Source: Zhaonella formicivorans
Lineage (GTDB): Bacteria; Bacillota; DUOV01; Zhaonellaceae
Reading direction: 5' to 3'
DNA: 64,000 nt
Assembly (NCBI RefSeq): GCF_004353525.1
Contig: NZ_CP085524.1
Coordinates: 2,514,142 to 2,578,141, forward strand
Part shown: one piece after another, positions 1 through 64,000 of the stretch
How positions within the stretch are numbered: position 1 is the first letter of the stretch
Layout: each line of letters begins with the position of its first letter
Notes under the pieces: model-generated
Told to the model about the DNA's origin: nothing
The model's database searches: none
What the model saw: only the letters and a program-made list of their open reading frames with translations
Made by a program: the position numbers and the translations under genes

Positions 1-329
1 CTTTGGGAGGCCGGTACGGGGAAGGCTTCATATCCCTCATCCTGTAATAAAAGCGCTATCCTTAAGGCTAAATCATCCAGCCGGGAATTGAGAATTTTGT
101 AATAATGCAGATAGGTATGAGTTGGTCCTGCCTGCAGTTGATTTACCACAGCGGCAGGATATGGGACTGCCATTACGACCGCCCGGTCCAAATGCAGCAA
201 TTCATCGCCGAAAACCTCTTCTATGTAGGCCTTGGCGGAACTTAAATCGGCAACCCCAAAAAGGCTCGCCCCCCATTCACGGGCTTTCCTTTCCAACTCC
301 TCCCGTAATACCTGTGCTTCCTCTTTCAA
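1..329 (-). CDS. QueG-like 4Fe-4S protein, N-terminal part (runs off window)
   Basis: The reading frame starts at a TTG at 329 with GGAGG seven bases upstream and stays open to the window edge (about 109 residues). The visible part starts with charged helices, then WGASLFGVADLS, then a stretch on VVMAVPYP. This pattern is typical of the N-terminal domain of epoxyqueuosine-reductase-like (QueG/DUF1730) iron-sulfur proteins. The ferredoxin-type cysteine clusters expected further on lie outside the window, so true QueG cannot be told from the broader reductase-like family. The frame is continuous and the start is well supported. Confidence 0.6.
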   Translation of the reverse strand, partial: MKEEAQVLREELERKAREWGASLFGVADLSSAKAYIEEVFGDELLHLDRAVVMAVPYPAAVVNQLQAGPTHTYLHYYKILNSRLDDLALRIALLLQDEGYEAFPVPASQ

Positions 330-404
330 CGCTAATCCTCCAATCAGTATTGTCCCCGTACTTGCTTCCAACACATCCTTAGCCCTTGGCAGCGGCTTAT
401 GCGG

Positions 405-600
405 AGTCATTGGTCGTTAGCATCGGCTAAAGCCGCGTCCTTAGTCGTTAGTCCTTAGTTGCATGTATAGCTGTTGTGGACTTGTAAAACGTTAGTCACT
501 AGTCATTAGCAATTGTCAAGCCAGCAGGGAATTGCTGATAACTGATAGCTGACAGCTGCTGGCTGACAGCTGAACACCAACGACGGCTTTGACATGCCAC
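405..600. repeat. Degenerate TTAGTC / AGCTGACAGCTGA repeat patch 1
   Basis: Non-coding stretch made of degenerate short repeats: first GTTAGTCCTTAGT-like units, then AGCTGATAGCTGACAGC-like units. The segment around 416-465 (ATCGGCTAAAGCCGCGTCC, then TTAGTTGCATGTAT) recurs near 11630-11810, partly inverted. No gene is seen in 330-893. Confidence 0.75.
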
Positions 601-699
601 ACTATATTTTACCTGTAATTATACTATAGATTAGGATTGCCCAAAAGAACAGTCTTTAAAATGCATGAAAGAAACAAGAGAAACTAGAAATAATAAAGA

Positions 700-885
700 A
701 CCGCGTTAGTTGCATGTATTTTTATCTGGACTTATGGAACCATTACTTACTAGTCATCAGTAATTATGGCCGCCAGGTGATAGCTGAAAGCTGATGGCTG
801 ACGGCTTACGGCTGTGGACTGGTGACTGGCGACTGCTCCAGAGAATTACATGCAACTGGGGACTGGTGACTGAGGACTATATCAG
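700..885. repeat. Degenerate short-repeat patch 2
   Basis: Same family as the patch at 405-600: TTAGTTGCATGTAT, then ACTAGTCATCAGTAAT, then AGCTGAAAGCTGATGGCTGA units and GGGGACTGGTGACTG. It ends just before the UPF0756 gene's stop codon. Nothing coding is visible. Confidence 0.7.
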
Positions 886-893
886 GCGAGTGC

Positions 894-1349
894 TCACCTT
901 ATTAAGCCCGCCAGCTGCAGCAGCAGGGCAGCAATTCCCCCTGCCATCAACGGACCTACGGGGATTCCGCCAAAGGTAATCACCCCGATAATTGAACCTA
1001 CCACCAAACCGATCATCAAATAAGGTTCCCGCTGCAGGAGACTCAGACCGTGCCCGTTTAAAATAGTGGCCAAAGCGCCGCTGATAATGGCAATAACCCC
1101 CGGCAAGGTAAGAAAGGATTTAATAATTTCTCCTATGGAAACCCTGCCGGAAGCAAAGGGAACTAAAACAGCGATCACTAAAAAGACCAACCCTATTTCC
1201 AAACCGCGCCGTTCCAAAATTGGCAAGAAAGTATGCAAATTTATAAATTGCAAAACTAAAAGTATTCCGGCCGCTGCTGCAATTATATTTGATCTGCCCC
1301 AAATCCCCAAAACGAGAATTAAAAGCATCAGGATAGTGGAATTTTGCAT
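894..1349 (-). CDS. UPF0756 (DUF441) family membrane protein
   Basis: A protein of about 151 residues, almost entirely hydrophobic, with four or five predicted membrane helices and glycine-rich turns (GGIPVGPLMAGGIAALLLQ near the C-terminus). This matches the UPF0756/DUF441 family of small Firmicute inner-membrane proteins (B. subtilis YtwI type), whose function is unknown. The start is placed at the ATG at 1349, which has GGGAGCG at a good distance; a longer in-frame start at 1385 lacks a site. It is not obviously in an operon with comB downstream. Confidence 0.85.
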   Translation of the reverse strand: MQNSTILMLLILVLGIWGRSNIIAAAAGILLVLQFINLHTFLPILERRGLEIGLVFLVIAVLVPFASGRVSIGEIIKSFLTLPGVIAIISGALATILNGHGLSLLQREPYLMIGLVVGSIIGVITFGGIPVGPLMAGGIAALLLQLAGLIR

Positions 1350-1492
1350 TTTGTACGCTCCCATAAAGATCTTTATTAACAGCACAGCAGATGGTGTAGT
1401 CTTAAGCTATGTATATGCCAGAATTTAGTATTTAGAAGGAGCGCGCGCAATTTAAAATATATGTCCTTAGTTATATGTCGCCCTTGTATGCA

Positions 1493-2212
1493 TTATCTTT
1501 TATACGGTAATACTACCCTCATTTCACGGCAAACCGGGACTAGCTCAAACTTATCTACACAGGCACAATACTCTACATCCTGGCTGAAACCCAGGTCCGC
1601 CAAGTCTCGGGCATGATGTCCCCGGTATAGGGCCTCTTCAACATTATCCTGATGCTGCAGGTATACTGCTTCGGCAGCTACAGCCCTATCTCCCATGGAG
1701 ATATTACTTCTTATTTTGCTCAGTTTATGTAAGATCACTCCAGCGGCCAGGAAATCTTCCAAAGTAAACTTTCCTCCGGTCCCGGCACAGGCAAGTAACA
1801 CATCGCCCCCTTGCCCCGCTAGGAATTGGGCCACCGCCCCCGCATTTAAAAAGGCACCGATTATTAGCTTCCGTGCGGCGGCTGAATTGGCTAAAGCCAG
1901 AGTTCCATTGGTAGTGCACAAGACCACTTTTTTACCTTCCACCACATTTCTCGTATATTCCAGCGGAGAATTGCCCAGGTCAAAACCCGGTATTTTTAAA
2001 CCTCCCCGTTCCCCGCCAAGCAAATAACCTTTTTCATCCCTGTATTTCATCGCTTCTGCCGGTTCCCGGACAGGTATAATTTCCTGGCAGCCGTTAACTA
2101 AAGCCGTAATGATGGTACTGGTAGCACGTAAAGCGTCAATTACCACCACATTTCTGCCTGCTACAGTCGCCGCTTCAATCTCTTGTGCTGTAAAAGTTAC
2201 ATCGACATGCAT
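1493..2212 (-). CDS. comB: 2-phosphosulfolactate phosphatase
   Basis: A 239-residue cytosolic protein of the ComB family, which removes phosphate from 2-phosphosulfolactate to give sulfolactate. Family features are the opening DVTFTAQEI, the VVIDALRATSTI segment and the TTNGT and CAGTGGKFTLED motifs. It follows the comA start-to-stop with an 11-base gap, so the two are translated from one message and catalyse consecutive steps. In methanogens the pair starts coenzyme M synthesis. In B. subtilis the homologues YitC/YitD make the sulfolactate stored in spores, which is the likelier role here (inference). Confidence 0.9.
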   Translation of the reverse strand: MHVDVTFTAQEIEAATVAGRNVVVIDALRATSTIITALVNGCQEIIPVREPAEAMKYRDEKGYLLGGERGGLKIPGFDLGNSPLEYTRNVVEGKKVVLCTTNGTLALANSAAARKLIIGAFLNAGAVAQFLAGQGGDVLLACAGTGGKFTLEDFLAAGVILHKLSKIRSNISMGDRAVAAEAVYLQHQDNVEEALYRGHHARDLADLGFSQDVEYCACVDKFELVPVCREMRVVLPYKR

Positions 2213-2223
2213 TTTATTCCTCC

Positions 2224-3090
2224 CTAGCGGGCTACAGCGTTTCCGGCCTCGTCTTTTCCGCTTTTTTCCGCCTCCATTGCTTTTTGCGCTATAATAGCAG
2301 CCCGCAAAGTGTCTCCGCGCAAGCCAACCCGCAGCGCTTCAAGCGACATAATATCACCCGGCGCCACGTTACCGATATTGACGTTAGGCCCAAAACGCAT
2401 GATCAGCTCCTGCTGCTGGTTTTTCAGTGGCGCTTCCCAAAGAATGGCATTTAAGTCAGGAATGATTTTAAGCATATCCTGCAGTTCCTGTTCCTTAATA
2501 GCGCCTTCCTTGTCGTAAATTACCACACCTTTTCCCGACTCCCTCCCCTCGACGATTACTTTATATACTCCCAGGGCCAAATCATCCCGAATTTGCCGGT
2601 GCAGTTCGCTGGAAGCTACGGTATCTCTGGAGTCCTTCTTGCCTACTTCAGAAATAACAGTAAATCCGGCTTGCTGGGCTTTTAAAATGCATTCAGCCCT
2701 AAATTCGGGACTCATTTCAATAGTACCGTCAGAGACTTCCATAAAAGTATACCCCAACTCCCTGGATTTTTGCAGATATAAATCCAGTTTGCCCTGTAAA
2801 ACCGCCACTTCCAAAAAAGTGCCACCGGGGAATATATCAACCCCATAAGATTTGACCAGTTTAATTTTCTCCTGCAGCAGTTTGGCAGAATAGAGCGCAG
2901 AGGTACCAAAGCCCAGTTTAATTAAATCAATATAATCAGCCGCCATCTCCAGAAGCTCTCTCGTTTCGGTGAGCCCCAGACCTTTATCAATCACCATGGT
3001 AATTCCTTTGACTCTTGGCTTGGAGTTCCTGCCGCCCAGGGGAAAATCGAGCACTTCCCTCCAACTGCTGAATCTTTCTTTGTCACGCAT
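2224..3090 (-). CDS. comA: (2R)-phospho-3-sulfolactate synthase
   Basis: A 288-residue TIM-barrel enzyme of the ComA/YitD family, which adds sulfite to phosphoenolpyruvate to give phosphosulfolactate. Recognisable segments are KPRVKGITMVIDKGLGL, DLIKLGFGTSALY, GGTFLEVAVLQ, EVSDGTIE and the ISEVGKKD block. The ATG at 3090 is preceded by AAGGAGATGAGAGT. It is the first gene of a comA-comB pair. No other coenzyme M genes (ComC, ComD/E) are in the window, which favours sulfolactate as the end product. Confidence 0.92.
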   Translation of the reverse strand: MRDKERFSSWREVLDFPLGGRNSKPRVKGITMVIDKGLGLTETRELLEMAADYIDLIKLGFGTSALYSAKLLQEKIKLVKSYGVDIFPGGTFLEVAVLQGKLDLYLQKSRELGYTFMEVSDGTIEMSPEFRAECILKAQQAGFTVISEVGKKDSRDTVASSELHRQIRDDLALGVYKVIVEGRESGKGVVIYDKEGAIKEQELQDMLKIIPDLNAILWEAPLKNQQQELIMRFGPNVNIGNVAPGDIMSLEALRVGLRGDTLRAAIIAQKAMEAEKSGKDEAGNAVAR

Positions 3091-3219
3091 ACTCTCATCT
3101 CCTTATGTAAGATTATCTTGTGATAAGGGCTACACCTCCTTCCCTCCTTCTAATTTATTCGCTGCGTTGATACGTGTTACATTGTCTTTAAAAAATGTAA
3201 CTGAAGCATTAAAAGATAA

Positions 3220-3251
3220 ATGCGACAAAAGGAACCGTCCCCTTGTCGCAT
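3220..3251. repeat. REP-like hairpin with central GGGGACGGTTCC
   Basis: TGCGACAA and TTGTCGCA arms enclose AAGGAACCGTCCCC. The same centre with different arms occurs at 29739-29767. It may also end transcription of yqhV on the minus strand. Confidence 0.7.
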
Positions 3252-3260
3252 TCCTGCTTA

Positions 3261-3539
3261 CTAACTTTTATTGATTCCATAAAAAATCAAGCCTACGCCT
3301 AAAATAATAAACAGCATCTTTTGCAAAGAAACCTTCCCCGCGAGCCCTATAATGCCCAAGGCCATGACTGACATCATAATGGTGGGGCCGATTACGGCCA
3401 GAACCGCATTTACTTTTAATGCCTGGTCCACCCTGTTCAATTTCAGCATCAACATGGCTGCGGAAAATTCGATGATTCCTGAAATGATGCGCAAAATTGC
3501 CATCCCGGCAACATGTTTGTCACAGCTCCAAAAAAGCAT
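3261..3539 (-). CDS. yqhV: YqhV-like (DUF2619) membrane protein
   Basis: A 92-residue protein with three hydrophobic segments. The sequence around CDKHVAGMAILRIISGIIEF, MLMLKLN and VLAVIGPTIM resembles B. subtilis YqhV, which is encoded just upstream of the spoIIIA sporulation operon. No spoIIIA genes are present here, so the gene has a different context. The ATG has GGAGGTAGAAG upstream. Function is unknown. Confidence 0.75.
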   Translation of the reverse strand: MLFWSCDKHVAGMAILRIISGIIEFSAAMLMLKLNRVDQALKVNAVLAVIGPTIMMSVMALGIIGLAGKVSLQKMLFIILGVGLIFYGINKS

Positions 3540-3691
3540 CTTCTACCTCCGCGCTGCAGTCCTCTCAACATAAATATTCAGTTATTTGCCTTTCTAGAAT
3601 CGTGCCGGAGGTAAATTTAAACAGCCCGTTTTGGCAATAGCGGTCGTTAAAAATTTCCGCCAATCAGACTTCTCGAAAACTTTTATGCGCC

Positions 3692-3790
3692 CGTATATAT
3701 TTATGGAGCTGGACTGGTTTCGTTCTAGGCTGGCGGCTCTGCCGCCGCAAACGGCCAGCGAGCTTGTCCAGAGCGAAATAATATATTCGA
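3692..3790. repeat. ~95-bp palindromic dispersed repeat, copy A (diverged)
   Basis: GTATATATTTATGGAGC, GACTGGTTTC, a GGCGGCTCTGCCGCC centre, AGCTTGTCCAGAGCGAAAT and AATATATTC line up with the cores at 29615, 33249 and 48955, with more mismatches. The rest of 3540-3930 holds no gene that can be supported. Confidence 0.7.
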
Positions 3791-3936
3791 GCCTTGTCTA
3801 AAAGCTGATACGTCAAAAATTTCCGCAAATATTATTCTTTTTGCAGGAGAAAATAAGTTTACAGGGCTGACTCAGGAGGAAAAACAAAAAGCTTTTTCTT
3901 GTGCTTTTTGTCTCCGAAAGCAGCTCTTTCACATAG

Positions 3937-3962
3937 AAACCACCCGGCGCCGGGTGGTTTCT
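3937..3962. terminator. Hairpin terminator (ACCACCCGGC/GCCGGGTGGT)
   Basis: A perfect 20-base GC-rich palindrome flanked by AAA and TTT, seven bases beyond the stop of the minus-strand DMT transporter. It is symmetrical and so could act in both directions. Confidence 0.75.
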
Positions 3963-3969
3963 AGGATGT

Positions 3970-4869
3970 TTAGGCCTCTTTGTTATTAATTAAAAACAGG
4001 TATAGTCCTGCCAAGATAATTATACCGCCAATAAGCTCCAAACTGCCGGGCATCTCCCCTAAAAGCAGAAAAGCTAAAACCGTTGCCCCCACTGCTTCCC
4101 CCAAAATGGCGAGGGAAACTACGATTGACTGCACATAAGCCAGTGCCCAGTTAAAGGACGAGTGGCCGCCTAAAGTGGGTATGAGGGCTAACCCCAAAAA
4201 CAACAGCCAGTCCCGGGCACTGTAGCCGAACAGGGGGATTCCCCGACCGGCGGTAAACAGGAAAAGAAGAAGGGCGCAAGTCGTATACACCACGTAGGTA
4301 TAGGCCGTTAAGCTTAAAATTTGACGCAGCGATCTTCCCACCATCCAGTAGGCGGCTGCAAAGACAGCACCTGTAACCGCGAGGATATCCCCCCATAAGG
4401 CGGTTTTTCCTAACTCCAGATCGCCGAGGCCGATAACAAACGTCCCGCTTAAAGCCAGCATTCCGGCCAGGAGCGCTTTCAGCGGAATTTTTTCTCGAAA
4501 AATAAAAAAGGAGCCCAAGGCCACAAACACAGGCTGAAGAGCCACCAATACCACTGAGCTGGATACGTTGATATACTTCAGAGAACTAATCCAGGTAGCA
4601 AAGTGCAGGGCTAAAAAAGCACCGCTTAAAAGCGCCCATAAAAAAACCTTCGGTGACAGCTTTTTTAATTCCTGTCTGTTTTTCCAGAGCGCATAGGGTG
4701 TCAAAAAAAGACTTGCAAAGGTCAACCTGTAAGTTGCAATTACTAAGGCCGGCGCTGCCGACATTTTGGCAAAAACGGAGCCAAAGCTTATACAAATTAT
4801 ACCAAAACCTATCATCACATAGGGGTTAACAAGCGGCTTAACATTTTTTACAGTCGCTATCTTATGCAA
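3970..4869 (-). CDS. EamA/DMT-family transporter
   Basis: A 299-residue integral membrane protein with about ten helices arranged as two homologous EamA halves (roughly residues 18-145 and 160-295). Typical family segments are ATYRLTFASLFLTP, ALHFATWISSLKYINVSSSVVL and SFNWALAYVQSIVVSLAILGE. Such proteins export or exchange metabolites, often amino acids. The substrate cannot be read from sequence. The start used is a TTG just after an in-frame TAG; its ribosome binding site is weak, so a start a few residues further in is possible. Confidence 0.88.
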   Translation of the reverse strand: MHKIATVKNVKPLVNPYVMIGFGIICISFGSVFAKMSAAPALVIATYRLTFASLFLTPYALWKNRQELKKLSPKVFLWALLSGAFLALHFATWISSLKYINVSSSVVLVALQPVFVALGSFFIFREKIPLKALLAGMLALSGTFVIGLGDLELGKTALWGDILAVTGAVFAAAYWMVGRSLRQILSLTAYTYVVYTTCALLLFLFTAGRGIPLFGYSARDWLLFLGLALIPTLGGHSSFNWALAYVQSIVVSLAILGEAVGATVLAFLLLGEMPGSLELIGGIIILAGLYLFLINNKEA

Positions 4870-4907
4870 ATCCTACACCACGCTCCCTTAGTTCTGAGCG
4901 TTAATTA

Positions 4908-5002
4908 GTGTTGAGTTTTGAGTTTTGAGTGTTGAGTTATTTTAAAACTCTTCACTCTTCACTCTTCACTCTTCACTCTTCACTCTTCACTCTTAACTCT
5001 TA
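4908..5002. repeat. Tandem CTTCACTCTT-type microrepeat at the livF stop
   Basis: TTGAGTTTTGAGTGTTGAGTT followed by about seven CACTCTT units changing to AACTCTT. The array reaches the livF stop codon, which is the last TTA of the array. Confidence 0.85.
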
Positions 5003-5707
5003 ACTCTCCCCTAAGTATGCTTTTTTGACTTCCGGATTCTCCGCCAGATCTTTGGCTGGTCCTGATAAAACAATTTCACCTGTTTCCAACACATAGGCCC
5101 TGTGGGAAATGCTTAAAGCCATCCGGGCGTTCTGCTCTACCAATAAAATAGTAGTTCCCGCCTCATTAATCTCCCGGATGGTTTCAAAAATTTGCTGAAC
5201 CAGCATTGGGGCAAGGCCCATGGAGGGTTCATCCATTAAAAGCAGCTTTGGCCGTGCCATTAAAGCCCGGCCGATAGCCAGCATTTGCTGCTCTCCCCCG
5301 CTTAAAGTGCCTGCCAACTGGCGCTCCCGTTCCTTCAGGCGAGGAAATTTGGCATAGACCCGCTCCAAGTCTTCCTGCTTGCCTTTTTTATCCTTACGGG
5401 CATATCCACCCATTTCCAGGTTTTCGGCAACGCTCATCAGCGGAAAGACCCTGCGTCCCTCCGGTACATGGGAAATGCCCATACTTACAATGGCATGCGG
5501 GGGAAGGTTGTGCACAGGTTTGCCTTGAAAAGTGACGGTTCCCCCTTCTTTATCCACCAGCCCGGAAATGGCCCGCAGCGTAGTGCTCTTGCCGGCGCCG
5601 TTAGCCCCAATTAAAGCCACAATTTCTCCCTCTTGCACATCGAAACTAATATCCTGAATTGCCTTAATGGCCCCGTAGCTGACGGAAAGCTTTTCAACTG
5701 TCAGCAC
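5000..5707 (-). CDS. livF: Branched-chain amino acid ABC transporter ATPase LivF
   Basis: A 235-residue ATPase with Walker A GANGAGKST (about 33-41), Q-loop, signature LSGGEQQ and Walker B LLLMDEPS. The HVPEGRRVFPLMSVAENL block is characteristic of LivF. It drives uptake together with LivG at the LivHM pore. The GTG start abuts the livG stop. The gene ends inside a microrepeat array. It is the last gene of livKHMGF. Confidence 0.95.
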   Translation of the reverse strand: MLTVEKLSVSYGAIKAIQDISFDVQEGEIVALIGANGAGKSTTLRAISGLVDKEGGTVTFQGKPVHNLPPHAIVSMGISHVPEGRRVFPLMSVAENLEMGGYARKDKKGKQEDLERVYAKFPRLKERERQLAGTLSGGEQQMLAIGRALMARPKLLLMDEPSMGLAPMLVQQIFETIREINEAGTTILLVEQNARMALSISHRAYVLETGEIVLSGPAKDLAENPEVKKAYLGES

Positions 5708-6472
5708 CTAGACCACATCCTTTCCTAAATAAGCCGCAATAACGTCCGGATTCTGTTTAACTTCGTCCGGGGTTCCGTCGGCTATTTTCCGGCCGTAGTC
5801 AAGCACTGCCACCCGGTCGGAAAGCCCCATGACAAACTTCATATCATGTTCTACCAAAAAAACAGTAAGTCCCATGTCCCTGATTTTGCGAATCATCTCA
5901 GCCAAAACAGCTTTCTCCTGCGGATTCATGCCGGCCGCAGGTTCATCCAAAAGGAGAAGCTTAGGGTCGGAAGCTAAAGCCCTGGCTATTTCCAACCGTC
6001 GCTGTTCGCCGTAGGATAAATTTTTGGCCAGTTCCTCGCACTTATGGTCAAGCTGCATCAGCTGCAGGCACGCTAAAGCCTTGTCTGCAATTTCCCTTTC
6101 TTCTTTTTTGACATATGGTAAACGGGACAAAGCCCCGAAGAGTTCGCTCCTAAAACGGCAGTGACAGCCAATTTTCACATTGCACAGTACACTTAAATCT
6201 TTAAACAGCCGGATATTTTGAAAAGTCCTGGCTATACCCCGGGCCGTGATCTGGTAAGGCTTCAGGCCGCTTATTTTTTCCCCGTTAAAGTGAATTGTAC
6301 CTTCGGTGGGAGGATATATCCCTGTAATCATATTAAAAATGGTGCTTTTCCCGGCACCGTTGGGGCCAATCAGGGACAGGATTTCCCCCGGTTCAATGGC
6401 CAAATCCACATACTCCACTGCAACCAAACCGCCAAACCTGATTGCGGCCCGTTCCAATTCCAGTAAACTCAA
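5708..6472 (-). CDS. livG: Branched-chain amino acid ABC transporter ATPase LivG
   Basis: A 254-residue ATPase with Walker A GPNGAGKST (about 36-44), signature LSYGEQRRLEIARAL, Walker B LLLLDEPAAGMNP and switch HDMKFVMGLSDRVAVLD. RTFQNIRLFKDLSV is the LivG-type Q-loop region. It starts at a TTG with GGGGGAGTAAG just upstream and lies directly after livM. Confidence 0.95.
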   Translation of the reverse strand: MSLLELERAAIRFGGLVAVEYVDLAIEPGEILSLIGPNGAGKSTIFNMITGIYPPTEGTIHFNGEKISGLKPYQITARGIARTFQNIRLFKDLSVLCNVKIGCHCRFRSELFGALSRLPYVKKEEREIADKALACLQLMQLDHKCEELAKNLSYGEQRRLEIARALASDPKLLLLDEPAAGMNPQEKAVLAEMIRKIRDMGLTVFLVEHDMKFVMGLSDRVAVLDYGRKIADGTPDEVKQNPDVIAAYLGKDVV

Positions 6473-6473
6473 C

Positions 6474-7385
6474 TTACTCCCCCCTTACCCGGTGGGCCAC
6501 TGCTGCTTTTCCCCTGACCCGGTCCAGTTTAAACGTTTTCAACACCAGCCGGGTAAAATTGACTCCTCCCAAGAGACCGTTTGGCCGGAAGATCATCATC
6601 ATCACCAGCATGGCACCGTAAAAGAGCATTCTGTACTGATCCACGAAACGCAGCGTTTCCGGGGCCACGGTCAGGACCACAGCTCCTAAAACAGTGCCTG
6701 GAATGCTGCCCATACCTCCAAGCACTACCATATTCAAAATCTCAATGGACTTCATAAAGCCAAAATCAATGGGGTTGATGTAGGTTATAAAATGGGCATA
6801 CAGAGCTCCCCCCAGTCCGGCACAAATGGCTCCGATGGCAAAGGCCATGATTTTGTACCTGGTGGTATGAATGCCCATGGCTTCAGCGGCAATTTCATCT
6901 TCCCGGATAGCCAGCAAAGCCCGGCCGAACCGGGAATTTTCAATACGGTACATGGCTAAAACAACCACCATGACCAATATCCAGGTCAGCCAAACGTTGG
7001 TTTTAGTGGGTATGGGTGAAAGACCTAAAGCACCGCCGGTAATTTCCATATTTACCAGCACCACTCTTACTATCTCGCCAAAACCCAAAGTGGCTACCGC
7101 CAGATAGTCCCCCGATAAACGGAGTGTCGGAAAACCAAGGATAATGCCAAATATGCCGGCAGCCAAAGCACCGGAAAGCAAAGCCAGCCCGAAAGGAAGG
7201 CCCGTTTGCATCGAAACGAGAGCGGAAGCATAAGCCCCAATGCTCATAAAGGCAGCGTGTCCCAGGGAAAGTTGGCCTGTTACCCCTGTAATCAGGTTTA
7301 AGCCCAACGCCATGATAATGTAGATGCCGATGCTTATTAGAATGCGCAGATTGTAGTCGTTGAAAATAAGGTCCAAGCTCCTCAC
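6474..7385 (-). CDS. livM: Branched-chain amino acid ABC permease LivM
   Basis: A 303-residue permease with about eight or nine membrane helices. It has the LivM hallmarks GLNLITGVTGQLSLGHAAF near residue 28 and the cytoplasmic EDEIAAEAMGIHTTRYK coupling loop, followed by GGLGGALYAHF and GGMGSIPGTVLGA. It pairs with LivH to form the membrane channel. The GTG start directly follows the livH stop, so translation is probably coupled. Confidence 0.93.
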   Translation of the reverse strand: MRSLDLIFNDYNLRILISIGIYIIMALGLNLITGVTGQLSLGHAAFMSIGAYASALVSMQTGLPFGLALLSGALAAGIFGIILGFPTLRLSGDYLAVATLGFGEIVRVVLVNMEITGGALGLSPIPTKTNVWLTWILVMVVVLAMYRIENSRFGRALLAIREDEIAAEAMGIHTTRYKIMAFAIGAICAGLGGALYAHFITYINPIDFGFMKSIEILNMVVLGGMGSIPGTVLGAVVLTVAPETLRFVDQYRMLFYGAMLVMMMIFRPNGLLGGVNFTRLVLKTFKLDRVRGKAAVAHRVRGE

Positions 7386-8261
7386 CTACACTTTCTTTTG
7401 AATGGGGCGGCCTAACAGTCCCGTAGGTTTGATTAAAAGCACCAAAAACAGAATGCTGAAAGCAATTGCGTCAGTATAGGATGATTTTCCGGCGGCAATA
7501 GCCGAGATTTCCGCCAGTCCCAGCAGGATTCCACCCAGCATTGCCCCGGGGATACTGCCTATTCCTCCTAACACAGCGGCGGCAAAGGCCTTGAGACCTG
7601 CGGAGAGACCCATAAAAGGCCCTACAGCGTTGAAGTAAATGCCCACCAATACTCCGCCGGCAGCGGCCAAAGCCGAGCCCAAGGCGAAAGTGAAGGAAAT
7701 AACCCGGTTAATATTAATCCCCATCAGGCTTGCCGCGTCATAGTCCTGGGCTGTGGCCCGCATTGCCTTGCCGATCTTTGTATACTTCACAATCAACTGT
7801 AAGCCTAACATCAAAAGGGCGGAAACCACAATCATTACCAGCTGCAATTTGGACACCTGGATAGATGCAAAATTATACACGGTATTGGCAATAATCCCGG
7901 CAGGGTAGTTGGTAGTTTGCGGGCCGCGAATCAGCTGCACCAGAGTAGCCAAAAAGATGGACACCCCAATGGCACTGATCAAGGCCGACAGCCTGGAAGA
8001 ACGCCGCAGGGGACGGTACGCAACCCTTTCCACAACAATGCCCAAAACCATGCATGCCAGCATTGCCCCCAGGAGGGAAATAAAAATATTGGCTTTAACG
8101 ATATACGTCAGAGCCAAACCTACAAAAGCGCCTACCATAAAAATTTCACCATGGGCAAAATTAATTAAAGTAATAATGCCGTAAACCATAGTATAACCCA
8201 AGGCGATCAGCGCATAGGCCGCTCCCAAAGTTATGCCGTTTAAAAGTTGTTGAAAAAACAT
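7386..8261 (-). CDS. livH: Branched-chain amino acid ABC permease LivH
   Basis: A permease of about 291 residues, the partner of LivM. It opens with FFQQLLNGITLGAAYALIAL and YTMVYGIITLINFAHGEIFM, and carries the DYDAASLMGININRVISFTF coupling loop and GGIGSIPGAMLGGILLG. The start is set at the ATG at 8261, which has GGGGTGTAGAAAG upstream; a TTG five codons earlier is less likely. A 100-base repeat-bearing gap separates it from the binding-protein gene. Confidence 0.93.
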   Translation of the reverse strand: MFFQQLLNGITLGAAYALIALGYTMVYGIITLINFAHGEIFMVGAFVGLALTYIVKANIFISLLGAMLACMVLGIVVERVAYRPLRRSSRLSALISAIGVSIFLATLVQLIRGPQTTNYPAGIIANTVYNFASIQVSKLQLVMIVVSALLMLGLQLIVKYTKIGKAMRATAQDYDAASLMGININRVISFTFALGSALAAAGGVLVGIYFNAVGPFMGLSAGLKAFAAAVLGGIGSIPGAMLGGILLGLAEISAIAAGKSSYTDAIAFSILFLVLLIKPTGLLGRPIQKKV

Positions 8262-8280
8262 CTTTCTACACCCCAAAATA

Positions 8281-8356
8281 AAACGGTCGTCAGTCGTTAG
8301 TCATTAATCGTTAGGTTTCAAAAACTAGCAACTAACAACCAACAACTAACAACCGT
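8281..8356. repeat. Degenerate TTAGTCGTTAG / ACTAACAACC repeat patch
   Basis: CAGTCGTTAGTCATTAATCGTTAG followed by inverted-sense ACTAACAACCAACAACTAAC units in the gap between livK and livH. The opposing units could form a hairpin in the mRNA. Confidence 0.7.
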
Positions 8357-8369
8357 ATTTATTCTCTGC

Positions 8370-9545
8370 TTACTCTGCTTCCACCGGTATTTTAGCCAGC
8401 AGGCGGAACTTGCCGTCTTTAACTACCAGCAGACTAATCGGGCTCTTGACAGGTTCCCTGTTTTCCCGGAAAGTGGTGTTGCCTGAAACACCGGGGAAGT
8501 CCTTTGTCTTGGCCAAAGCGTCCTTAAACACGGTGGGATCGGCGCTGCCGGCCTTTTCGATAGCGGCAGCTATAATTTTAACCGCGTCGTAACCCTGGGC
8601 AACGAACATATCGGGTTCTTCACCGTTATGCTTTGCTTTGTAAGCTTCAATAAACTTTTTAGTTGCTTCGTCAGGCTGCTCCGGTGAGAATCCGGCAAAA
8701 ACCATGCTGCCCTCAACTCCCTGGCCCCCTAACTTCATTAACACATCGGAAAGCAGCCCGTCTCCGCCGACCATGTCCACATCCAGCCCCTGTTTATGAG
8801 CCTCGGCCATAAACAGGCCGCCTTCGGTGTAGTAGCCGGTAAACACGATGCCGTCAGGATTTTTAGCCTTGATGTTGGTAACCTGACCGCTGAAGTTGGT
8901 ATCCTTGTCCTGGATAAACTCCTCGGTTACAACTTCCACTCCGTTTTCCGCCAATGCCTGTTTAAAAACTTTTGTCTGCCCGACGCTGTAATCGTTGTTT
9001 TTGGAGGTAACGATGGCTACTTTGTTCCAGCCCATGTTTTCCTTGAGATATTTCACTACAGCCGGTGCAGCCACAGAATCAAGCAAAGTGTTACGGAAAA
9101 TGTAGTCGCCGATTTCCACCACGCCGGCACCAACCGCGCCTGCAGAAAGCAGCACCGTTTTGTTAGGCTGGGCTATTTGCGCAGCCACCTTGGTCCCGCC
9201 GGTAGTAGGGTCGCCGATTATGGCAGCTACCTTATCCTTGGTGATGAATTTCTGGGTAACGTTGGCAATTTCACCCTTGTCACCCCGGTTGTCGGCTTCA
9301 ATAATTCTGATCTTTTTGCCCAAAACACCGCCGGCGGCATTTATTTCCTCCTCGGCTAATTTCATGCCCTTTAAGGTATTAATGCCGTAGGATGCCACCT
9401 CGCCGGTCAAGGCTCCCAGGAAACCGATTTTAATCTCTTCCCCCGAGCTTTGGGATGTGGCCCCGCCGCCGCATCCTGCCACAAAGGATAGCAGGAAAAG
9501 GCTAAGCACGACCAACGCTGTCCATTTTTTCCGTTTTCCCAACAT
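8370..9545 (-). CDS. livK: Branched-chain amino acid ABC substrate-binding lipoprotein (LivK type)
   Basis: A 391-residue extracellular binding protein. The N-terminus has a lipoprotein signal with lipobox FVAGC, then a glycine/serine linker and the periplasmic-binding-protein type 1 fold (IKIGFLGALTGEVASYG, NTLKGMKLAEEEINAAGGVLGKKI, GDPTTGGTKVAAQIA). It would capture branched-chain or related amino acids for LivHMGF. It is first in the operon, downstream of the AAA+ regulator gene at 9786-11210 on the same strand. Confidence 0.92.
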   Translation of the reverse strand: MLGKRKKWTALVVLSLFLLSFVAGCGGGATSQSSGEEIKIGFLGALTGEVASYGINTLKGMKLAEEEINAAGGVLGKKIRIIEADNRGDKGEIANVTQKFITKDKVAAIIGDPTTGGTKVAAQIAQPNKTVLLSAGAVGAGVVEIGDYIFRNTLLDSVAAPAVVKYLKENMGWNKVAIVTSKNNDYSVGQTKVFKQALAENGVEVVTEEFIQDKDTNFSGQVTNIKAKNPDGIVFTGYYTEGGLFMAEAHKQGLDVDMVGGDGLLSDVLMKLGGQGVEGSMVFAGFSPEQPDEATKKFIEAYKAKHNGEEPDMFVAQGYDAVKIIAAAIEKAGSADPTVFKDALAKTKDFPGVSGNTTFRENREPVKSPISLLVVKDGKFRLLAKIPVEAE

Positions 9546-9589
9546 GTTCTAACCCCCATTTTCCTAATTTAGTTGATATATGTAATCAC

Positions 9590-9655
9590 AGTTATCAGCC
9601 GTCAGCTCTCAGCTGTCAGCGGCCAGTTACCGGCGACTGACCGTTGACAAACGAG
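9590..9655. repeat. Degenerate AGCTGTCAGC / GGCGACTGACC patch
   Basis: Short patch of TCAGCCGTCAGCTCTCAGCTGTCAGC-like units upstream of livK, of the same family as the other short-repeat patches. The remainder of 9546-9785 shows no gene. Confidence 0.6.
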
Positions 9656-9785
9656 TAGCCATAGGCCTGTGCAGAGACAGTCGTTCCCTTCATCAGTTTA
9701 GTGCCTACTTCCTGCTTTTGTCCAGAGCTTTTGCCCAATTTTCCGCCATCGGTGTTTAATTTTTTGACACCTGAAGGCAAAAAAA

Positions 9786-11210
9786 TTAAAGCAGGTTTAA
9801 GTTCTTCAGTTTGTAATAAAGTGTGCTGCGGGGGATCCCCAGTAGCTTTGCCGCCTTGGATTTGTTCCCTCCGGCTTCCTCCAGGGTCCTTAAAATCATT
9901 TGACGCTCCGCCCGTTCAGTAAGTTCGCATAAATTTGAGACGTTTTCAGCATCAGCCATAGCTTTAATATTGCGCAAAGAATCAGGCAGGTGAGCGGCAG
10001 AAATTTTCTCGCCTTCAGCCAGTATGACCAAACGTTCAATAACATTGCGCAGTTCCCGGATATTCCCCGGCCAGGGGTAGCTCAGCAAAATGGACATGAG
10101 CTCCGGTTCAATTTCCCGAATTTCCCTGCCATGGAGGGCGGAAAACTCCTGGACGAAGAGATAGACTAGCTCGGGAAGATCATCTTTCCGCTCCCTAAGG
10201 GGAGGTATATCCACCGCAACCACATTTAATTGGTAATACAGGTCTTCTCTGAATAACCCCTGGGCAACCAGCTTTTCCAGATCCCGGTTGGTAGCGGCCA
10301 CAACCCGCACATCCACCATAATTGGCTCCTCCGCACCAAGCCGGTAGATCTTCTTAGTTTGTAACGCTCTTAAGAGCTTGACCTGCATATCCAACTGCAG
10401 GCTGTCCACTTCATCGAAGAAAATGGTGCCCCCGTTAGCCAGCTCAAATTTTCCCGGCTTGCCTTTCTGATCGTATCCTCCACTGCCTTCCTGGCAGCCA
10501 AAGAGCTCGCTTTCAAACAGGCTGGGAGGGATCGCTCCGCAGTTAACTATAACAAAGGGACCTGCCCCTCGCTGGCTTTCCTGGTGAATTGCCTCAGCAA
10601 ACAACCCTTTGCCCGTACCGCTTTCACCCCTGATCAGCACTGCGGCGTTGGTCCCGGCAACCTTTTTCGCCAGGGATACAATTTCTCCAAGTTTTTTGCT
10701 CTTACCCCGGATCTTGGTAAAAGATTCGCCCGGGGCAAATTTCTTGATCTCCTCTTCCAAGAGGCGTACCTGATGGCTGGCCTTGGACAATTCATTATGC
10801 AGGTAAACTGTTTCCGTAATATCCCTTTCGGCCCCCACACTGCCAATAATCTCCCCACCCAGTCTGATGGGGGAGGCGTTAATCAGCACATGGGTTCCCC
10901 GGCAAGGTTGATGGTACGAATCCCGGACTTCCCCATTATTCAAAACCCCGGTTACAACCAAGCTGGAAAAAAAATCCTCTATTTTTTGTCCCAAAATGCT
11001 TTCGGGAGCAATCTTGTACATCTCCTGCGCCCTGCGGCTCCAACCTACCACTACATCATCCCGGTCGATAATGGTCACCGCCTCGTTTACGGTTTCCAAC
11101 ACAGCCTCCAGCTGGGCTTCCAGGGTCAATAGGTACTGCCATAAAACAGGGATGATCTTTGGATCCGCCAGATCTTGCGGATGAATGTTTTGGCTTAGTT
11201 TCTTCAACAT
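9786..11210 (-). CDS. PAS-AAA+-Fis regulator with degenerate GAFTGA loop
   Basis: A 474-residue regulator: PAS sensor (about 28-140), AAA+ module (about 165-400) and Fis-type helix-turn-helix (about 437-470). Walker A GESGTGKG is at 195-202 and Walker B GTIFFDEVD at 261-269. At 242-247, where enhancer-binding proteins carry GAFTGA, this protein reads GSGGYD, although the flanks ESELFG and KPGKFELANGGT are intact. GAFTGA contacts sigma-54, so this protein may not activate sigma-54 promoters (inference). It lies upstream of livKHMGF on the same strand and is a plausible regulator of that operon. ATG with GAGGCG upstream. Confidence 0.9.
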   Translation of the reverse strand: MLKKLSQNIHPQDLADPKIIPVLWQYLLTLEAQLEAVLETVNEAVTIIDRDDVVVGWSRRAQEMYKIAPESILGQKIEDFFSSLVVTGVLNNGEVRDSYHQPCRGTHVLINASPIRLGGEIIGSVGAERDITETVYLHNELSKASHQVRLLEEEIKKFAPGESFTKIRGKSKKLGEIVSLAKKVAGTNAAVLIRGESGTGKGLFAEAIHQESQRGAGPFVIVNCGAIPPSLFESELFGCQEGSGGYDQKGKPGKFELANGGTIFFDEVDSLQLDMQVKLLRALQTKKIYRLGAEEPIMVDVRVVAATNRDLEKLVAQGLFREDLYYQLNVVAVDIPPLRERKDDLPELVYLFVQEFSALHGREIREIEPELMSILLSYPWPGNIRELRNVIERLVILAEGEKISAAHLPDSLRNIKAMADAENVSNLCELTERAERQMILRTLEEAGGNKSKAAKLLGIPRSTLYYKLKNLNLL

Positions 11211-11435
11211 TGTTCACGCCTCACGTGGTAAAACAAAAATCACTTTGTAATCTTAATGTAAATTCTACTTTGCACCCTGTTTTCCTGCCACAAATATTAG
11301 ATACATTTACCAAAAAAAGTAACCCAGGCGCATGCTCAAAAGGATTTTAACTTTTTATGGTGAATACCTTTATAAAATACCATATTAAAAAAGTGTTGAA
11401 AACATCGGCACTTTTGTAAATTGGGAGGGAGCAAT

Positions 11436-11585
11436 ATGGCCAACGAACCTCAAACACCGCTCTTGCAGGAGTACCCCACGCCAAAAAATGAGCGTGAAAA
11501 AGCAGAGTATACGTGGAACGCCTATTTCTATTTCTTGCTGCTGGCTGTTATAGCTATTCTGCTTACCAGGTTTAACCTTTATTAG
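11436..11585 (+). CDS. 49-residue single-helix membrane protein
   Basis: A short frame with a very good ribosome binding site (GGGAGGGAGCAAT before ATG). It encodes a polar N-terminus (MANEPQTPLLQEYPTPKNE), then charged residues, then one hydrophobic helix of about 20 residues (FYFLLLAVIAILL) ending TRFNLY. The family is not recognised. It is divergent from the AAA+ regulator gene, 225 bases away. The composition is protein-like and the site is strong, so it is probably real. Confidence 0.6.
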   Translation: MANEPQTPLLQEYPTPKNEREKAEYTWNAYFYFLLLAVIAILLTRFNLY

Positions 11586-11599
11586 ATCCCATGCTGCTG

Positions 11600-11835
11600 T
11601 CAGCAGGCTAGCGCAGTTGTTAGTTGTTAGTCTTTAGTCCTTAGTTGCATGTATGGCTTTCGTGGACATATAAAACCATTAGCTACTAATCATTAGTTAT
11701 TATGAGGCCAACGGCTAGTTGCTGAGAGCTAAGGCTTTTAGCTGAAAGCTGAAAACTAACGACTAAGGACTAAGGACGCGGCTTTAGCCGATGCTAAGGA
11801 CTAAGGCCGCGGCTCTTAGCCGATTTTGAGGACTA
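11600..11835. repeat. Long degenerate short-repeat patch with inverted halves
   Basis: GTTGTTAGTCTTTAGTCCTTAG, TTGCATGTATGGCTTTCGTGG, AGCTGAAAGCTGAAAACTAACG and ACGCGGCTTTAGCCGATGC in sequence. The last unit is the reverse complement of the unit near 420 in the first patch. No gene is supported in 11586-11982. Confidence 0.75.
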
Positions 11836-11982
11836 ATAAGGCGCGTGCCGCCGGAAGTGAAAGTCTGAATTGTTTAAACGCTCTTGGCGATAGTCTTTGG
11901 AGCAGCGGACACAAGGGTTATTTTTTACGAAGCCAACAAAAAAACCCTGAACCCGACTGGGACAGGGGTCTGGTAATATTGC

Positions 11983-12285
11983 TTATGAAACCTGGTTCAT
12001 CTCCTGGACATCCTGCCATTTTCTCTCTTCCAGGCATTTGTCACAAACGCAGAAACAGGCGGTTTCCTTCTTGCCTTGTGCATCAGGCGCAATCATGCAC
12101 TGTAGGCCCACTTTGACTTTAGCTGTAGCTTCATTGTCGCAAAAATCACACTTGCTGCATACAACCCCGGCAATCTGTTCAAAATACTCCGGGCACTCGG
12201 GGTTATCAGGCTGCAGATTTTCCTTGCAAACATCCTTATCCGGGTCATAGTAAAAACAATTCCTGGACTTGCACACATCCGACAT
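11983..12285 (-). CDS. Cysteine-rich small protein, unknown function
   Basis: A 100-residue protein with twelve cysteines, including C-x2-C-x2-C at 43-49 (CSKCDFC) and CFCVCDKC at 77-84. The spacing suggests metal binding (zinc ribbon or iron-sulfur), but no known family is recognised. The ATG at 12285 has AAGGAGGGGGCTTAAAAC. It stands alone: downstream are repeats, upstream the end of a LysR gene on the same strand. Soluble; no signal peptide. Confidence 0.75.
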   Translation of the reverse strand: MSDVCKSRNCFYYDPDKDVCKENLQPDNPECPEYFEQIAGVVCSKCDFCDNEATAKVKVGLQCMIAPDAQGKKETACFCVCDKCLEERKWQDVQEMNQVS

Positions 12286-12340
12286 GTTTTAAGCCCCCTC
12301 CTTGGAAATGTAACTATATTCTACCTGAAATTGTTTGTTT

Positions 12341-13258
12341 TTACAACCTCAACACCGAACGCTGCACCTCCGGTGCAAGAATGTAATCCTTGAAAGCGCA
12401 AGCCAGGGGGCTTAAGGTCCTGCGGTTATTATATGCCAAGTACAGCTCCCTCCGGATGGTAAGACCCTCCGTCTGAAGTTCAGCCACACGGCCCAAACTC
12501 AGCGCCTCTTGAACCGCCCAACGGGAGACCCAGCTTAAACCTAACCCTGCTTCCACCGCAGTAATCACTGCTCTAGTACTGCCAAGTTCCATGCTTATTT
12601 TTAGTTCCCCCAGCCTAAGACCGCACTCCTTTAGCTTTTCTTCAATGACCATTTGGGTGCCGGAGCCTGCCTCCCTGGTAATAACACACTGGCCTTTTAT
12701 ATCGTCCATGCTGATGTATTCTCTTGCGACCAGAGGGTGAGTGGGCGCAGCAACCAGAATCAACTCATCCTGTAAAAAAGGTTTCAATTCCAGCTTAGGC
12801 TCTTTAATTTTAGCCCCAATCACACCCAGGTGAACCTCATCGCCAAGCAGCAGTTCGACGATGGCCCCCGTATCGGCGATTTGCATGGCCAGTTCTACCC
12901 CGGGATATTCTTTCTTAAAGGCGCCGATAAAAGCAGGCAGGATATACTCGCCGGGTATAGTGCTGGCGCCTATAATCAGCCTGCCCCGCTCCATGCCTTT
13001 AAATTGTTCCATTTCATTCAGCAGCTGCTCATACAGTTTTACCAGCCTGCGGGCATGACCGTAAAACAACCTGCCGGCTTCAGTCAGCAGAACATGCCTT
13101 TCTTTGCGCTCAAAAAGGAGCAGCCCCATTTCATCCTCCAGCGACTTAATCTGCCAACTGATGGCAGGTTGAGTCATATAGAGGTTTTTGGCTGCCTTGG
13201 TAAAGCTGCCGCTTTCCGCTACTTTTACAAAAGACAAAAGTTGTTTATAATCAAGCAT
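12341..13258 (-). CDS. LysR-family transcriptional regulator
   Basis: About 305 residues. The N-terminal winged helix-turn-helix (LLSFVKVAESGSFTKAAKNL, TQPAISWQIKSLE) is followed by a LysR effector domain (GRLIIGASTIPGEYILP at about 90, REAGSGTQMVIEEKL at about 195). It is divergent from the nitrilase-like pair, the usual arrangement for a LysR regulator and its target (inference). An A/T-rich partial dyad, TTAATTGGAATACTAATTA near 13306-13325, is a possible binding site. The start at ATG 13258 is chosen over a GTG four codons earlier. Confidence 0.9.
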   Translation of the reverse strand: MLDYKQLLSFVKVAESGSFTKAAKNLYMTQPAISWQIKSLEDEMGLLLFERKERHVLLTEAGRLFYGHARRLVKLYEQLLNEMEQFKGMERGRLIIGASTIPGEYILPAFIGAFKKEYPGVELAMQIADTGAIVELLLGDEVHLGVIGAKIKEPKLELKPFLQDELILVAAPTHPLVAREYISMDDIKGQCVITREAGSGTQMVIEEKLKECGLRLGELKISMELGSTRAVITAVEAGLGLSWVSRWAVQEALSLGRVAELQTEGLTIRRELYLAYNNRRTLSPLACAFKDYILAPEVQRSVLRL

Positions 13259-13440
13259 ACCATCACTCACCCATTATATTAGTTAAAAAGCTTTCTTCCC
13301 TCACGTTAATTGGAATACTAATTATATTTACTATTTAAAATACTTTTCCTGCTGCCTTCAAAGAAATTCCTAGCAGGAATACTCATGACCTGTCTTGAAA
13401 AAAATTAAAAACGTGTCCTTTTAAAAAGGAGTTATCAACC

Positions 13441-14295
13441 ATGCGGTTTAAAGTAGCTAACGGTGGTATTAAACCCGGCGACAAACTGGAAAATGTACAA
13501 AGAAGAGTCCTAAAGCTTGCCACAAACGGGGTAAAACTGGTACTATTACCTGGACTGGCGGGGCTCTGCCTACAGTCAAATTCTACTTCGAAGCCTGCCC
13601 ACTGCTTTAAGGAAATGCTGCTTGGCCACAGGCAAGAGCTGCCCAAGCTTAACGCTTGCTTTTTAGATTTTTGTTCTCGTCTGGCCAAAGAAGCAGCAAT
13701 TTATCTGGCATGCGGGACTGTCCTGGAGCCTGCCGGCGAAGGTTTTAGGCATCAAGCCCATTTATTCGGACCCGATGGCACCCATTTAGGGGAACAGGCG
13801 CAAACCCACTGCAGCAGAACCGAGCAAACCTGGCCCCTGGCACCCTCCCACAGCCTCCGTGTCTTTGAAACCCCTTTGGGCAAAATAGGCTTTGTAGTGG
13901 GCAGCGATGTTTTTTTCCCGGAGGTAAGCCGTATCCTCGCCCTGCAAGGGGCGGACCTGGTCCTGGCACCGGCAGCAATCCCGGCACCCTATAATCCCTG
14001 GCGTCAAGTTTCCGCCATGTGGCAGGAAGTGCAGCAAAATCAGTTTTTCTCCCTGGAAAACTGGCTTAACTCAAGTTTCTGGGGAGTTCAGTTTCAAGGC
14101 AGGGCCCCTATCCTTGGACCCTGCGAAATCACCCCGGAGGAAACAGGATACTATACCTGTGGTGAAGGACCAGAGCAAATTGTTGAGTTGGATTTCACCG
14201 CTTTGCAAAAAATCCGCCGGGAATATCCTTTGCGCTCCCACTTAAACGCCGGCCTTTATGCCAAGTTTTTGCCAAAAAAATATGCTGAGAGCTGA
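13441..14295 (+). CDS. Nitrilase-superfamily protein lacking the catalytic triad
   Basis: A 284-residue carbon-nitrogen-hydrolase fold protein, clearly paralogous to the next gene. The three catalytic residues are all replaced: Glu by Gly38 (LLPGLAG where the neighbour has VFPED), Lys by Thr122 (QAQTHC) and the nucleophilic Cys by Ser155 (VVGSDVFFPE). It is therefore probably a pseudoenzyme, perhaps a partner or regulatory subunit of the active neighbour (inference). AAAGGAGT precedes the ATG. The frame is intact and the flanking structural motifs are kept, so it does not look like random decay. Confidence 0.85.
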   Translation: MRFKVANGGIKPGDKLENVQRRVLKLATNGVKLVLLPGLAGLCLQSNSTSKPAHCFKEMLLGHRQELPKLNACFLDFCSRLAKEAAIYLACGTVLEPAGEGFRHQAHLFGPDGTHLGEQAQTHCSRTEQTWPLAPSHSLRVFETPLGKIGFVVGSDVFFPEVSRILALQGADLVLAPAAIPAPYNPWRQVSAMWQEVQQNQFFSLENWLNSSFWGVQFQGRAPILGPCEITPEETGYYTCGEGPEQIVELDFTALQKIRREYPLRSHLNAGLYAKFLPKKYAES

Positions 14296-14324
14296 CAGCT
14301 GACGGCTGACGCGGAGGTGAGCTG

Positions 14325-15386
14325 ATGAGCATTATTGCACGTTTAAAAGAAAAGGCATTCACTCTTTACCTGCGCCACCTGTGCAGTCCGCGGCGGATCA
14401 AAAACTACCTCCGCAACAAAATACCGGAGCATCCGTTAAACTGCGCGGGCATAGATTTACAGCGGATAAAAGTAGCTGCAATCCAGTTTGAATTGAGGCT
14501 AGTCTCAAACCCCGAGGAGTATGCCGGAATGATGCTGGACAACGTGCAAAAGGCAGCGGCTGCCGGCGCGCAGTTAATTGTCTTTCCCGAAGACAACATG
14601 CTGCAGTTGTTAGGGCTGTTACCGGGAGTGGCTGATTTAAAACAAAACAGCGCTCCTGAAGCGGCACTGGAGTCCTTGCATCCCGGGCTGCAGCTACGGG
14701 ACATATTTGGTTTTTTAAGCCCCTATGCAGAGAGCGTTTATCATGCCACTTTCTCGGAATTAGCAAAGGGGTTTGGCGTTTTCATCTTGGGGGGCAGTAT
14801 ACTTTTAAAGACCGCAGACAACCGTCTAATCAGCCGCGCCTTTTTATTCAACCCTGAGGGCAAAGTTGTAGGATACCAGGACAAAAGCCATTTGCTGCCG
14901 CTGGAAGCCTCCTGGGGCATGTCTTGCGGCTCGGATTTAAAGGTTTATACGACATCCTTGGGCAACCTTGCTTTCCCCATTTGTATGGACGCCACTTATT
15001 TTGAAACTTTTCGCATCCTGGCACTGCTGGGAGCAGACCTGATCATGCTGCCAATTGCCAACCCCGAACAGTACAATTACTGGAAAGCGCTGCGAGGCAT
15101 CTGGCCCAGGGTGCAGGAGAGTTACGTCTACGGCATTAAGAGTGCACTGGTCGGTTCAAACTTTTTTGGTTTTACTTTTACCGGTCGTTCGGGAATCTAT
15201 GCACCGCTGGAACTGACCCCCAACAATGATGGCGTTCTGGCGGAAGCTTCGTCCTGGGATAAAGAGGAAATTGTGCTGGCGGAGCTTGACATCCAAGCTT
15301 TAAGAACAGCAAGACAAAAAGCGGAGTTTTTTGGCAGTTGGAATAAAGAACTTTATGCTCATTACTTTCCTAAGGTATACTTTTAA
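14325..15386 (+). CDS. Nitrilase/carbon-nitrogen hydrolase family enzyme
   Basis: A 353-residue enzyme with an intact triad: Glu89 (IVFPEDNM), Lys187 (YQDKSHL) and Cys220 (FPICMDATYFE). The nearest chemistry is amide or nitrile hydrolysis, and the substrate is unknown. An N-terminal extension of about 45 basic residues precedes the domain. GGAGGTGAGCTG lies before the ATG. A short AGCTGACAGCTGACGGCTGA repeat patch (about 14283-14318) sits between it and the inactive paralogue, so the two genes are cotranscribed with a 29-base gap. Confidence 0.88.
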   Translation: MSIIARLKEKAFTLYLRHLCSPRRIKNYLRNKIPEHPLNCAGIDLQRIKVAAIQFELRLVSNPEEYAGMMLDNVQKAAAAGAQLIVFPEDNMLQLLGLLPGVADLKQNSAPEAALESLHPGLQLRDIFGFLSPYAESVYHATFSELAKGFGVFILGGSILLKTADNRLISRAFLFNPEGKVVGYQDKSHLLPLEASWGMSCGSDLKVYTTSLGNLAFPICMDATYFETFRILALLGADLIMLPIANPEQYNYWKALRGIWPRVQESYVYGIKSALVGSNFFGFTFTGRSGIYAPLELTPNNDGVLAEASSWDKEEIVLAELDIQALRTARQKAEFFGSWNKELYAHYFPKVYF

Positions 15387-15569
15387 AAAGCTGTATTTTA
15401 AACAACAGCACTAAAAAATAAAAAATTGCTAACAATAAGCATATGTACCGCTGATGGCCTTATAATAAAGGTAGTTTACATTCTCGGCAGAAAATGTTAC
15501 CATAAATTACGCATTTTTTGGTACATATCTGTATAAACTATCCCCGAAAGAAACCAGGAGGTGAATAGC

Positions 15570-15758
15570 TTGAAAGTAAAAGTAGATCCCGATCTTTGCA
15601 TTGCTTGCGGCGCATGCATTGACATTGCCCCCGAAATCTTTGACTGGAATGATGAAGGATTGTCCTACGCAACAGTTGATGAAGTGCCTGAGGATAAGGA
15701 AGAAAGCGCCAAAGAAGCTGTTGAGTCATGCCCGACAGAGGCCATTAAAGAGCTGTAA
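15570..15758 (+). CDS. Single-cluster [4Fe-4S] ferredoxin
   Basis: A ferredoxin of about 62 residues with CIACGACIDIAPE near the N-terminus and the distant CPTEAI cysteine, i.e. one C-x2-C-x2-C...C-P cluster as in monocluster clostridial/Thermotoga-type ferredoxins. The acidic composition fits. The TTG at 15570 is chosen because AGGAGGTG (15556-15563) is seven bases upstream; the GTG at 15561 overlaps that site. The gene is monocistronic and ends at a hairpin terminator. Confidence 0.92.
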   Translation: MKVKVDPDLCIACGACIDIAPEIFDWNDEGLSYATVDEVPEDKEESAKEAVESCPTEAIKEL

Positions 15759-15779
15759 GCGAAACGAAAATTTTTCATA

Positions 15780-15815
15780 ATAAAAGAAGCGAGGGATAAA
15801 CCACGCTTCTTTTAT
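15780..15815. terminator. Bidirectional terminator between ferredoxin and aminomutase genes
   Basis: A 12-bp stem, ATAAAAGAAGCG / CGCTTCTTTTAT, with a 12-base loop; the A and T runs make it functional on both strands. It lies between converging genes. Confidence 0.9.
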
Positions 15816-15818
15816 TGT

Positions 15819-17126
15819 CTAAAATTCTCGTTCCACATTTGGATATTCCATTACTTTTTTCTCCCAGGTACGGATGAGGACTTTGTTGCTGCCTGCGGAA
15901 ATCAGGTATTCCGGCAGCATGGGAGTCTTGCCGTAACCAAAGGGCGCATTAATTATATAAGTGGGAATAGCCAGCCCGGAAGTATAGCCCCTCAGCTGCT
16001 CCATAATTTCGATCCCCTCTTCCACTCTGGTAATAAAGTGTTCAGTACCTTTGACCGATTTGGCATGGAAGATATAATAGGGCCTTACCCTAATCTTCAA
16101 AAGCGCATGGTTAAGCTTTTTCATCACATGGGCGTCGTTATTGATATTTTTCAGCAAGACAGCCTGGTTACCCAGAACCACCCCTGCCTTAATCAAACGA
16201 TCACAGGCCTCGGCAGCTTCCCTGGTAACCTCCTGCGGGTGGTTAAATTGGGTATTGATATAGAGAGGAGGATGTTTAGCCAACACGTCACAAAGTTCGG
16301 GGGTAATCCTTTGGGGCATTGTCACCAAAGTCCTGGTGCCTAACCTCTTAATTTCCACATGGGGGATGTTATCCAGTTCAGTTAAAAGCCAGTCAAGGGT
16401 ATCATCGGGTAAAAGCAGTGCATCGCCGCCCGTAACCAGCACATCCCTGATTTCCGGGTTCTGCCTGATATACTCCAGCGCAGCTTCAATTTGCTTCCGC
16501 GGCTTGTGTTGATCGGTTTCGCCGATATTCCTCCTGCGCTGGCAGTGCCTGCAGTACATTGCGCAGACGTTGGTAACATTGATGATCAGCCGGTCGGGGT
16601 AGCGGCGGGTTATACACGGGGCCGGCGAAGTGAATTCTTCGCCCATGGGGTCTTCCTTTCCTTGGGTTGACTCAAGTTCCAAACCGGATGGAACAGCTTG
16701 CAGGCTTACCGGGTCCAGCGGATTGGCGGGATCAATGAGGCTGGCATAGTAGGGCGAAACAGCCCAACGATAAGACTTACCTACATGGCTAATTTCTTGC
16801 TTTTCCTCTTTACTCAAACCAAGAATTTCACCCAGCGTTTCCACATCGGTAATCCGGTTTTGCATCTGCCATTTCCAGTTGCCCCAATCCTCCTCAGTCC
16901 CACCTAAGATGGACAATATTCTCTTTTTCCTGTCTTCCAGCTCCCGCTCTATTTCTAAGCCGCACACAATCTTGTCTTTAACCTGCAAGTAGTCGCTAAT
17001 TCTGCTTTTAAGTTCGGCAGCTCTGCGTAAAGCTATTTGCCTTTTCTCCTCCTGGCTCAGTTCCGGTTTAACAAAGTGCAAATTCTTCTTCTCTGCTACG
17101 GTCTTAATACCTTCAGGTTGTAACAT
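15819..17126 (-). CDS. eam: Glutamate 2,3-aminomutase (radical SAM, PLP)
   Basis: About 435 residues of the lysine 2,3-aminomutase family with the radical-SAM motif CAMYCRHC (Cys188, 192, 195 counted from this start). In lysine enzymes two Asp residues hold the substrate amine. Here these are Lys356 (FHAKSV) and Asn393 (INAPFG). The same Lys/Asn swap, with the same 37-residue spacing, is what I recall for glutamate 2,3-aminomutase. The product would be beta-glutamate, a compatible solute. The ATG at 17126 has GGGAGGGAGCG; an upstream in-frame start lies inside the leader terminator. A c-di-AMP riboswitch sits in the leader. Confidence 0.85.
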   Translation of the reverse strand: MLQPEGIKTVAEKKNLHFVKPELSQEEKRQIALRRAAELKSRISDYLQVKDKIVCGLEIERELEDRKKRILSILGGTEEDWGNWKWQMQNRITDVETLGEILGLSKEEKQEISHVGKSYRWAVSPYYASLIDPANPLDPVSLQAVPSGLELESTQGKEDPMGEEFTSPAPCITRRYPDRLIINVTNVCAMYCRHCQRRRNIGETDQHKPRKQIEAALEYIRQNPEIRDVLVTGGDALLLPDDTLDWLLTELDNIPHVEIKRLGTRTLVTMPQRITPELCDVLAKHPPLYINTQFNHPQEVTREAAEACDRLIKAGVVLGNQAVLLKNINNDAHVMKKLNHALLKIRVRPYYIFHAKSVKGTEHFITRVEEGIEIMEQLRGYTSGLAIPTYIINAPFGYGKTPMLPEYLISAGSNKVLIRTWEKKVMEYPNVEREF

Positions 17127-17154
17127 AGAAACGCTCCCTCCCTCATAAAAAATT

Positions 17155-17176
17155 AAACCCGGCAAGAACCGGGTTG
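17155..17176 (-). terminator. Intrinsic terminator of the riboswitch expression platform
   Basis: AACCCGG / CCGGGTT stem with a TTCTTG loop, followed on the minus strand by TTTAATTTTTTA and then the aminomutase ribosome binding site. Termination here would shut off the gene. Confidence 0.85.
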
Positions 17177-17372
17177 TAGATAGGTACGCAAGAAGGAAGT
17201 GCTGCCTGAAAGCACACCAAGAAAACTTAACTCTCCTTCCTACGCTTACGAAGTTAGCTGACGGATTCGGGTCAGAAAGTAACCCTACCTATTTGAGTAG
17301 CAGAAGCACTGCTCGAACAGGATTCACCCCACAAGTTGGTTCCCCCGCTTCTTTTACAAGAATTCAGCGCTA
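17177..17372 (-). ncRNA. c-di-AMP riboswitch (ydaO/yuaA type)
   Basis: Read on the minus strand from about 17372: GCGCTGAATTC, GGGGGAACCAAC, GGGGTGAATCC, AGGGTTACTTTCTGACCCG and AATCCGTCAGCTAAC, closing with TTCGTAAGCG. These are the conserved blocks of the ydaO/yuaA class in the right order. The aptamer spans about 17241-17372. The rest is the expression platform with a long GGAAGGA/TTCCTTC hairpin, then the terminator. Members of this class usually turn genes off when c-di-AMP binds. Target: the glutamate 2,3-aminomutase gene. Confidence 0.93.
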
Positions 17373-17407
17373 TAGAGTTAACACAGTCATATTTAGTTTG
17401 ATGTCTT

Positions 17408-17436
17408 ATTATACCAAGTATTTGTGTTGAAGTAAA
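17408..17436 (-). promoter_or_regulatory. Sigma-A-type promoter of the riboswitch-aminomutase transcript
   Basis: TTTACT, a 17-base spacer and TATAAT on the minus strand, about 35 bases before the aptamer begins. Confidence 0.7.
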
Positions 17437-17458
17437 GAAAAATTTGACTGCCGGTCGG

Positions 17459-17791
17459 CTAATTCCACTTGCCTTTGCTGATATGAGTCTGGATTTCGGC
17501 TTTAACCATCTGCTTCAAGATTAGCGCCTGTTCCTTGGCCCTTTTGAAGACGGTCAGGCAACCGGGGTCGAGGTTATCGTCGATCCCGGCAGTGGCAATC
17601 TCGATGATCTTGTCCAACTTAGCGGAGAGCTGCATGTGCAAATCATTGGAAAAACGGGAACGAGCTGTTTTTTCCACATCTGTTTGCTCTAGCTGCGCAA
17701 ATTTTTCTTTCGGAGCGCCGCATTTGGGACACTTTTCCGGGGGACTATCTCCATCATGCACATAACCACATACGCCACAACGCCACATCAT
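17459..17791 (-). CDS. Rubredoxin-domain protein with helical tail
   Basis: A 110-residue protein. The first 30 residues form a rubredoxin-type knuckle pair (WRCGVCGYVHDG and PEKCPKCGAPKEKF) binding one iron or zinc. The rest is a charged helix region with one more cysteine (DPGCLTVFKRAKEQA). It is encoded directly downstream of rubrerythrin on the same strand, so it may deliver electrons for peroxide reduction (inference). GGAGGAATTAAA precedes two tandem ATGs. Confidence 0.85.
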   Translation of the reverse strand: MMWRCGVCGYVHDGDSPPEKCPKCGAPKEKFAQLEQTDVEKTARSRFSNDLHMQLSAKLDKIIEIATAGIDDNLDPGCLTVFKRAKEQALILKQMVKAEIQTHISKGKWN

Positions 17792-17855
17792 TTTAATTCC
17801 TCCCTACAAACCGGTATGGTATGTACCCTAATCTTCACATCCTATTTTTCCCTCT

Positions 17856-18389
17856 TTAGTAGTTTTCAACCATCACTTCGTAATAAGCCTGTGGATGGGC
17901 ACAAGCGGGGCAAATTTCCGGTGCCTCTTTGCCTGTATGAACGTAGCCGCAATTGCGACACCGCCATTTTACCTCCCTGTCTTTTTTGAACACAGTGCCT
18001 TGCTCGATATTTTTCAGCAATGCCAGAAAACGCTTTTCATGTTCCGCCTCTACTTCGGCTACTTCGTGGAAAAAATCCGCTATTTCAGCGAAACCTTCCG
18101 CCCGGGCTTCCTCTTCAAATTTTTTGTACATATCGGTCCATTCATAATTTTCGCCTTGTGCAGCCGCCTGCAAATTAGCTTTGGTATCGCCAATACCGGC
18201 TAAAAATTTTAAGGCTCGCTTGGCGTGTTCTTTTTCATGATCCGCTGTTTCAGCAAAAATAGCTGCAATCTGCTCATAGCCCTCCTTCTTGGCCACGCTG
18301 GCAAAATAGGTATACTTGTTCCTCGCCTGGGATTCACCTGAAAAAGCAGCCATTAAATTTGCTTCGGTTTTCGTACCTTTTAATTCCAA
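17856..18389 (-). CDS. rbr: Rubrerythrin
   Basis: A 177-residue rubrerythrin that reduces hydrogen peroxide in the anaerobe cytosol. The N-terminal diiron four-helix bundle carries E-x6-Y and [13 protein letters not shown] and [13 protein letters not shown] metal ligands. A C-terminal rubredoxin domain follows ([27 protein letters not shown]). The start is a TTG with GGAGG upstream. It forms a probable operon with the rubredoxin-domain gene 64 bases downstream. Confidence 0.97.
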
Positions 18390-18563
18390 CTTAATTTTTC
18401 CTCCTTCAATTCACATACTTTGCTTCAATCCCCTCAACTAATGATAGAAACCATTCGCGATATTTATTACATTTCCTGCCCTTAACATGTAAATAATACA
18501 TAACAAAACACCTCAAAAAACCTGCCTTTCATAGCGGAAAATTTTCAATAAGGAGCGTCAGCT

Positions 18564-19523
18564 ATGGAGCTGAATTGTGAAGAAACAGTGCAAGATGGTA
18601 TCTCAAGAGCCCCAGAGAAACAACCTTTTAACTGGATGCAGGAGGAATTCATTTCCGAACTCACCTCCATGTGGCTGTATCTGGAGTTTGCCTTTGCAGT
18701 CCCCAAGCAAGTCTATGAAATAACTTATTTCGGCCAAAAAAAAGACCTGCACCGGCAACTGCTTTGCCACGCCATTCACGAAATGCGCCATGCGGAAATG
18801 CTGGCCCGGATCATGCTGAAATGGGGTGGTAAACCAAAATGGCAGCTCAGCCGGTTGCCGCAGGCTGAAAGCTACCGGGATTTTCTGAACGCAGCAATGT
18901 CTAACGAGGCTAGAAATCTGGAAAGCTATCAACTGCGTGACACGGAAGTAGGCGATCATGAGCTGAAAGTGCTGCTGGCAAATTTGCTGCGGGAGGACAA
19001 TGCCCATTTACAAGTTGACCAGGCAATTCAACAAGTATTGACTGCCCAGGGGGTGATCGATGGGCCACTGCCTCCGCCCCGTGGAAACGGGCAGTTCGGT
19101 GAGGATATTAAAAAGCTTGAACAAGCAGCCTGGTTGGAAATCAAAAGCATTTCCAGGCTAATTTATGCCTCGCTGCTTCTTGGTATGGATCAAAGCATCG
19201 CCCCCCGGGCCCGCGCCCTGGCTATCGAAGATATGCAGCATTTAAACCGTATTGCCCAGGAAATAACCACCACGGGAGGGCGGTTAACTATTCCCGGAGA
19301 GGTTTTGGAACTGGAAGAGTCCGATGATTTTGCCAAGCTTTTGCAGGACGTAATTGGCTTAAAAAACGACAAAGTCCGCACTTATAAGGAATCAAAGCCA
19401 CAGTTTAACGTCCCCGGTGGAGGGCAGCTTCTGGGAACATTGCTTGCCAAAGAGGAAGAAAACATCGTTGACCTTGAGGCTTATCTGCAGTCTTTAAAAC
19501 AGTACCCACTTACGGTGCACTAA
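18564..19523 (+). CDS. Tandem ferritin-like-domain protein
   Basis: A 319-residue soluble protein with two ferritin-like helical bundles. The first half has EFISELTSMWLYLEFAF and HEMRHAEMLARI. The second has LEIKSISRLIYASLLL and IEDMQHLNRIAQEI. The E-x-x-R/Q-H pattern in both halves suggests two metal sites or one composite site. The physiological substrate is unknown. It is divergent from rubrerythrin with a 175-base gap, consistent with an oxidative-stress cluster. AAGGAGCGTCAGCT precedes the ATG. Confidence 0.75.
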   Translation: MELNCEETVQDGISRAPEKQPFNWMQEEFISELTSMWLYLEFAFAVPKQVYEITYFGQKKDLHRQLLCHAIHEMRHAEMLARIMLKWGGKPKWQLSRLPQAESYRDFLNAAMSNEARNLESYQLRDTEVGDHELKVLLANLLREDNAHLQVDQAIQQVLTAQGVIDGPLPPPRGNGQFGEDIKKLEQAAWLEIKSISRLIYASLLLGMDQSIAPRARALAIEDMQHLNRIAQEITTTGGRLTIPGEVLELEESDDFAKLLQDVIGLKNDKVRTYKESKPQFNVPGGGQLLGTLLAKEEENIVDLEAYLQSLKQYPLTVH

Positions 19524-19669
19524 ATTTTTTCCCTCGGCAGGATTTTTTACCTTGAAGCACCAATTAATAATGCAGCAGTCTCCGGTCTTATAACAATATT
19601 TAAAATGCAGGCCTAAAACCGCTTCATTGTGGTGGATTGCCTTCTGCTGTATGGACGAGGTGGATCCTG

Positions 19670-20143
19670 TTGAAAAAAATAACTTTTAATTATTACTTGC
19701 TTTTGCTGCTTTTAGCCCCTCTGGCACCCCGTATTTTGCTGCTCACGAATAGCCTTTATCCGGGTTATTCATTGCCGTTAATAGGGGAAACTTTGCTGCT
19801 TGTGCTCCTGGCCGGCGGACTTACCTTTCTTGTGCTCCGGACAACAGGGGTGTATTGGGAGTTGGCCCTGGCAGGGCTATGGGCTTTGTGCCAGGCCCGC
19901 GTCCTGGACTTGGGACTCACACCTGTCACTTCGGCCTGGAAAGCATTCGACGCCGGACAAGGGGTGAAGTATTTAGGTGCCATATCCTTGGGCCCAAACT
20001 TATTAGCAGCGCTGTTTTACCTGGCCCTCCTCTTTGCCAGCATTAAAATAGCCCGGTTAAAAGGAAAACTCGCGGTGCAATTCGCCTTCCTGTCCCTTGC
20101 TTTTTACCAGCTAGGCTACCGCCTGATCGACTACAAATTTTAA
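19670..20143 (+). CDS. Small membrane protein, unknown
   Basis: About 157 residues with four hydrophobic segments (YYLLLLLLAPLAPRILLL, LLLVLLAGGLTFLVL, ALAGLWALCQA, ALFYLALLFASIKIA). No family is recognised. The TTG at 19670 is preferred because GAGGTGG lies six bases upstream. It sits between two ferritin-like genes and ends in a strong hairpin shared with the converging gene. Confidence 0.65.
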   Translation: MKKITFNYYLLLLLLAPLAPRILLLTNSLYPGYSLPLIGETLLLVLLAGGLTFLVLRTTGVYWELALAGLWALCQARVLDLGLTPVTSAWKAFDAGQGVKYLGAISLGPNLLAALFYLALLFASIKIARLKGKLAVQFAFLSLAFYQLGYRLIDYKF

Positions 20144-20164
20144 AGCCCAGGGCTTCCTGGGCTT
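20143..20164. terminator. Hairpin terminator
   Basis: AAGCCCAGG / CCTGGGCTT stem with a GCTT loop between converging genes; the stem begins at the stop codon of the upstream gene. Confidence 0.8.
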
Positions 20165-20178
20165 AAAACTCACAGTTT

Positions 20179-20901
20179 TTATTTATATCCTGGGTACTTG
20201 TAGGCAGGAGGTCTGTAATAGTCGCGATCGGAATCTTCAAGGGAATTTTCACTTTCAAGTTTTCCGAAAGCCGGTTCTTTGTAGCCAGGTTTATCGTCGT
20301 AACCCGGTTCACCTTCATAGTCAGGTTCACTGCCATAATCAGGCTCGCAATCGTAGCCAGGTTCATGTCCATAGCCAGGTCCGTAGCCGTAACCCGGCTT
20401 ATAACCGTAATCTGGCTTATGGCCGTAGCCAGGTTTACAGCCTTCACCGGGATATTTGTGTCCATGCTCATGGTGGTGCATCATGGCGCAGCAGTGTTGA
20501 TGCATTAGATACTGCAGATACATGGCATGTCTGGCTTCGTCGTGCATGGCATCAAAGAAAATATTCCGTAACTTCATATTTTCAGAGCATAGGTAGTATT
20601 CCTTGTACTTTTTGTAGGCGCCTGTTTCGGCATGAAATCGGTGCTTCAAGGCTTCTTTGTACCCTGAAACCATAGGGTGATGCTGCATTGGTGACGGCTG
20701 CTTGCCGGTCATTGCCCTGTAAACTTCAGTAAACTGCTCAGCATGACGGGTTTCATCGTCCGACATGCTGGTCAAAAGTTCTCGGGCTTCATAATCAGGC
20801 GCCATTTTTGCCATTTCCCGATAGTAAGCGGCATCATTCATTTCATCCATAATGGCGTGGTGAATTAAGTCGATCCAATCCCTCCGAGTATATTCAGGCA
20901 T
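20179..20901 (-). CDS. Ferritin-like protein with hexapeptide-repeat tail
   Basis: About 240 residues. Residues 1-145 are a ferritin-like bundle with metal-ligand motifs DDETRHAEQF and HDEARHAMYLQYL. A His/Cys-rich hinge follows (HQHCCAMMHHHEHGH). The tail has about nine tandem six-residue units of the form K/E-P-G/D-Y-x-x (KPGYGH, KPDYGY, EPGYDC), then a tyrosine-rich end. The histidine hinge and tyrosine repeats look like a metal-binding or assembly tail, perhaps spore coat (inference). The ATG at 20901 follows GGGGGGAAGAAA. Confidence 0.8.
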   Translation of the reverse strand: MPEYTRRDWIDLIHHAIMDEMNDAAYYREMAKMAPDYEARELLTSMSDDETRHAEQFTEVYRAMTGKQPSPMQHHPMVSGYKEALKHRFHAETGAYKKYKEYYLCSENMKLRNIFFDAMHDEARHAMYLQYLMHQHCCAMMHHHEHGHKYPGEGCKPGYGHKPDYGYKPGYGYGPGYGHEPGYDCEPDYGSEPDYEGEPGYDDKPGYKEPAFGKLESENSLEDSDRDYYRPPAYKYPGYK

Positions 20902-21035
20902 TTTCTTCCCCCCTTTCCTTATCATCTTATGCCTGAAGCAAATAACTTGACAAAAACCCTGCGGAGCATTTTAAAATTAAGAAAATAATTGAACGATCAA
21001 GCCGAAAAATTTATAATGCCATGGAGGAAAAGCCA

Positions 21036-21953
21036 ATGGATGATCGTTTTTTAGTGTTCAAGACAGTGGCAGACAAAAAAAGCTTTTCCCAAGCCGCCAA
21101 ACACCTGCATCTAAGTCAGCCTGCCATAAGTTTGCAAATCCAATCTTTGGAAGAATTTTACGGGACAAAGCTTTTTGACCGTACCAATAAGCGAGTCGTT
21201 TTGACTGAAGCTGGCAGAATCCTCTACGAATATGTAGAGCAATTTACCGAATTGCATGAACAAGCAAAAAAATCTATCAGCGAAGCAACAGGAATGGTAA
21301 AGGGGAGACTCCACTTGGGAGCTACTTTGACCATTGGGGAGTACCTGCTGCCAAAAGTCATCGGCCTCTTCGTAAAAGACCACCCTAACGTTAACTTCAG
21401 CATGGTAATAGCCAACACTGAACAAATTATGCAAAAATTACTGGAAAATAACTTGGATCTAGGGGTTATCGAAGGTCCCGTAGATCACCCCAATCTAATA
21501 AAGGAAGAGTTTTTACGGGATGAACTGGTTATAATCGTCCCTCCTGCCCACCCCTGGGCTAAAAGAAAGGAAATTGAACTGAACGAGCTCTTGCAAGAGT
21601 CTTTAATTTTACGCGAATCGGGCTCCGGGACCAGGATGGTCATGGAGGCAAGGTTAAAAGAAACAGGGGTTGATCCTGCTAAAATCAAGATAGCCATGGA
21701 ACTGGGGAGCACCCAGTCCGTTAAAGAAGCTGTTTTATCCGGGTTAGGCATCTCTATTGTGTCAGCTTGCACAATTCAAAGAGAAATCAAATTCGGCCTT
21801 TTAAAAGTTGTCAGGATTAAAAATGTCCGGTTCCCACGTTCTCTGAACATCTTTTATAATAAAAACAAATTTCGCACTGTGACAGTTGATGCTTTTCTTG
21901 AACTGCTGCGTTCCAGCGCAATAAAAAAAATGTTAGAACTGCCCCTGGATTAA
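21036..21953 (+). CDS. LysR-family regulator (CysL/YeiE-like)
   Basis: About 305 residues. It has a winged helix-turn-helix (FLVFKTVADKKSFSQAAKHL, SQPAISLQIQSLE) and an effector domain (GRLHLGATLTIGEYLLPK, RESGSGTRMVMEARL). It is similar in length and sequence to the LysR at 12341. It lies 130 bases upstream of a YeiH-family transporter gene in the same direction, the arrangement seen for YeiE/CysL-type regulators. The ATG at 21036 is used because GGAGGAAAAGCC precedes it; the ATG at 21021 overlaps that site. Confidence 0.9.
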   Translation: MDDRFLVFKTVADKKSFSQAAKHLHLSQPAISLQIQSLEEFYGTKLFDRTNKRVVLTEAGRILYEYVEQFTELHEQAKKSISEATGMVKGRLHLGATLTIGEYLLPKVIGLFVKDHPNVNFSMVIANTEQIMQKLLENNLDLGVIEGPVDHPNLIKEEFLRDELVIIVPPAHPWAKRKEIELNELLQESLILRESGSGTRMVMEARLKETGVDPAKIKIAMELGSTQSVKEAVLSGLGISIVSACTIQREIKFGLLKVVRIKNVRFPRSLNIFYNKNKFRTVTVDAFLELLRSSAIKKMLELPLD

Positions 21954-22084
21954 CAGCGCCAAAATTTTGTATTATAAACTTTGCTTATGGACTTTATTAT
22001 TATTTAATATTTTTTATTACACTTAATTAATGTTATGCTATTAACGACGACAATAAACTATACTGAACAGGAAGGACGTGTATA

Positions 22085-23116
22085 ATGGAAAATAACGCAA
22101 CTGTTGCAATGGTGGACAACAAAAAAAGCATCGCCCCCGGAGTATGTTTTTGTTTTGCTCTGGCTGTTATTGCCGCCTTTCTGGGACGCCAGTTTCCTTT
22201 AATCGGGGGACCGGTATTTGCCATTATTATAGGTATGATTATCCGCAATACAATGGGCGTTCCCGGATTCGCCGGCACCGGAATTGCTTTTACTTCCAAA
22301 AAAATCCTACAGTGGGCCATCATTGCCTTGGGCGGAGGTTTAAGCCTGGGCCAGGTTTGGCAGGCTGGCGCTGAATCATTTGCTGTAATGGTCACCACTC
22401 TCTGCTCGGCATTTGTCGCTGCTTTCACTCTCGGCAGGCTTTTTAACATACCCTGGAAGCTGACCAGCTTAATCGGTACAGGCACTGCCATCTGCGGCGG
22501 TTCAGCCATTGCTGCCGTTGCGCCTGTTATCGAAGCCGATGATACGGAAGTAGCCTATTCGATTTCCACCATCTTTTTGTTCAACGTAATTGCGGTGTTA
22601 ATCTTCCCCCCTATTGGCCACCTCTTAGGTTTTGCCGACAGTTCCTTCGGGTTATGGGCCGGAACTGCAATCAACGACACTTCTTCGGTGGTGGCTGCAG
22701 GATATTCTTACAGCCAGGCTGCCGGGGAGTACGCCACTATAGTCAAATTAACCAGGACTACCATGATCATTCCCATTGCAGCCTTATTTGCTCTATTTAC
22801 CGCTTTGCACAAGAGAAGGACAAACAGCGGTTCCGGAGTAGCATTTTCGCTGAAAAAACTTATACCCTGGTTTATCGTCTGGTTCCTGGTAGCATCACTG
22901 CTAAACACTGCCGGCATTATCAGCGGCCCCGGAGCGGATTACCTGACTAAGTTAGGCAAGTTCATGATTACCATGGCTTTGGCAGCCGTCGGCTTAAACG
23001 CAGATTTCCGCAAGTTTGTAAAAACAGGCGTCAAGCCCCTGCTTCTGGGATTGGCAGTTTGGTTCGTGGTGGCTGTTACCAGTTTAATTGTGCAGTCTTT
23101 GACCGGACAGCTTTAA
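22085..23116 (+). CDS. YeiH/UPF0324-family putative sulfate or anion exporter
   Basis: A 343-residue integral membrane protein with about ten helices. Family segments are FPLIGGPVFAIIIGMIIRN, LQWAIIALGGGLSLGQV, GTGTAICGGSAIAAVAPVI and WAGTAINDTSSVVAAGY. It belongs to the YeiH family (TIGR00698), proposed to export sulfate or related anions. The LysR gene directly upstream probably controls it. Confidence 0.9.
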   Translation: MENNATVAMVDNKKSIAPGVCFCFALAVIAAFLGRQFPLIGGPVFAIIIGMIIRNTMGVPGFAGTGIAFTSKKILQWAIIALGGGLSLGQVWQAGAESFAVMVTTLCSAFVAAFTLGRLFNIPWKLTSLIGTGTAICGGSAIAAVAPVIEADDTEVAYSISTIFLFNVIAVLIFPPIGHLLGFADSSFGLWAGTAINDTSSVVAAGYSYSQAAGEYATIVKLTRTTMIIPIAALFALFTALHKRRTNSGSGVAFSLKKLIPWFIVWFLVASLLNTAGIISGPGADYLTKLGKFMITMALAAVGLNADFRKFVKTGVKPLLLGLAVWFVVAVTSLIVQSLTGQL

Positions 23117-23117
23117 A

Positions 23118-23190
23118 GACAGTTGTTAATTATTGGTTGTTAGTTGTTAGTTGTTAGTTGTTAGTTGCTAGTTGTTGGTTGTGTAGATGA
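23118..23190. repeat. GTTGTTAGTT tandem repeat patch
   Basis: Six or more imperfect copies of TTGTTAG directly after the YeiH gene, matching the TTAGT-type patches elsewhere. Confidence 0.75.
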
Positions 23191-23248
23191 ACCCCCAGTT
23201 GCTTAGCAGCACCAGCAGCAAAATGAACATTATTTCAAACTAGCTTAG

Positions 23249-23270
23249 CCGTACATTGTGCGGTTTTTTT
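23249..23270 (+). terminator. Terminator downstream of the YeiH gene
   Basis: CCGTAC-ATT-GTGCGG stem with one G-T pair, followed by seven T. Confidence 0.75.
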
Positions 23271-23328
23271 ATTACGGCTGGCAAACACTCCTTTTTAAAC
23301 ATAAGCTGGTTAAAAAGGGGGAAAAAAG

Positions 23329-24366
23329 ATGTCAGTTGAAATTATTCCGGTGAAGGGCTATCATGATTTTAAAGTTTTTTTGCAATTACCGCTGCTGCTG
23401 TACCCTGAAAATGAAAGGAGCAAAATACTGCCTCCCAGGGTACTTCAAGATAAATTTAATCCAAACCTAAACCCATTTCTCCGGCATATCGCCTGGCAGC
23501 CTTTTCTTGCTGTTCAGGGGGAGAATCCCGTAGGCAGGATAGTTGCATCCATAGATGAGCATTTTCCGAGGGAAAAAACAGGTTTTTTCGGCTTCTGGGA
23601 AACTATAGATGACAGGAAAGTAGCAGGCGCCTTGTTTCGGGCAGCGGAAGAATGGCTAAAACAAAGAGGAAAAGAAGAAATCATAGGGCCTGTGGATCTA
23701 ACTCCCAGTGATAACCTGGGACTTTTAATCGAAGGCTATGCCTTACCTAATTATTTCTACCTGACTTTTAATCAACCTTGCTACCAAAAGCTAATCGAAC
23801 AATCCGGTTATAGTAAATTTTTAGATTTGTTCTCCTACTCCTGGCAAAGCAATCAGCCCGTTTCCCAGCGCCTGCTGCGCATCAGCGCCCGTTTGAAGCG
23901 AGCTAAAAATTTGACCATCAGGCCAATCAGATATCGCAAGGCAGATGACGATGCAAAAGCATTCCTAAGCATCTATAACTCTGCTATGGTCCAAAACTGG
24001 GGACATGTCCCCTTAACTATGGACGAAGTCAAGTACATCATCACCATGCACCGCCGGCAAGTTAAACCGGAGTATTTCCTTTTTGCTGAAGCAAATGGGG
24101 TCCCGGCAGGCATGTGCATGGCAATTCCCCATCCCCCCACCCACTGCTTAAGGTTGGCACTCTTAGCAGTTCACCCTGAATTCAACCACCTGGGTATAAG
24201 CGCCATTTTGATTATGGAAATAATGCAGACTGCCCTCAATGCAGGGCTGACCTGTGCCGAGCTCTCTTATGTGGAAGAGCATAACAAAGCGGTCAATAAA
24301 TTAATTCAGGAAGATATAGGCAGTAAAGCAGCCAAACGCTACCGACTTTATACAAAGAAGTTGTAA
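23329..24366 (+). CDS. GNAT-family N-acetyltransferase
   Basis: A 345-residue protein with an acetyl-CoA-binding GNAT core in the C-terminal half (FLFAEANGVPAGMCMAI, then RLALLAVHPEFNHLGISAILIMEIM) and an N-terminal GNAT-like half (WQPFLAVQGENPVGRIVASID). The R/Q-x-x-G-x-G/A loop appears as NHLGIS. The substrate is unknown. AAGGGGGAAAAAAG precedes the ATG, and a terminator follows the stop. Confidence 0.8.
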   Translation: MSVEIIPVKGYHDFKVFLQLPLLLYPENERSKILPPRVLQDKFNPNLNPFLRHIAWQPFLAVQGENPVGRIVASIDEHFPREKTGFFGFWETIDDRKVAGALFRAAEEWLKQRGKEEIIGPVDLTPSDNLGLLIEGYALPNYFYLTFNQPCYQKLIEQSGYSKFLDLFSYSWQSNQPVSQRLLRISARLKRAKNLTIRPIRYRKADDDAKAFLSIYNSAMVQNWGHVPLTMDEVKYIITMHRRQVKPEYFLFAEANGVPAGMCMAIPHPPTHCLRLALLAVHPEFNHLGISAILIMEIMQTALNAGLTCAELSYVEEHNKAVNKLIQEDIGSKAAKRYRLYTKKL

Positions 24367-24376
24367 AGTGATTTTG

Positions 24377-24402
24377 TGCCGGGCTCCAAGCCCGGCATTT
24401 TT
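24377..24402 (+). terminator. Rho-independent terminator
   Basis: TGCCGGGCT / AGCCCGGCA stem with a 3-base loop and TTTTT, just after the acetyltransferase stop. Confidence 0.92.
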
Positions 24403-24567
24403 CTCAACCTGGATATAAAAAACTGTCGGAAACTGGAATTGGAGCGCCAATATAAATATTACCCCAAGAACAAATTCAGCTTGTCTCCTATTTACAGTTC
24501 ACCACCCAAGAGTATATAATTATATCCGATTATTGTATTATTTGAATATATGGATAGGAGGTAAAGC

Positions 24568-25374
24568 ATGAATAAGACACCGACGTTTTACATTAAAACC
24601 AACAGGGTCTTTAATAAATTTAAAAGGATTTCCTGGACCCTGGTACCCCTTATCGCCTTTGGGGGCCTCTTTTATCCCCGCTTAGGGTTACTTTTGATTC
24701 CTATCATGCTCTCACTTGTAACCCTGGGGTTTTTTAAAGGAAAATATTGGTGCGGCAACCTCTGCCCCCACGGCAGCTTGTTTGATTCAATTATTTTACA
24801 ATTTTCCCCCAACAGTAGTATCCCTAAATTGTTTAAGTCCAAGACCCTGAAAGTGCTTTTCTTTATCTGGTATATGAGCATGTTTACCAGCAGGCTGATC
24901 AAAGTGTCCGCTCTCTGGGGCACCATGACATTTATCGATAAACTGGGTTTCGTATTTGCCGTAAATTATCTAATTCCGACTACTGTGGGAACTATCCTGG
25001 CACTCTTTGTCAACCCCAGGTCCTGGTGTTCTTTTTGCCCAATGGGCACCATGGAACAGCTGGCTTATAAATTAGGGAAAATAGCCGGACTCAATGGAAA
25101 GACTGACCAAAAGGTATCTGTGGCCGCAATAGAACAGTGTCACAAATGCGGCAAATGCTCCAGAGTTTGTCCCATGCAGTTAAAACCGTACCTGAATTTT
25201 TCAGGGAATAACCAGTTCGAAAATGAAAACTGCATCAGGTGTTCCACCTGTGTAGCCAACTGCCCCGCCGGAATCCTTTCCCTGGCTAATACCGAGCAGG
25301 CATTGTCAATCAAAGCCTCTACCAATAACAGCGGCTTTGAAAAACGCAGAAAAATTACGGCACTGCTGGTGTGA
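24568..25374 (+). CDS. NapH/CcoG-like membrane ferredoxin
   Basis: A 268-residue membrane iron-sulfur protein. Four hydrophobic segments surround two cytoplasmic NapH-type motifs (KYWCGNLCPHG and SWCSFCPMGT), followed by two C-terminal [4Fe-4S] motifs (CHKCGKCSRVCP and CIRCSTCVANCP). Such proteins pass electrons between the quinone pool or membrane and soluble redox partners. A decayed transposon now lies between it and a flavin oxidoreductase on the same strand, which may once have been its operon partner (inference). AGGAGGTAAAGC precedes the ATG. Confidence 0.88.
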   Translation: MNKTPTFYIKTNRVFNKFKRISWTLVPLIAFGGLFYPRLGLLLIPIMLSLVTLGFFKGKYWCGNLCPHGSLFDSIILQFSPNSSIPKLFKSKTLKVLFFIWYMSMFTSRLIKVSALWGTMTFIDKLGFVFAVNYLIPTTVGTILALFVNPRSWCSFCPMGTMEQLAYKLGKIAGLNGKTDQKVSVAAIEQCHKCGKCSRVCPMQLKPYLNFSGNNQFENENCIRCSTCVANCPAGILSLANTEQALSIKASTNNSGFEKRRKITALLV

Positions 25375-25586
25375 ATTTGCAAATTAAAAGGGATGACATT
25401 TTGCAAAATAAAATGGATTAAAATTAGCTTGAATTTATCGGTTTTTGCGAAATAAATTAGCCAAATGGGCAAAATTTTTTCACATAGTCACAGTATTTTA
25501 GTTAAGATTTTTGCCAAAAAAAAAATGCAGCTAGGATGCCCCTAACCGCATTCTGACATATATTCCTCTGCCAAGAATCACTCTTT

Positions 25587-25814
25587 CTAAACCCCTCTTA
25601 CACTGTACCTTGATGCCGGATGCAGATAAAACATAGAGTTAGCAAAGTACAATACCCAATCCCTATCTATTTCAATACGACAAGGCAAGAATGTTTCCCC
25701 AACCTTAATCTCAAAGCATTCCCCACAGTGTAGAGAGAAAGGTTCGTCGTCTATTCCATGGATCTCCCAACGGTCCTTTTGGCTAGAGTATAATAGTTTA
25801 CCTTGTTTTAGCAT
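25587..25814 (-). CDS. DUF5348-like protein, transposon-associated
   Basis: A 75-residue protein (HGIDDEPFSLHCGECFEIKVG, then RIEIDRDWVLYF) resembling DUF5348 proteins, which are small and of unknown function. It is the only gene of the element with an intact frame. GGGAGGCTTAAATTAAA precedes the ATG. Confidence 0.65.
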   Translation of the reverse strand: MLKQGKLLYSSQKDRWEIHGIDDEPFSLHCGECFEIKVGETFLPCRIEIDRDWVLYFANSMFYLHPASRYSVRGV

Positions 25815-25967
25815 TTTAATTTAAGCCTCCCTCCTCGGGCAGATGCCTAACAGTGAAGGATATGTGGCTTTGTCATATCATAAGCCTCACATACCATTTT
25901 CTTTAGCAGCAGGGCGAATTAATCTATCAATCTGCCCAGTTTTTTTAAGCAGCCGTAGTTCTTAAGT

Positions 25968-26770
25968 TTAAAGACCTGCTTCCTGAGCAGATTTAATTAC
26001 CGCCTCTTCATCAATACATTCAAGTCTTTTCTGGCACCCATAAAGCAGGCAGTTAGTAGCTAAATTGTTGATGAGTCTTGGCCATCCCCTAGAACGGGTG
26101 GCAATAGCCTCCACTGCTTGTGGAGAAAATATTTCAAATTTAGCACCTGCTAACTCCAGGTGATGTAAGATATAGTTTTTCACCTCTTCTTTATCTAAGG
26201 GTGTGACCTTGTAACGCATGATAATACGCTGATTTAACGACTGATTATGGGATAAAGCTAAACGATCCAGTAGATAAGGCAATCCCGCCAATACCAAAAT
26301 AAACGGATTATCCGAATCCATTGTAAAATTAAACAGGATGCTTAAGTCATTTAGAAACTTGTTGTTAGATAACTGCATTTCATCTAGAATAAATACAGGA
26401 GTTATCTTTTTTTCTTATAAAATAGGCTGGTTACTCCCTCTTGAATTTGCTTAAATAGATCAACTTTTCTAAAGGTAGGTTCTTCACCTAGCCCATAGCA
26501 CAGTCCCCGGTAAAAATCCATCACCGTACCTGTAGACAAAGGAAAATAAATAACTTTGTAAAGTGAGGGATTTAAGCTTAAAGCAAAGTTTCTGAGGACA
26601 GAAGTTTTACCGGCACCAGGCTCACCCACTACCACCCCAATGCCCCTTGAATCTTTAAGGTAATTAAGCCGTGCCATTAATTCAGTAAAGCTTTTAGAGG
26701 GAAAAAGGTGCTTTGTCTCAATTTCTTTGGTAAATGGTTTTCTGCTTAGAGAGTAAAATGCTCTATACAT
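25968..26770 (-). pseudogene. Transposon AAA ATPase (ExeA/TniB-like), frameshifted
   Basis: Two frames together make one ATPase of about 265 residues. The first (26770 to 26402) opens MYRAFYSLSRKPFTKEI and has Walker A GEPGAGKTS. It runs into a stop just after an A7 run. In the -1 frame the sequence continues TPVFILDEMQLSNN (Walker B) and ends at 25968 with GWPRLINNLATNCLLYG. The break lies at AAGAAAAAAAGA (about 26404-26416). It could be a one-base loss, a sequencing error in the homopolymer, or programmed -1 slippage. Confidence 0.85.
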
Positions 26771-28052
26771 TATGTTCCCTCCCTGGAATCATACATTTCC
26801 TGAAAGGATAGCGCGGCTTCTTCTTTTTCCTTTTGCCTTTTTTCCCTTTTAATTCTGGCGTTATCACTGTAAATTACAGGCAAAGCTTTGGCCACTTCTT
26901 TCCCCTCTACATAGATAAACACCTGTTCTAGTTTTTCAGGATCAAAACGAACCTCGATTTGTTGCCCAATAAACTGGGGAGGCACTTCAAAAAGCAAGGA
27001 ATTAATTGAGATAGTGCCATCATGCTTAACCTTACGCTTTTCTCTTTTTAAGAAAAGGGCGTCCAAAGCTTTGGGGTTATCTATCATTTTTACCCGGCTA
27101 AACTGAGACATAAACATGTCTAGTGGGCTCATCTCAAGAGCGGAATGAACCTTTCGATGATAATCTTCCTCCAGCCAACGCCAAAAGGCTTGGTTTAAGG
27201 TCTCGATTGAAGTAAGAGCATCTTTAGTTAAAGTAGGCAAGAACCTCTGGCGTACGGTACCGAAAAAACGTTCGATTTTCCCTTTACTTGCCGCATCATA
27301 GGGTTTGGTATGAATTAAGGTGATACCTAACGAAGCACATGCTATGCTAAACTGGTCCGATTTGTATACTTTACCGTTATCCACATAGATCATCTTAGGA
27401 ATGCCTCTACGTATTAATGCTTCTTTAAACACATGCTTTAGGGAATCAAATTTCTCGGATAAAACGAACTCAGCATAGGGAACAAGCCTTGAACAATCAT
27501 CAATAAAAGCAAATAGATTTGTCCTAACCTTTTTACCGGAAACAATAATATAGGGGCCTACTGCCATATCGCCTTGCCAAAGTATGTTCACTTCTTCATA
27601 ACTGAATCTTTTTCTGTCGGGAGATTTAGTTTCTACTTTCCCTACCAGCCCTTCATTTTTTAGAAACCTATATAGGGTCGAGTATGAGATATTTTGAGGC
27701 AAAAAGAGTGCATCTTTAACCAGTTTTTCATAAAACAACGTTACATTCAGTTCCCGATGTTCGCTACGCAAAGCCAAAATTTTTTCTTTCAATTCTTCGG
27801 GATGTTTCTTACAGAACCTTTATCAGACCGACCCTTAGGCTTTAATCCCTCAAAACCACATCTACGATATGCTTTAACCCAAAATTCTATCGTTTTAGGG
27901 GCAAATTCTTTTACGCCGTAGTGGGGCACATCATGGGGGTGACTAGCAATTTGAGCTAGATAGTCTTTTTGACTGGTAACCTGTCCATTTAAAATGGGCG
28001 CAATTAGGCCGTAACGAAATAGGGCAACTGCTTCTCTTTCTTTTTCATCCAT
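26770..28052 (-). pseudogene. Transposase (HTH + DDE integrase core), frameshifted
   Basis: An N-terminal frame (28052 to 27789, 87 residues) gives a helix-turn-helix region (GVKEFAPKTIEFWVKAYRR, GFEGLKPKGRSDKG). It stops at VRNIPKN. One base back, the frame reads PEELKEKILAL and runs 340 residues through an rve-type DDE core (FIDDCSRLVPYAEF, IYVDNGKVYKS, then KGKIERFFGTVRQRF) and a Mu-type C-terminal domain. A one-base deletion in CCCG near 27797 would explain it. The C-terminal part overlaps the ATPase start. Confidence 0.88.
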
Positions 28053-28195
28053 TTTTTCTTACTCCTCATAATGTTTTTTGTAGCTAGCCGGCTAGAAACT
28101 CTCAAAAACATTTTAGAGGAAGAAAGACCGTGGCTCCACGCAAAAGTTATGTGGTTCAAGATTTAACTTAATTTTTAACGCTTTTTGTAGTAAAA

Positions 28196-28748
28196 TTAAT
28201 TTGCATTTGGTTGGGCCATGAACGCTCTTAGGAAGTGATTATGAAACCTTTGGCTGAAGGTTTCCACTGTGGCTGCAGTGTTAATCAAATCCATGAGCTT
28301 CATGGCTTTTTCTTTTTTATCCTGCATAATATAACCGCCGTAACCCTTATCCCTAAAACGGCCTCTATCCAGTTTAATTTATTCATAAATCTTTTTTAAT
28401 GAACTGTAGATGCTGGCGTTTCAGGTTTAGAAGAACCTGTTTACCTGATGCAGCGCATTGGATTAATTTCATAATCACTCTTAGAGGTAGCTGATAGTAG
28501 GGTAATAGGAAGATCGGCAACAGGGAAATAGTTTTACAGCAGGAGGGGCAGAAATACCTGCAAACCGGTACTTTTACTGCCTTCTTTATGAGGTGTATAT
28601 ATCTCCAGTAAAAGCCATGCCTTTTTAGTTTTACTTTAGCTTTGCAGCTAGGGCATACTTCAAATGCCGGGAAATGATTCTCTATGCCTAGTTTAATGTA
28701 TTTGGTCATACTGATTTTAAAGTCGTAAAGTATTTGCAAGATGCTCAC
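28196..28748 (-). pseudogene. DUF6431-like zinc-finger protein, broken
   Basis: The intact part (28748 to 28383, 121 residues) has CPSCKAKVKLKRHGFYWRY and CRYFCPSCCKTISLLP, a zinc-ribbon type arrangement, and ends at a TGA. In another frame, 28382 to 28196 reads LDRGRFRDKGYGGY and ETFSQRFHNHFLRAFMAQP, which looks like the missing C-terminus. Two stops separate the halves, so the gene is degenerate. It is read as part of the transposon cargo. Confidence 0.65.
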
Positions 28749-28882
28749 CCTAATTCACTTTGACAAAATTATATCAAATAAAATTAGGGATGCTTAGCCT
28801 TAAAGGTAAATAGAAAATGAAAAATCTACTCCGGTTTTGGAGTAGATAAATTAAAAGTTTACAGCTGGAAAAGGTTACTCCT

Positions 28883-29542
28883 TTGGCCCCCGACATTAAC
28901 GAATATACCTTTAAATTTATTCAGCCGGAGCGGGTAGAATATAAGGCAGGGCAATTTATTCTGGTTAAAATCATGGATGATCCGGTGATGTTCAGAGCCT
29001 ATTCCATCTCCTCCTACAACGAGGATGGCAGAAGAGTCAGCATCACCGTTAAAAAGATGGCCGATGGTTTCGGCACAAACCTGATTTTTGAGAACTTCAA
29101 AGCAGGAAATATAGTTGAACTGGAAGGTCCCATGGGCAGAGAACTGGTGGTGGATAAAAATACACCAAAGGTACTGCTGGTAGCAGGCGGAATAGGCATC
29201 ACCCCCTTTGTCCCCATCGTCAGGGATCTGCTGGAAAACCACAGCTCCGTGGAAAGTGTTAAATTGATATACGGCGTCAATAAGGAAAATGAATTCATCT
29301 ACGACGATTACTTCCAGGAGCTGGCCAAAAAACACAGTAATTTTGAATATTTAAAAACAGTGGCTGTACCCGAGGAAGGCTGGACCGGACACAGAGGTTT
29401 CGTCACCGATGTGATGGATACCCTGGGCTTGGACGGATACAAGGTTTATATGTGCGGACCAAAGCCTATGGTGAACGCCACAATGAAAACCTTGAAGCAG
29501 AAAGGCATAAAAGAGGAAAATATTTTTGCTGAGAGCGCGTAG
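28883..29542 (+). CDS. FAD/NAD(P)-binding oxidoreductase, N-terminus probably truncated
   Basis: A ferredoxin-NADP-reductase-like protein of 219 residues. It has an FAD domain (AGQFILVKI, RAYSISSYN, GTNLIFENFKAG) and an NAD domain (VLLVAGGIGITPFVPIVRDL, YMCGPKPMVNA). The frame continues upstream as LQLEKVTPLAPDINEY to an in-frame TAA, and LEKVTPLAPD looks like the normal family N-terminus. The original start therefore seems lost at the transposon end. A TTG at 28883 with AAAGG upstream could serve now. Confidence 0.82.
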   Translation: MAPDINEYTFKFIQPERVEYKAGQFILVKIMDDPVMFRAYSISSYNEDGRRVSITVKKMADGFGTNLIFENFKAGNIVELEGPMGRELVVDKNTPKVLLVAGGIGITPFVPIVRDLLENHSSVESVKLIYGVNKENEFIYDDYFQELAKKHSNFEYLKTVAVPEEGWTGHRGFVTDVMDTLGLDGYKVYMCGPKPMVNATMKTLKQKGIKEENIFAESA

Positions 29543-29561
29543 AACTTAAAAAAGCTCCAAG

Positions 29562-29588
29562 AGGCCCGGGATATACCCGGGCCTTTCA
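29562..29588 (+). terminator. Terminator after the oxidoreductase gene
   Basis: AGGCCCGGG / CCCGGGCCT stem with an ATATA loop, followed by TTC. Confidence 0.85.
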
Positions 29589-29614
29589 GACAGTCGACAA
29601 ACTACTATCAGCTC

Positions 29615-29709
29615 GCATGTATTATTTCGCTCTGGACAAGCTCCTACGCCGTTACCGGCAGCATAGCTGCCGACGGCTGAGGAAACCAGTCCCGCTCCAT
29701 AATACATGC
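29615..29709. repeat. ~95-bp palindromic dispersed repeat, copy B
   Basis: Begins GCATGTATTATTTCGCTCTGG and ends GCTCCATAATACATGC, with an inner ACCGGCAGC/GCTGCCG pair; it is the reverse orientation of copy D at 48955-49049. The outer flanks carry GTCGACAAA and GGCTTTGTCT as in the other copies. Confidence 0.9.
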
Positions 29710-29738
29710 GGGCTTTGTCTGATAGATGAGCCCAGGCT

Positions 29739-29767
29739 ATGAGTCAGAGAACCGTCCCCTGACTCAT
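29739..29767. repeat. REP-like hairpin with central ACCGTCCCC, overlapping the ilvN stop
   Basis: ATGAGTCAG / CTGACTCAT arms around AGAACCGTCCC. It shares its centre with the element at 3220-3251 but has different arms. The ilvN TGA stop lies inside the right arm. Confidence 0.75.
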
Positions 29768-30264
29768 TCGATATGGTGTTTGACAGCCTCCGGCCCCCTG
29801 GAAAGGGAGATTTTGCCCGTGCGAACAATTTCAATAATGCCATGCTCTTGCAAAACCTCGCACAGGGCGTCTATTTTGTCCGATTCGCCGGTAAGCTCAA
29901 TGACCATTGTCTCCCGGTTCACGTCTACAATCTTAGCCCGGAAAATATTGACGATATCCACGATATCGGTACGCCGCTCCGGAAGGGCCTTTACTTTGAT
30001 CATGGCCAGTTCCCTGATAATCGAGGGGGTGGCGGTCAAATTGCTGACATGAATCACATCGACCAGCTTGGAAAGCTGCTTGATGACCTGGTCGATCTCA
30101 TCTTCCTCGCATTCCACTACCAGGGTGATCCGTGTCACTTTTGCATCTTCGGTAGGTCCGGCCGCAATGCTTTCAATGTTATATGCTCTCCGGCTTATAA
30201 GACTGGAGATATGGGATAAAACCGTCGGTCTGTTGACAACCAACAGCGCTAGGGTATGTAACAT
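29764..30264 (-). CDS. ilvN: Acetolactate synthase small (regulatory) subunit
   Basis: A 166-residue regulatory subunit of acetohydroxyacid synthase. It has an N-terminal ACT domain (LHTLALLVVNRPTVLSHIS, RRAYNIESIAAGPTED) and a C-terminal ALS_ss_C domain (ALPERRTDIVDIVNIFRAKI, ELTGESDKIDAL). The ATG at 30264 has GGAGG six bases upstream. No ilvB, ilvC or leu genes flank it, so it stands apart from its catalytic partner. Confidence 0.93.
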   Translation of the reverse strand: MLHTLALLVVNRPTVLSHISSLISRRAYNIESIAAGPTEDAKVTRITLVVECEEDEIDQVIKQLSKLVDVIHVSNLTATPSIIRELAMIKVKALPERRTDIVDIVNIFRAKIVDVNRETMVIELTGESDKIDALCEVLQEHGIIEIVRTGKISLSRGPEAVKHHIE

Positions 30265-30407
30265 AGTCAACCTCCGTAGTTTTTATTAGTATTGTATAAC
30301 CGGCGCACGGATAAAGTCAAACATTAATTTCGGAAATAATTGAATTTTTAGGGTATCCTCGCGCTAAGATTTCAACAATTAAATTACCTTTTAGAGGAGG
30401 ATGACAA

Positions 30408-30457
30408 TTGCATTTTCCGAACATTTGATTATAATATTTATATAAATATTCGGTTAT
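30408..30457 (+). promoter_or_regulatory. xpt promoter overlapped by inverted PurR boxes
   Basis: TTGCAT, a 16-base spacer and TATAAT (30430-30435) form a promoter. TTTTCCGAACATT (30413-30425) matches the Bacillus PurBox AWWWCCGAACWWT, and AATATTCGGTTAT (30445-30457) is its inverted partner with one mismatch, 19 bases away. This points to PurR control rather than the purine riboswitch common at xpt; no riboswitch aptamer is visible. Confidence 0.75.
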
Positions 30458-30470
30458 GGGGGCTAGTTTG

Positions 30471-31040
30471 ATGGAACTCTTGAAGAGCAGAATTCGCCAT
30501 GAGGGCAAAGTAATTTCCGATTCCATCCTGAAAGTGGATTCTTTTCTTAACCACCAGATAGATCCGGTCTTGATGCTGGCTATCGGCGAAGAATTCAAGA
30601 ACCGTTTTAGCGACTGCAAAATTACCAAGGTTTTAACTGTAGAAGCTTCAGGCATCGCCGCGGCGTTGATGACCGGGTTGGTACTGAAAGTTCCCGTTGT
30701 CTTTGCCAAGAAAAAAACACCGTCCACTATTCCCAACAATTCATATGTAGGTAAAGTGCAGTCCTACACCCGCCAGGAGCCGGTAGAAATTGTGGTACAG
30801 GATGCTTATCTGCAGCCCGATGACCATGTATTAATTATCGATGACTTCCTGGCTACAGGCGAAGCCAGTTCGGGACTGTTAAATATTATTGAGCAGTCTG
30901 GCGCCCACCTGGTAGGCGTGGGAATTGTGATTGAAAAAATATTCCAGAGCGGGGGCCAAGCCTTAAGGGATAAGGGAATCCGAGTTGAATCCTTAGTACA
31001 GGTGGCCAGCCTGGAAAACGGACAGGTTAAATTTGTTTAG
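30471..31040 (+). CDS. xpt: Xanthine phosphoribosyltransferase
   Basis: A protein of about 189 residues that converts xanthine and PRPP to XMP in purine salvage. Family motifs are DPVLMLAIGEEFKNRF, TVEASGIAAALMTGL, FAKKKTPST and the PRPP-binding VLIIDDFLATGEASSGL. The ATG at 30471 is chosen over one five codons earlier. An inverted PurBox pair overlaps the promoter. Confidence 0.95.
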   Translation: MELLKSRIRHEGKVISDSILKVDSFLNHQIDPVLMLAIGEEFKNRFSDCKITKVLTVEASGIAAALMTGLVLKVPVVFAKKKTPSTIPNNSYVGKVQSYTRQEPVEIVVQDAYLQPDDHVLIIDDFLATGEASSGLLNIIEQSGAHLVGVGIVIEKIFQSGGQALRDKGIRVESLVQVASLENGQVKFV

Positions 31041-31504
31041 AGTCAACTTAAGACAAGCCTTGTCAAAGCAAAAAACGGGGAGGTAATGCAAAGAGCAAGC
31101 GTTACGCTTGCTCTTGTTAAAATTTATATAAACCGGCAATCGCCGGTTATTTTCAGCCCCGTCAGGGGCTAAGAAATATAACTGCATCTCTTGCTGCGGA
31201 CAGTGCTGCGTTGGTTACATCGTATGTTGCCAGATTTAAAGTACAGTTGCTACTGTGAACTGTAGTTTGTCGGTTGCTTAATTCAGTGAGTCATAAACAA
31301 GCACATTTACTGCTGCAAATAGTAGTGTGATTTTTGTGGGAGGTCATTAATGCGTCTAAACAAAGGCCAGTGCTTCAACCTTGGATTAAATATTACTTCA
31401 TCTGGTGTTATTATAGCACAGTGATATTTAAATTTGTGTTAAGATTTTGTTAAGATTTAATTTTGTTTGTTAAGTTTAATATCAGTTAAATCTTGATTGC
31501 CTTA
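31041..31504. other. Gene-free region with serial hairpins
   Basis: No convincing gene. AAGAGCAAGCG/CGCTTGCTCTT (31091-31115) is a likely xpt terminator. AACCGGC/GCCGGTT (about 31130-31147) and GCCCC/GGGGC (about 31157-31170) follow. Two very short frames with good ribosome-binding sequences (28 codons from the ATG at 31086; 24 codons from the ATG at 31350) were noted but have no recognisable product. Confidence 0.5.
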
Positions 31505-33109
31505 TTAGAGACAGCTGATTACCTGGCCTGCATCTTCCGCTGCTATCTTCCCCTTTTGCACCGTTATTCTACCGTTAACCACTACATAGCTGATGCCCTC
31601 CGGTATTTGAGCCGGGTTGCTGTAGTCCTCCTTATCATTGATCGCTTCAGGGTCAAAAATTACAATGTCAGCAGCCAGCCCTGCTTTTAAAAAACCTCTG
31701 TCCCTCAGATTTAACCGCGTGGCAGGGTCGCCCGTCAACCGCTTAATAGCCTCAGGCCAGCTCATCACCTTTTTGTCCCGCACATATGTCCCTAAAAATT
31801 TCGGGTAGGTACCGTACAACCGGGGGTGAGGAGTTCCGGTAGGGATGCCGTCGGACCCAATTTGGCTTAATGGATGGCTGACAAGTTCGATAATGTCCTG
31901 GTCAGAAAACAAATTCAACATTACCATACAGCACTCCGCGTTCTCACTGATTAAAAGGCGAGCAGCAGCTTCCACCGCATCCACACCTAGTTCCTCAGCA
32001 ATTTCAGCCATGGTTTTACCCTGCAAATGCTTATTTTCCGGTTTTTGCACCGAACTAACCAGAATATTTTCCCAACCTACCATGCCCACAAAATTATCCC
32101 AGCCGGGGTAGCTACAATCAGAGTTGTACAGGTCATATCGCAGCCTCTCCAGCACATCCCTGTTCCTTAGACGGTTGACTATCTGCTGTCCGCCCCCTGC
32201 TTTTGCCCAGGGAGGCAGTATTTGGGTTAAAAGGGTACTTCCCGCTAAATAAGGATGTTGATCGAAAGTGACGTCCACTCCCTGCTCTCTGGCGGAATCA
32301 ATCATTTCCAACAGTTGTCCGCCGCTGATACCGAAGCGGCGGTTGGCATAAGAGCGCATATGGGATATCTGAAGCCTCACCCCAGAGGCCTGGGCAATAT
32401 CCAGGGCTTCCTGCATTGCTTCCACTACCTGACGGGAGTGGCTGCGGATATGGACCATCATTATCCCGTCATATTCAGCCACTACCCGGCACAAAGCTAC
32501 CAGCTCCTCTTTCGGGGCAAAAACTCCGGGCAAATACGCCAGGCCAAAGGAAATGCCCAGTGCCCCATCCTCCATGGCCTCTCTGACTATAGCTTGCATA
32601 TGGGCGATGTCATTTTCTGTGGGCTGCACATCCCCCAAACCCAGCACCTGGGCACGGACTGCACCATGGGAAACGAGGGCAGCCACATTATGAGGTTTTT
32701 TGGCTTTGGACAAAGCCTCCAGGTAGCCGGAAAAACGCCGCCAATTCCAGTCCACCTCCGGACTGCCCAGAATGGCTTTCAGGTACTGGCGAAAGTTTTG
32801 CATATTTTCTTCCAGATATGGAGCCGGACCCAGGCCGCACTGCCCCACCAGCTCTGTGGTTACCCCTTGCAGCACTCTGGAGTATTTGATCTGCCCTACC
32901 ATAAAAGGCAGCAAGTCACAATGGCTGTGTACATCAATAAAGCCTGGCGCCACCAGCAAGCCGGCTGCATCTATCACCTGCCGCCCCTGGTCTCCCAAAT
33001 CGGGCCCAAGGGCACTGATTTTGTCGGCTGCAATTCCAACATCAACCCTCCGCGGCTCACCTCCTGTTCCATCCAGAACTACTCCGTTTTTGATGACCAG
33101 ATCATACAT
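31505..33109 (-). CDS. N-acyl-D-amino-acid deacylase
   Basis: A 534-residue amidohydrolase of the D-aminoacylase family, hydrolysing N-acyl-D-amino acids. Visible motifs are the metal-site APGFIDVHSHCD (about 54-65), VTTELVGQCGLGPAP with the bridging cysteine, MVHIRSHS, QISHMRS, QIGSDGIP, and the C-terminal AGLAADIVIFDP typical of the urease-fold amidohydrolases. Soluble. GGAAGCGCATGCC precedes the ATG. A D-cysteine desulfhydrase gene 1.9 kb away hints at D-amino-acid use (weak inference). Confidence 0.9.
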   Translation of the reverse strand: MYDLVIKNGVVLDGTGGEPRRVDVGIAADKISALGPDLGDQGRQVIDAAGLLVAPGFIDVHSHCDLLPFMVGQIKYSRVLQGVTTELVGQCGLGPAPYLEENMQNFRQYLKAILGSPEVDWNWRRFSGYLEALSKAKKPHNVAALVSHGAVRAQVLGLGDVQPTENDIAHMQAIVREAMEDGALGISFGLAYLPGVFAPKEELVALCRVVAEYDGIMMVHIRSHSRQVVEAMQEALDIAQASGVRLQISHMRSYANRRFGISGGQLLEMIDSAREQGVDVTFDQHPYLAGSTLLTQILPPWAKAGGGQQIVNRLRNRDVLERLRYDLYNSDCSYPGWDNFVGMVGWENILVSSVQKPENKHLQGKTMAEIAEELGVDAVEAAARLLISENAECCMVMLNLFSDQDIIELVSHPLSQIGSDGIPTGTPHPRLYGTYPKFLGTYVRDKKVMSWPEAIKRLTGDPATRLNLRDRGFLKAGLAADIVIFDPEAINDKEDYSNPAQIPEGISYVVVNGRITVQKGKIAAEDAGQVISCL

Positions 33110-33248
33110 GGCATGCGCTTCCTTTCAATTGCTGACAGCAAATTTAGTAAAATTAAAATTCTTCTATAAAAATCATACCACATTGAATATAAAAGAGTAT
33201 AAAAAAACTTACTTATCCAATACCTAAGTAAGCCTGTAGACAAAGCCC

Positions 33249-33402
33249 GCATGTATTATTTCGTGCAGTGGTCAGGGGACACACCTCTTATGCATGTTGT
33301 TCACTTTTGTTGAGGAATGTCCCCAATTAATAAGCTCCTACACCGTTACCGGCAGCAAGCTGCCGACGGCTGAGGAAACCAGTCCCGCTCCATAATACAT
33401 GC
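33249..33402. repeat. ~95-bp palindromic repeat, copy C, interrupted by a nested element
   Basis: Same ends as copies B and D (GCATGTATTATTTCG, then CATAATACATGC). The GCTCTGGAC segment is replaced by about 70 bases that contain the 50-bp REP element at 33275-33324. No gene is seen in 33170-33437. Confidence 0.88.
33275..33324. repeat. 50-bp REP-like element, nested copy
   Basis: GGGGACACACCTC, then TATGCATG, then GAGGAATGTCCCC. The reverse complement of 59829-59877 reads GGGGACGCCACCTC, then TATGCGTG, then GAGGAATGTCCCC, so the two are the same element. Confidence 0.85.
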
Positions 33403-33437
33403 GGGCTAAAAGTTGTGAAAAACATCAGACAGCCCGG

Positions 33438-33914
33438 TTATAGTTCTTTTTTCATTTGGCTGAGCTTTTTAATATGTTCCCTTTCCTGGGCAATAAGCTT
33501 ATCAATAGCTTCATGCTCGCCCTGGGGCACAAAATTTTTCATCTCGTTAAAGAATAGGATGGAGTCTTTTTCAAACCGCAGGGCCATATCTATGGCTTTT
33601 CCCGCATCAGCCATTTGTGGGGCCAGGTCTTCAAAGTTCAGCCCTTTATGAAACACATGGTTCTCCACCAGGGCCTTCAAATATTCTTCATATTCACCGG
33701 GATAGCTTTCCGGTGAATGATACTCTCCCAGCCCGGCAAGGATACGCTCAAAATCACCTACGTGCTTGGCTTCCTCCTCTGCCAAAAAGAGCAAAAGGTC
33801 TTTTGCTTTGGCATCAATCACATTTTCAGCCAGCTTTTTGTAAAACTCCCGTCCGTTTTTTTCTACCTGTACGGCAAAATTCACTACATCATTGCTTTTA
33901 AAAATTGACCACAT
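33438..33914 (-). CDS. Ferritin-family (rubrerythrin-like) diiron protein
   Basis: About 158 residues forming one ferritin-like bundle. Helices have EKNGREFYKKLAENV, LAEEEAKHVGDFERI, MALRFEKDSILFFNEM and AQEREHIKKL, i.e. paired E and E-x-x-H iron ligands. No rubredoxin domain. Function is probably peroxide or iron handling. The ATG at 33914 has AGGAG eight bases upstream; a GTG three codons earlier overlaps that site. Fourth ferritin-like gene in the window. Confidence 0.88.
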   Translation of the reverse strand: MWSIFKSNDVVNFAVQVEKNGREFYKKLAENVIDAKAKDLLLFLAEEEAKHVGDFERILAGLGEYHSPESYPGEYEEYLKALVENHVFHKGLNFEDLAPQMADAGKAIDMALRFEKDSILFFNEMKNFVPQGEHEAIDKLIAQEREHIKKLSQMKKEL

Positions 33915-34060
33915 TGTAAACACTCCTTACTAAAATACTTTAACAAATATACTAGATGGCATATAAACTTTCCTGCTGTATTCTTCCTATTGGACAGCCA
34001 TTTAGTATAAAAATTATGCAACTATCTGTACTCCAGTAAATAGTATGGGAACTTGTTTAT

Positions 34061-35050
34061 TTATATAAAATAATGCTTAAACCCAAAAAGACCGGCCAGA
34101 CCACCTGTATGAATGAAGAGCACTTTTTCTCCTTTTTTGAAGGTGCCTTTTTTGATTTCCTCCACCAAGCCGTACATGGCCTTGCCGGTGTAGACCGGGT
34201 CGAGAATAACGCCTTCCATCCTTGCCAGTTTCAGGATTAAGTCAATCTCCTCCGCGCGGCTTAAGGCGTAGCCTAAGCCTGCATATCCGTCGATGATACG
34301 AATATCGCTCTTTGCAATCTCCAGCGGTTCCGGCAAATAGCGGTAGCTGTCCTGCAAAATGCCCCAAATCCGCTCTACGAAAAAGCCGGCATCAGCCGAA
34401 ATATTTATCCCCTTGAGGCTAATCGGGCTATGCAATGCTCTGAATCCCGCCAAAAGCCCGGCAAAGGTACCTCCTGAACCGACCGTGACCACTACATGGT
34501 CAAACTTCAGCCCCAAATCTTCCTGCTGCTGAACGATTTCCTGGGCCGCCAGGAAATAGCCGAACGTACCGATGCCATTGGACCCCCCTTCCGGAATTAA
34601 GTAAGGGTTGTGCCCCTCAGCTTTCAATTCAGCTTCTACTTCAGCAAAAATCTGTGGGAGCCGGTCCCGATAGTCTTCTTTGGTTATAAATTTAATCCTG
34701 GCCCCCAAGATTTTGTCCAGCAGGTAATTGCCCTCAATTTCCGCCTCAGGGCTGCCGCGCAATATTAAATAGCATTTGAGCCCCAACTTGGCCGCCAAGG
34801 CAGCCGTGGCCCGGGCATGGTTGGACTGCAGGCCGCCGCAGGTTACCAGGACATCAGCCTTTTGGCCCAGCGCTTCCGCCAATGCAAACTCCAGTTTCCT
34901 CACTTTGTTGCCCGATACTTCCGACCCCGTCTCGTCATCCCGTTTAATGTAGAGCTCAGGACCCCCTAATTCCCGCTCCAGCCTTTTCAGTCTGTCAATC
35001 CTGGTAGGCAAGTTGGCAAAATATAACCGCTCCGGATAAGCAAATTTCAC
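34061..35050 (-). CDS. dcyD: D-cysteine desulfhydrase / ACC-deaminase-family PLP enzyme
   Basis: A 329-residue fold-II PLP enzyme. The PLP lysine is in SGNKVRKLEFAL (about 46-57), with CGGLQSNHARATAA, PEGGSNGIGTFGY, the phosphate loop VGSGGTFAGLLAG and the C-terminal HTGGLAGLFG. The overall pattern fits D-cysteine desulfhydrase, which yields pyruvate, sulfide and ammonia. 1-aminocyclopropane-carboxylate deaminase is a less likely alternative. GTG start with AGAGGAGTG upstream. Confidence 0.85.
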   Translation of the reverse strand: MKFAYPERLYFANLPTRIDRLKRLERELGGPELYIKRDDETGSEVSGNKVRKLEFALAEALGQKADVLVTCGGLQSNHARATAALAAKLGLKCYLILRGSPEAEIEGNYLLDKILGARIKFITKEDYRDRLPQIFAEVEAELKAEGHNPYLIPEGGSNGIGTFGYFLAAQEIVQQQEDLGLKFDHVVVTVGSGGTFAGLLAGFRALHSPISLKGINISADAGFFVERIWGILQDSYRYLPEPLEIAKSDIRIIDGYAGLGYALSRAEEIDLILKLARMEGVILDPVYTGKAMYGLVEEIKKGTFKKGEKVLFIHTGGLAGLFGFKHYFI

Positions 35051-35125
35051 TCAGAACACTCCTCTGGTTTTTAGTATAATTTTGCCACAAAAAAGAATAA
35101 AGCTAAATGGTTTTTGCAATATAGT

Positions 35126-35346
35126 CTATCTCAAAAATAGCTATAACGTTTATGTCCTGTCGCTCCCGCTGTCTGAATCAAGAGCACCAACTGCTCGGTG
35201 CCGGACTTCCAGCGGCACGCGGTGACGCGACGTCCTGTCGCTCCACCGCTCATCTCAGTCCATGCTGCTCGTCCGCTTTCAGTCCTCGACTCGCAGGGTG
35301 CTCTAAGGATTCAGACAAAGGTCGCTTCCACGGACATAAACGTTTA
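35126..35346. repeat. ~222-bp multi-hairpin element, copy 1
   Basis: About 90% identical by eye to 52028-52251. Nested inverted repeats: AACGTTTATGTCC at the left end with GGACATAAACGTTT at the right, then CTGTCTGAATCAAGAGCACC with GGTGCTCTAAGGATTCAGAC. Inside are further GGTGCCGG and GCGGCACGCGG palindromes. It lies upstream of the D-cysteine desulfhydrase gene. No frame is conserved between the copies. Nothing else is seen in 35051-35497 apart from the terminator. Confidence 0.92.
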
Positions 35347-35464
35347 CCTAGTTTTCATTGTACTGCTGGTGCTGACGATAAGCATGGGCGTCTACTCTAT
35401 TAGCGTCATGAGGGTCTGCTAAGTCAATCATTTTTACTGGTCATCATTGGAGCATATAAAAGTT

Positions 35465-35492
35465 AAGCCCACCTTGTTTCGTGGTGGGCCTT
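35465..35492 (-). terminator. Terminator of the OsmC gene
   Basis: GCCCACC / GGTGGGC stem; on the minus strand it is followed by TTAACTTTTATA. It lies just after the OsmC stop. Confidence 0.8.
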
Positions 35493-35497
35493 ACACA

Positions 35498-35959
35498 TTA
35501 ACTCACTTTAGATTGTTCAACTGCCTCCAATTCATAATCGCCTGAAACGGGTACACCTTTCAGGGTGTCGGAAACAGGGCAAACCTTTTTAATGGCTTTA
35601 ACCAGCCTTTCTACATTCTCTTTGGGAGAATCGGTCTTAATATGCATTTTGTAGCGGATATCGGAAAAGCCGGTGCGCACATTGGGGTTCTTGCCCAGGA
35701 AACCGTCGGGATCCAGATCCCCTTCCAAATCAACGGAAAAATCAATTAAATTGACTTTGCAGGCTGGGGCAAAGGCAGCGGCACAAATAGTAATGCATCC
35801 GCCCAGCGCAGACAACAAGAGCTCAACAGGGTTCATGGAAGTGTTTGTTCCGCCCAGTTCCGCAGGCTCATCCATGGTAACCTTGAAACCACGGGCGTCG
35901 GCCTCGCAAGCCAGCCCTGACTGCCAGTTCACTGTGGCTTTAAATACTTCCTTAGCCAA
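35498..35959 (-). CDS. OsmC-family protein
   Basis: About 153 residues, OsmC/Ohr fold. The two redox cysteines are visible: GGCITICAAAF (about residue 55) and KKVCPVSDTLK (about 127). Such proteins reduce organic peroxides or are stress proteins of uncertain substrate. The TTG at 35959 is chosen because AAGGAG lies nine bases upstream. A GTG twelve codons earlier has no site and would add a non-family N-terminus. Confidence 0.88.
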   Translation of the reverse strand: MAKEVFKATVNWQSGLACEADARGFKVTMDEPAELGGTNTSMNPVELLLSALGGCITICAAAFAPACKVNLIDFSVDLEGDLDPDGFLGKNPNVRTGFSDIRYKMHIKTDSPKENVERLVKAIKKVCPVSDTLKGVPVSGDYELEAVEQSKVS

Positions 35960-36100
35960 TTTCCCCAACTCCTTTGTGAAGGTTATTGTTTTCACTTATC
36001 ATTATAACATATTTGACGTTAAATTCTTCACAAATTCTAGAAAAAAATTTCACAAAATCATCATAATTGATAACAGAAAACGTCATATCTCCAAAATTTA

Positions 36101-36769
36101 TTACTGATCCCGTTTCTTCACACCGTTTAGGTAAATATCCACCATCAGCTTGATTTCCTCCGTATCATTCCAGTCTTGCGCCTCCTCTGAAAACATCTGC
36201 TTAGCAAAAATATATCCTGCCAGCAGTGAGACCAATACTCTGGTCATGGAGTCCAGGTTTAAATTCCTCAACTCTCCCGACTCAACCTTTTCCGCCAGCA
36301 AGCTGTTTACAATCAACCTGCCTTTGGCCGCAACATGGCTGACCAAAGCATCCTTCAGCTCGGGATGGTACTGCATTTCCTGCAAGGCGACTTTAAAAGC
36401 TGCCCAGTTTTGTTGCACCAACTGCAAGCGGTTGAGCATCAGCCGTCCTAAAAGCTCTTCTGTGCTGAGATCCTTCAGTTTGGCAATAGCCTCCACATCT
36501 CTCAACAGGACCGGGCCTGCCATACGGATTATGGTGGGAATTACCAAGGCAAAAAGTAGGTCTTTTTTAGTCTTAAAATATTTATAAATTGTACCCTCCG
36601 CCACTCCCGCGGCTTTGGCAATTTCGCTGGTGGTGCTGGCTTCAAACCCTTTCTCCGCAAAGAGCCTTAAGGCTGCTTCCGCAATCTTTTTCTGACTGGG
36701 AGTCATGTCCTCCTCGCTCAGCATATACTCTTCCAAAAGTTTTTTTATAAAGTCCTCGTATTCTTGCAC
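36101..36769 (-). CDS. TetR-family transcriptional regulator
   Basis: A 222-residue repressor with an N-terminal TetR helix-turn-helix (KIAEAALRLFAEKGFEASTTSEIAKAA, then GTIYKYFKTKKDLLF, about 24-72) and a ligand-binding C-terminus. It is the last gene after HlyD, ATPase and permease on the same strand and is likely the repressor of that exporter. A dyad near the HlyD start is a plausible operator. GTG start with GGAGG nine bases upstream. Confidence 0.93.
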   Translation of the reverse strand: MQEYEDFIKKLLEEYMLSEEDMTPSQKKIAEAALRLFAEKGFEASTTSEIAKAAGVAEGTIYKYFKTKKDLLFALVIPTIIRMAGPVLLRDVEAIAKLKDLSTEELLGRLMLNRLQLVQQNWAAFKVALQEMQYHPELKDALVSHVAAKGRLIVNSLLAEKVESGELRNLNLDSMTRVLVSLLAGYIFAKQMFSEEAQDWNDTEEIKLMVDIYLNGVKKRDQ

Positions 36770-36784
36770 CGGTTGCTACCTCCA

Positions 36785-37928
36785 TTAATCAACCGTCTTA
36801 CGGAACCGGGCCATGGCCATGATACATAAAAGCAAGGCAAAGGCGGATAAAATCAATGTTTCCTGCCACAGGTATGCTATACTCAAACCTTTTAAGAAAA
36901 TACCCCGCAGAATGATCAAAAAATATGTCAGCGGAAATAATCCCCCTATTCCTTGAATGACCCAAGGCATGGTCTCCCGGGGGAAAATAAAACCCGACAA
37001 TAAAATGCTGGGCAGGATCAGCAAAAAAGTCAGTTGCATGGCCTGCAGCTGGGTCTGGGCAAGTGTAGAAATTAGAAGCCCGATGGCTAAGGTGGTTACT
37101 AGGAATAATAAGGACAGCAGGAATAATAGGGTTAAACTGCCCTGTACAGGAACTCCGAACCAATTGATTCCTACCAGCAATACCAATGTAAAGGAGAAAA
37201 GTCCTATGCCCACATAGGGTATGAGCTTGCCCAGAATCAACTCACCCGGTCGAATGGGGGTAACCACCAGCTGCTCCATGGTGCCACGCTCTTTTGGCAA
37301 AAGCGGTAAGCATGGCAGTTACGTTTTGCATAATCAGACCTATTAAACCCGGAATATTAAAGACCAGGCTTTTCATTTCGGGATTGTACAGTACTCTGGT
37401 TTCTGCCTCCAGCCCTCCCGGCATACTCCCCGCTAAAGCAGCAGGAGTCAGCTCTGCCTGCAGCCTTCCCCCATAGGCCCTGGCCACTAATTGGGCAGTA
37501 GCCAAGGCGGTTCTGGCAACGTTGGGATCTGTGCCGTCAATTAAAACCTGCACTTTAGCTTTTTCCTTCCTGGCAAGCTTTTTGCTAAAATCGGGAGGTA
37601 CGATGATGGCTATCTTCGCCTTGCCGGAATCTATTAACGCTTCCAACCGGTCATAACCATCTGCATAATAATTCAAATCGAAATAGCTGGTGTTGGCAAA
37701 AGTGCGCAGCATTGCCCTGGATTCCTGGCTCCGGTTTTGGTCCCAGACTGCCGTACTGTAATGGTCCACATCGGTATTGACCGCGTAACCGAACAAAAAT
37801 AGCATCATCAGAGGCATAGCCACAGCGATAGCGAGGCTTGGACGATCGCGGCGGATTTGAATTACCTCTTTTTTCACTATTGCCAACAGCCTTTTGAAGC
37901 TAAAGCAAAACCTATTTTTTACCCGCAT
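36785..37928 (-). pseudogene. ABC-2 type permease, frameshifted
   Basis: Two frames make one YbhS/YbhR-like permease of about 380 residues. The first (37928 to 37242) has IVKKEVIQIRRDRPSLAI, one helix and a large extracellular domain up to LIMQNVTAMLTAFA. The second (from about 37300 down to 36785) continues LPKERGTMEQLVVTPIRPGE and five helices. The frames cross near 37300 in GCTTTTGCC. One base lost or miscalled would restore the gene. As it stands, the exporter would lack its pore. Confidence 0.87.
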
Positions 37929-38679
37929 AGGCTATTACCCCCCGCCCCTGGCTCTGGCCCTCTTTGACATACTCGATAAAGACATCATCCAGCGTAGCAT
38001 GTCCTGATGCCTTTTTAAGTTCAGCCGGTGTGCCACAGCCCATAAGCTTGCCAAAGAAAATGAAACCAATATAGTCGCAGGTTTCGGCTTCATCCATGTA
38101 GTGCGTGCTGACTAAGACAGTTATTCCCTCTTTAGCCAAACCGCGGATTATCTCCCAAAAAATCCTGCGCGACACGGGGTCCACCCCGGCGGTGGGTTCA
38201 TCCAGCACTAATAGCTCCGGCTCGTGCAGTAGGGCACAAGCCAGGGCAAGTCGCTGTTTCCAGCCCCCGGATAGGGTTCCCGCCAGCTGTTTTTCCCGAC
38301 CTGTCAACTCCGCCATGGCTAAAAGCTCTCCTTTACGCTTCCTGGCAGCAGCACCGCTTAGCCCGTAAATACCCGCATAGAAATCCAAATTCTCCCCCAC
38401 CGTCAAATCCGTGTACAGGCTGAACTTCTGGGACATGTAGCCAATGCGCTGTTTAATGGCCTCCGCCTGAGTTACCAGGTCATATCCCAATACCCTGCCG
38501 CTGCCGGAAGTCGGCGTTAAAACTCCGCAGAGCATGCGGATGGTGGTGGATTTGCCCGAGCCGTTGGGACCGAGAAAGCCAAAAATTGCTCCTTGGGGTA
38601 CGGACAGGCTAATATGGTCAACCGCCAGCAAGGAGCCAAAGCGTTTGGTTAAGTCGCTGCATTCAATAGCCATCTTCAT
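37912..38679 (-). CDS. ABC exporter ATPase (YbhF/CcmA type)
   Basis: An ATPase of about 255 residues: Walker A GPNGSGKST, Q-loop YMSQKFSLYTDL, signature LSGGWKQRLALACALLHEP, Walker B LLVLDEPTAGVDP, H-loop STHYMDEAE. It energises the neighbouring ABC-2 permease. The ATG at 38679 directly follows the HlyD stop, and its own end overlaps the permease start by 17 bases, so the operon is tightly coupled. Confidence 0.93.
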   Translation of the reverse strand: MKMAIECSDLTKRFGSLLAVDHISLSVPQGAIFGFLGPNGSGKSTTIRMLCGVLTPTSGSGRVLGYDLVTQAEAIKQRIGYMSQKFSLYTDLTVGENLDFYAGIYGLSGAAARKRKGELLAMAELTGREKQLAGTLSGGWKQRLALACALLHEPELLVLDEPTAGVDPVSRRIFWEIIRGLAKEGITVLVSTHYMDEAETCDYIGFIFFGKLMGCGTPAELKKASGHATLDDVFIEYVKEGQSQGRGVIAYAGKK

Positions 38680-38680
38680 G

Positions 38681-39703
38681 TTATTTCCCTGCCTTTTCCC
38701 GGGTAAGTGCCACATCCACCGGCATGCCAGGCTTTAACTGGCCCTGCCCGTCTAAAAGTTCCACTTTAACTGCAAAAGTGAGCTTGACCCTGTCCTCTTT
38801 AGTCTGCATATTTTTGGGAGTAAACTCAGCCTCCGTGGCGTTCTGAGTGATTTTGCCCTTAAAGTTTCGGTCCGGATAGGCATCGGCTGCAACCTCCACT
38901 TCTTGGCCGAGGCTCACAAGGCTTAATTTTTGCTCGGGGACAAAAATTTTCACCCATAACTTTTCCGGCTGTAGCAGAGTAACCAGGCTGCTTCCCGCGT
39001 TTACCAGCTCCCCTGCTTCAATATTTTTACGTACAACCACCCCGGTGCTTGGTGCTTTAATAACCGTTTTGCTCAGCTGTAAGCGGGCGTATTCGGCCTG
39101 AGCTTCCGCCTGTTCTGTTAAGGCACTTAGCTGCCTCAAAGTATTAATTGTGGAACCTTGCTCCAATAACTTTAACTGGGCCTTGGCAGCCTCTTGCTGG
39201 GCCTCAAGGCTTTGAATCTGGGCTTTAAGTGAATCCACTTTGTTTGACTGGGCAGAAACCTGTTTTGCAGTAATGCCCTCGTTTTTTAGCAACTCCTTGT
39301 AATCCTCCAATACTTGCGCTTCATGCACCAGGTTTTTCCGTAAACCTTCGAGACTTGCTTCCAGCTGTTTTACCTGGGCTGACGCCTGTTCTATTTGTTC
39401 ATTCCGGGAACCGGCACGGGCTTCGGCCAGGCGGCTTTCAGCAGCTTTTAAAGCTGCTTCAGCTTCTTTGAGACGAATCCGGTAGGCAGTATCCTCCAGC
39501 CTGGCAACAGTCTGCCCTGCTTCTACCCTCTGGCCTTCTTCCACAGCCAGCTCCTGTATCCTCCCTGCCACTTCGCTTTGAATTTCAACCTCTCTGGCCT
39601 CTACCGTGCCGCTGAAAACTTCTTCCTGCGCCTTTTGCCCGCAGCCTGCCAGGGTAATAAGAAACGGAAGCAAAAACATTACAGCCAGCCATTGTTTATT
39701 CAT
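38681..39703 (-). CDS. HlyD-family membrane fusion lipoprotein
   Basis: About 340 residues. The signal sequence ends in lipobox LAGC. Then come a split biotinyl-lipoyl domain (VAGRIQELAVEEGQRVEAGQ), a long alpha-helical hairpin coiled coil rich in A/E/Q (about 75-200) and beta-barrel segments (TGVVVRKNIEAGELVNAGSSL). It is the adaptor of a YbhGFSR-like export system, first gene of its operon. The ATG at 39703 has AGGAGGG upstream. Confidence 0.92.
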   Translation of the reverse strand: MNKQWLAVMFLLPFLITLAGCGQKAQEEVFSGTVEAREVEIQSEVAGRIQELAVEEGQRVEAGQTVARLEDTAYRIRLKEAEAALKAAESRLAEARAGSRNEQIEQASAQVKQLEASLEGLRKNLVHEAQVLEDYKELLKNEGITAKQVSAQSNKVDSLKAQIQSLEAQQEAAKAQLKLLEQGSTINTLRQLSALTEQAEAQAEYARLQLSKTVIKAPSTGVVVRKNIEAGELVNAGSSLVTLLQPEKLWVKIFVPEQKLSLVSLGQEVEVAADAYPDRNFKGKITQNATEAEFTPKNMQTKEDRVKLTFAVKVELLDGQGQLKPGMPVDVALTREKAGK

Positions 39704-39729
39704 TAACAACTTCCCTCCTTAATCGTGCG

Positions 39730-39747
39730 GGTGAGTACTCACTCACC
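39730..39747. promoter_or_regulatory. Candidate TetR operator
   Basis: GGTGAGT-ACTC-ACTCACC, a 7-bp dyad 27 bases upstream of the hlyD-like start codon. The position suits repression by the TetR protein of the same operon (inference). Confidence 0.6.
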
Positions 39748-39849
39748 ACAACTGTACGATGCTCGCTCCGTTTTTGTCAACCTATAATTCATTAGTGAAA
39801 TAGTGCACAAACATTAGCCCTATATGTTATAATGACAGCAAGAAGTTTA

Positions 39850-40082
39850 CCCCAGCCCTCAGTCGCAGTCAGCCGTCAGCGGCCAGCTCGCAGCCGCTTT
39901 GGCCGAGTCTTCAGCGAACAGTCGACGTTCGTTAGTCCATAGCTGTCAGTTGCTTGTATGGCTTTTGCGGAAAAAGCCAACGGCTAATTGCTGATAGCTG
40001 ACAGCTGAAAGCTTATGGCTGGCAACTGACAGCTGACGGCTGATAGCTGCTAGCTGTGAGCTGACGGCTGATAGCAGATGTT
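39850..40082. repeat. Degenerate short-repeat patch upstream of the sensor kinase
   Basis: TCAGTCGCAGTCAGCCGTCAGC, then CAGTTGCTTGTATGGCTTTTG and a run of AGCTGACAGCTGAAAGC units. It shares the TTGYATGTATGGCTTT and GCCAACGGCTA modules with 11600-11835. It fills most of 39704-40094. Confidence 0.75.
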
Positions 40083-40094
40083 AGTGGAAAGCAG

Positions 40095-42428
40095 GTGAAT
40101 CCATTGGGCGTAGTGAGCACCACAGCAGGCAAATGCAAAAAATGTTATTCCTGCGTGCGCAACTGTCCTGTCAAAGCCATTAAAGTAGAAAACGAGCAGG
40201 CCCAGGTTTTGGCACCCCTCTGCATTTCCTGCGGCCATTGTCTGAAGGTATGCTCCCAGCGGGCCAAACAGGTAGAAAGCGAAGCGACGGTTGTAGAAGA
40301 GTTTTTGGCCCATTATCCCACGGTGGCCTGCTTGGCGCCTTCCTTTGCGGTAGAATTTTACCCCATTCCTCCCGGCAGCATCATTACTGCTTTAAAGCTT
40401 CTGGGGTTTCAAGAAGTCTACGAAGTCGCCTACGGGGCAGAACTGGTTACCCAAAAATACAGGGAACTGGTTTTCAGCAGGCAAGAAACGCAAGGTCTAA
40501 TCAGCACTACCTGCCCCGCGGTAGTAAGTTTGGTGGAAAAATGCTACCCGGAGCTGCTGCCCAAACTTGTACCGGTCGTTTCCCCCATGATTGCCACAGG
40601 ACAGTATCTTAAACGGCTGCGGCCGGAGGCCAAAGTGGTGTTTATCGGGCCCTGTATCGCTAAAAAAGAGGAAGCCAGGGATGCCAATGTTCCCCGCAGC
40701 ATAGATGCCGTGTTGACCTTCGATGAGTTGGAAACTTTATGGCAAATACGGGGTTTGGAGCCAGTCGACTTGCCGGTAGGGAGGTTCTCCAATCCTCCCA
40801 CCTCCGCAGGCCGGTTATACCCTGTACCGGGGGGACTCCTGGCCAGCGCCGGGCTTTCCCCGGACTTTGTCAATCAAGACCTGATAGCTATTCACGGCAA
40901 AGAGAATTGCCTGGAATTTTTAAAGGCTGCCGCGTCAGGAAAAGCTTTTTCAGGGTTTGTGGATATCCTCTTTTGCGAAGGCTGCATCAACGGGCCAATG
41001 CTGCAAAATGATCTGCCCAAATACACGCGGCAAAAAATAATTGCCTGGTACCTGAAAAATAAGGGCCTCCTCACGGACAGCCGCTGCGATTCCAACCATC
41101 TTCCCAAGCTCAACCTGAACCGGAAATTTGAGAACAAAAGCATCACCTTTCCCCAGCCTAATGATGAGGAAATTAAAGCAATTTTAGAGGGCTTGGGCAA
41201 AACCAAACCGGAAGATGAGCTGAACTGCGGCGCCTGCGGTTATACCACCTGCCGGGAAAAGGCAATAGCAGTGTACCAGGGATTGGCTGAAAATGTTATG
41301 TGCCTGCCTTATTTAATCGGCGAACTGCAAAAAAATAACCAGGAATTAACCTACTTGAAAGAGTATAACAACAATATCGTAAAAAGCATTGCTGAAACCA
41401 TTTTAGTCGTTAACCGGCAGGGCATTATTACCACTTGCCATGACCCTAACTCCCTGCTTGGTGCAAAAGACATCCACTCCTATCTTGGCCAAAATTATCT
41501 GGAACTGCTGCCTCCTGCCCTGCAAAAGGAAATAGCAGGGCATCTTCAAACTGTCATCGAACAAGGAGTTAATGTGGTGGTGCAGGATATCTGCTTACCA
41601 GGGGAGCAAGGGAACAAATTTATCAATCTCAAGGGTTATCCCTTTAAGGATAATACAGGCCGCTGCCTGGGAGCCGTCTTAATCTGGGAAGATATTACCC
41701 TGGAGCGTCGGTTGGAAGCCCAGCTCTTAGCCTCGGAAAAACTGGCCTCCGTAGGCCGTCTGGCTGCGGGCATAGCCCATGAAATCAATAACCCCTTATC
41801 CTTGATTTCCGGCTATACGGAACTTTTAAAAAATATTCTGCCGGCCGGTGACCAGGGTGCGAGACAAAAATTGGATATTATCAGCGAAGAAGTGGAGCGC
41901 ATCGCCGCCATTGTCAGGAATTTGTTAACCCTGGCCAGACCTGCCCCCGGGGAAATAACACTATGCAACATTAATGAGTTGCTCCGACATGCAGTGGAAC
42001 TGGTGCAGCACCAATATGATTTACACGGCCATGTGATCACTTTAAATTTGGCTGACGGTTTACCGGACTTAGAACTCAACAAACAGGAAATAGAGCAAGT
42101 TTTTTTAAACCTCCTGCTCAATGCCTGTGAAGCAATGAGAGAAAGCGGGAGACTCAGCATTGACAGCATGTTTGAGGCGGGAAAGTCAGTAGTAATCAAT
42201 TTCCGGGACACTGGGCGGGGAATTCCCGCAGAGCATTTAAGCAAAATATTTGAACCCTTTTTTACCACCAAAGAAATTGGCAAGGGCACCGGTCTGGGTT
42301 TGGCCATTAGCTACAGCATCATCCAAAAATATGGCGGCGATATTTTGGTGGACAGCGTGGAGGGAAAAGGCAGCACCTTTAGTGTAAGGCTGCCTGTAAA
42401 GAGGTGTAAAAATGAGCAGGCTGGCTAA
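40095..42428 (+). CDS. [FeFe]-hydrogenase-like sensory histidine kinase
   Basis: A 777-residue soluble sensor kinase. Order: two [4Fe-4S] motifs (CKKCYSCVRNCP 14-25, CISCGHCLKVCS 43-54), a hydrogenase large-subunit-like domain (about 75-330), an FeS motif C378-x2-C381-x4-C386, PAS (about 425-535), HisKA with His562 (IAHEINNPL) and HATPase. H-cluster motifs are altered: TSCCP reads STTCP (137-141), PCxxK is kept at 186-190, and the third motif is FCEGCING. It probably senses H2 or redox state rather than turning over H2 (inference). GTG start; a TTG at 40104 is an alternative. It overlaps the regulator gene by 17 bases. Confidence 0.9.
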   Translation: MNPLGVVSTTAGKCKKCYSCVRNCPVKAIKVENEQAQVLAPLCISCGHCLKVCSQRAKQVESEATVVEEFLAHYPTVACLAPSFAVEFYPIPPGSIITALKLLGFQEVYEVAYGAELVTQKYRELVFSRQETQGLISTTCPAVVSLVEKCYPELLPKLVPVVSPMIATGQYLKRLRPEAKVVFIGPCIAKKEEARDANVPRSIDAVLTFDELETLWQIRGLEPVDLPVGRFSNPPTSAGRLYPVPGGLLASAGLSPDFVNQDLIAIHGKENCLEFLKAAASGKAFSGFVDILFCEGCINGPMLQNDLPKYTRQKIIAWYLKNKGLLTDSRCDSNHLPKLNLNRKFENKSITFPQPNDEEIKAILEGLGKTKPEDELNCGACGYTTCREKAIAVYQGLAENVMCLPYLIGELQKNNQELTYLKEYNNNIVKSIAETILVVNRQGIITTCHDPNSLLGAKDIHSYLGQNYLELLPPALQKEIAGHLQTVIEQGVNVVVQDICLPGEQGNKFINLKGYPFKDNTGRCLGAVLIWEDITLERRLEAQLLASEKLASVGRLAAGIAHEINNPLSLISGYTELLKNILPAGDQGARQKLDIISEEVERIAAIVRNLLTLARPAPGEITLCNINELLRHAVELVQHQYDLHGHVITLNLADGLPDLELNKQEIEQVFLNLLLNACEAMRESGRLSIDSMFEAGKSVVINFRDTGRGIPAEHLSKIFEPFFTTKEIGKGTGLGLAISYSIIQKYGGDILVDSVEGKGSTFSVRLPVKRCKNEQAG

Positions 42429-43785
42429 AATTTTAGTGGTTGATGATGAACCTAGGATGGGAGAGTTTTTAGCTACAATTCTCGCAGCGGAAGGCTATCA
42501 GGTAGAAACCACCACAGCTCCGCAAACCGCCTTAAATAAGATCAAGGAGCAAAGTTACGATGTGGTCATTACCGACTTAATGATGCCGCAAATCAGCGGG
42601 ATGGATATTTTGGACGAGGTCAAAAAAGAGGACTCTGCTACTCAGGTGATCATGATCACCGGCTACTCCACCGTGGAAAATGCTATTCTGGCTATGAAAA
42701 AAGGTGCTTTCGATTATTTACCCAAACCCTTTAAGATTGAAGAAATTAAAGTTGTCGTGGAAAAAGCCCTGGCCCAGAGGACTCTGCTGTGGGAAAAGAG
42801 AAGCCTGGAGCAGGAATTGGTCAAAATCAAACCTGCGGGCGGGCAGCTGGTAGGTGACAGTGCAGCCATGCAGGAAGTGCACAGGCTCATCGCCAAAGTT
42901 GCCAAAGTCGACAGCACTGTGCTCATCAGGGGTGAAAGCGGGACCGGCAAAGAACTGGTGGCCAAGGCCATTCACGCAGCAAGCCCCCGTGGCAAAAAAC
43001 CCTTAATCTCCATCAACTGTGCTGCCATACCGGAAAATTTGCTGGAGAGCGAACTGTTTGGGCATGCCAGGGGAGCTTTTTCCGGAGCTGTTACTGCTAA
43101 AAAGGGCTTATTTGAGGAAGCAGACGGCAGTACCATTTTCCTCGACGAAATAGGCGACATCAGCCTGGCTTTGCAAGCGAAACTCTTAAGAGTGCTCCAG
43201 GAACAGGAATTCCTGCGCATCGGCGAGACTAAACCACGCCGGGTGGATGTGCGGGTGATCAGCGCTACGAACCGCAACCTGGAAGAAGCAATGGCACGAG
43301 GAGAATTCCGCCCTGATTTGTACTACCGCTTAAACATTATAACCATCAATTTGCCTCCCCTGCGGGAAAGGGTTGAGGACATCCCCCAACTGGCACAGCT
43401 TTTTTTACGCAATTTCTGCATAAAATTCGGTAAAAAAATCCAGGACATCAGCCAGGAAGCCTTGGCAATCTTACTCAACTATGAATGGCCCGGCAACGTG
43501 CGGGAATTAGAAAATGTGCTGGAAAGGGCTGTGATTTTATGCGAAGGGCAGAAAATCGAAGCAACTGATTTGCCGGCAGAACTGCAGACCTTTAAAAAAT
43601 GCGCCTCTCCCGCCGCCAAACTTCCATTTAAGGAGGCAGTTGCAGCATTTCAAAAAGAGCTGATTATGAGTGCCCTGGAAGAGTCGTCCTGGGTCCAGGC
43701 CAAAGCCGCTGAGCTGCTGGGGCTGAAGCGCACAACCCTCAATGAGATGCTTAAGCGCTTCAACATCTGCCAAAAAAATGAATAG
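42412..43785 (+). CDS. NtrC-family sigma-54 response regulator
   Basis: 457 residues: receiver domain with phospho-acceptor Asp55 (VVITDLMMP), AAA+ domain with Walker A GESGTGKE, the sigma-54 contact loop GAFSGA (a common GAFTGA variant) and Walker B STIFLDEIGD, then a C-terminal Fis helix-turn-helix (WVQAKAAELLGLKRTTLNEML). It overlaps the kinase gene, so the two form a two-component system. A near-perfect sigma-54 promoter lies 214 bases after its stop. Confidence 0.95.
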   Translation: MSRLAKILVVDDEPRMGEFLATILAAEGYQVETTTAPQTALNKIKEQSYDVVITDLMMPQISGMDILDEVKKEDSATQVIMITGYSTVENAILAMKKGAFDYLPKPFKIEEIKVVVEKALAQRTLLWEKRSLEQELVKIKPAGGQLVGDSAAMQEVHRLIAKVAKVDSTVLIRGESGTGKELVAKAIHAASPRGKKPLISINCAAIPENLLESELFGHARGAFSGAVTAKKGLFEEADGSTIFLDEIGDISLALQAKLLRVLQEQEFLRIGETKPRRVDVRVISATNRNLEEAMARGEFRPDLYYRLNIITINLPPLRERVEDIPQLAQLFLRNFCIKFGKKIQDISQEALAILLNYEWPGNVRELENVLERAVILCEGQKIEATDLPAELQTFKKCASPAAKLPFKEAVAAFQKELIMSALEESSWVQAKAAELLGLKRTTLNEMLKRFNICQKNE

Positions 43786-43807
43786 AAAATCCAATTTTTT
43801 GGACAGC

Positions 43808-43925
43808 ATCGAGCATTAGTCGTTAGTCCTTAGTCACTAGTCCCTAGTCCCCAGTTCCTGTGTTACCTTGGAAACTTGATTGTAACTAACAACCAGCTAC
43901 CAACAACTAACAACTACTCCAACTC
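43808..43925. repeat. Degenerate TTAGTC / CAACAACTAAC repeat patch
   Basis: TTAGTCGTTAGTCCTTAGTCAC, then TAACTAACAACCAGC and CAACAACTAACAACTAC units between the regulator gene and the sigma-54 promoter. Confidence 0.7.
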
Positions 43926-43998
43926 AAACCTCAATAAGTTCAATAATATCCCGCCTTTCTTGTTTTTTTTTTTGCGATTTTTTCTTTCCTGGCTTAGT

Positions 43999-44015
43999 TT
44001 GGCACGGTATTTGCT
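43999..44015 (+). promoter_or_regulatory. Sigma-54 (-24/-12) promoter
   Basis: TTGGCAC-GGTAT-TTGCT: GG at 44001-44002, ten bases, GC at 44013-44014, matching the consensus at every fixed position. The predicted start of transcription is near 44026. It drives the 69-residue gene at 44066 and is the obvious target of the NtrC-type regulator next door. Confidence 0.92.
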
Positions 44016-44065
44016 ATATTAGGTAGGCAAAGAGGGAAAGAAATATATTTTAAGGAGGAATGGTT

Positions 44066-44275
44066 ATGGCCATCGTGTTAAAAGAAGTGGGGCCGGCCAT
44101 GCAAAAAAGAGTTGTCAGACTCTCCTTGGAAAGCTGCAAAAACCTCAATGAGCGTTATGCCGATATTGAGCAAAAATACAACAGCTTGATTTCCAATTGG
44201 GAGTGGTTTGCCAGCCAGCCCGCTTGTTCTGAACGCCAAGAAGCCAGTCTCGTGGCTAAAATTGACCAAAACTAG
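44066..44275 (+). CDS. 69-residue protein of unknown function under a sigma-54 promoter
   Basis: Small soluble protein (MAIVLKEVGPAMQKRVVRLS at the start; YADIEQKYNSLISNWEWFA in the middle), mostly predicted helical with two cysteines (SLESCKN, QPACSE). No family is recognised. The ATG at 44066 has AAGGAGG seven bases upstream; an ATG two codons earlier is too close. It is a single-gene transcript: sigma-54 promoter in front, strong terminator behind. Probably the output of the hydrogenase-like sensor system. Confidence 0.8.
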   Translation: MAIVLKEVGPAMQKRVVRLSLESCKNLNERYADIEQKYNSLISNWEWFASQPACSERQEASLVAKIDQN

Positions 44276-44345
44276 TTGCCTACCCACTATCTGCCTTTAT
44301 ATATATATAACAGTTGACAAGCGATACCCTCGTTTGTCCAACAAA

Positions 44346-44376
44346 CCCAACCTGAATCAGGTTGGGCTTTTTTTTG
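44346..44376 (+). terminator. Rho-independent terminator of the sigma-54 transcript
   Basis: CCCAACCTGA / TCAGGTTGGG ten-base stem, then C and eight T. Confidence 0.95.
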
Positions 44377-44384
44377 GCACCTGC

Positions 44385-45110
44385 TTAGTTCTGCCACAAA
44401 TTATCTATTTCTACATTGCCAAAGGCTGAAAGAAACTTGCTTTTTATATCAGGGTACTTCATTTGAACGCAGGCTACCAATTCTTTCATCTCCTGGCGTT
44501 TGGTGTGTCCGTTAGCCGGACAAGGGTTATGGATTATGGGTATATTTTCTGCCCTGGCCAAAGAAATCACAGTTTCCTGCGGCAGGTAAACCATGGGTCT
44601 GATTAGAGTCAGCTTAGTCTTATCCAGAAATATTTTGGGCGGAAAAGCTCCAATTTTTCCTGCATAAATGAGGTTTAAAAAAAATGTTTCAATAGCATCA
44701 TCCAGGTGATGTCCAAGGGCAACTTTATTACAGCCCAAAGCCAATGCAGCGTTGTGCAGGGCGCCGCGGCGCAGGTTGGCGCAAAGCGAGCAAGGGTTTT
44801 TCTCCTGCCTGTACTCAAACACGATCTTCCCGATCTGGGTGGGCTCTACATGCAGCTGGTACCCCAGGCTTGTACAATAATTTTCCAAAGGGGTCAGATC
44901 AGCTTCCCACCCCAAATCCAGAGTAATGGGAACCAGCTCGAATTCCCAATGCGAATAACGCCGCAGCAAATGCATAATATAGAGCAGCGTGCCGCTGTCC
45001 TTTCCTCCCGACAGCCCCAGCGCGACACGGTCACCAGGCGCCAACATGTCGTGATCTTTTATTGCTTTTTTTACTTTTGTTAAAAACCATTTATTATACG
45101 ACTTCTTCAT
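44385..45110 (-). CDS. TtcA-like tRNA-thiolation ATP pyrophosphatase
   Basis: About 241 residues. PP-loop SGGKDSGTL near residue 34, NPCSLCANLRRGAL (C-x2-C), GHHLDDAIETFFLNL and HNPCPANGHTKR. This is the TtcA/TtuA family, which thiolates tRNA with an iron-sulfur cluster on these cysteines. The exact target base (C32 or U54) is not certain. Its start overlaps the Rrf2 gene end by 17 bases, so the two are cotranscribed. Confidence 0.88.
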   Translation of the reverse strand: MKKSYNKWFLTKVKKAIKDHDMLAPGDRVALGLSGGKDSGTLLYIMHLLRRYSHWEFELVPITLDLGWEADLTPLENYCTSLGYQLHVEPTQIGKIVFEYRQEKNPCSLCANLRRGALHNAALALGCNKVALGHHLDDAIETFFLNLIYAGKIGAFPPKIFLDKTKLTLIRPMVYLPQETVISLARAENIPIIHNPCPANGHTKRQEMKELVACVQMKYPDIKSKFLSAFGNVEIDNLWQN

Positions 45111-45540
45111 CTTTCTGCAATGTACTCTCTGATGTGAATTTTTGCGCAAGCAAAGCACCAATAGTTATTTTATCCAATTCATTTACCAAAACATCTTGTA
45201 CATGAGCCAGTGAATTATGCACCAGGCAGCTTTTCTCCCTGGGGCACGGTTCTGTTCCCGTCAAACATCGGTTTAGGGCAATAGGCCCCTCGACAGCCTC
45301 TATAACCTGACGCAAAGTAATTTCTTCGCTGGGCTTGGCAAGCTTAACGCCTCCTTGGGCTCCTCTGCTTGTTTGTACCAGACCTGCCTTACTTAGAAGC
45401 TGGATTATTTTGTTTAAAAAAGCTTCCGGAATTTCTTGTCTGGCGGCTACCTGCTTAGTCTGCTGCAATTCGCCAGGCACCATTTGAGCCAAATCTAGCA
45501 CAGTCCTGATGGCGTAATCCCCCTGTCTAGTTAGTTGCAT
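45094..45540 (-). CDS. Rrf2-family (IscR-like) regulator
   Basis: About 148 residues: winged helix-turn-helix (GDYAIRTVLDLAQ, PEAFLNKIIQLLSKAGLVQTSRGAQGG) and three conserved cysteines RCLTGTEPCPREKSC (about 91-105) that in Rrf2 proteins bind an iron-sulfur cluster. It probably senses cluster or redox status and controls its own operon with the TtcA-like gene. ATG at 45540, with AAGGGG upstream. Confidence 0.9.
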   Translation of the reverse strand: MQLTRQGDYAIRTVLDLAQMVPGELQQTKQVAARQEIPEAFLNKIIQLLSKAGLVQTSRGAQGGVKLAKPSEEITLRQVIEAVEGPIALNRCLTGTEPCPREKSCLVHNSLAHVQDVLVNELDKITIGALLAQKFTSESTLQKDEEVV

Positions 45541-45685
45541 TGCCACAACCCCTTTCTTTCCTGATCCCTACAGCTTAAATTGTAGATCAAAATGGTGCAA
45601 ACCGCTATAGTATTTTATATTTAGCGTAAATCCAGCAAAAAACCAGCGGCAGTTATATTGCCGCTGGCTAGACTTTTTACCGCAT

Positions 45686-47242
45686 CTACCGAATTACTGC
45701 GTTAGGTACATCGTGCCCGGTTACAGCTTTGTAAGATTGTTGTAGCAGTTGTACGGCATAAGCAGGGTTATGGATACCTTCACTACCGTCAGCTTCAATT
45801 AAGAAGTAATTGAAAGCAGCTTTATAATCGTTTTCAGAAACTTTACCTGCTTCTAAGCCTTTCGGATTAGCGGGATCAGTGTTGTCGGTTACAAACATAA
45901 TCCTCCCGCTCTTATCAATTAAGTCTACTAACTGATATTTCTCCTTAATGGCTTCTTTTAATTCTTCCAATAAGCCATGAATCTCATCCTGGATGCCTTC
46001 CAGTTTCTTGTCGCCGTCGTAATCTGCCAAGGCGCGACGGTTAAGATCTTTTAAATCAGCATGGCAACTAGTGCAAGCATTTAGATTCTGAACATCGCCG
46101 GAAGCAACCTTGAAAGTATGTCCGCCTACCGGTCCATACTCATCATCCTGCTTAGCCATGTGACAGGTTACACAGGTGTCTTCAATTGCACCATGGGGAG
46201 ACCTTTCGTAGGCCCTTTCGCCAAATTCAAATCCACCGGTGGCAAATAAGACTTCAGCTTGCGGTCCTTGGTGTGGCGCTCTGTATTCAGCGTATAGTCC
46301 TGCAAAATTATTCAGAGGCCTGTTGATATTATGGCAGTTGATGCAAACCGTTCCCGCGCCTGCATCAATTTCCATACCGTAAGGTGTCACATAAGGTTTA
46401 GCTCCCCTTAAATCTTTAACCGCTTTGCTTTCTCCGTGACAAGTGTTGCAGCCAATTGGAGCTTGAGCATTTAAGTCTGCATATTTTTTCGTGGTATCAA
46501 TATTGGCTAAACCATTATGGCACTTAAGGCAAGCATCATTTGTAGCCATTCTCTCAGCTGCTTTCAAGTCGAAGTTGTGTCCTGACTGCTCCCAAGCGAA
46601 AGTTTTGCTGCTCTTTCTTACGGTATATACATTGTTCTGTTCAGTAATTTTCCCATGGGTCAGCTCGGTAATTCCTTTGATATCAACGTAAGAAGCACCG
46701 TCTTTGGTCATGGAAGCGATCTTGTTGTCTTTGCCACGGTACTTGATTAAACCGTTAAGGAGATAAATTTCCAAAGCAGTATTATAATCAGATAGGGTGA
46801 CGATTTGTTTTTCGCCGTTCCAGCTTAGGTTGTAGTTCATGGCAGCGGCATATTCTTTGACGGACGCATAAACAGTGCCGTTTAATTTAAATCCTTTTAC
46901 CGCTTTACCTTCTACCGTAATTTTAACGGGCTCCTCTTTAGGTGCAGCCGGTTTGGCTGTCTTGGCCGGAGCGGCATTAGAAGCAGGCTTAGTCGTTGTT
47001 GATTTAGCCGGAGCCGGTTTTGGTGCCGGTTTAGGAGCAGGTGCAGTGCTTCCTCCCAGCTTAGGAGCTACAGTGCCATTGTGACAACTTGCACAATTGC
47101 TGCCGTAGTCCGGCTTCGCGTCAGCCTGGGGTTGAATTCCCACGGCCACAGCAAAAAAGGCCACAAACAATCCTAAAACTAACAGTGAAGCTAAATACTT
47201 TCTCACACTTTTTTCCTCCTTTGTTAAGGACTTCATATTCAT
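45686..47242 (-). CDS. Secreted hexaheme c-type cytochrome
   Basis: 518 residues with an N-terminal signal/anchor helix (YLASLLVLGLFVAFFAVAVG), a first heme site CASCH at 50, a flexible Pro/Ala/Lys/Thr linker (about 66-105) and a copper-amine-oxidase-N-like domain (about 106-210). Five more CxxCH sites follow at 238, 265, 300, 357 and 390, and then a helical C-terminus. No LPxTG. It is likely outside the membrane and moves electrons across the wall, as in metal-reducing Gram-positives (inference). AAAGGAGGTG precedes the ATG. Confidence 0.9.
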   Translation of the reverse strand: MNMKSLTKEEKSVRKYLASLLVLGLFVAFFAVAVGIQPQADAKPDYGSNCASCHNGTVAPKLGGSTAPAPKPAPKPAPAKSTTTKPASNAAPAKTAKPAAPKEEPVKITVEGKAVKGFKLNGTVYASVKEYAAAMNYNLSWNGEKQIVTLSDYNTALEIYLLNGLIKYRGKDNKIASMTKDGASYVDIKGITELTHGKITEQNNVYTVRKSSKTFAWEQSGHNFDLKAAERMATNDACLKCHNGLANIDTTKKYADLNAQAPIGCNTCHGESKAVKDLRGAKPYVTPYGMEIDAGAGTVCINCHNINRPLNNFAGLYAEYRAPHQGPQAEVLFATGGFEFGERAYERSPHGAIEDTCVTCHMAKQDDEYGPVGGHTFKVASGDVQNLNACTSCHADLKDLNRRALADYDGDKKLEGIQDEIHGLLEELKEAIKEKYQLVDLIDKSGRIMFVTDNTDPANPKGLEAGKVSENDYKAAFNYFLIEADGSEGIHNPAYAVQLLQQSYKAVTGHDVPNAVIR

Positions 47243-47450
47243 ATAAATTTCACCTCCTTTCTCTTAAAAAATAAATTAGACAAAAGTTTAATTTTTCCTT
47301 TTAACATTTAGCTTAAAAATAACTTTCTGTCGTAAAATTTTTAGTCACTTATTTTTTTTTGTAATTATTTTACCCGGCCACAAACAAGTTACAGGGACAG
47401 CTGCAGTTGCTGTGCATATGGTAGTAGTAGTATAGAAAGGAGGTATTTTT

Positions 47451-47801
47451 ATGCGCGCACAAAGACCCGGACCATCCCGTTGCAAGGGAACGCTCTACAC
47501 CATTCAGCCTGGTGATACTTTGTACTCAATAGCCCAGGAAGCTTTGTTGCCGGTTGAGGTGCTGCTGGAAGCTAACCCAACGGTTGATCCTTTGAACCTG
47601 CAAGTCGGAAGCACTATCTGCATCCCTTCCTTAGTTGTGCCTCCATGTCCCGGAGGCTTCATCTGGGTGGTAGAGCGGGGGGACACCATATACAGGATAG
47701 CTCAAATGACAGGAAAATCAGTGCGGGAAATCCTGCAAGCCAACCCCGGGGTTAACCCCTATAACCTGCGGCCTGGGACCCGTCTGTGCATTCCCGGGTA
47801 A
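47451..47801 (+). CDS. Double LysM-domain protein
   Basis: 116 residues with two LysM peptidoglycan-binding modules (YTIQPGDTLYSIAQEALL to CIPS, about 16-60; WVVERGDTIYRIAQMTGK to CIPG, about 72-116) joined by a proline linker. There is no signal peptide, as in spore-associated LysM proteins made in the mother cell (inference). AAAGGAGGTATTTTT precedes the ATG. Confidence 0.92.
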   Translation: MRAQRPGPSRCKGTLYTIQPGDTLYSIAQEALLPVEVLLEANPTVDPLNLQVGSTICIPSLVVPPCPGGFIWVVERGDTIYRIAQMTGKSVREILQANPGVNPYNLRPGTRLCIPG

Positions 47802-47876
47802 AACAACTGAAGCATTTTATGCCTTTCGGCATATAGCAAATGACCTGTTCTGAAAATTAGGGAAAATTAGCAGCAC

Positions 47877-48716
47877 TCAACTTTGAAAGAACAAAGCAAC
47901 TGTCCCCGGGCCGGCATGACTGCCTATAACCGGGCCAATTTCCGAAACAAAAATATCTTTCACGTTATATTCAGTTTTGATGAGCTGGCTCAACTCTTCC
48001 ACCATTTCCCGATTGTTAGCATGACTAATGCCGATAGTCTGCTGCTCCAGGTTTTTACCCCGCTCCGCCATCACTTGGATTAGTTTAGCAAGGGCCTTTT
48101 TCCATCCCCGGACTTTATCAAGGGGCACAATCTGCCCTTCAGCATCAATTTGCAGTACGGGCTTCACGTTCAACATCCCCCCGATTATGGCCTGGGCGGC
48201 GCTGATTCTGCCGCCTCTTTTTAACATCTCCAGAGAATCAACTACAAAAATGTGTTCCATTCTAGCCGACATGTCACGGGCTTTAGCCAAAACAATGTCT
48301 AAATCGGCTCCGTCTTTGGCCATTTTTGCCGCCTCCAAAACCGTAAGGCCCAAACCTACCGAAGCACTTTTCGTGTCCAGAGTTTCCACCCTGCCACCGG
48401 TAAGCATCTCCTTGGCAATAACTGAAGATTGATAAGTACCGCTTAAACGGGAAGAAAAAATCAGTGCCAGCACCTCATGTCCTTCTTGTAGCAGGGACTT
48501 AAAGCACTCGTAAAATGTCTGCGGCGCTATTTGCGCAGTGGTAGGCATAATGTTATCTGAGCTTATTCTTTGATAGAACTCGTCCACACTGATATCAACT
48601 CTATCCCTGTAAACCTGACCTTCGATGTTGACCGTCAGGGGCACAACTGTAATACCCAGTTCACGCGCTATTTCCAATGACAAATCACAGGCACTGTCGG
48701 TAACTATTTTAAGCAT
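47877..48716 (-). CDS. DegV-family fatty-acid-binding protein
   Basis: About 279 residues: IVTDSACDLSLEIARELGI, TVVPLTVNI, MPTTAQIAPQTFYECF, SSRLSGTYQSS and GMLNVKPVLQID are DegV signatures. Members bind long-chain fatty acids and can act as FakB subunits presenting them to a kinase. The ATG at 48716 has AGGTGGGG upstream. No fakA is nearby. Confidence 0.93.
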   Translation of the reverse strand: MLKIVTDSACDLSLEIARELGITVVPLTVNIEGQVYRDRVDISVDEFYQRISSDNIMPTTAQIAPQTFYECFKSLLQEGHEVLALIFSSRLSGTYQSSVIAKEMLTGGRVETLDTKSASVGLGLTVLEAAKMAKDGADLDIVLAKARDMSARMEHIFVVDSLEMLKRGGRISAAQAIIGGMLNVKPVLQIDAEGQIVPLDKVRGWKKALAKLIQVMAERGKNLEQQTIGISHANNREMVEELSQLIKTEYNVKDIFVSEIGPVIGSHAGPGTVALFFQS

Positions 48717-48954
48717 ATCTCTACCCCACCTTGGCAATAAATTCCTATTAAAAGTTTTTCTGAACTACATTTTACATATTCTACGTTTTTAAGCTAAGAC
48801 CCTTTTTACGCTAAAAATATTGCTTTTGCCAAAATGGTTTACAAAGCGGCAATCTTAAGCAAGTATATGTTGCCAAGGGGATGCTTGCAGGCTTGATTAT
48901 GCCTCCTTAGCTCCGGCTAAGGGAGCCAGACCGTCGACAAACCATTAACAGCCA

Positions 48955-49049
48955 GCATGTATTATGGAGCGGGACTGGTTTCCACAGCCGTCGGCAGCTC
49001 TGCTGCCGGCAACGGCGTAGGAGCTTGTCCAGAGCGAAATAATACATGC
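48955..49049. repeat. ~95-bp palindromic dispersed repeat, copy D
   Basis: GCATGTATTATGGAGCGGGAC, GCCGTCGGCAGC, TGCTGCCGGCAACGGCG and AGCGAAATAATACATGC. Flanks GTCGACAAA and GGCTTTGTCTAC match the other copies. Hairpins CTCCTTAGC/GCTAAGGAG lie on both sides (about 48900 and 49070). No gene is seen in 48717-49245. Confidence 0.92.
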
Positions 49050-49110
49050 TGGCTTTGTCTACAAGCTACCTCCTTAGCTACGGCTAAGGAGTTGCTTTTA
49101 CTTCTTGCTG

Positions 49111-49153
49111 AAGAAAAAGCCACTCACCCCCTTGCTAAACAGGATGAGTGGCT
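49111..49153 (-). terminator. Terminator of the microcompartment operon
   Basis: AGCCACTCA / TGAGTGGCT nine-base stem with an 18-base loop; on the minus strand it is followed by TTTTTCTTC. It lies about 90 bases after the pduL stop. Confidence 0.85.
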
Positions 49154-49245
49154 CAAATGACAATATGGACAATCAGCGGCGGCCTTACCGAAAGCTCAGC
49201 CCATGCCTCAACATGGTGGAGCTAACCTGCCGGGCCAAATATCAT

Positions 49246-49923
49246 TTATGGTTTAACCTTACAGTTCTCACAAAACTGTACGATTTCAACTTTATCACCG
49301 TTTTTTAAAGCAGCTGCGTTGGCTTCGTCCACATCCAAGTGCATTTCCAACCTGTAATTTTCGCTTACCCTGATTAACACCTGTGAGAAGACTACTCCCC
49401 GGGGCCCGGTAGCTTTTACATTAACCCGGTCACCGTCTTTTACCCCAAAGCGCCTGGCATCAGTGGTATGCATGTGGATGTGGCGGGCGGCAACAATGCA
49501 CCCTTCTTTCAGAGTGACTGAACCTGCCGGCCCCACCATGGTTATTCCGGCTGAACCCTGCAGGTCCCCTGAATCACGGATAGGGGCCTGCACCCCCAGC
49601 TTGAAAGAGTCAGTAATTGAAATTTCTACCTGCGACTGTTTACGGGCAGGACCCAGCACCCGGACATTTTCTATAACCCCTCTTGGACCTACCAGAGTCA
49701 CCTTCTCTTCACAGGCAAATTGCCCAGGCTGGGAAAGATCTCTCCATTTTGTCAACTGGCTATTCGGACCGAATAGACGTGCTAGGTGGCCAGTTCAGAG
49801 GTGGACATGCCGGTTGGAAATCCCTAAAGGGATTTTTCCTTCTCCTTTTTCCTCCCGCTGCTGCGTCGTCAAGTGCTCCAAAACCACTTGCCTGACCACC
49901 GCTTCCAGTTGTTCCTTGTTCAC
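49246..49923 (-). CDS. pduL: Phosphate acyltransferase PduL with in-frame TGA
   Basis: 225 codons from a GTG (49923) with AAGGAAGG upstream. N-terminal helix, then IPLGISNRHVHL, TGA at codon 43 (49797-49795), then in the same frame TGHLARLFG, QLTKWRDLSQPGQFA and the second PduL beta-barrel with HIHMHT. PduL makes acetyl phosphate from acetyl-CoA. Both halves are in one frame with no other stop or shift. The TGA falls right after the His-x-His zinc site, where relatives usually have a small polar residue. It may be a nonsense mutation or a selenocysteine codon. A TTG at 49755 could give only a truncated product. Confidence 0.85.
49755..49794 (-). other. Hairpin directly after the pduL TGA (candidate bacterial SECIS)
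   Basis: In mRNA sense: ACTGGC and GCCAGT arms enclose CTATTCG-GTC-CGAATAG. The apical GGTC starts 25 bases after the TGA, within the range known for bacterial SECIS, and E. coli fdhF also shows GGUC at its tip. It could equally be chance coding palindromy. Confidence 0.35.
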
Positions 49924-49955
49924 CCGACTCACCTTCCTTTACGGTCTCCCCTGCT

Positions 49956-51401
49956 TTACCCTTGCAGTTGGGCTAAAACCTGCTTCACAATGGCTGCCAC
50001 ATCGTCGGGGGTGAACTTAGCCCCTTGGGTTTTGGACGAGGCAGCAGTGTCAACTTGCTTCAGACCGTAAGCTAGCCGTTTAATGTTGATCAAGTGAAGC
50101 GGCGTCACGTTATCGGAAGTGCTGCTGCCCCCCAAAGTGCCGCAGCCTAGAGTCAGGGACGGCGCCAAACCGGTAGTAAATCCTACTCCGCCAAGGGAAG
50201 AAGGAGTGTTGACCAGAATGCGGGAAACAGGCTTCCTGATAAATTCCCTGATAATCTCCTCATTCTGAGAGTGGATAGCAAAGCTGTGACCAACCCCCAT
50301 CAGGTTTAAAAGCTCTATGGCAAGAAGGCATGCTTCTTCCCAGTTTTTTACAACGTAAAACGCCACCACGGTTGTAAGTTTTTCGTAAGATAAGGGATAA
50401 CCCGGCCCGTATCCCTCCAGGGGAGCGATCAATAGCCGTGTGCCTTCCGGAATGGCAATGCCCGCTTTTTCTGCAATTATTTTAGGTGTTTTGCCCACCA
50501 GGGCTGCATTCATTTCTCCCTTGGGAGTCATTACCACCCGGCTAACTTTGTCAACCTCTTCCGGATTCAAAAAATATGCGCCCTGCGCTTTAAACTCCGC
50601 TATAACCTCTTCTTTAATTGGTTCATCCACTATAATGGAGTTTTCGGATGAGCAGATTACTCCGTTATCAAAAGTCTTGCCGGTGATAATATCACTGACT
50701 GCCTGCTTGATGTTAGCTGAACGCTCTATAAAAGCCGGGACGTTGCCGGCGCCCACACCGTATGCCGGCTTGCCGGCGCTGTAAGCTGCCTTGACCATCC
50801 CCGGGCCGCCGGTGGCCAAAATGAGAGCAATATCCTCATGTTTCATCAGTTCCTGGGTTGCTGCCATGGTAATCTTGGTCAGGCAGCCGATTATGCCCTC
50901 AGGCGCTCCGGCCTTGACTGCCGCCTCGTGCATTACCTGGGCCGCTGCATTGGTACATCTGGCCGCATTAGGGTGTGGCGCAAAGACGATGGCGTTGCCG
51001 GACTTCAGAGCAATCAGGGACTTATAAATGGTGGTAGAAGTGGGGTTAGTGGAAGGTACTATCCCCATCAGTACTCCCATTGGGGTCCCCACTTCGATTA
51101 CCTTCCGTTCCTTATCTTCCCGCAAAACCCCCAAAGTCTTCATGTCCTTGATGTATTCGTAAACATTTTTGGCAGCAAAAAGGTTTTTGGTTACTTTGTC
51201 CTTAAATACTCCAAATTTGGTTTCATCCACCGCCATCCGGGCCAGCCATTCTGCATTGGCTTGGGCTGCTTCCGACATGGCAGCTACAATCCTGTCGATT
51301 TCCTCCGGGGAATATTTGGCAAAAGCCCTTTGGGCTTCTTTAGCTTTCCGGGCTAAATCCCTGGCATCCTGGATTGAACTCAAATCATAATCAATTGCCA
51401 C
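49956..51401 (-). CDS. eutE: CoA-acylating acetaldehyde dehydrogenase EutE/PduP
   Basis: About 481 residues. It oxidises acetaldehyde to acetyl-CoA inside the shell. Catalytic Cys is in DNGVICSSENS, with PSTNPTSTTIYK and LATGGPGMVKAAYSAGKPAYGVG for cofactor binding. The C-terminal helix FTPDDVAAIVKQVLAQ, after a flexible link, looks like an encapsulation peptide. The GTG at 51401 with GGAGGGAGGAAACAGG is preferred over a start 42 codons earlier inside the previous gene. Confidence 0.93.
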   Translation of the reverse strand: MAIDYDLSSIQDARDLARKAKEAQRAFAKYSPEEIDRIVAAMSEAAQANAEWLARMAVDETKFGVFKDKVTKNLFAAKNVYEYIKDMKTLGVLREDKERKVIEVGTPMGVLMGIVPSTNPTSTTIYKSLIALKSGNAIVFAPHPNAARCTNAAAQVMHEAAVKAGAPEGIIGCLTKITMAATQELMKHEDIALILATGGPGMVKAAYSAGKPAYGVGAGNVPAFIERSANIKQAVSDIITGKTFDNGVICSSENSIIVDEPIKEEVIAEFKAQGAYFLNPEEVDKVSRVVMTPKGEMNAALVGKTPKIIAEKAGIAIPEGTRLLIAPLEGYGPGYPLSYEKLTTVVAFYVVKNWEEACLLAIELLNLMGVGHSFAIHSQNEEIIREFIRKPVSRILVNTPSSLGGVGFTTGLAPSLTLGCGTLGGSSTSDNVTPLHLINIKRLAYGLKQVDTAASSKTQGAKFTPDDVAAIVKQVLAQLQG

Positions 51402-51417
51402 CCTGTTTCCTCCCTCC

Positions 51418-52008
51418 TTACGGTCTAATGTTACTACCAGGTCGAATTTCAGCTTTATGCGCCCGTAGAATTTCCGTAATAAGTTGCTCTTTATTGGCCT
51501 TGGAGATTTGTCTGCCGTAGATGGCAATACCCTCGGTTTTGCGCGCCATCCTGCGCAGTTCCCCCACTGTCAGGGACTGCAAGTAGATCTCGCTGGGCAC
51601 AAGCCGGTTTTGCTGTAGTGGGTTGATTCTTTTGTCCTGAGGGAATAAATTGGCATTGTCTTCTGCTGTACATCCCGGGCCAGGGCCTTCTCCTCCCGGG
51701 CCCGGAGCGGAAGGATTGTTATCCGGCTCCGCATCTTCTTCCTGGAAAAGCATCTCCAGGTCTTCCGCGGGCCTGGGGATAACATGCCGGCTGATGAGCT
51801 GACCGATCTTCTCAGCGGCAGCGCTTCCGGCGCTTATCGCAGCCTGCACGGCCGCAACCTCTCCCGTTACTGCCACCATTATCAGTCCACCGGTTACTTT
51901 TTCATATCCCAAAAGTGTAACTTCCGCCGTTTTTGTTGCAACGTCCGCCGCTTCAATAGCTGCCACCAGCCCACGGGTTTCGATCATCCCCAGTGCTTGC
52001 AGTTTCAT
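51418..52008 (-). CDS. BMC shell protein with C-terminal Rho_N-like domain
   Basis: 196 residues. Residues 1-90 are a standard hexamer-type BMC domain (ALGMIETRGLVAAIEAADVATK, GLIMVAVTGEVAAVQAAISAG, SRHVIPRP). Then an acidic, Pro/Gly-rich linker with one cysteine. The end, about 143-186 (LQSLTVGELRRMARKTEGI, KANKEQLITEILRAHK), resembles Rho N-terminal/SAP-type helical domains. EutK also joins a BMC domain to a helical nucleic-acid-binding-like domain, so this may be its counterpart. Which face of the shell it occupies is unknown. Confidence 0.85.
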   Translation of the reverse strand: MKLQALGMIETRGLVAAIEAADVATKTAEVTLLGYEKVTGGLIMVAVTGEVAAVQAAISAGSAAAEKIGQLISRHVIPRPAEDLEMLFQEEDAEPDNNPSAPGPGGEGPGPGCTAEDNANLFPQDKRINPLQQNRLVPSEIYLQSLTVGELRRMARKTEGIAIYGRQISKANKEQLITEILRAHKAEIRPGSNIRP

Positions 52009-52027
52009 CAGTTCAACCCCTTTTAGG

Positions 52028-52251
52028 CTATCTCGAAAATAGCTATAACGTTTAATGTCCTGTCGCTCCCACTGTCTGAATCAAGAGCACCAACTGCTCG
52101 GTGCCGGACTTCCAGCGGCACGCGGTGATGCGACATCCTGTCGCTCCACCGCTCTCGCGGCGTCCGTGCCGCTCGTCCGCTTTCAGTCCTTGTCCTCGCA
52201 GGGTGCTCTAAGGATTCAGCCAAAGGTCACTGCCACGGGCATAAACGTTTA
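52028..52251. repeat. ~222-bp multi-hairpin element, copy 2, inside the operon
   Basis: Near-identical to 35126-35346, including the AACGTTTA/TAAACGTT ends and the GAATCAAGAGCACC / GGTGCTCTAAGGATTC inner pair. It separates eutM from the BMC/Rho_N gene. Between 52252 and 52346 nothing else is seen. Confidence 0.92.
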
Positions 52252-52346
52252 GCTGGATTTAACTGTGCTGCTAATGCTGCGAAAGCAGCATGGGCGTCTA
52301 CCTTGAAAATCTTAACCCTAGTGTCTTGTAAACTCAACCACTTGGC

Positions 52347-52637
52347 TTACTTAGCCAATTTTTTGTAATCGTCGGGCAGGATCATCTCCACATCGCTGTG
52401 GGGCCTTGGGATGACGTGCACCGAAATAAGTTCTCCAACCCTTTGGGCAGCTGCGGCACCTGCGTCAGTGGCAGCTTTTACGGCCCCTACGTCTCCGCGG
52501 ACCATAACAGTAACCAGACCGCCGCCCACGTGAACTTTGCCGATTAGGCTGACATTTGCAGCTTTGACCATCGCATCGGCTGCCTCAATTGCTCCCACCA
52601 AACCTTTTGTTTCAATCATTCCTAACGCGTTATTCAT
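52347..52637 (-). CDS. eutM: Hexameric BMC shell protein EutM/PduA type
   Basis: 96 residues, a single canonical BMC domain: [43 protein letters not shown] and [13 protein letters not shown]. These form the flat hexamers that tile most of the shell, with the pore at the KVHVGGG loop. AGGAGGAATTGAG precedes the ATG. The multi-hairpin element follows its stop. Confidence 0.95.
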
Positions 52638-52660
52638 CTCAATTCCTCCTTAAGATAATA

Positions 52661-53350
52661 TTATTGTTTATTGGACAATTCCGCCCAGTTGGCGGGATAG
52701 GTTACAAAGAAAAACTTCACTTTATCCGGCGTGGAGAAGGTAATATGGGTATCCTTGGGAATGTAGAACACATCCCCTGCTCTTCCCCGGTAAGTTCTGC
52801 CGTCTACAGTAATTTCCAAGGTCCCTTCTATAATATAGTCGATTTCTTCGTACCCCAGGGTCCACTCAAAGCTGCTTTTTTCCATGGTCATAAAGCCTGT
52901 GGCGAGGTTAGGGCTCTCTTTTCCGGAAAGGATCTCCCGGATACCTACCTTGTCCTTGGGATTGCCTGTATCGAATGCTTCGCATTCCACGGTTTCGCCC
53001 CTCACAAGACGAATCCCGCTGGGATCAGCTTCTTTTACAATTTGCTTTGGTCCCTGCAGTTGGGGAAGGGAGGCAATTACCTGCTGCACTATTTTGGAGA
53101 TAAGCCCGGGGTCGATGCCCTGGAAATTAACAGCCCGAGGCTCTACTCCGTCCTCAGAGACATTCTCCACCGGGCCACAGCAAGATACTTTCGCCGGCAC
53201 CGGGACGGAACCAAACTGCAAGGAAACTCCGAACTCGCCGGCAGCATCTTTAGCCGCCGGAGTGACGATAGTTCCCGGTTCCAGATAAATGGTTTTTTGC
53301 CCTGAACCAGCGTAGTTCTTAATGTCGTTAACCGTAACCAACTTCTTCAC
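52661..53350 (-). CDS. eutQ: EutQ cupin protein
   Basis: 229 residues. N-terminal IYLEPGTIVTPAAKDAAGEFG region and a C-terminal cupin (EWTLGYEEIDYIIEGTLEI, then GRAGDVFYIPKDTHITFST). EutQ is needed for anaerobic ethanolamine use in Salmonella, and acetate kinase activity has been reported for it. With PduL it could convert acetyl phosphate to acetate and ATP (inference). GTG start with GGAGGTGAAAAA. Confidence 0.92.
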   Translation of the reverse strand: MKKLVTVNDIKNYAGSGQKTIYLEPGTIVTPAAKDAAGEFGVSLQFGSVPVPAKVSCCGPVENVSEDGVEPRAVNFQGIDPGLISKIVQQVIASLPQLQGPKQIVKEADPSGIRLVRGETVECEAFDTGNPKDKVGIREILSGKESPNLATGFMTMEKSSFEWTLGYEEIDYIIEGTLEITVDGRTYRGRAGDVFYIPKDTHITFSTPDKVKFFFVTYPANWAELSNKQ

Positions 53351-53429
53351 TTTTTCACCTCCTAAGCAGGTTGTGTTTGTTTTGTAATTTTGTAAGCAAA
53401 CAATTAAACCGCCTAAAATATCAGGTTCG

Positions 53430-53978
53430 CTACATAATGCTGGGCACCAGATTCCGGTGGGGTGAAGGAATAACCACCTTGTTTAAGAGCAGCCCTTTCT
53501 CAGCTGCCGAAGCTGAGCCTGCTTCCACTGCAGCTTTTACCGCGGCCACGTCCCCGGTCAAAGTCACAAATGACTTGCCTCCAATGCCCGTACCCAAGCG
53601 TATTTCAATGAGATCAACTTCAGCTGCTTTAACCGCCGTATCGGCAGCTACAATCAAGGAAGCTATGGAAAAAGTTTCGATTATACCCAGAGCCTGCATA
53701 TCTACAGCCGGAGTTGTGGCACTTATTGCCGGGATTACTGCCGGGTGAACATTGGGCAGGATAAATTCGTCGACTACCGCTGCCTCCCCCAAATTTACCC
53801 CCGCCCGCACCGCACTCTCCACAGCTGCCACATCACCGCTGATGAGCACAATGTATTTACCGGGACATATGGGCCGGGATGTCAAGATTTCCACCTGGGC
53901 CGACTTGAGCATGGCGTCGGCCGCTTCTATTCCTTTGGCAATGCTGTTTAGCTCAACTAAACCTATAGCAGTTAACAT
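53430..53978 (-). CDS. Tandem BMC trimer protein, PduT-like without the Fe-S cysteine
   Basis: 182 residues, two BMC domains (about 1-88 and 93-182). It aligns along its length with PduT, including SRPICPGKYIVLISGD and GIGGKSFV. In PduT, Cys108 (ETWSVAACIS) holds a [4Fe-4S] cluster in the trimer pore. The matching segment here reads ETFSIASLIV, with Leu at that position, so the cluster ligand is gone. It overlaps pduS by 7 bases. Confidence 0.9.
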   Translation of the reverse strand: MLTAIGLVELNSIAKGIEAADAMLKSAQVEILTSRPICPGKYIVLISGDVAAVESAVRAGVNLGEAAVVDEFILPNVHPAVIPAISATTPAVDMQALGIIETFSIASLIVAADTAVKAAEVDLIEIRLGTGIGGKSFVTLTGDVAAVKAAVEAGSASAAEKGLLLNKVVIPSPHRNLVPSIM

Positions 53979-55312
53979 TCCTTAGCCGCCTCCCTGTCCC
54001 TGGTTTCAATTACAATACAGTCTGTTATAGCTGTAATAACCCCGCTGATGCTGGCATGTATGTTGGCCCCTAAAGCTCCTTCCTTGGTCCGGGCAATTTC
54101 TGCCCCTTTTTCCACCCATTCTCCTACGTCCACCGTCGGTTCCGCCGGGGCGCCGATATGTTGCTGTAAGGGTATTGTGACTTTTTTAGGCTTAAATTCG
54201 ACTGCCGTAAGTGGCGCCGGGCAATCATATCTTGTGAGTCCCATTCGAATGATCAACCTTTTAACAGGTATCTTTTTATACTCCCTGGTCAATTCCGGGA
54301 CGGGGGATTGGGAGGCGGACTCAAGTTTGATCCCCTTTTGGGCCAGTTCCTGCTTTAATGCTGCATTGACCTGACGGGGGGATAATTCCATGGGGCAACC
54401 GTACTCACAGGCTCCGCACTCGCTGCACAAAAGGCTCATCCGGACCACTTGCTCATCTCCCCGCAGGTAGTTCAGAGAACACATGATTTTATGCGGCTGC
54501 AACCGGTGGCCAAGCATATACCGCGGGCAAACATCAGTACAGCGGCTGCATTGGATGCAAGCGGCCTTGGACCTCCTTAGCTGGTGAGCCAGGGAGAGTT
54601 TTTTGCGTTGCACCAAAGGATGGGCTTCGGGCAAAACTATTATTCCCTTAGTTGTTTTAGTAATGGGCGCACCCACATCAGCAACCACCTTGCCCATCAT
54701 GGGCCCTCCTTCAATTACCACCTTGCCTGCCAAATCTTTCAGCCCCGCCAGCGCCAAGGCTTCCGCAATAGAAGTCCCAATAGGCAGTTTCACTGTGATG
54801 GGCTTTGGCACTTCCCCTGTCACAGTCAAAAAACTATCGGTTACCGGGGCCCCCTCCAAGGCATTGGCTATGTTGATTAATGTCTCCACATTGCTGACTA
54901 CACAGTTTACTTTCAGCGGGATGCCACCCTCAGGCACAACCCTTTTTACTACCTCGTAAACAGTCACGTGTTCATCGCCGGCCGGGTAAAAATCCCCCAG
55001 GGTAAATAATTTGACCGGCCTCCCTTTTATCTCTTCCGTTAAAGCCTCTTTGGCCGCCTTGTACTTAGCTTTGAGAGCAATGACCCCCTGGCTGGCTCCG
55101 GTAGCTTCCATGACCGCTTCCAACCCTTTAACTACTTTCGCGGCCTCAAACTGCATCAGCTGCTGGTCAACCCGCAGCAGCGGTTCGCATTCGGCACCAT
55201 TTACGATTACTACCTCTGCCGGGGCACTGACCTTCACATGGGTGGGAAAACCCGCCCCTCCTGCGCCTACTATCCCTGCTTCTTTAATTAATGCAACAAT
55301 ATCCTCGCGCAC
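53972..55312 (-). CDS. pduS: PduS-type cobalamin reductase (RnfC-like)
   Basis: 446 residues. RnfC-like N-terminus (GIVGAGGAGFPTHVK, VNGAECEPLL), an SLBB segment, two [4Fe-4S] motifs CIQCSRCTDVCP and CSECGACEYGCP, and a C-terminal barrel (VDVGEWVEKGAEIARTKEGALG). PduS uses FMN and iron-sulfur clusters to reduce cob(III)alamin for re-adenosylation by EutT/PduO. A Pdu-type part in an otherwise Eut locus. GTG start with GAGGTGAGGCTTA. Confidence 0.93.
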   Translation of the reverse strand: MREDIVALIKEAGIVGAGGAGFPTHVKVSAPAEVVIVNGAECEPLLRVDQQLMQFEAAKVVKGLEAVMEATGASQGVIALKAKYKAAKEALTEEIKGRPVKLFTLGDFYPAGDEHVTVYEVVKRVVPEGGIPLKVNCVVSNVETLINIANALEGAPVTDSFLTVTGEVPKPITVKLPIGTSIAEALALAGLKDLAGKVVIEGGPMMGKVVADVGAPITKTTKGIIVLPEAHPLVQRKKLSLAHQLRRSKAACIQCSRCTDVCPRYMLGHRLQPHKIMCSLNYLRGDEQVVRMSLLCSECGACEYGCPMELSPRQVNAALKQELAQKGIKLESASQSPVPELTREYKKIPVKRLIIRMGLTRYDCPAPLTAVEFKPKKVTIPLQQHIGAPAEPTVDVGEWVEKGAEIARTKEGALGANIHASISGVITAITDCIVIETRDREAAKEC

Positions 55313-55327
55313 TAAGCCTCACCTCGA

Positions 55328-55597
55328 TCAGGCCTTTTCCTGATTTTCATCTATAATGCCGACAATCATGGCATCTACCGGAACATTTTCGAAGCCTTTC
55401 ATCCGCCTGGCAGAACTGCCCTGGGTGATTAGCACCCTTTCACCAATGCCTGCCCCTATCAAATCTGCTGCAACGATAATTTTGCCTTCTCCTTCCACCG
55501 GCGTATCCAGCAGTTGGACAATCATGAGCTTAACACCCACCAGGGATTCATCTTTGCGCGTTGACCAGATGCTGTTGATAACCCTGCCAATAATCAT
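55328..55597 (-). CDS. eutN: Pentameric shell vertex protein EutN/CcmL
   Basis: 89 residues, the BMC-vertex fold (MIIGRVINSIWSTRKDESLVG, KLMIVQLLD, IVAADLIGAGIGERVLITQGSSARR). Five copies cap the shell corners. AAGGGGTGGTTAA precedes the ATG. It overlaps nothing and lies 16 bases before pduS. Confidence 0.95.
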   Translation of the reverse strand: MIIGRVINSIWSTRKDESLVGVKLMIVQLLDTPVEGEGKIIVAADLIGAGIGERVLITQGSSARRMKGFENVPVDAMIVGIIDENQEKA

Positions 55598-55655
55598 TTA
55601 ACCACCCCTTAAGAAGCCGCCTTTTCCCTTCTTGTCTTTGGTTTTGCCGCGTCAA

Positions 55656-55949
55656 TTATGGACCACAGTTAAAATGTTGCTGTATGGCCTTTAAAGCTGC
55701 TTCCACTGCCGCGATGTCTCCAAAAACAGCAATCATGGTGATATGTTGCGGACAAATGCCCCGGACCTCTTCAACCGCTACCTGGGCTGCTTTTTCAGCT
55801 ATATCGGCTGCCATCAGCATTTCCGCCAGCTGCCCTTGTACCAGCCCCACAGCGCCCGGGGGGTGCTCGCATAGGGTTCCGTTTGCCATGCGCCTGGCCA
55901 AAATGGCCATAGTCCCGGGGGAGGGAGATTTGATAAACTCAATCTTCAC
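55656..55949 (-). CDS. Short BMC-domain shell protein (permuted type)
   Basis: 97 residues. An N-terminal strand segment (MKIEFIKSPSPGTMAILARRM) precedes the BMC core (AVGLVQGQLAEMLMAADIAEK, CPQHITMIAVFGDIAAVEAAL). The strand order suggests a permuted or variant hexamer protein, as in EutS/PduU relatives, but it is distinct from EutS in this operon. GTG start overlapping the eutJ stop (GTGA), so translation is coupled. Confidence 0.82.
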   Translation of the reverse strand: MKIEFIKSPSPGTMAILARRMANGTLCEHPPGAVGLVQGQLAEMLMAADIAEKAAQVAVEEVRGICPQHITMIAVFGDIAAVEAALKAIQQHFNCGP

Positions 55950-56788
55950 CGGTTAGCCACCTGGCCTTTTTGCACCCAGAGGGCAATTCCCAATGGGGTT
56001 ACCAAAAATGGATTTTCCGGCTTGTATGTAGGTATGCCTACCTCCGCTTGCACCACCTGCTCAATGCCGGGGAAGCAGCTGGTGCCCCCGGCCAGATAAA
56101 CAGCCTCCACGGGAAACTTGCGGATATGACTTCCGATAATAGCCGCTACCTTTTGCATGACCGGTTTCACCACGGGAAAAAGCTCCTGTTGCCTGGCCGG
56201 ATCGGTTTTTAGCCTTTCCGCTTCTTCAAAGGGGATTTTATAAGCACCGGCGACCACCAAGCTAAAATGGGTTCCCCCTGTTGGTTCGTCCGCTACGTAA
56301 ATGACTTTGCCGTCCTGTAAAACGGCAATGCCGGTTGTCCCTCCTCCTATATCCACCACGGCCCCGTTCCTAATCCCCAGTACCTGATTTGCTGCCGTAG
56401 GTTCATCCACCATAGTTTCAACTTCAAATCCTGCCGACTCGGCCACGTAACGGATAGCCCGCTGGTCCCCTTCCATGGTTCCTGGCGGGTAAGCAGCCCC
56501 GGCGCATACAAGTTCTTGCCCAATTCTCTCTTCCAGGTGGGCTTTAAGCTCTTTCACGATACCTACTGCTCCCACATAATCCACTACCAGTCCGTCCCTG
56601 ACCACCTGGGCAAAACGCATGGCTCCGGCTACCGGTTTCCCTTCGGCATCTACCACAGCCAGCACGATGTAGGCTGTACCCAAATCCACTCCGGTGTAAA
56701 GCTCCATTCCTTTAGCCACCGGTCTGGGTTTGGCCAGGGTAGCTTCATATTCACCGATAAGCTGATTAGCGTTATTTAAAGATTCCAT
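55946..56788 (-). CDS. eutJ: EutJ, actin/Hsp70-fold chaperone-like protein
   Basis: 280 residues of the ASKHA fold: phosphate-1 YTGVDLGTAYIVLAVVD, phosphate-2 AVVDIGGGTTGIAVL and adenosine loop VYLAGGTSCFPGIEQ. EutJ is proposed to help assemble or keep ethanolamine enzymes; its role is not firmly established. It overlaps the next BMC gene by four bases. Confidence 0.93.
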   Translation of the reverse strand: MESLNNANQLIGEYEATLAKPRPVAKGMELYTGVDLGTAYIVLAVVDAEGKPVAGAMRFAQVVRDGLVVDYVGAVGIVKELKAHLEERIGQELVCAGAAYPPGTMEGDQRAIRYVAESAGFEVETMVDEPTAANQVLGIRNGAVVDIGGGTTGIAVLQDGKVIYVADEPTGGTHFSLVVAGAYKIPFEEAERLKTDPARQQELFPVVKPVMQKVAAIIGSHIRKFPVEAVYLAGGTSCFPGIEQVVQAEVGIPTYKPENPFLVTPLGIALWVQKGQVANR

Positions 56789-56825
56789 TATTAGCTCTCC
56801 TATCCGACCGGTCTTACTCAGCCGC

Positions 56826-57578
56826 TCAGGAACCGATATGATACTTCCCTGCAGCCAGTTGTACCATCAGCACGTAGATCAGGCTGCTCAGCCTGTTCAA
56901 TGCCTGGATGATGTCCTCCCGCTCCACCTTGCCCTCACCTACATAAAAGGCATCCATAGCCATGAGTTCCAGTTCCCTGACTTGGGTCCTGAGGATATTC
57001 AACTGGGCCATTATTTTACCCTGTCCCGGGTTGGGCAAAAGGTGTCCCACTCCAAAATGCTTTTTGGGATAATGGGAAAACTGGTGGATCTCCTCCTGGG
57101 ACCAGCCGCGGAAAACAAGCGCCGCCAGCGGCTCTTCCTTGACTTCCGCCGCCAGTATTTGGCGTACATACTCCAGCACATCCCGCAGGTCCCGGCCCAG
57201 TTCGTAATATCCCAGGCTTTCAACATCGATGATGGCGGTAATGAGGACCGCCTCAAAACTGTCCAGTTTGCCCCGAAACTTGATGCGAGGGTGGTTTTTT
57301 ACCACCAAGGTTGTGCCCCTGAGGTGGGTCATGTGCTCCGGTTTCTTGCCCCCCACCCCTGGCGGAGGATAGTTTTCCTCCTGTACGGCACCCGAAGTTT
57401 TTGGGTACGGCTTACCGCTTTTTGGAGATGGGACGCCGGGGGTGATCACCTGGATCCTGCGCTCGCTTAAAAACTGGCTGGCAGCAGGCGTCAGCCTGCA
57501 GTCCGCAGGCAATTCATAGGAGGTGAACTCTGCTTTTTTATATTGCTCTCTCAGTTCTGCTTCAGTGATAATTCGCAT
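56826..57578 (-). CDS. eutT: Cobalamin adenosyltransferase EutT, cysteine-less variant
   Basis: 250 residues. N-terminal helix region, then THLRGTTLVVKNHPRIKFRGKLDSFEA and the C-terminal helix bundle (ELELMAMDAFYVGEGKVEREDI). Makes adenosylcobalamin for EutBC. The Salmonella enzyme has H-x11-C-C-x2-C for metal binding; here only a single cysteine (Cys27) exists in the whole protein, so that motif is absent. GGAGGTGGAAAGAAG precedes the ATG. Confidence 0.9.
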   Translation of the reverse strand: MRIITEAELREQYKKAEFTSYELPADCRLTPAASQFLSERRIQVITPGVPSPKSGKPYPKTSGAVQEENYPPPGVGGKKPEHMTHLRGTTLVVKNHPRIKFRGKLDSFEAVLITAIIDVESLGYYELGRDLRDVLEYVRQILAAEVKEEPLAALVFRGWSQEEIHQFSHYPKKHFGVGHLLPNPGQGKIMAQLNILRTQVRELELMAMDAFYVGEGKVEREDIIQALNRLSSLIYVLMVQLAAGKYHIGS

Positions 57579-57616
57579 CTTCTTTCCACCTCCTTATAGG
57601 AGTATTTACCCTCACC

Positions 57617-58273
57617 TTAACTGTCCTTAGGGTTACGGGCTACAGCCAGCACAGTGTCGCGGAAAGCCTCGGCTGCTGCCTTGCAGGCGCTTTGAGAACC
57701 GGTTAAGAGGCCTCCGCCGAAGTTAGTTCTGGTGGGCGGTCCAAACCAGGCAGCCATCCTTACGTCGGCCGCTTTGAGAGCAGCATCTACGCCATAGACA
57801 GACTCTATAGGCGGCGCAATAAGGTATGCCAGCGATTCCCCTTCATTAATGCCGGCCATTTTTGAAAGATAAGAACCGGTGCGGGAAATTGTATAGGCGT
57901 AGAAACAAATCTTTCCTTCTTCATCCGCCGTATAAAAACATGCATCTTCGTTGATCAGCTGCACCGCTGCCGCAATGCCCGCTTTTACTTCAGCGGGGTT
58001 GGGCCCGGCCAGTATGCCAATAAATTCTCCCGCCAGCGGCGTGGAGGCATTGGCAGCGCCAGCATAAAATGAATCAGCGTAGACTACCTCGACCACAGCT
58101 TTCTTGGTGGCCTCGTCCAGCGCAGTATAAGCCACATCGTCAATATTGCAGGTAAACATGCCGATACTTCTTTGGTCAGGCCGGAGTTTCAAGCTTTCAG
58201 CCAGTCCCGGCGATACGTTGGGAATAAATTTTACCGCTAATACCTCCGCCCTGATGGGCTCTAAAATTCCCAT
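57617..58273 (-). CDS. eutL: Tandem BMC trimer shell protein EutL
   Basis: 218 residues, double BMC domain of the gated-pore EutL class: LAVKFIPNVSPGLAESLKL, IGMFTCNIDDVAYTALDEATK, VVYADSFYAGAANASTPLAGE, RTGSYLSKMAGI and AAWFGPPTRTNFGGGLLTG. EutL trimers form large openings that can close. GGAGGTTAGCGAT precedes the ATG. Confidence 0.95.
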   Translation of the reverse strand: MGILEPIRAEVLAVKFIPNVSPGLAESLKLRPDQRSIGMFTCNIDDVAYTALDEATKKAVVEVVYADSFYAGAANASTPLAGEFIGILAGPNPAEVKAGIAAAVQLINEDACFYTADEEGKICFYAYTISRTGSYLSKMAGINEGESLAYLIAPPIESVYGVDAALKAADVRMAAWFGPPTRTNFGGGLLTGSQSACKAAAEAFRDTVLAVARNPKDS

Positions 58274-58315
58274 ATCGCTAACCTCCTTCTTCTATTTAGT
58301 TACTGTCCTGAAATC

Positions 58316-59764
58316 TTAAGCCTTTAAATTCTTTTTACCCGAACTTTCAAATACCAGCGTTTTAACGACTACCGGAACTACCCTTCCCCCCAGGAGCGGC
58401 TTTCCAATATCAATGTAATCCCCTTCATCCACCTGCACCTGGTCAATGCATACTATTTCCGCCCCCTGCTTAAGTCTTAGCTGCAGACATTGGCCCAAAA
58501 CTTTGGCACAATCCTTCTGCAACACCAGCACTAAGGGCCTTTTACTCTGTAGATAACCCTCCATACCCTGGACAATGCCATCGGCCAAAACCTCTATGTC
58601 TGCAAACGTTTCAGTGCGCGGCCCCTCAATGGAGAGAGCCACATGCTGGGCCGAGCCGTCCTGGGTAAGTCGCTCTACACACCTTTGCAGCTCCGCCGCT
58701 ATTTTTTCTCGGGTTTCCGGCGTACCGCCGGCAAAAGGGGAAACTACTGTTACATTGCGCAGCGGCAGTGTGGACTCGTTAACATGAATGGTGCTGCCGC
58801 TAATATTCACCGAATGGGTCCCCGCACCGATCACCGTTGCTCTGATGGTCTCCACCGGTTTAGCAAGCTCAATCCCTCGCGCCTGAAAAGCCTCCCGCAA
58901 CGACCAGCCCAAGAGGGGTCCAATATCTCCATAACGTGAAATATCGGAAACAGCGAGCGGGGTATAGTCGCTGTAGACATAGTCAGCCACCCCGCCGGAA
59001 ATCATCACTGTTTCTACTGGGTAATCCAATCTTAACGGTGCTGTCATCAGAAGCTCCCTGGTTAGCTTGGCAAGCTCCCTGGTGGTCACTGCTTCCACCA
59101 CGCAGCGGGCCATTGCTGCCGTCACTGTTTTCAGCTGCTGCAATGTGACCCGGTCACCGGGAGAGAGCCCCAGCCCGCATTCCCGCAGCACTGCCCGGGC
59201 CGGTTCAGCAATGTAAGTAATGCTGTCACCGTGACGGGTAAGTTCAATTAAACGTCCCCCGATATTTAAACAAGCGGTGTCAATAGTTCTTCCTGCCTTA
59301 AACACTCCGATATTGGCTGTACCCCCGCCCACATCGATGTTCACGGTTACCCGGTGCTTTTCCTTGGAGAAGCTCGCTGCTCCCGAGCCCTTTCCGGCCA
59401 GGATGGATTCCAAATTGACTCCCGCCGTGGCTACCACAAAGTCGCCTGCCAGGCCGGCCATGGCCTCCAGGATATTCCTGGCATTTTCTTTTTTCGCCGT
59501 CTCTCCGGTGATAATGACTGCCCCGGTATCAATTCCCTCCGGCGAAAGCCCCGCTGCCCTGTATTCATCCTGCACTATTTTAGAGATGGCTACCGCATCG
59601 ATGAGCTGGTGGTCCAAAAGGGGTGTGAAATATATCCGGCTTTTATACAAAACCTCTTTATCCGTAATCTCCATACGAGGCACTGCCGCCCCGGGAGCAG
59701 TATTTTTTATTGTTAAACGGCTGATAACTAATTGGGTGGTAGTGGTGCCGATGTCAATGCCCAC
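58316..59764 (-). CDS. eutA: Ethanolamine ammonia-lyase reactivating factor EutA
   Basis: About 482 residues. ASKHA fold with SVGIDIGTTTTQLVISRL, NIDVGGGTANIGVFKAG and MISGGVADYVYSDYTPLA. EutA exchanges damaged B12 from EutBC using ATP. The GTG at 59764 with AAAAGG eight bases upstream is preferred over a GTG three codons earlier. A REP element lies just upstream, between it and eutC. Confidence 0.94.
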   Translation of the reverse strand: MGIDIGTTTTQLVISRLTIKNTAPGAAVPRMEITDKEVLYKSRIYFTPLLDHQLIDAVAISKIVQDEYRAAGLSPEGIDTGAVIITGETAKKENARNILEAMAGLAGDFVVATAGVNLESILAGKGSGAASFSKEKHRVTVNIDVGGGTANIGVFKAGRTIDTACLNIGGRLIELTRHGDSITYIAEPARAVLRECGLGLSPGDRVTLQQLKTVTAAMARCVVEAVTTRELAKLTRELLMTAPLRLDYPVETVMISGGVADYVYSDYTPLAVSDISRYGDIGPLLGWSLREAFQARGIELAKPVETIRATVIGAGTHSVNISGSTIHVNESTLPLRNVTVVSPFAGGTPETREKIAAELQRCVERLTQDGSAQHVALSIEGPRTETFADIEVLADGIVQGMEGYLQSKRPLVLVLQKDCAKVLGQCLQLRLKQGAEIVCIDQVQVDEGDYIDIGKPLLGGRVVPVVVKTLVFESSGKKNLKA

Positions 59765-59828
59765 GCTAATCACCTTTTGAATATGTGCACTCTCTATTTA
59801 ACTCACCACCTTCAACCCACACTTGATT

Positions 59829-59877
59829 GGGGACATTCCTCGCACAACCCTATTTCACGCATAGAGGTGGCGTCCCC
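59829..59877. repeat. 49-bp REP-like element between eutC and eutA
   Basis: GGGGACATTCCTC, then CGCATAGAGGTGGCGTCCCC. It is the inverted copy of the element at 33275-33324, with conserved ends and a variable middle. It can fold into a GGGGAC/GTCCCC hairpin in the operon mRNA. Confidence 0.85.
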
Positions 59878-59893
59878 TTTCCTCTTCCGCGGT

Positions 59894-60808
59894 TTAAGCT
59901 TTGGTAAGGTTGATGCCGCTGGCTTTGGCAGCCAGGACCTGCTTAATCAAGTCCACCAAATGGGCGCCTGCTTCCGCGGGAGGAGTCCCGCCCCTGTGAA
60001 TATTGGAAATCATGGTCCGGTCTGCCTCCACCGTCTTTTCCGTAGGACGGTAAATAATATAGGCACTCATGCTTTCTGCTGAGGCGAGGCCAGGTCTTTC
60101 CCCGATGAGGGAGATCACTACTTCGGCATTTAAGAGCATACCTACCTGGTCCTGCACTCCCACCCGACCGTATTTTACAAAGAAGGGAGTGCCTACCTCT
60201 ATCCCGGCAGCCGTTAACCCTTGAATCAGTACCGGTAACACCTCGGGCACATTGGCCTCGATAGCCGTGGAACTCAAACCGTCTACTACCAAGATCTGCA
60301 CTTGCACGTTCTTTTTGCATTTTTCCAAAATTGTCTTTTTTGCCTCTTCTGAAAGCTTGCGGCCCAAATCGGGGCGCTTTAAAAACTCATCCTGGTCCTT
60401 AACAGCTGTTTGCACCGAGAAGAGGTTCATTCTCTTTAAAAATTCCTCTGAGACATCCAGGAATACGGCATCCTGGGCCACCGCATGGTCAGCCATAAAG
60501 CGCAAGAGCGCCCCTGTCTTCGGCCTGGCGCCGGCCCGGTAAAGCCCGATCCTGGCCGGTGTAGCCTTTTTCATAGCCTGTAAAGCTTCCAGGTTGGCCG
60601 GTTGCGGCACCCATACCTCGCTGATGTCAGGCAGAGTAATTTCCTCGTCGCTGCAGGCACTACAAACTACTGTTGGCTCCGACCCAACCGGCACACTTTT
60701 GGCTCCGCTTTCGCCTTCAGCCGGACTGCCTCCCAGGAGACCTCTCCTTGCCAGTTCTTTCATCACACTTTCCACAATCAACTTTTCCATTTGATTTTCT
60801 GCTGCCAT
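59894..60808 (-). CDS. eutC: Ethanolamine ammonia-lyase small subunit
   Basis: About 304 residues. The N-terminal helix (EKLIVESVMKELARRGLLG) and disordered linker may target the shell. The catalytic core has ARIGLYRAGARPKTGALLRFMADHAVAQDAV, RPDLGRKLSEEA, VVDGLSSTAIEANVPEVL and LIGERPGLASAESMSAY. It forms the adenosylcobalamin enzyme with EutB. The ATG at 60808 has AGGGGG eight bases upstream. A second eutC-like gene lies at the window's end. Confidence 0.95.
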   Translation of the reverse strand: MAAENQMEKLIVESVMKELARRGLLGGSPAEGESGAKSVPVGSEPTVVCSACSDEEITLPDISEVWVPQPANLEALQAMKKATPARIGLYRAGARPKTGALLRFMADHAVAQDAVFLDVSEEFLKRMNLFSVQTAVKDQDEFLKRPDLGRKLSEEAKKTILEKCKKNVQVQILVVDGLSSTAIEANVPEVLPVLIQGLTAAGIEVGTPFFVKYGRVGVQDQVGMLLNAEVVISLIGERPGLASAESMSAYIIYRPTEKTVEADRTMISNIHRGGTPPAEAGAHLVDLIKQVLAAKASGINLTKA

Positions 60809-60824
60809 CCCAGTCACCCCCTAA

Positions 60825-62189
60825 TTATTTGTCAAAAATGGAAGGATCGCCCGCCAGTTTGGTGAGCCTGCCATTCTCCATCAGTCCCATTTTTTCCATC
60901 CATTTTTCAAATTCAGGCAGTGGCCTTAGACCCAGGATTTCTCTCACGCTGGCATCATCATAGTAGCTGGTGTCCTGGTAGCTGAGCATTACGTCATCCC
61001 CGCCGGGAACTCCCATGAAATAGTTGGCGCCGGCCATGGCACACAGCATGGTCCCTATTTCCTGATCATTCTGATCCGCTTTCATATGGTTGGTGTAGCA
61101 CGGGGCAATACCCATGGGCAGCCCGTGCAGTTTGCCCATGAAGAGGTCCTCCAGGTCAGCCCTGATCACTTCCCGACCGTCGTAAATGGTCTCCGGCCCG
61201 ATAAACCCGGACACGTTGTTCAGCATAAATGGCCTGAATTTGCGGGCAAAGCCGTAAGTCCTGGCCTCCAATGTCATTTCATCCACGCCATGATGGGCAT
61301 CAAGGGAAAGTTCGGAACCCTGACCGGTTTCAAAGTATAAAAGATTTGGCCCGGTCCCGGTCCCTTTGCGCTGGGCCAGAGCCAGTGCCTCATCCAGCAG
61401 CGCTTCGGAAACCCCGAACGCTTCGTTGGTCTTCTGGGTGCCCGCAATGCTTTGAAATACCAGGTCAGCAGGCGCTCCCAGCTCGATGGCCTTCATCTGG
61501 GTAGTCACATGGGCCAGGACGCAGTTTTGGGTGGGAATGTCCCATTTGATCATAAACTCTTTAACTGCTTCCAAAATTCTGGCCACTGTATCAGCGTTAT
61601 CATCCACCGGGTTGATGCCGATAACTGCATCCCCAGAACCGAAAGTAAGCCCTTCTTTAACCGAAGCCATAATCCCCGGGATGCTGTCCGTGGGGTGGTT
61701 AGGCTGGTTGCGGAAAGCAAGTGTCCCCGGAATTCCGATGGTGGTGTTGCAGTGTGCCTGGGTGCGCATTTTTTTGGAGGCGTAAACCAAATCCATATTG
61801 GACATTAGCTTGGCAACGGCAGCAATCATTTCGCTGGTCAAGCCGCGGCTTAAGTGCATTAAAGCTTCATGGTCCGTATCATGGTCCAGGATGTAGTCCC
61901 TGAGCTCACCTATCGTCCAGCTTTTGAATTGGTTATAGATGTTAATGTTCAAGTTATCATAGATTACCCTTGTAACCTCATCTTCTTCGTAGGGTATGAC
62001 GGGGTTGTTATAGATATCTTCCAACGTAAGGTTGCTTAAAACCAGTTTGGCAGCAACCCGCTCCGAAGCCGAGGTGGCGGCAATCCCTGCCAGGACGTCC
62101 CCCGACTTTTCCTCGTTGGCTTTAGCCAGTACTTCTTTGACTGATTTGAAAGCGAATGCTTTATTGTAAACTCTGGCTTTTAAAATCAC
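60825..62189 (-). CDS. eutB: Ethanolamine ammonia-lyase large subunit
   Basis: 454 residues, full length. Family segments: VYNKAFAFKSVKEVLAKANE, HCNTTIGIPGTLAFRNQPNHP, LTFGSGDAVIGINPVDDN, QKTNEAFGVSEALLDEA, LYFETGQGSELSLDAHHGVDEMT and NVSGFIGPETIYDGREVIRADLED. Splits ethanolamine to acetaldehyde and ammonia by a radical mechanism with EutC. GTG start with GAGGAGGTCGCTTAC. Confidence 0.97.
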   Translation of the reverse strand: MILKARVYNKAFAFKSVKEVLAKANEEKSGDVLAGIAATSASERVAAKLVLSNLTLEDIYNNPVIPYEEDEVTRVIYDNLNINIYNQFKSWTIGELRDYILDHDTDHEALMHLSRGLTSEMIAAVAKLMSNMDLVYASKKMRTQAHCNTTIGIPGTLAFRNQPNHPTDSIPGIMASVKEGLTFGSGDAVIGINPVDDNADTVARILEAVKEFMIKWDIPTQNCVLAHVTTQMKAIELGAPADLVFQSIAGTQKTNEAFGVSEALLDEALALAQRKGTGTGPNLLYFETGQGSELSLDAHHGVDEMTLEARTYGFARKFRPFMLNNVSGFIGPETIYDGREVIRADLEDLFMGKLHGLPMGIAPCYTNHMKADQNDQEIGTMLCAMAGANYFMGVPGGDDVMLSYQDTSYYDDASVREILGLRPLPEFEKWMEKMGLMENGRLTKLAGDPSIFDK

Positions 62190-62213
62190 GTAAGCGACCT
62201 CCTCTCAAAGCAT

Positions 62214-62651
62214 TTAATCCCATTCCAGCAACTTTCTAAGCTCGTCTATCCCCTCTCCCGTCCAAGCTGACACGGCAAGTATCGGGCCTTTTAATGCAAG
62301 TTTCGTTAAAATCTCTTTAGCCCGCTCCACTTGGGCTTTCGGGTGGTCGGTTTTAGTCACGATTCCTAAGGTTTTTTTCGGAAAAGCCTGGGCAAACCCA
62401 GGAGGAAATGAAGATTCCTCCCGCGTGGCATCTTGGATGAACAGCACTGCATCCGCTTCCAGCGAGGTAGCAAAGAGAGCCCGGTAATAAAAAGGGTTCT
62501 CCAAAAATTCGCCGGGGGTATCTATGGAGCGGGAGTGATACTCGATGGCCTGGGTCTTGGTAACAGGCCCTTCCTTTTGAGTCAGAGCCTTCATCAAAGA
62601 CGTTTTGCCCGATCCCACCGCACCCACCAGCATTACCCGCGGTTTCTTCAT
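62214..62651 (-). CDS. eutP: EutP/PduV-family small GTPase-like protein
   Basis: 145 residues with Ras-like motifs: P-loop [10 protein letters not shown] (9-18), switch [14 protein letters not shown] for guanine and SAWTG. EutP has been linked to acetate kinase activity in some species and PduV to shell positioning; the role here is not certain. Start ATG overlaps the eutS stop (ATGA), so translation is coupled. Confidence 0.92.
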
Positions 62652-62992
62652 GAGCGGGTCATCCTGGCGGCGGTGAAATTAAGCTGTTCCTCCAGCACCC
62701 CGTTGACCTCTTTTAAAGCAGTTTCCACACTGGCCACGTCACCCACAATGACCAGTGTGCCGCTGAACCTGTCCAAAAAGCCGATTTCCACTTCCGATGC
62801 CTTTGTGGCAATATCGGCCGCGATTATCACTGTCTCTCCGGGAGTAAGGGTAAGAATGCCAATGGCTCCTTTGTCTTCAAGCCCTAGCTTTTCAAAAATC
62901 GCTTTTACCGGATGGGCAATTACATGGGCCAAAGTAACCTGTTTACCAGGTACATACTCTTGAATCAACCGCTGTTTTTTCTCCACGTCCAC
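62648..62992 (-). CDS. eutS: Permuted BMC shell protein EutS
   Basis: 114 residues: [67 protein letters not shown]. EutS hexamers are bent and sit at shell edges. GTG start; AGGAG is 12 bases upstream, a little far. First gene after the structured leader. Confidence 0.94.
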
Positions 62993-63019
62993 GACTTACT
63001 CAACTCCTAAGGGCTTAGC

Positions 63020-63340
63020 CTCTTGGAAACCGCTGCCATAATCCGGAATTTCCTTGCTTGCTAACTAATTTCCCACCTCCCGGTCCGGAACAACATTCAA
63101 GAAGTCTTCTGGCTGCAGTATTATGCCGTAAATTGTGCTTCCTGGTAACGCAAACCGAATTTGCGCCGTACCTCAGTAAAACCCTTGTTCCAACACCGTA
63201 CCTTGCAAGAAGCATGCCACCGGATAGCGTTACCGAAAACCCTCTTAGGACAAGGAAGCAGACTATTGCCGCCGCGGCACAATGAGTCAAATTTAACTTA
63301 CTTAAGTCACCGGTGCTCCGGCTGGTAATAAATTTGCCGG
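63020..63340 (-). promoter_or_regulatory. Structured leader before eutS (riboswitch or antitermination region, class uncertain)
   Basis: A gap of about 390 bases with no gene. A strong hairpin lies at the eutC2 side (CTCCGGC/GCCGGAG, about 63310-63340). Further on, in mRNA sense, GGTAC..CGCAAA/TTTGCG..TACC forms another, followed by AGGAAGCAC and CAGCCAGAAGACTTCTTG, which loosely resembles a B12 box. The conserved aptamer core of a cobalamin riboswitch could not be matched, so the class is not assigned. Eut operons are often controlled by B12 RNAs and EutVW. Confidence 0.4.
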
Positions 63341-63379
63341 AGCAGCACAAAGGAGGTCGCTTTTTAATCCTATTGCCAA

Positions 63380-64000
63380 CTATTCCAAATTCACTCCTGA
63401 GGCTTTTTTATCCAAAACCTTCTTCAATAGGGTGACTAAATATGCTCCCGCTTCCGGCGCAGGGGTACCGCCTTTGTGGATGTTGCTGACTACCGTTCTT
63501 TCGCTTTCGATCATTCCCTGTCTCGGGTTATAGGCCAGATAAGCGCTTAAGCTTTCAGCGGTGCCAAGTCCCGGTCTCTCACCCAGGAAAATAATGGCAA
63601 CTTTAGGTTTCAACTCTTCTCCGATGACATCCATCACCGCTACCCTCCCGTATTTGACAAAAACAGGAGTGCCAATCTTTATACCCATACCACTTAAACC
63701 TTGCATTAAAGCAGGGAGCAAATCGGGGAGATTTGCCTCCACGGCCTTGCTGGATAACCCGTCGGAGACAATGATTTGTACATCGGCTCCTTTTTGAAAT
63801 GACTTTCGCAGCTTTTCCAAACTCTCCGTCGACAACTTCCTGCCCAGGTCCGGTCGGGTCAAATATTCATCCTTATCCCGGCAGGCGCTTTGCAGCTTGA
63901 CTAAGTTTAACTTTTGAATAAATTCCTCTGAAACTTCACTCAGCACGGCATCCTGGGCGGTAGCATGGTCAGCCCGGAAGCGCAACAGAGTTTCTGTCAA
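63380..64000 (-). CDS. eutC: Second ethanolamine ammonia-lyase small subunit (partial)
   Basis: 206 residues visible and still open at the window edge, so the N-terminus is missing. It aligns along its length with the eutC at 59894 (LLRFRADHATAQDAVL, RPDLGRKLSTES, VSDGLSSKAVEANLPDLL, GTPVFVKYGRVAVMDVIGEEL, FLGERPGLGTAESLSAYLAY) but differs at many positions, so it is a paralogue rather than a recent duplication. It lies upstream of the leader and probably follows a second eutB outside the window. Confidence 0.93.
   Translation of the reverse strand: MTETLLRFRADHATAQDAVLSEVSEEFIQKLNLVKLQSACRDKDEYLTRPDLGRKLSTESLEKLRKSFQKGADVQIIVSDGLSSKAVEANLPDLLPALMQGLSGMGIKIGTPVFVKYGRVAVMDVIGEELKPKVAIIFLGERPGLGTAESLSAYLAYNPRQGMIESERTVVSNIHKGGTPAPEAGAYLVTLLKKVLDKKASGVNLE

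Follow-up and report, generated by a model that had tools for sequence, protein, structure and literature searches.

An in-frame TGA in the microcompartment pduL gene of Zhaonella formicivorans, most likely a one-off nonsense change or a sequence error

The pduL gene and its operon

The window analyzed here is a stretch of 64,000 nucleotides from Zhaonella formicivorans (contig NZ_CP085524.1, positions 2,514,142 to 2,578,141) and belongs to a genome assembled as a single 3.31-Mb contig that is 99% complete. It carries a complete eut microcompartment operon (Table 1). As the preliminary description of this DNA had proposed, pduL is the last gene of its operon. The operon runs in the order eutP, a shell gene, eutB, eutC, eutA, a eutL-like gene, a cobalamin adenosyltransferase gene, a eutJ-like gene, shell genes, an RnfC-like gene, eutQ, shell genes, a eutE-type aldehyde dehydrogenase gene and pduL; eutP, eutB and the first shell gene were named from their sequence rather than by profile search. 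A second eutC-like frame (63380-64000, minus strand), distinct from eutC at 59894-60817, runs off the end of the window and possibly marks a second ethanolamine ammonia-lyase set next door. An acetate kinase gene follows the same operon end in a Thermincola ferriacetica MAG (L023) and in HGW-Firmicutes-14 (L025); no acetate kinase-like frame was present among the listed frames downstream of pduL in the window.

Table 1. Features of the pduL locus (positions in the window)
Feature	Position	Strand	Remarks
pduL/eutD (phosphate acyltransferase) frame, interrupted once	49246..49923	-	GTG start; 226 codons including internal and terminal stops
N-terminal extension of ~30 residues (VNKEQLEAVVRQVVLEHLTTQQREEKGEG)	49837..49923	-	Position of the encapsulation peptide of microcompartment PduL
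In-frame TGA, codon 43, directly after His-Val-His-Leu	49795..49797	-	Ser/Thr in 104/111 homologues
SECIS-like hairpin	49755..49794	-	Lower stem ACUGG (49794-49790)/CCAGU (49759-49755); upper stem CUAUUC (49776-49771)/GAAUAG (49765-49760); loop GGUCC (49770-49766)
eutE-type aldehyde dehydrogenase, intact, immediately upstream of pduL in the operon	49956..51527	-	
Remaining ethanolamine microcompartment operon, frames open	51418..62992	-	BMC shell genes, eutQ, RnfC-like (pduS-like), eutJ, cobalamin adenosyltransferase (eutT role), eutL-like, eutA, eutC, eutB, eutP

Translation of the pduL/eutD frame revealed one internal stop only: the protein begins VNKEQLEAVV, reads ISNRHVHL up to the stop and TGHLARLFGPNSQL directly after it, and ends with CENCKVKP. 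With an X placed at the stop, the frame matched the Pfam PTAC family (PF06130) at 7.5e-81 over model positions 2-175 of 176 and the NCBIfam phosphate propanoyltransferase at 2.2e-85, which indicates that it is a PduL without a frameshift; the match to the solved PduL 5CUO was 5e-61. A search of the genome likewise returned the interrupted gene as one match flagged '1 TGA'. These results bear out the earlier account of a full PduL in a single frame from 49923 to 49246, free of shifts and of any second stop, in which the sole interruption, at codon 43, directly follows the Leu of the zinc-binding HVH-L motif. In alignment with 5CUO, the frame contains the full PTAC domain and the zinc ligands HxH, Glu, HxH and His. 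The protein thus resembles the PduL/EutD of catabolic microcompartments (PF06130; 5CUO, Rhodopseudomonas palustris) in its whole PTAC domain, its complete set of zinc ligands, its N-terminal extension and its position as the last gene of a eut operon, but 5CUO and the family have Ser (HIHLS) where this PduL has TGA. Judged by its position, the N-terminal extension may be an encapsulation peptide like that of the solved protein (PMC4784909). The C-terminus carries a short extension with a CxxC motif (QFCENCKVKP; 49246-49290, minus strand) that is absent from the orthologues.

Two intact PduL paralogues lie elsewhere in the genome, one near ileS and the other near a feoB-like gene. Both look like non-microcompartment copies, as the stretch before their PTAC domain is shorter.

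The interrupted gene was also inspected for decay. Comparison with orthologues relied on dN and tree branch lengths only, since synonymous sites are saturated and dN/dS could not be used. PduL retains 61 of the 63 positions conserved at ≥85%, and its end branch in the protein tree measures 0.14, versus 0.59 for the orthologue in G001, a genome of the same family. No frameshift, other stop, excess of changes or other sign of relaxed selection was found in the pduL frame, a picture with which a very recent event is still compatible. With no second lesion, no acceleration and these positions kept, an inactive gene would have to be very young, or else the gene is not inactive.

The TGA position in PduL homologues

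To place the stop codon in the family, homologue columns were read from a profile alignment; a motif-only scan missed most homologues. At the column of codon 43, the 111 distinct homologues carry Ser (83), Thr (21), Ala (4), Gly (1), Asp (1) and Cys (1), and none of them has TGA. The single Cys homologue (L093) uses the codon TGC. The syntenic orthologues nearest in sequence all have an ordinary Ser codon: TCT in G001 (L146/L022), where the gene stands beside the same aldehyde dehydrogenase gene, TCC in the Thermincola ferriacetica MAG and TCT in HGW-Firmicutes-14. Two other members of the Zhaonella formicivorans family were among the genomes compared. Of the roughly 155 strongest PduL matches in 398 genomes of the phylum, the pduL studied here is the sole one to contain a stop.

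The search was extended by a DNA motif scan (HxH-x-TGA-six codons-[L][F/Y]G) of 398 + 379 + 391 genomes (~1,170), the second set being built around a deltaproteobacterial MAG and the third around Maledivibacter. Among the 398 phylum genomes, the motif occurred in this genome alone, and no second TGA-containing PduL was found in the ~1,170 genomes scanned. Three further pattern matches from the second and third sets (L152, L153 and L154) were discarded, as their translation showed that they are not PduL.

Cys homologues are known for almost every selenoprotein (PMC13188914). The criteria of the Sargasso Sea selenoproteome work were two or more Cys homologues together with two or more TGA-containing sequences, and clusters with a single TGA sequence were treated as mere candidates that might reflect sequencing error (PMC1088965); the pduL TGA, with one Cys homologue and one TGA sequence, falls short on both counts. 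The preliminary description had expected Cys or TGA in this column of relatives if the residue were selenocysteine (Sec), an expectation that fails almost completely. In the solved PduL, His48, His50 and Glu109 bind Zn1 together with the CoA sulphur, His157, His159 and His204 bind Zn2, and Ser45 and other residues contact CoA (PMC4784909). The TGA column corresponds to residue 52 of that structure, two residues past His50; residue 52 is absent from the listed Zn and CoA ligands (PMC4784909). PduL, PTAC and microcompartments receive no mention in the main text of a 2026 review of the prokaryotic selenoproteome (PMC13188914).

Selenocysteine machinery and the hairpin downstream of the TGA

The Zhaonella formicivorans genome decodes TGA as selenocysteine. 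It contains selB (C1:2634016-2635905), a tRNA-Sec gene (C1:2633791-2633883) and, adjoining selB, a selA-like frame (L143 7917-9326) identified by its sequence and location. One in-frame TGA in the known Sec site context is present in selD and in each of two fdhA genes. This search, which the preliminary description had called for, therefore removes absence of the machinery as a quick refutation, and the selenocysteine idea cannot be dismissed on that ground. The selD gene (L140, C1:2511176-2512102), which lies a short way upstream of the window, encodes a selenoprotein in its own right, with its TGA after YAKAAG and a hairpin 16 nt downstream. The two fdhA genes (C1:3300989-3302983 and 2849995-2851992; L132, L133) have 6-bp GGUCU SECIS hairpins at 18 nt, which served as the in-genome yardstick for the pduL hairpin. 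Directly upstream of fdhA, at C1:3299858-3300193, a short segment with an internal TAA matches the N-terminus of FdhA and may be a gene end or a remnant.

A SECIS-like hairpin does follow the pduL TGA, its loop beginning 24-25 nt after the stop codon. The GGUC loop and its distance were described correctly before; the outer and inner arms as first written cannot both form in full, as they share one base. The lower stem leaves a 13-nt one-sided bulge, and an alternative pairing of the upper stem gives 7 bp closing GUC. The minimum free energy (MFE) is -11.7 kcal/mol, with z-scores of -0.45 (60 nt) and -1.30 (51 nt), so that the fold is not exceptional. Fold stability was rejected as proof of a SECIS, since the genuine SelD element scores +1.17 and z does not discriminate. 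Published bSECIS constraints require a loop of 3-9 nt with G in its first two bases, a stem of at least 4 bp, a distance of 16-37 nt from the UGA and an MFE of -7.5 or lower (PMC13188914). The pduL hairpin passes them (6-7 bp, loop GUC or GGUCC, 24-25 nt, -11.7 kcal/mol), but the model discriminates weakly: of the 1843 TGA triplets counted over the two strands of the window, 227 (12.3%) pass as well.

Narrower criteria set the hairpin apart, with reservations. Among 1842 TGA triplets in the window, the pduL TGA is the only one followed by a GGTC loop of no more than 6 nt on a stem of 5 bp or longer; part of this rarity is due to coding, because the family-invariant Leu-Phe-Gly puts GG exactly 24 nt past codon 43 in nearly every PduL. 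When the PduL peptide is recoded synonymously, 2.2% of the sequences form a 6-pair GGTC hairpin (1.2% with Watson-Crick pairs only); for recodings of homologous peptides the figure is 0.1% (0.01% with Watson-Crick pairs only). These percentages flatter the hairpin, as the criterion was chosen after it had been seen. No such hairpin occurs in any of the 111 real homologues. The residues under the hairpin (T44, A48, R49, N54 and S55) lie within the most atypical stretch of the protein, codons 42-57, where local atypicality ranks 2 of 112. Relatives with an ordinary Ser codon rank 3 (L025), 8 (L028) and 9 (L023) in the same stretch, and part of this signal is therefore shared ancestry. Like the two fdhA SECIS elements, the pduL hairpin follows an in-frame TGA and has a 6-bp upper stem capped by a GGUC(U/C) loop, but its stem is A+U-rich and its fold weaker (upper hairpin -4.8 versus -8.2 and -10.1 kcal/mol). 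Its loop lies 24 nt from the TGA, compared with 18 nt in fdhA and 16-18 nt across the three known Sec genes of the genome, and the PduL family lacks a Cys/Sec column, unlike the fdhA case. Taken together, these figures make the hairpin a suggestive coincidence, at the level of 0.01-2%, and not proof.

Origin of the TGA codon

The TGA in pduL is most likely a one-off change, by nonsense mutation or by sequence error. We consider it probable that a conserved Ser/Thr codon of a microcompartment PduL (EutD) became TGA through a recent nonsense mutation in this strain. As in other genes disabled by a nonsense change alongside intact paralogues, there is one premature stop in one genome only, with paralogues and orthologues intact; this pduL differs from the usual case in having no accompanying decay and, as it is not decaying, a disabling mutation would be very recent unless the base is a consensus error. 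The second possibility, an intact gene whose codon 43 is really Ser, is appreciably less likely, though it ranks ahead of the other alternatives: a single isolated change in an otherwise undecayed gene is what an error looks like, whereas the single-contig, nearly complete assembly argues against it. Consensus errors are more commonly of other types than a C-to-G or two-base substitution, which was likewise counted against an error.

Of the two readings put forward in the preliminary description, Sec or nonsense, a nonsense change is the better supported, and the Ser/Thr column weighs most heavily against Sec. Under the Sec reading, the hairpin would serve as the SECIS through which SelB decodes the TGA, and a selenol would lie two residues away from the second His that binds Zn1. 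Such a PduL would be a lineage-specific selenoprotein, a non-redox zinc-dependent phosphotransacylase in which a conserved Ser/Thr, not Cys, was exchanged for Sec beside the Zn1 site and an fdhA-like SECIS arose inside the gene. The selA-selB-tRNA-Sec cluster with its TGA-containing selD and two fdhA genes, the conformity of the hairpin to the bSECIS constraints (PMC13188914), its resemblance to the fdhA elements and its rarity in recodings and homologues, the peak of atypicality exactly over codons 42-57, the active-site neighbourhood of the stop and the undecayed gene all speak for this. We nevertheless regard it as improbable, given a Ser/Thr column with a single Cys and no TGA homologue anywhere searched, the looseness of the formal bSECIS model, the longer spacing and weaker upper stem than in the known cases of this genome, the atypicality partly shared with Ser-codon relatives, and an enzyme that is not a redox catalyst. 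Selenium-independent leaky readthrough, which would give small amounts of full-length PduL alongside a 42-residue peptide, is very improbable: the part after the stop still seems to be under intact selection, but no homologue shows such readthrough, no independent readthrough signal was found in the gene, and recency explains the intact sequence more simply. The order in which we place these four explanations reflects judgement and not computed posteriors.

Under a nonsense mutation, translation would end after 42 residues, leaving little beyond the putative encapsulation peptide and the first active-site strand, and a downstream in-frame restart could not restore the HxH zinc ligands. The two intact paralogues could allow the cell to tolerate the loss of the operon copy.

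Were the TGA decoded as Sec, PduL would constitute a new selenoprotein family and, so far as the searched literature goes, the first one in a microcompartment enzyme; Sec would here have arisen from Ser instead of Cys. If it is not, the locus is a warning that genuine Sec machinery, an in-frame TGA by an active-site motif and a hairpin of SECIS shape can turn up together by chance, since the published bSECIS model passes about one in eight of the TGAs in the window.
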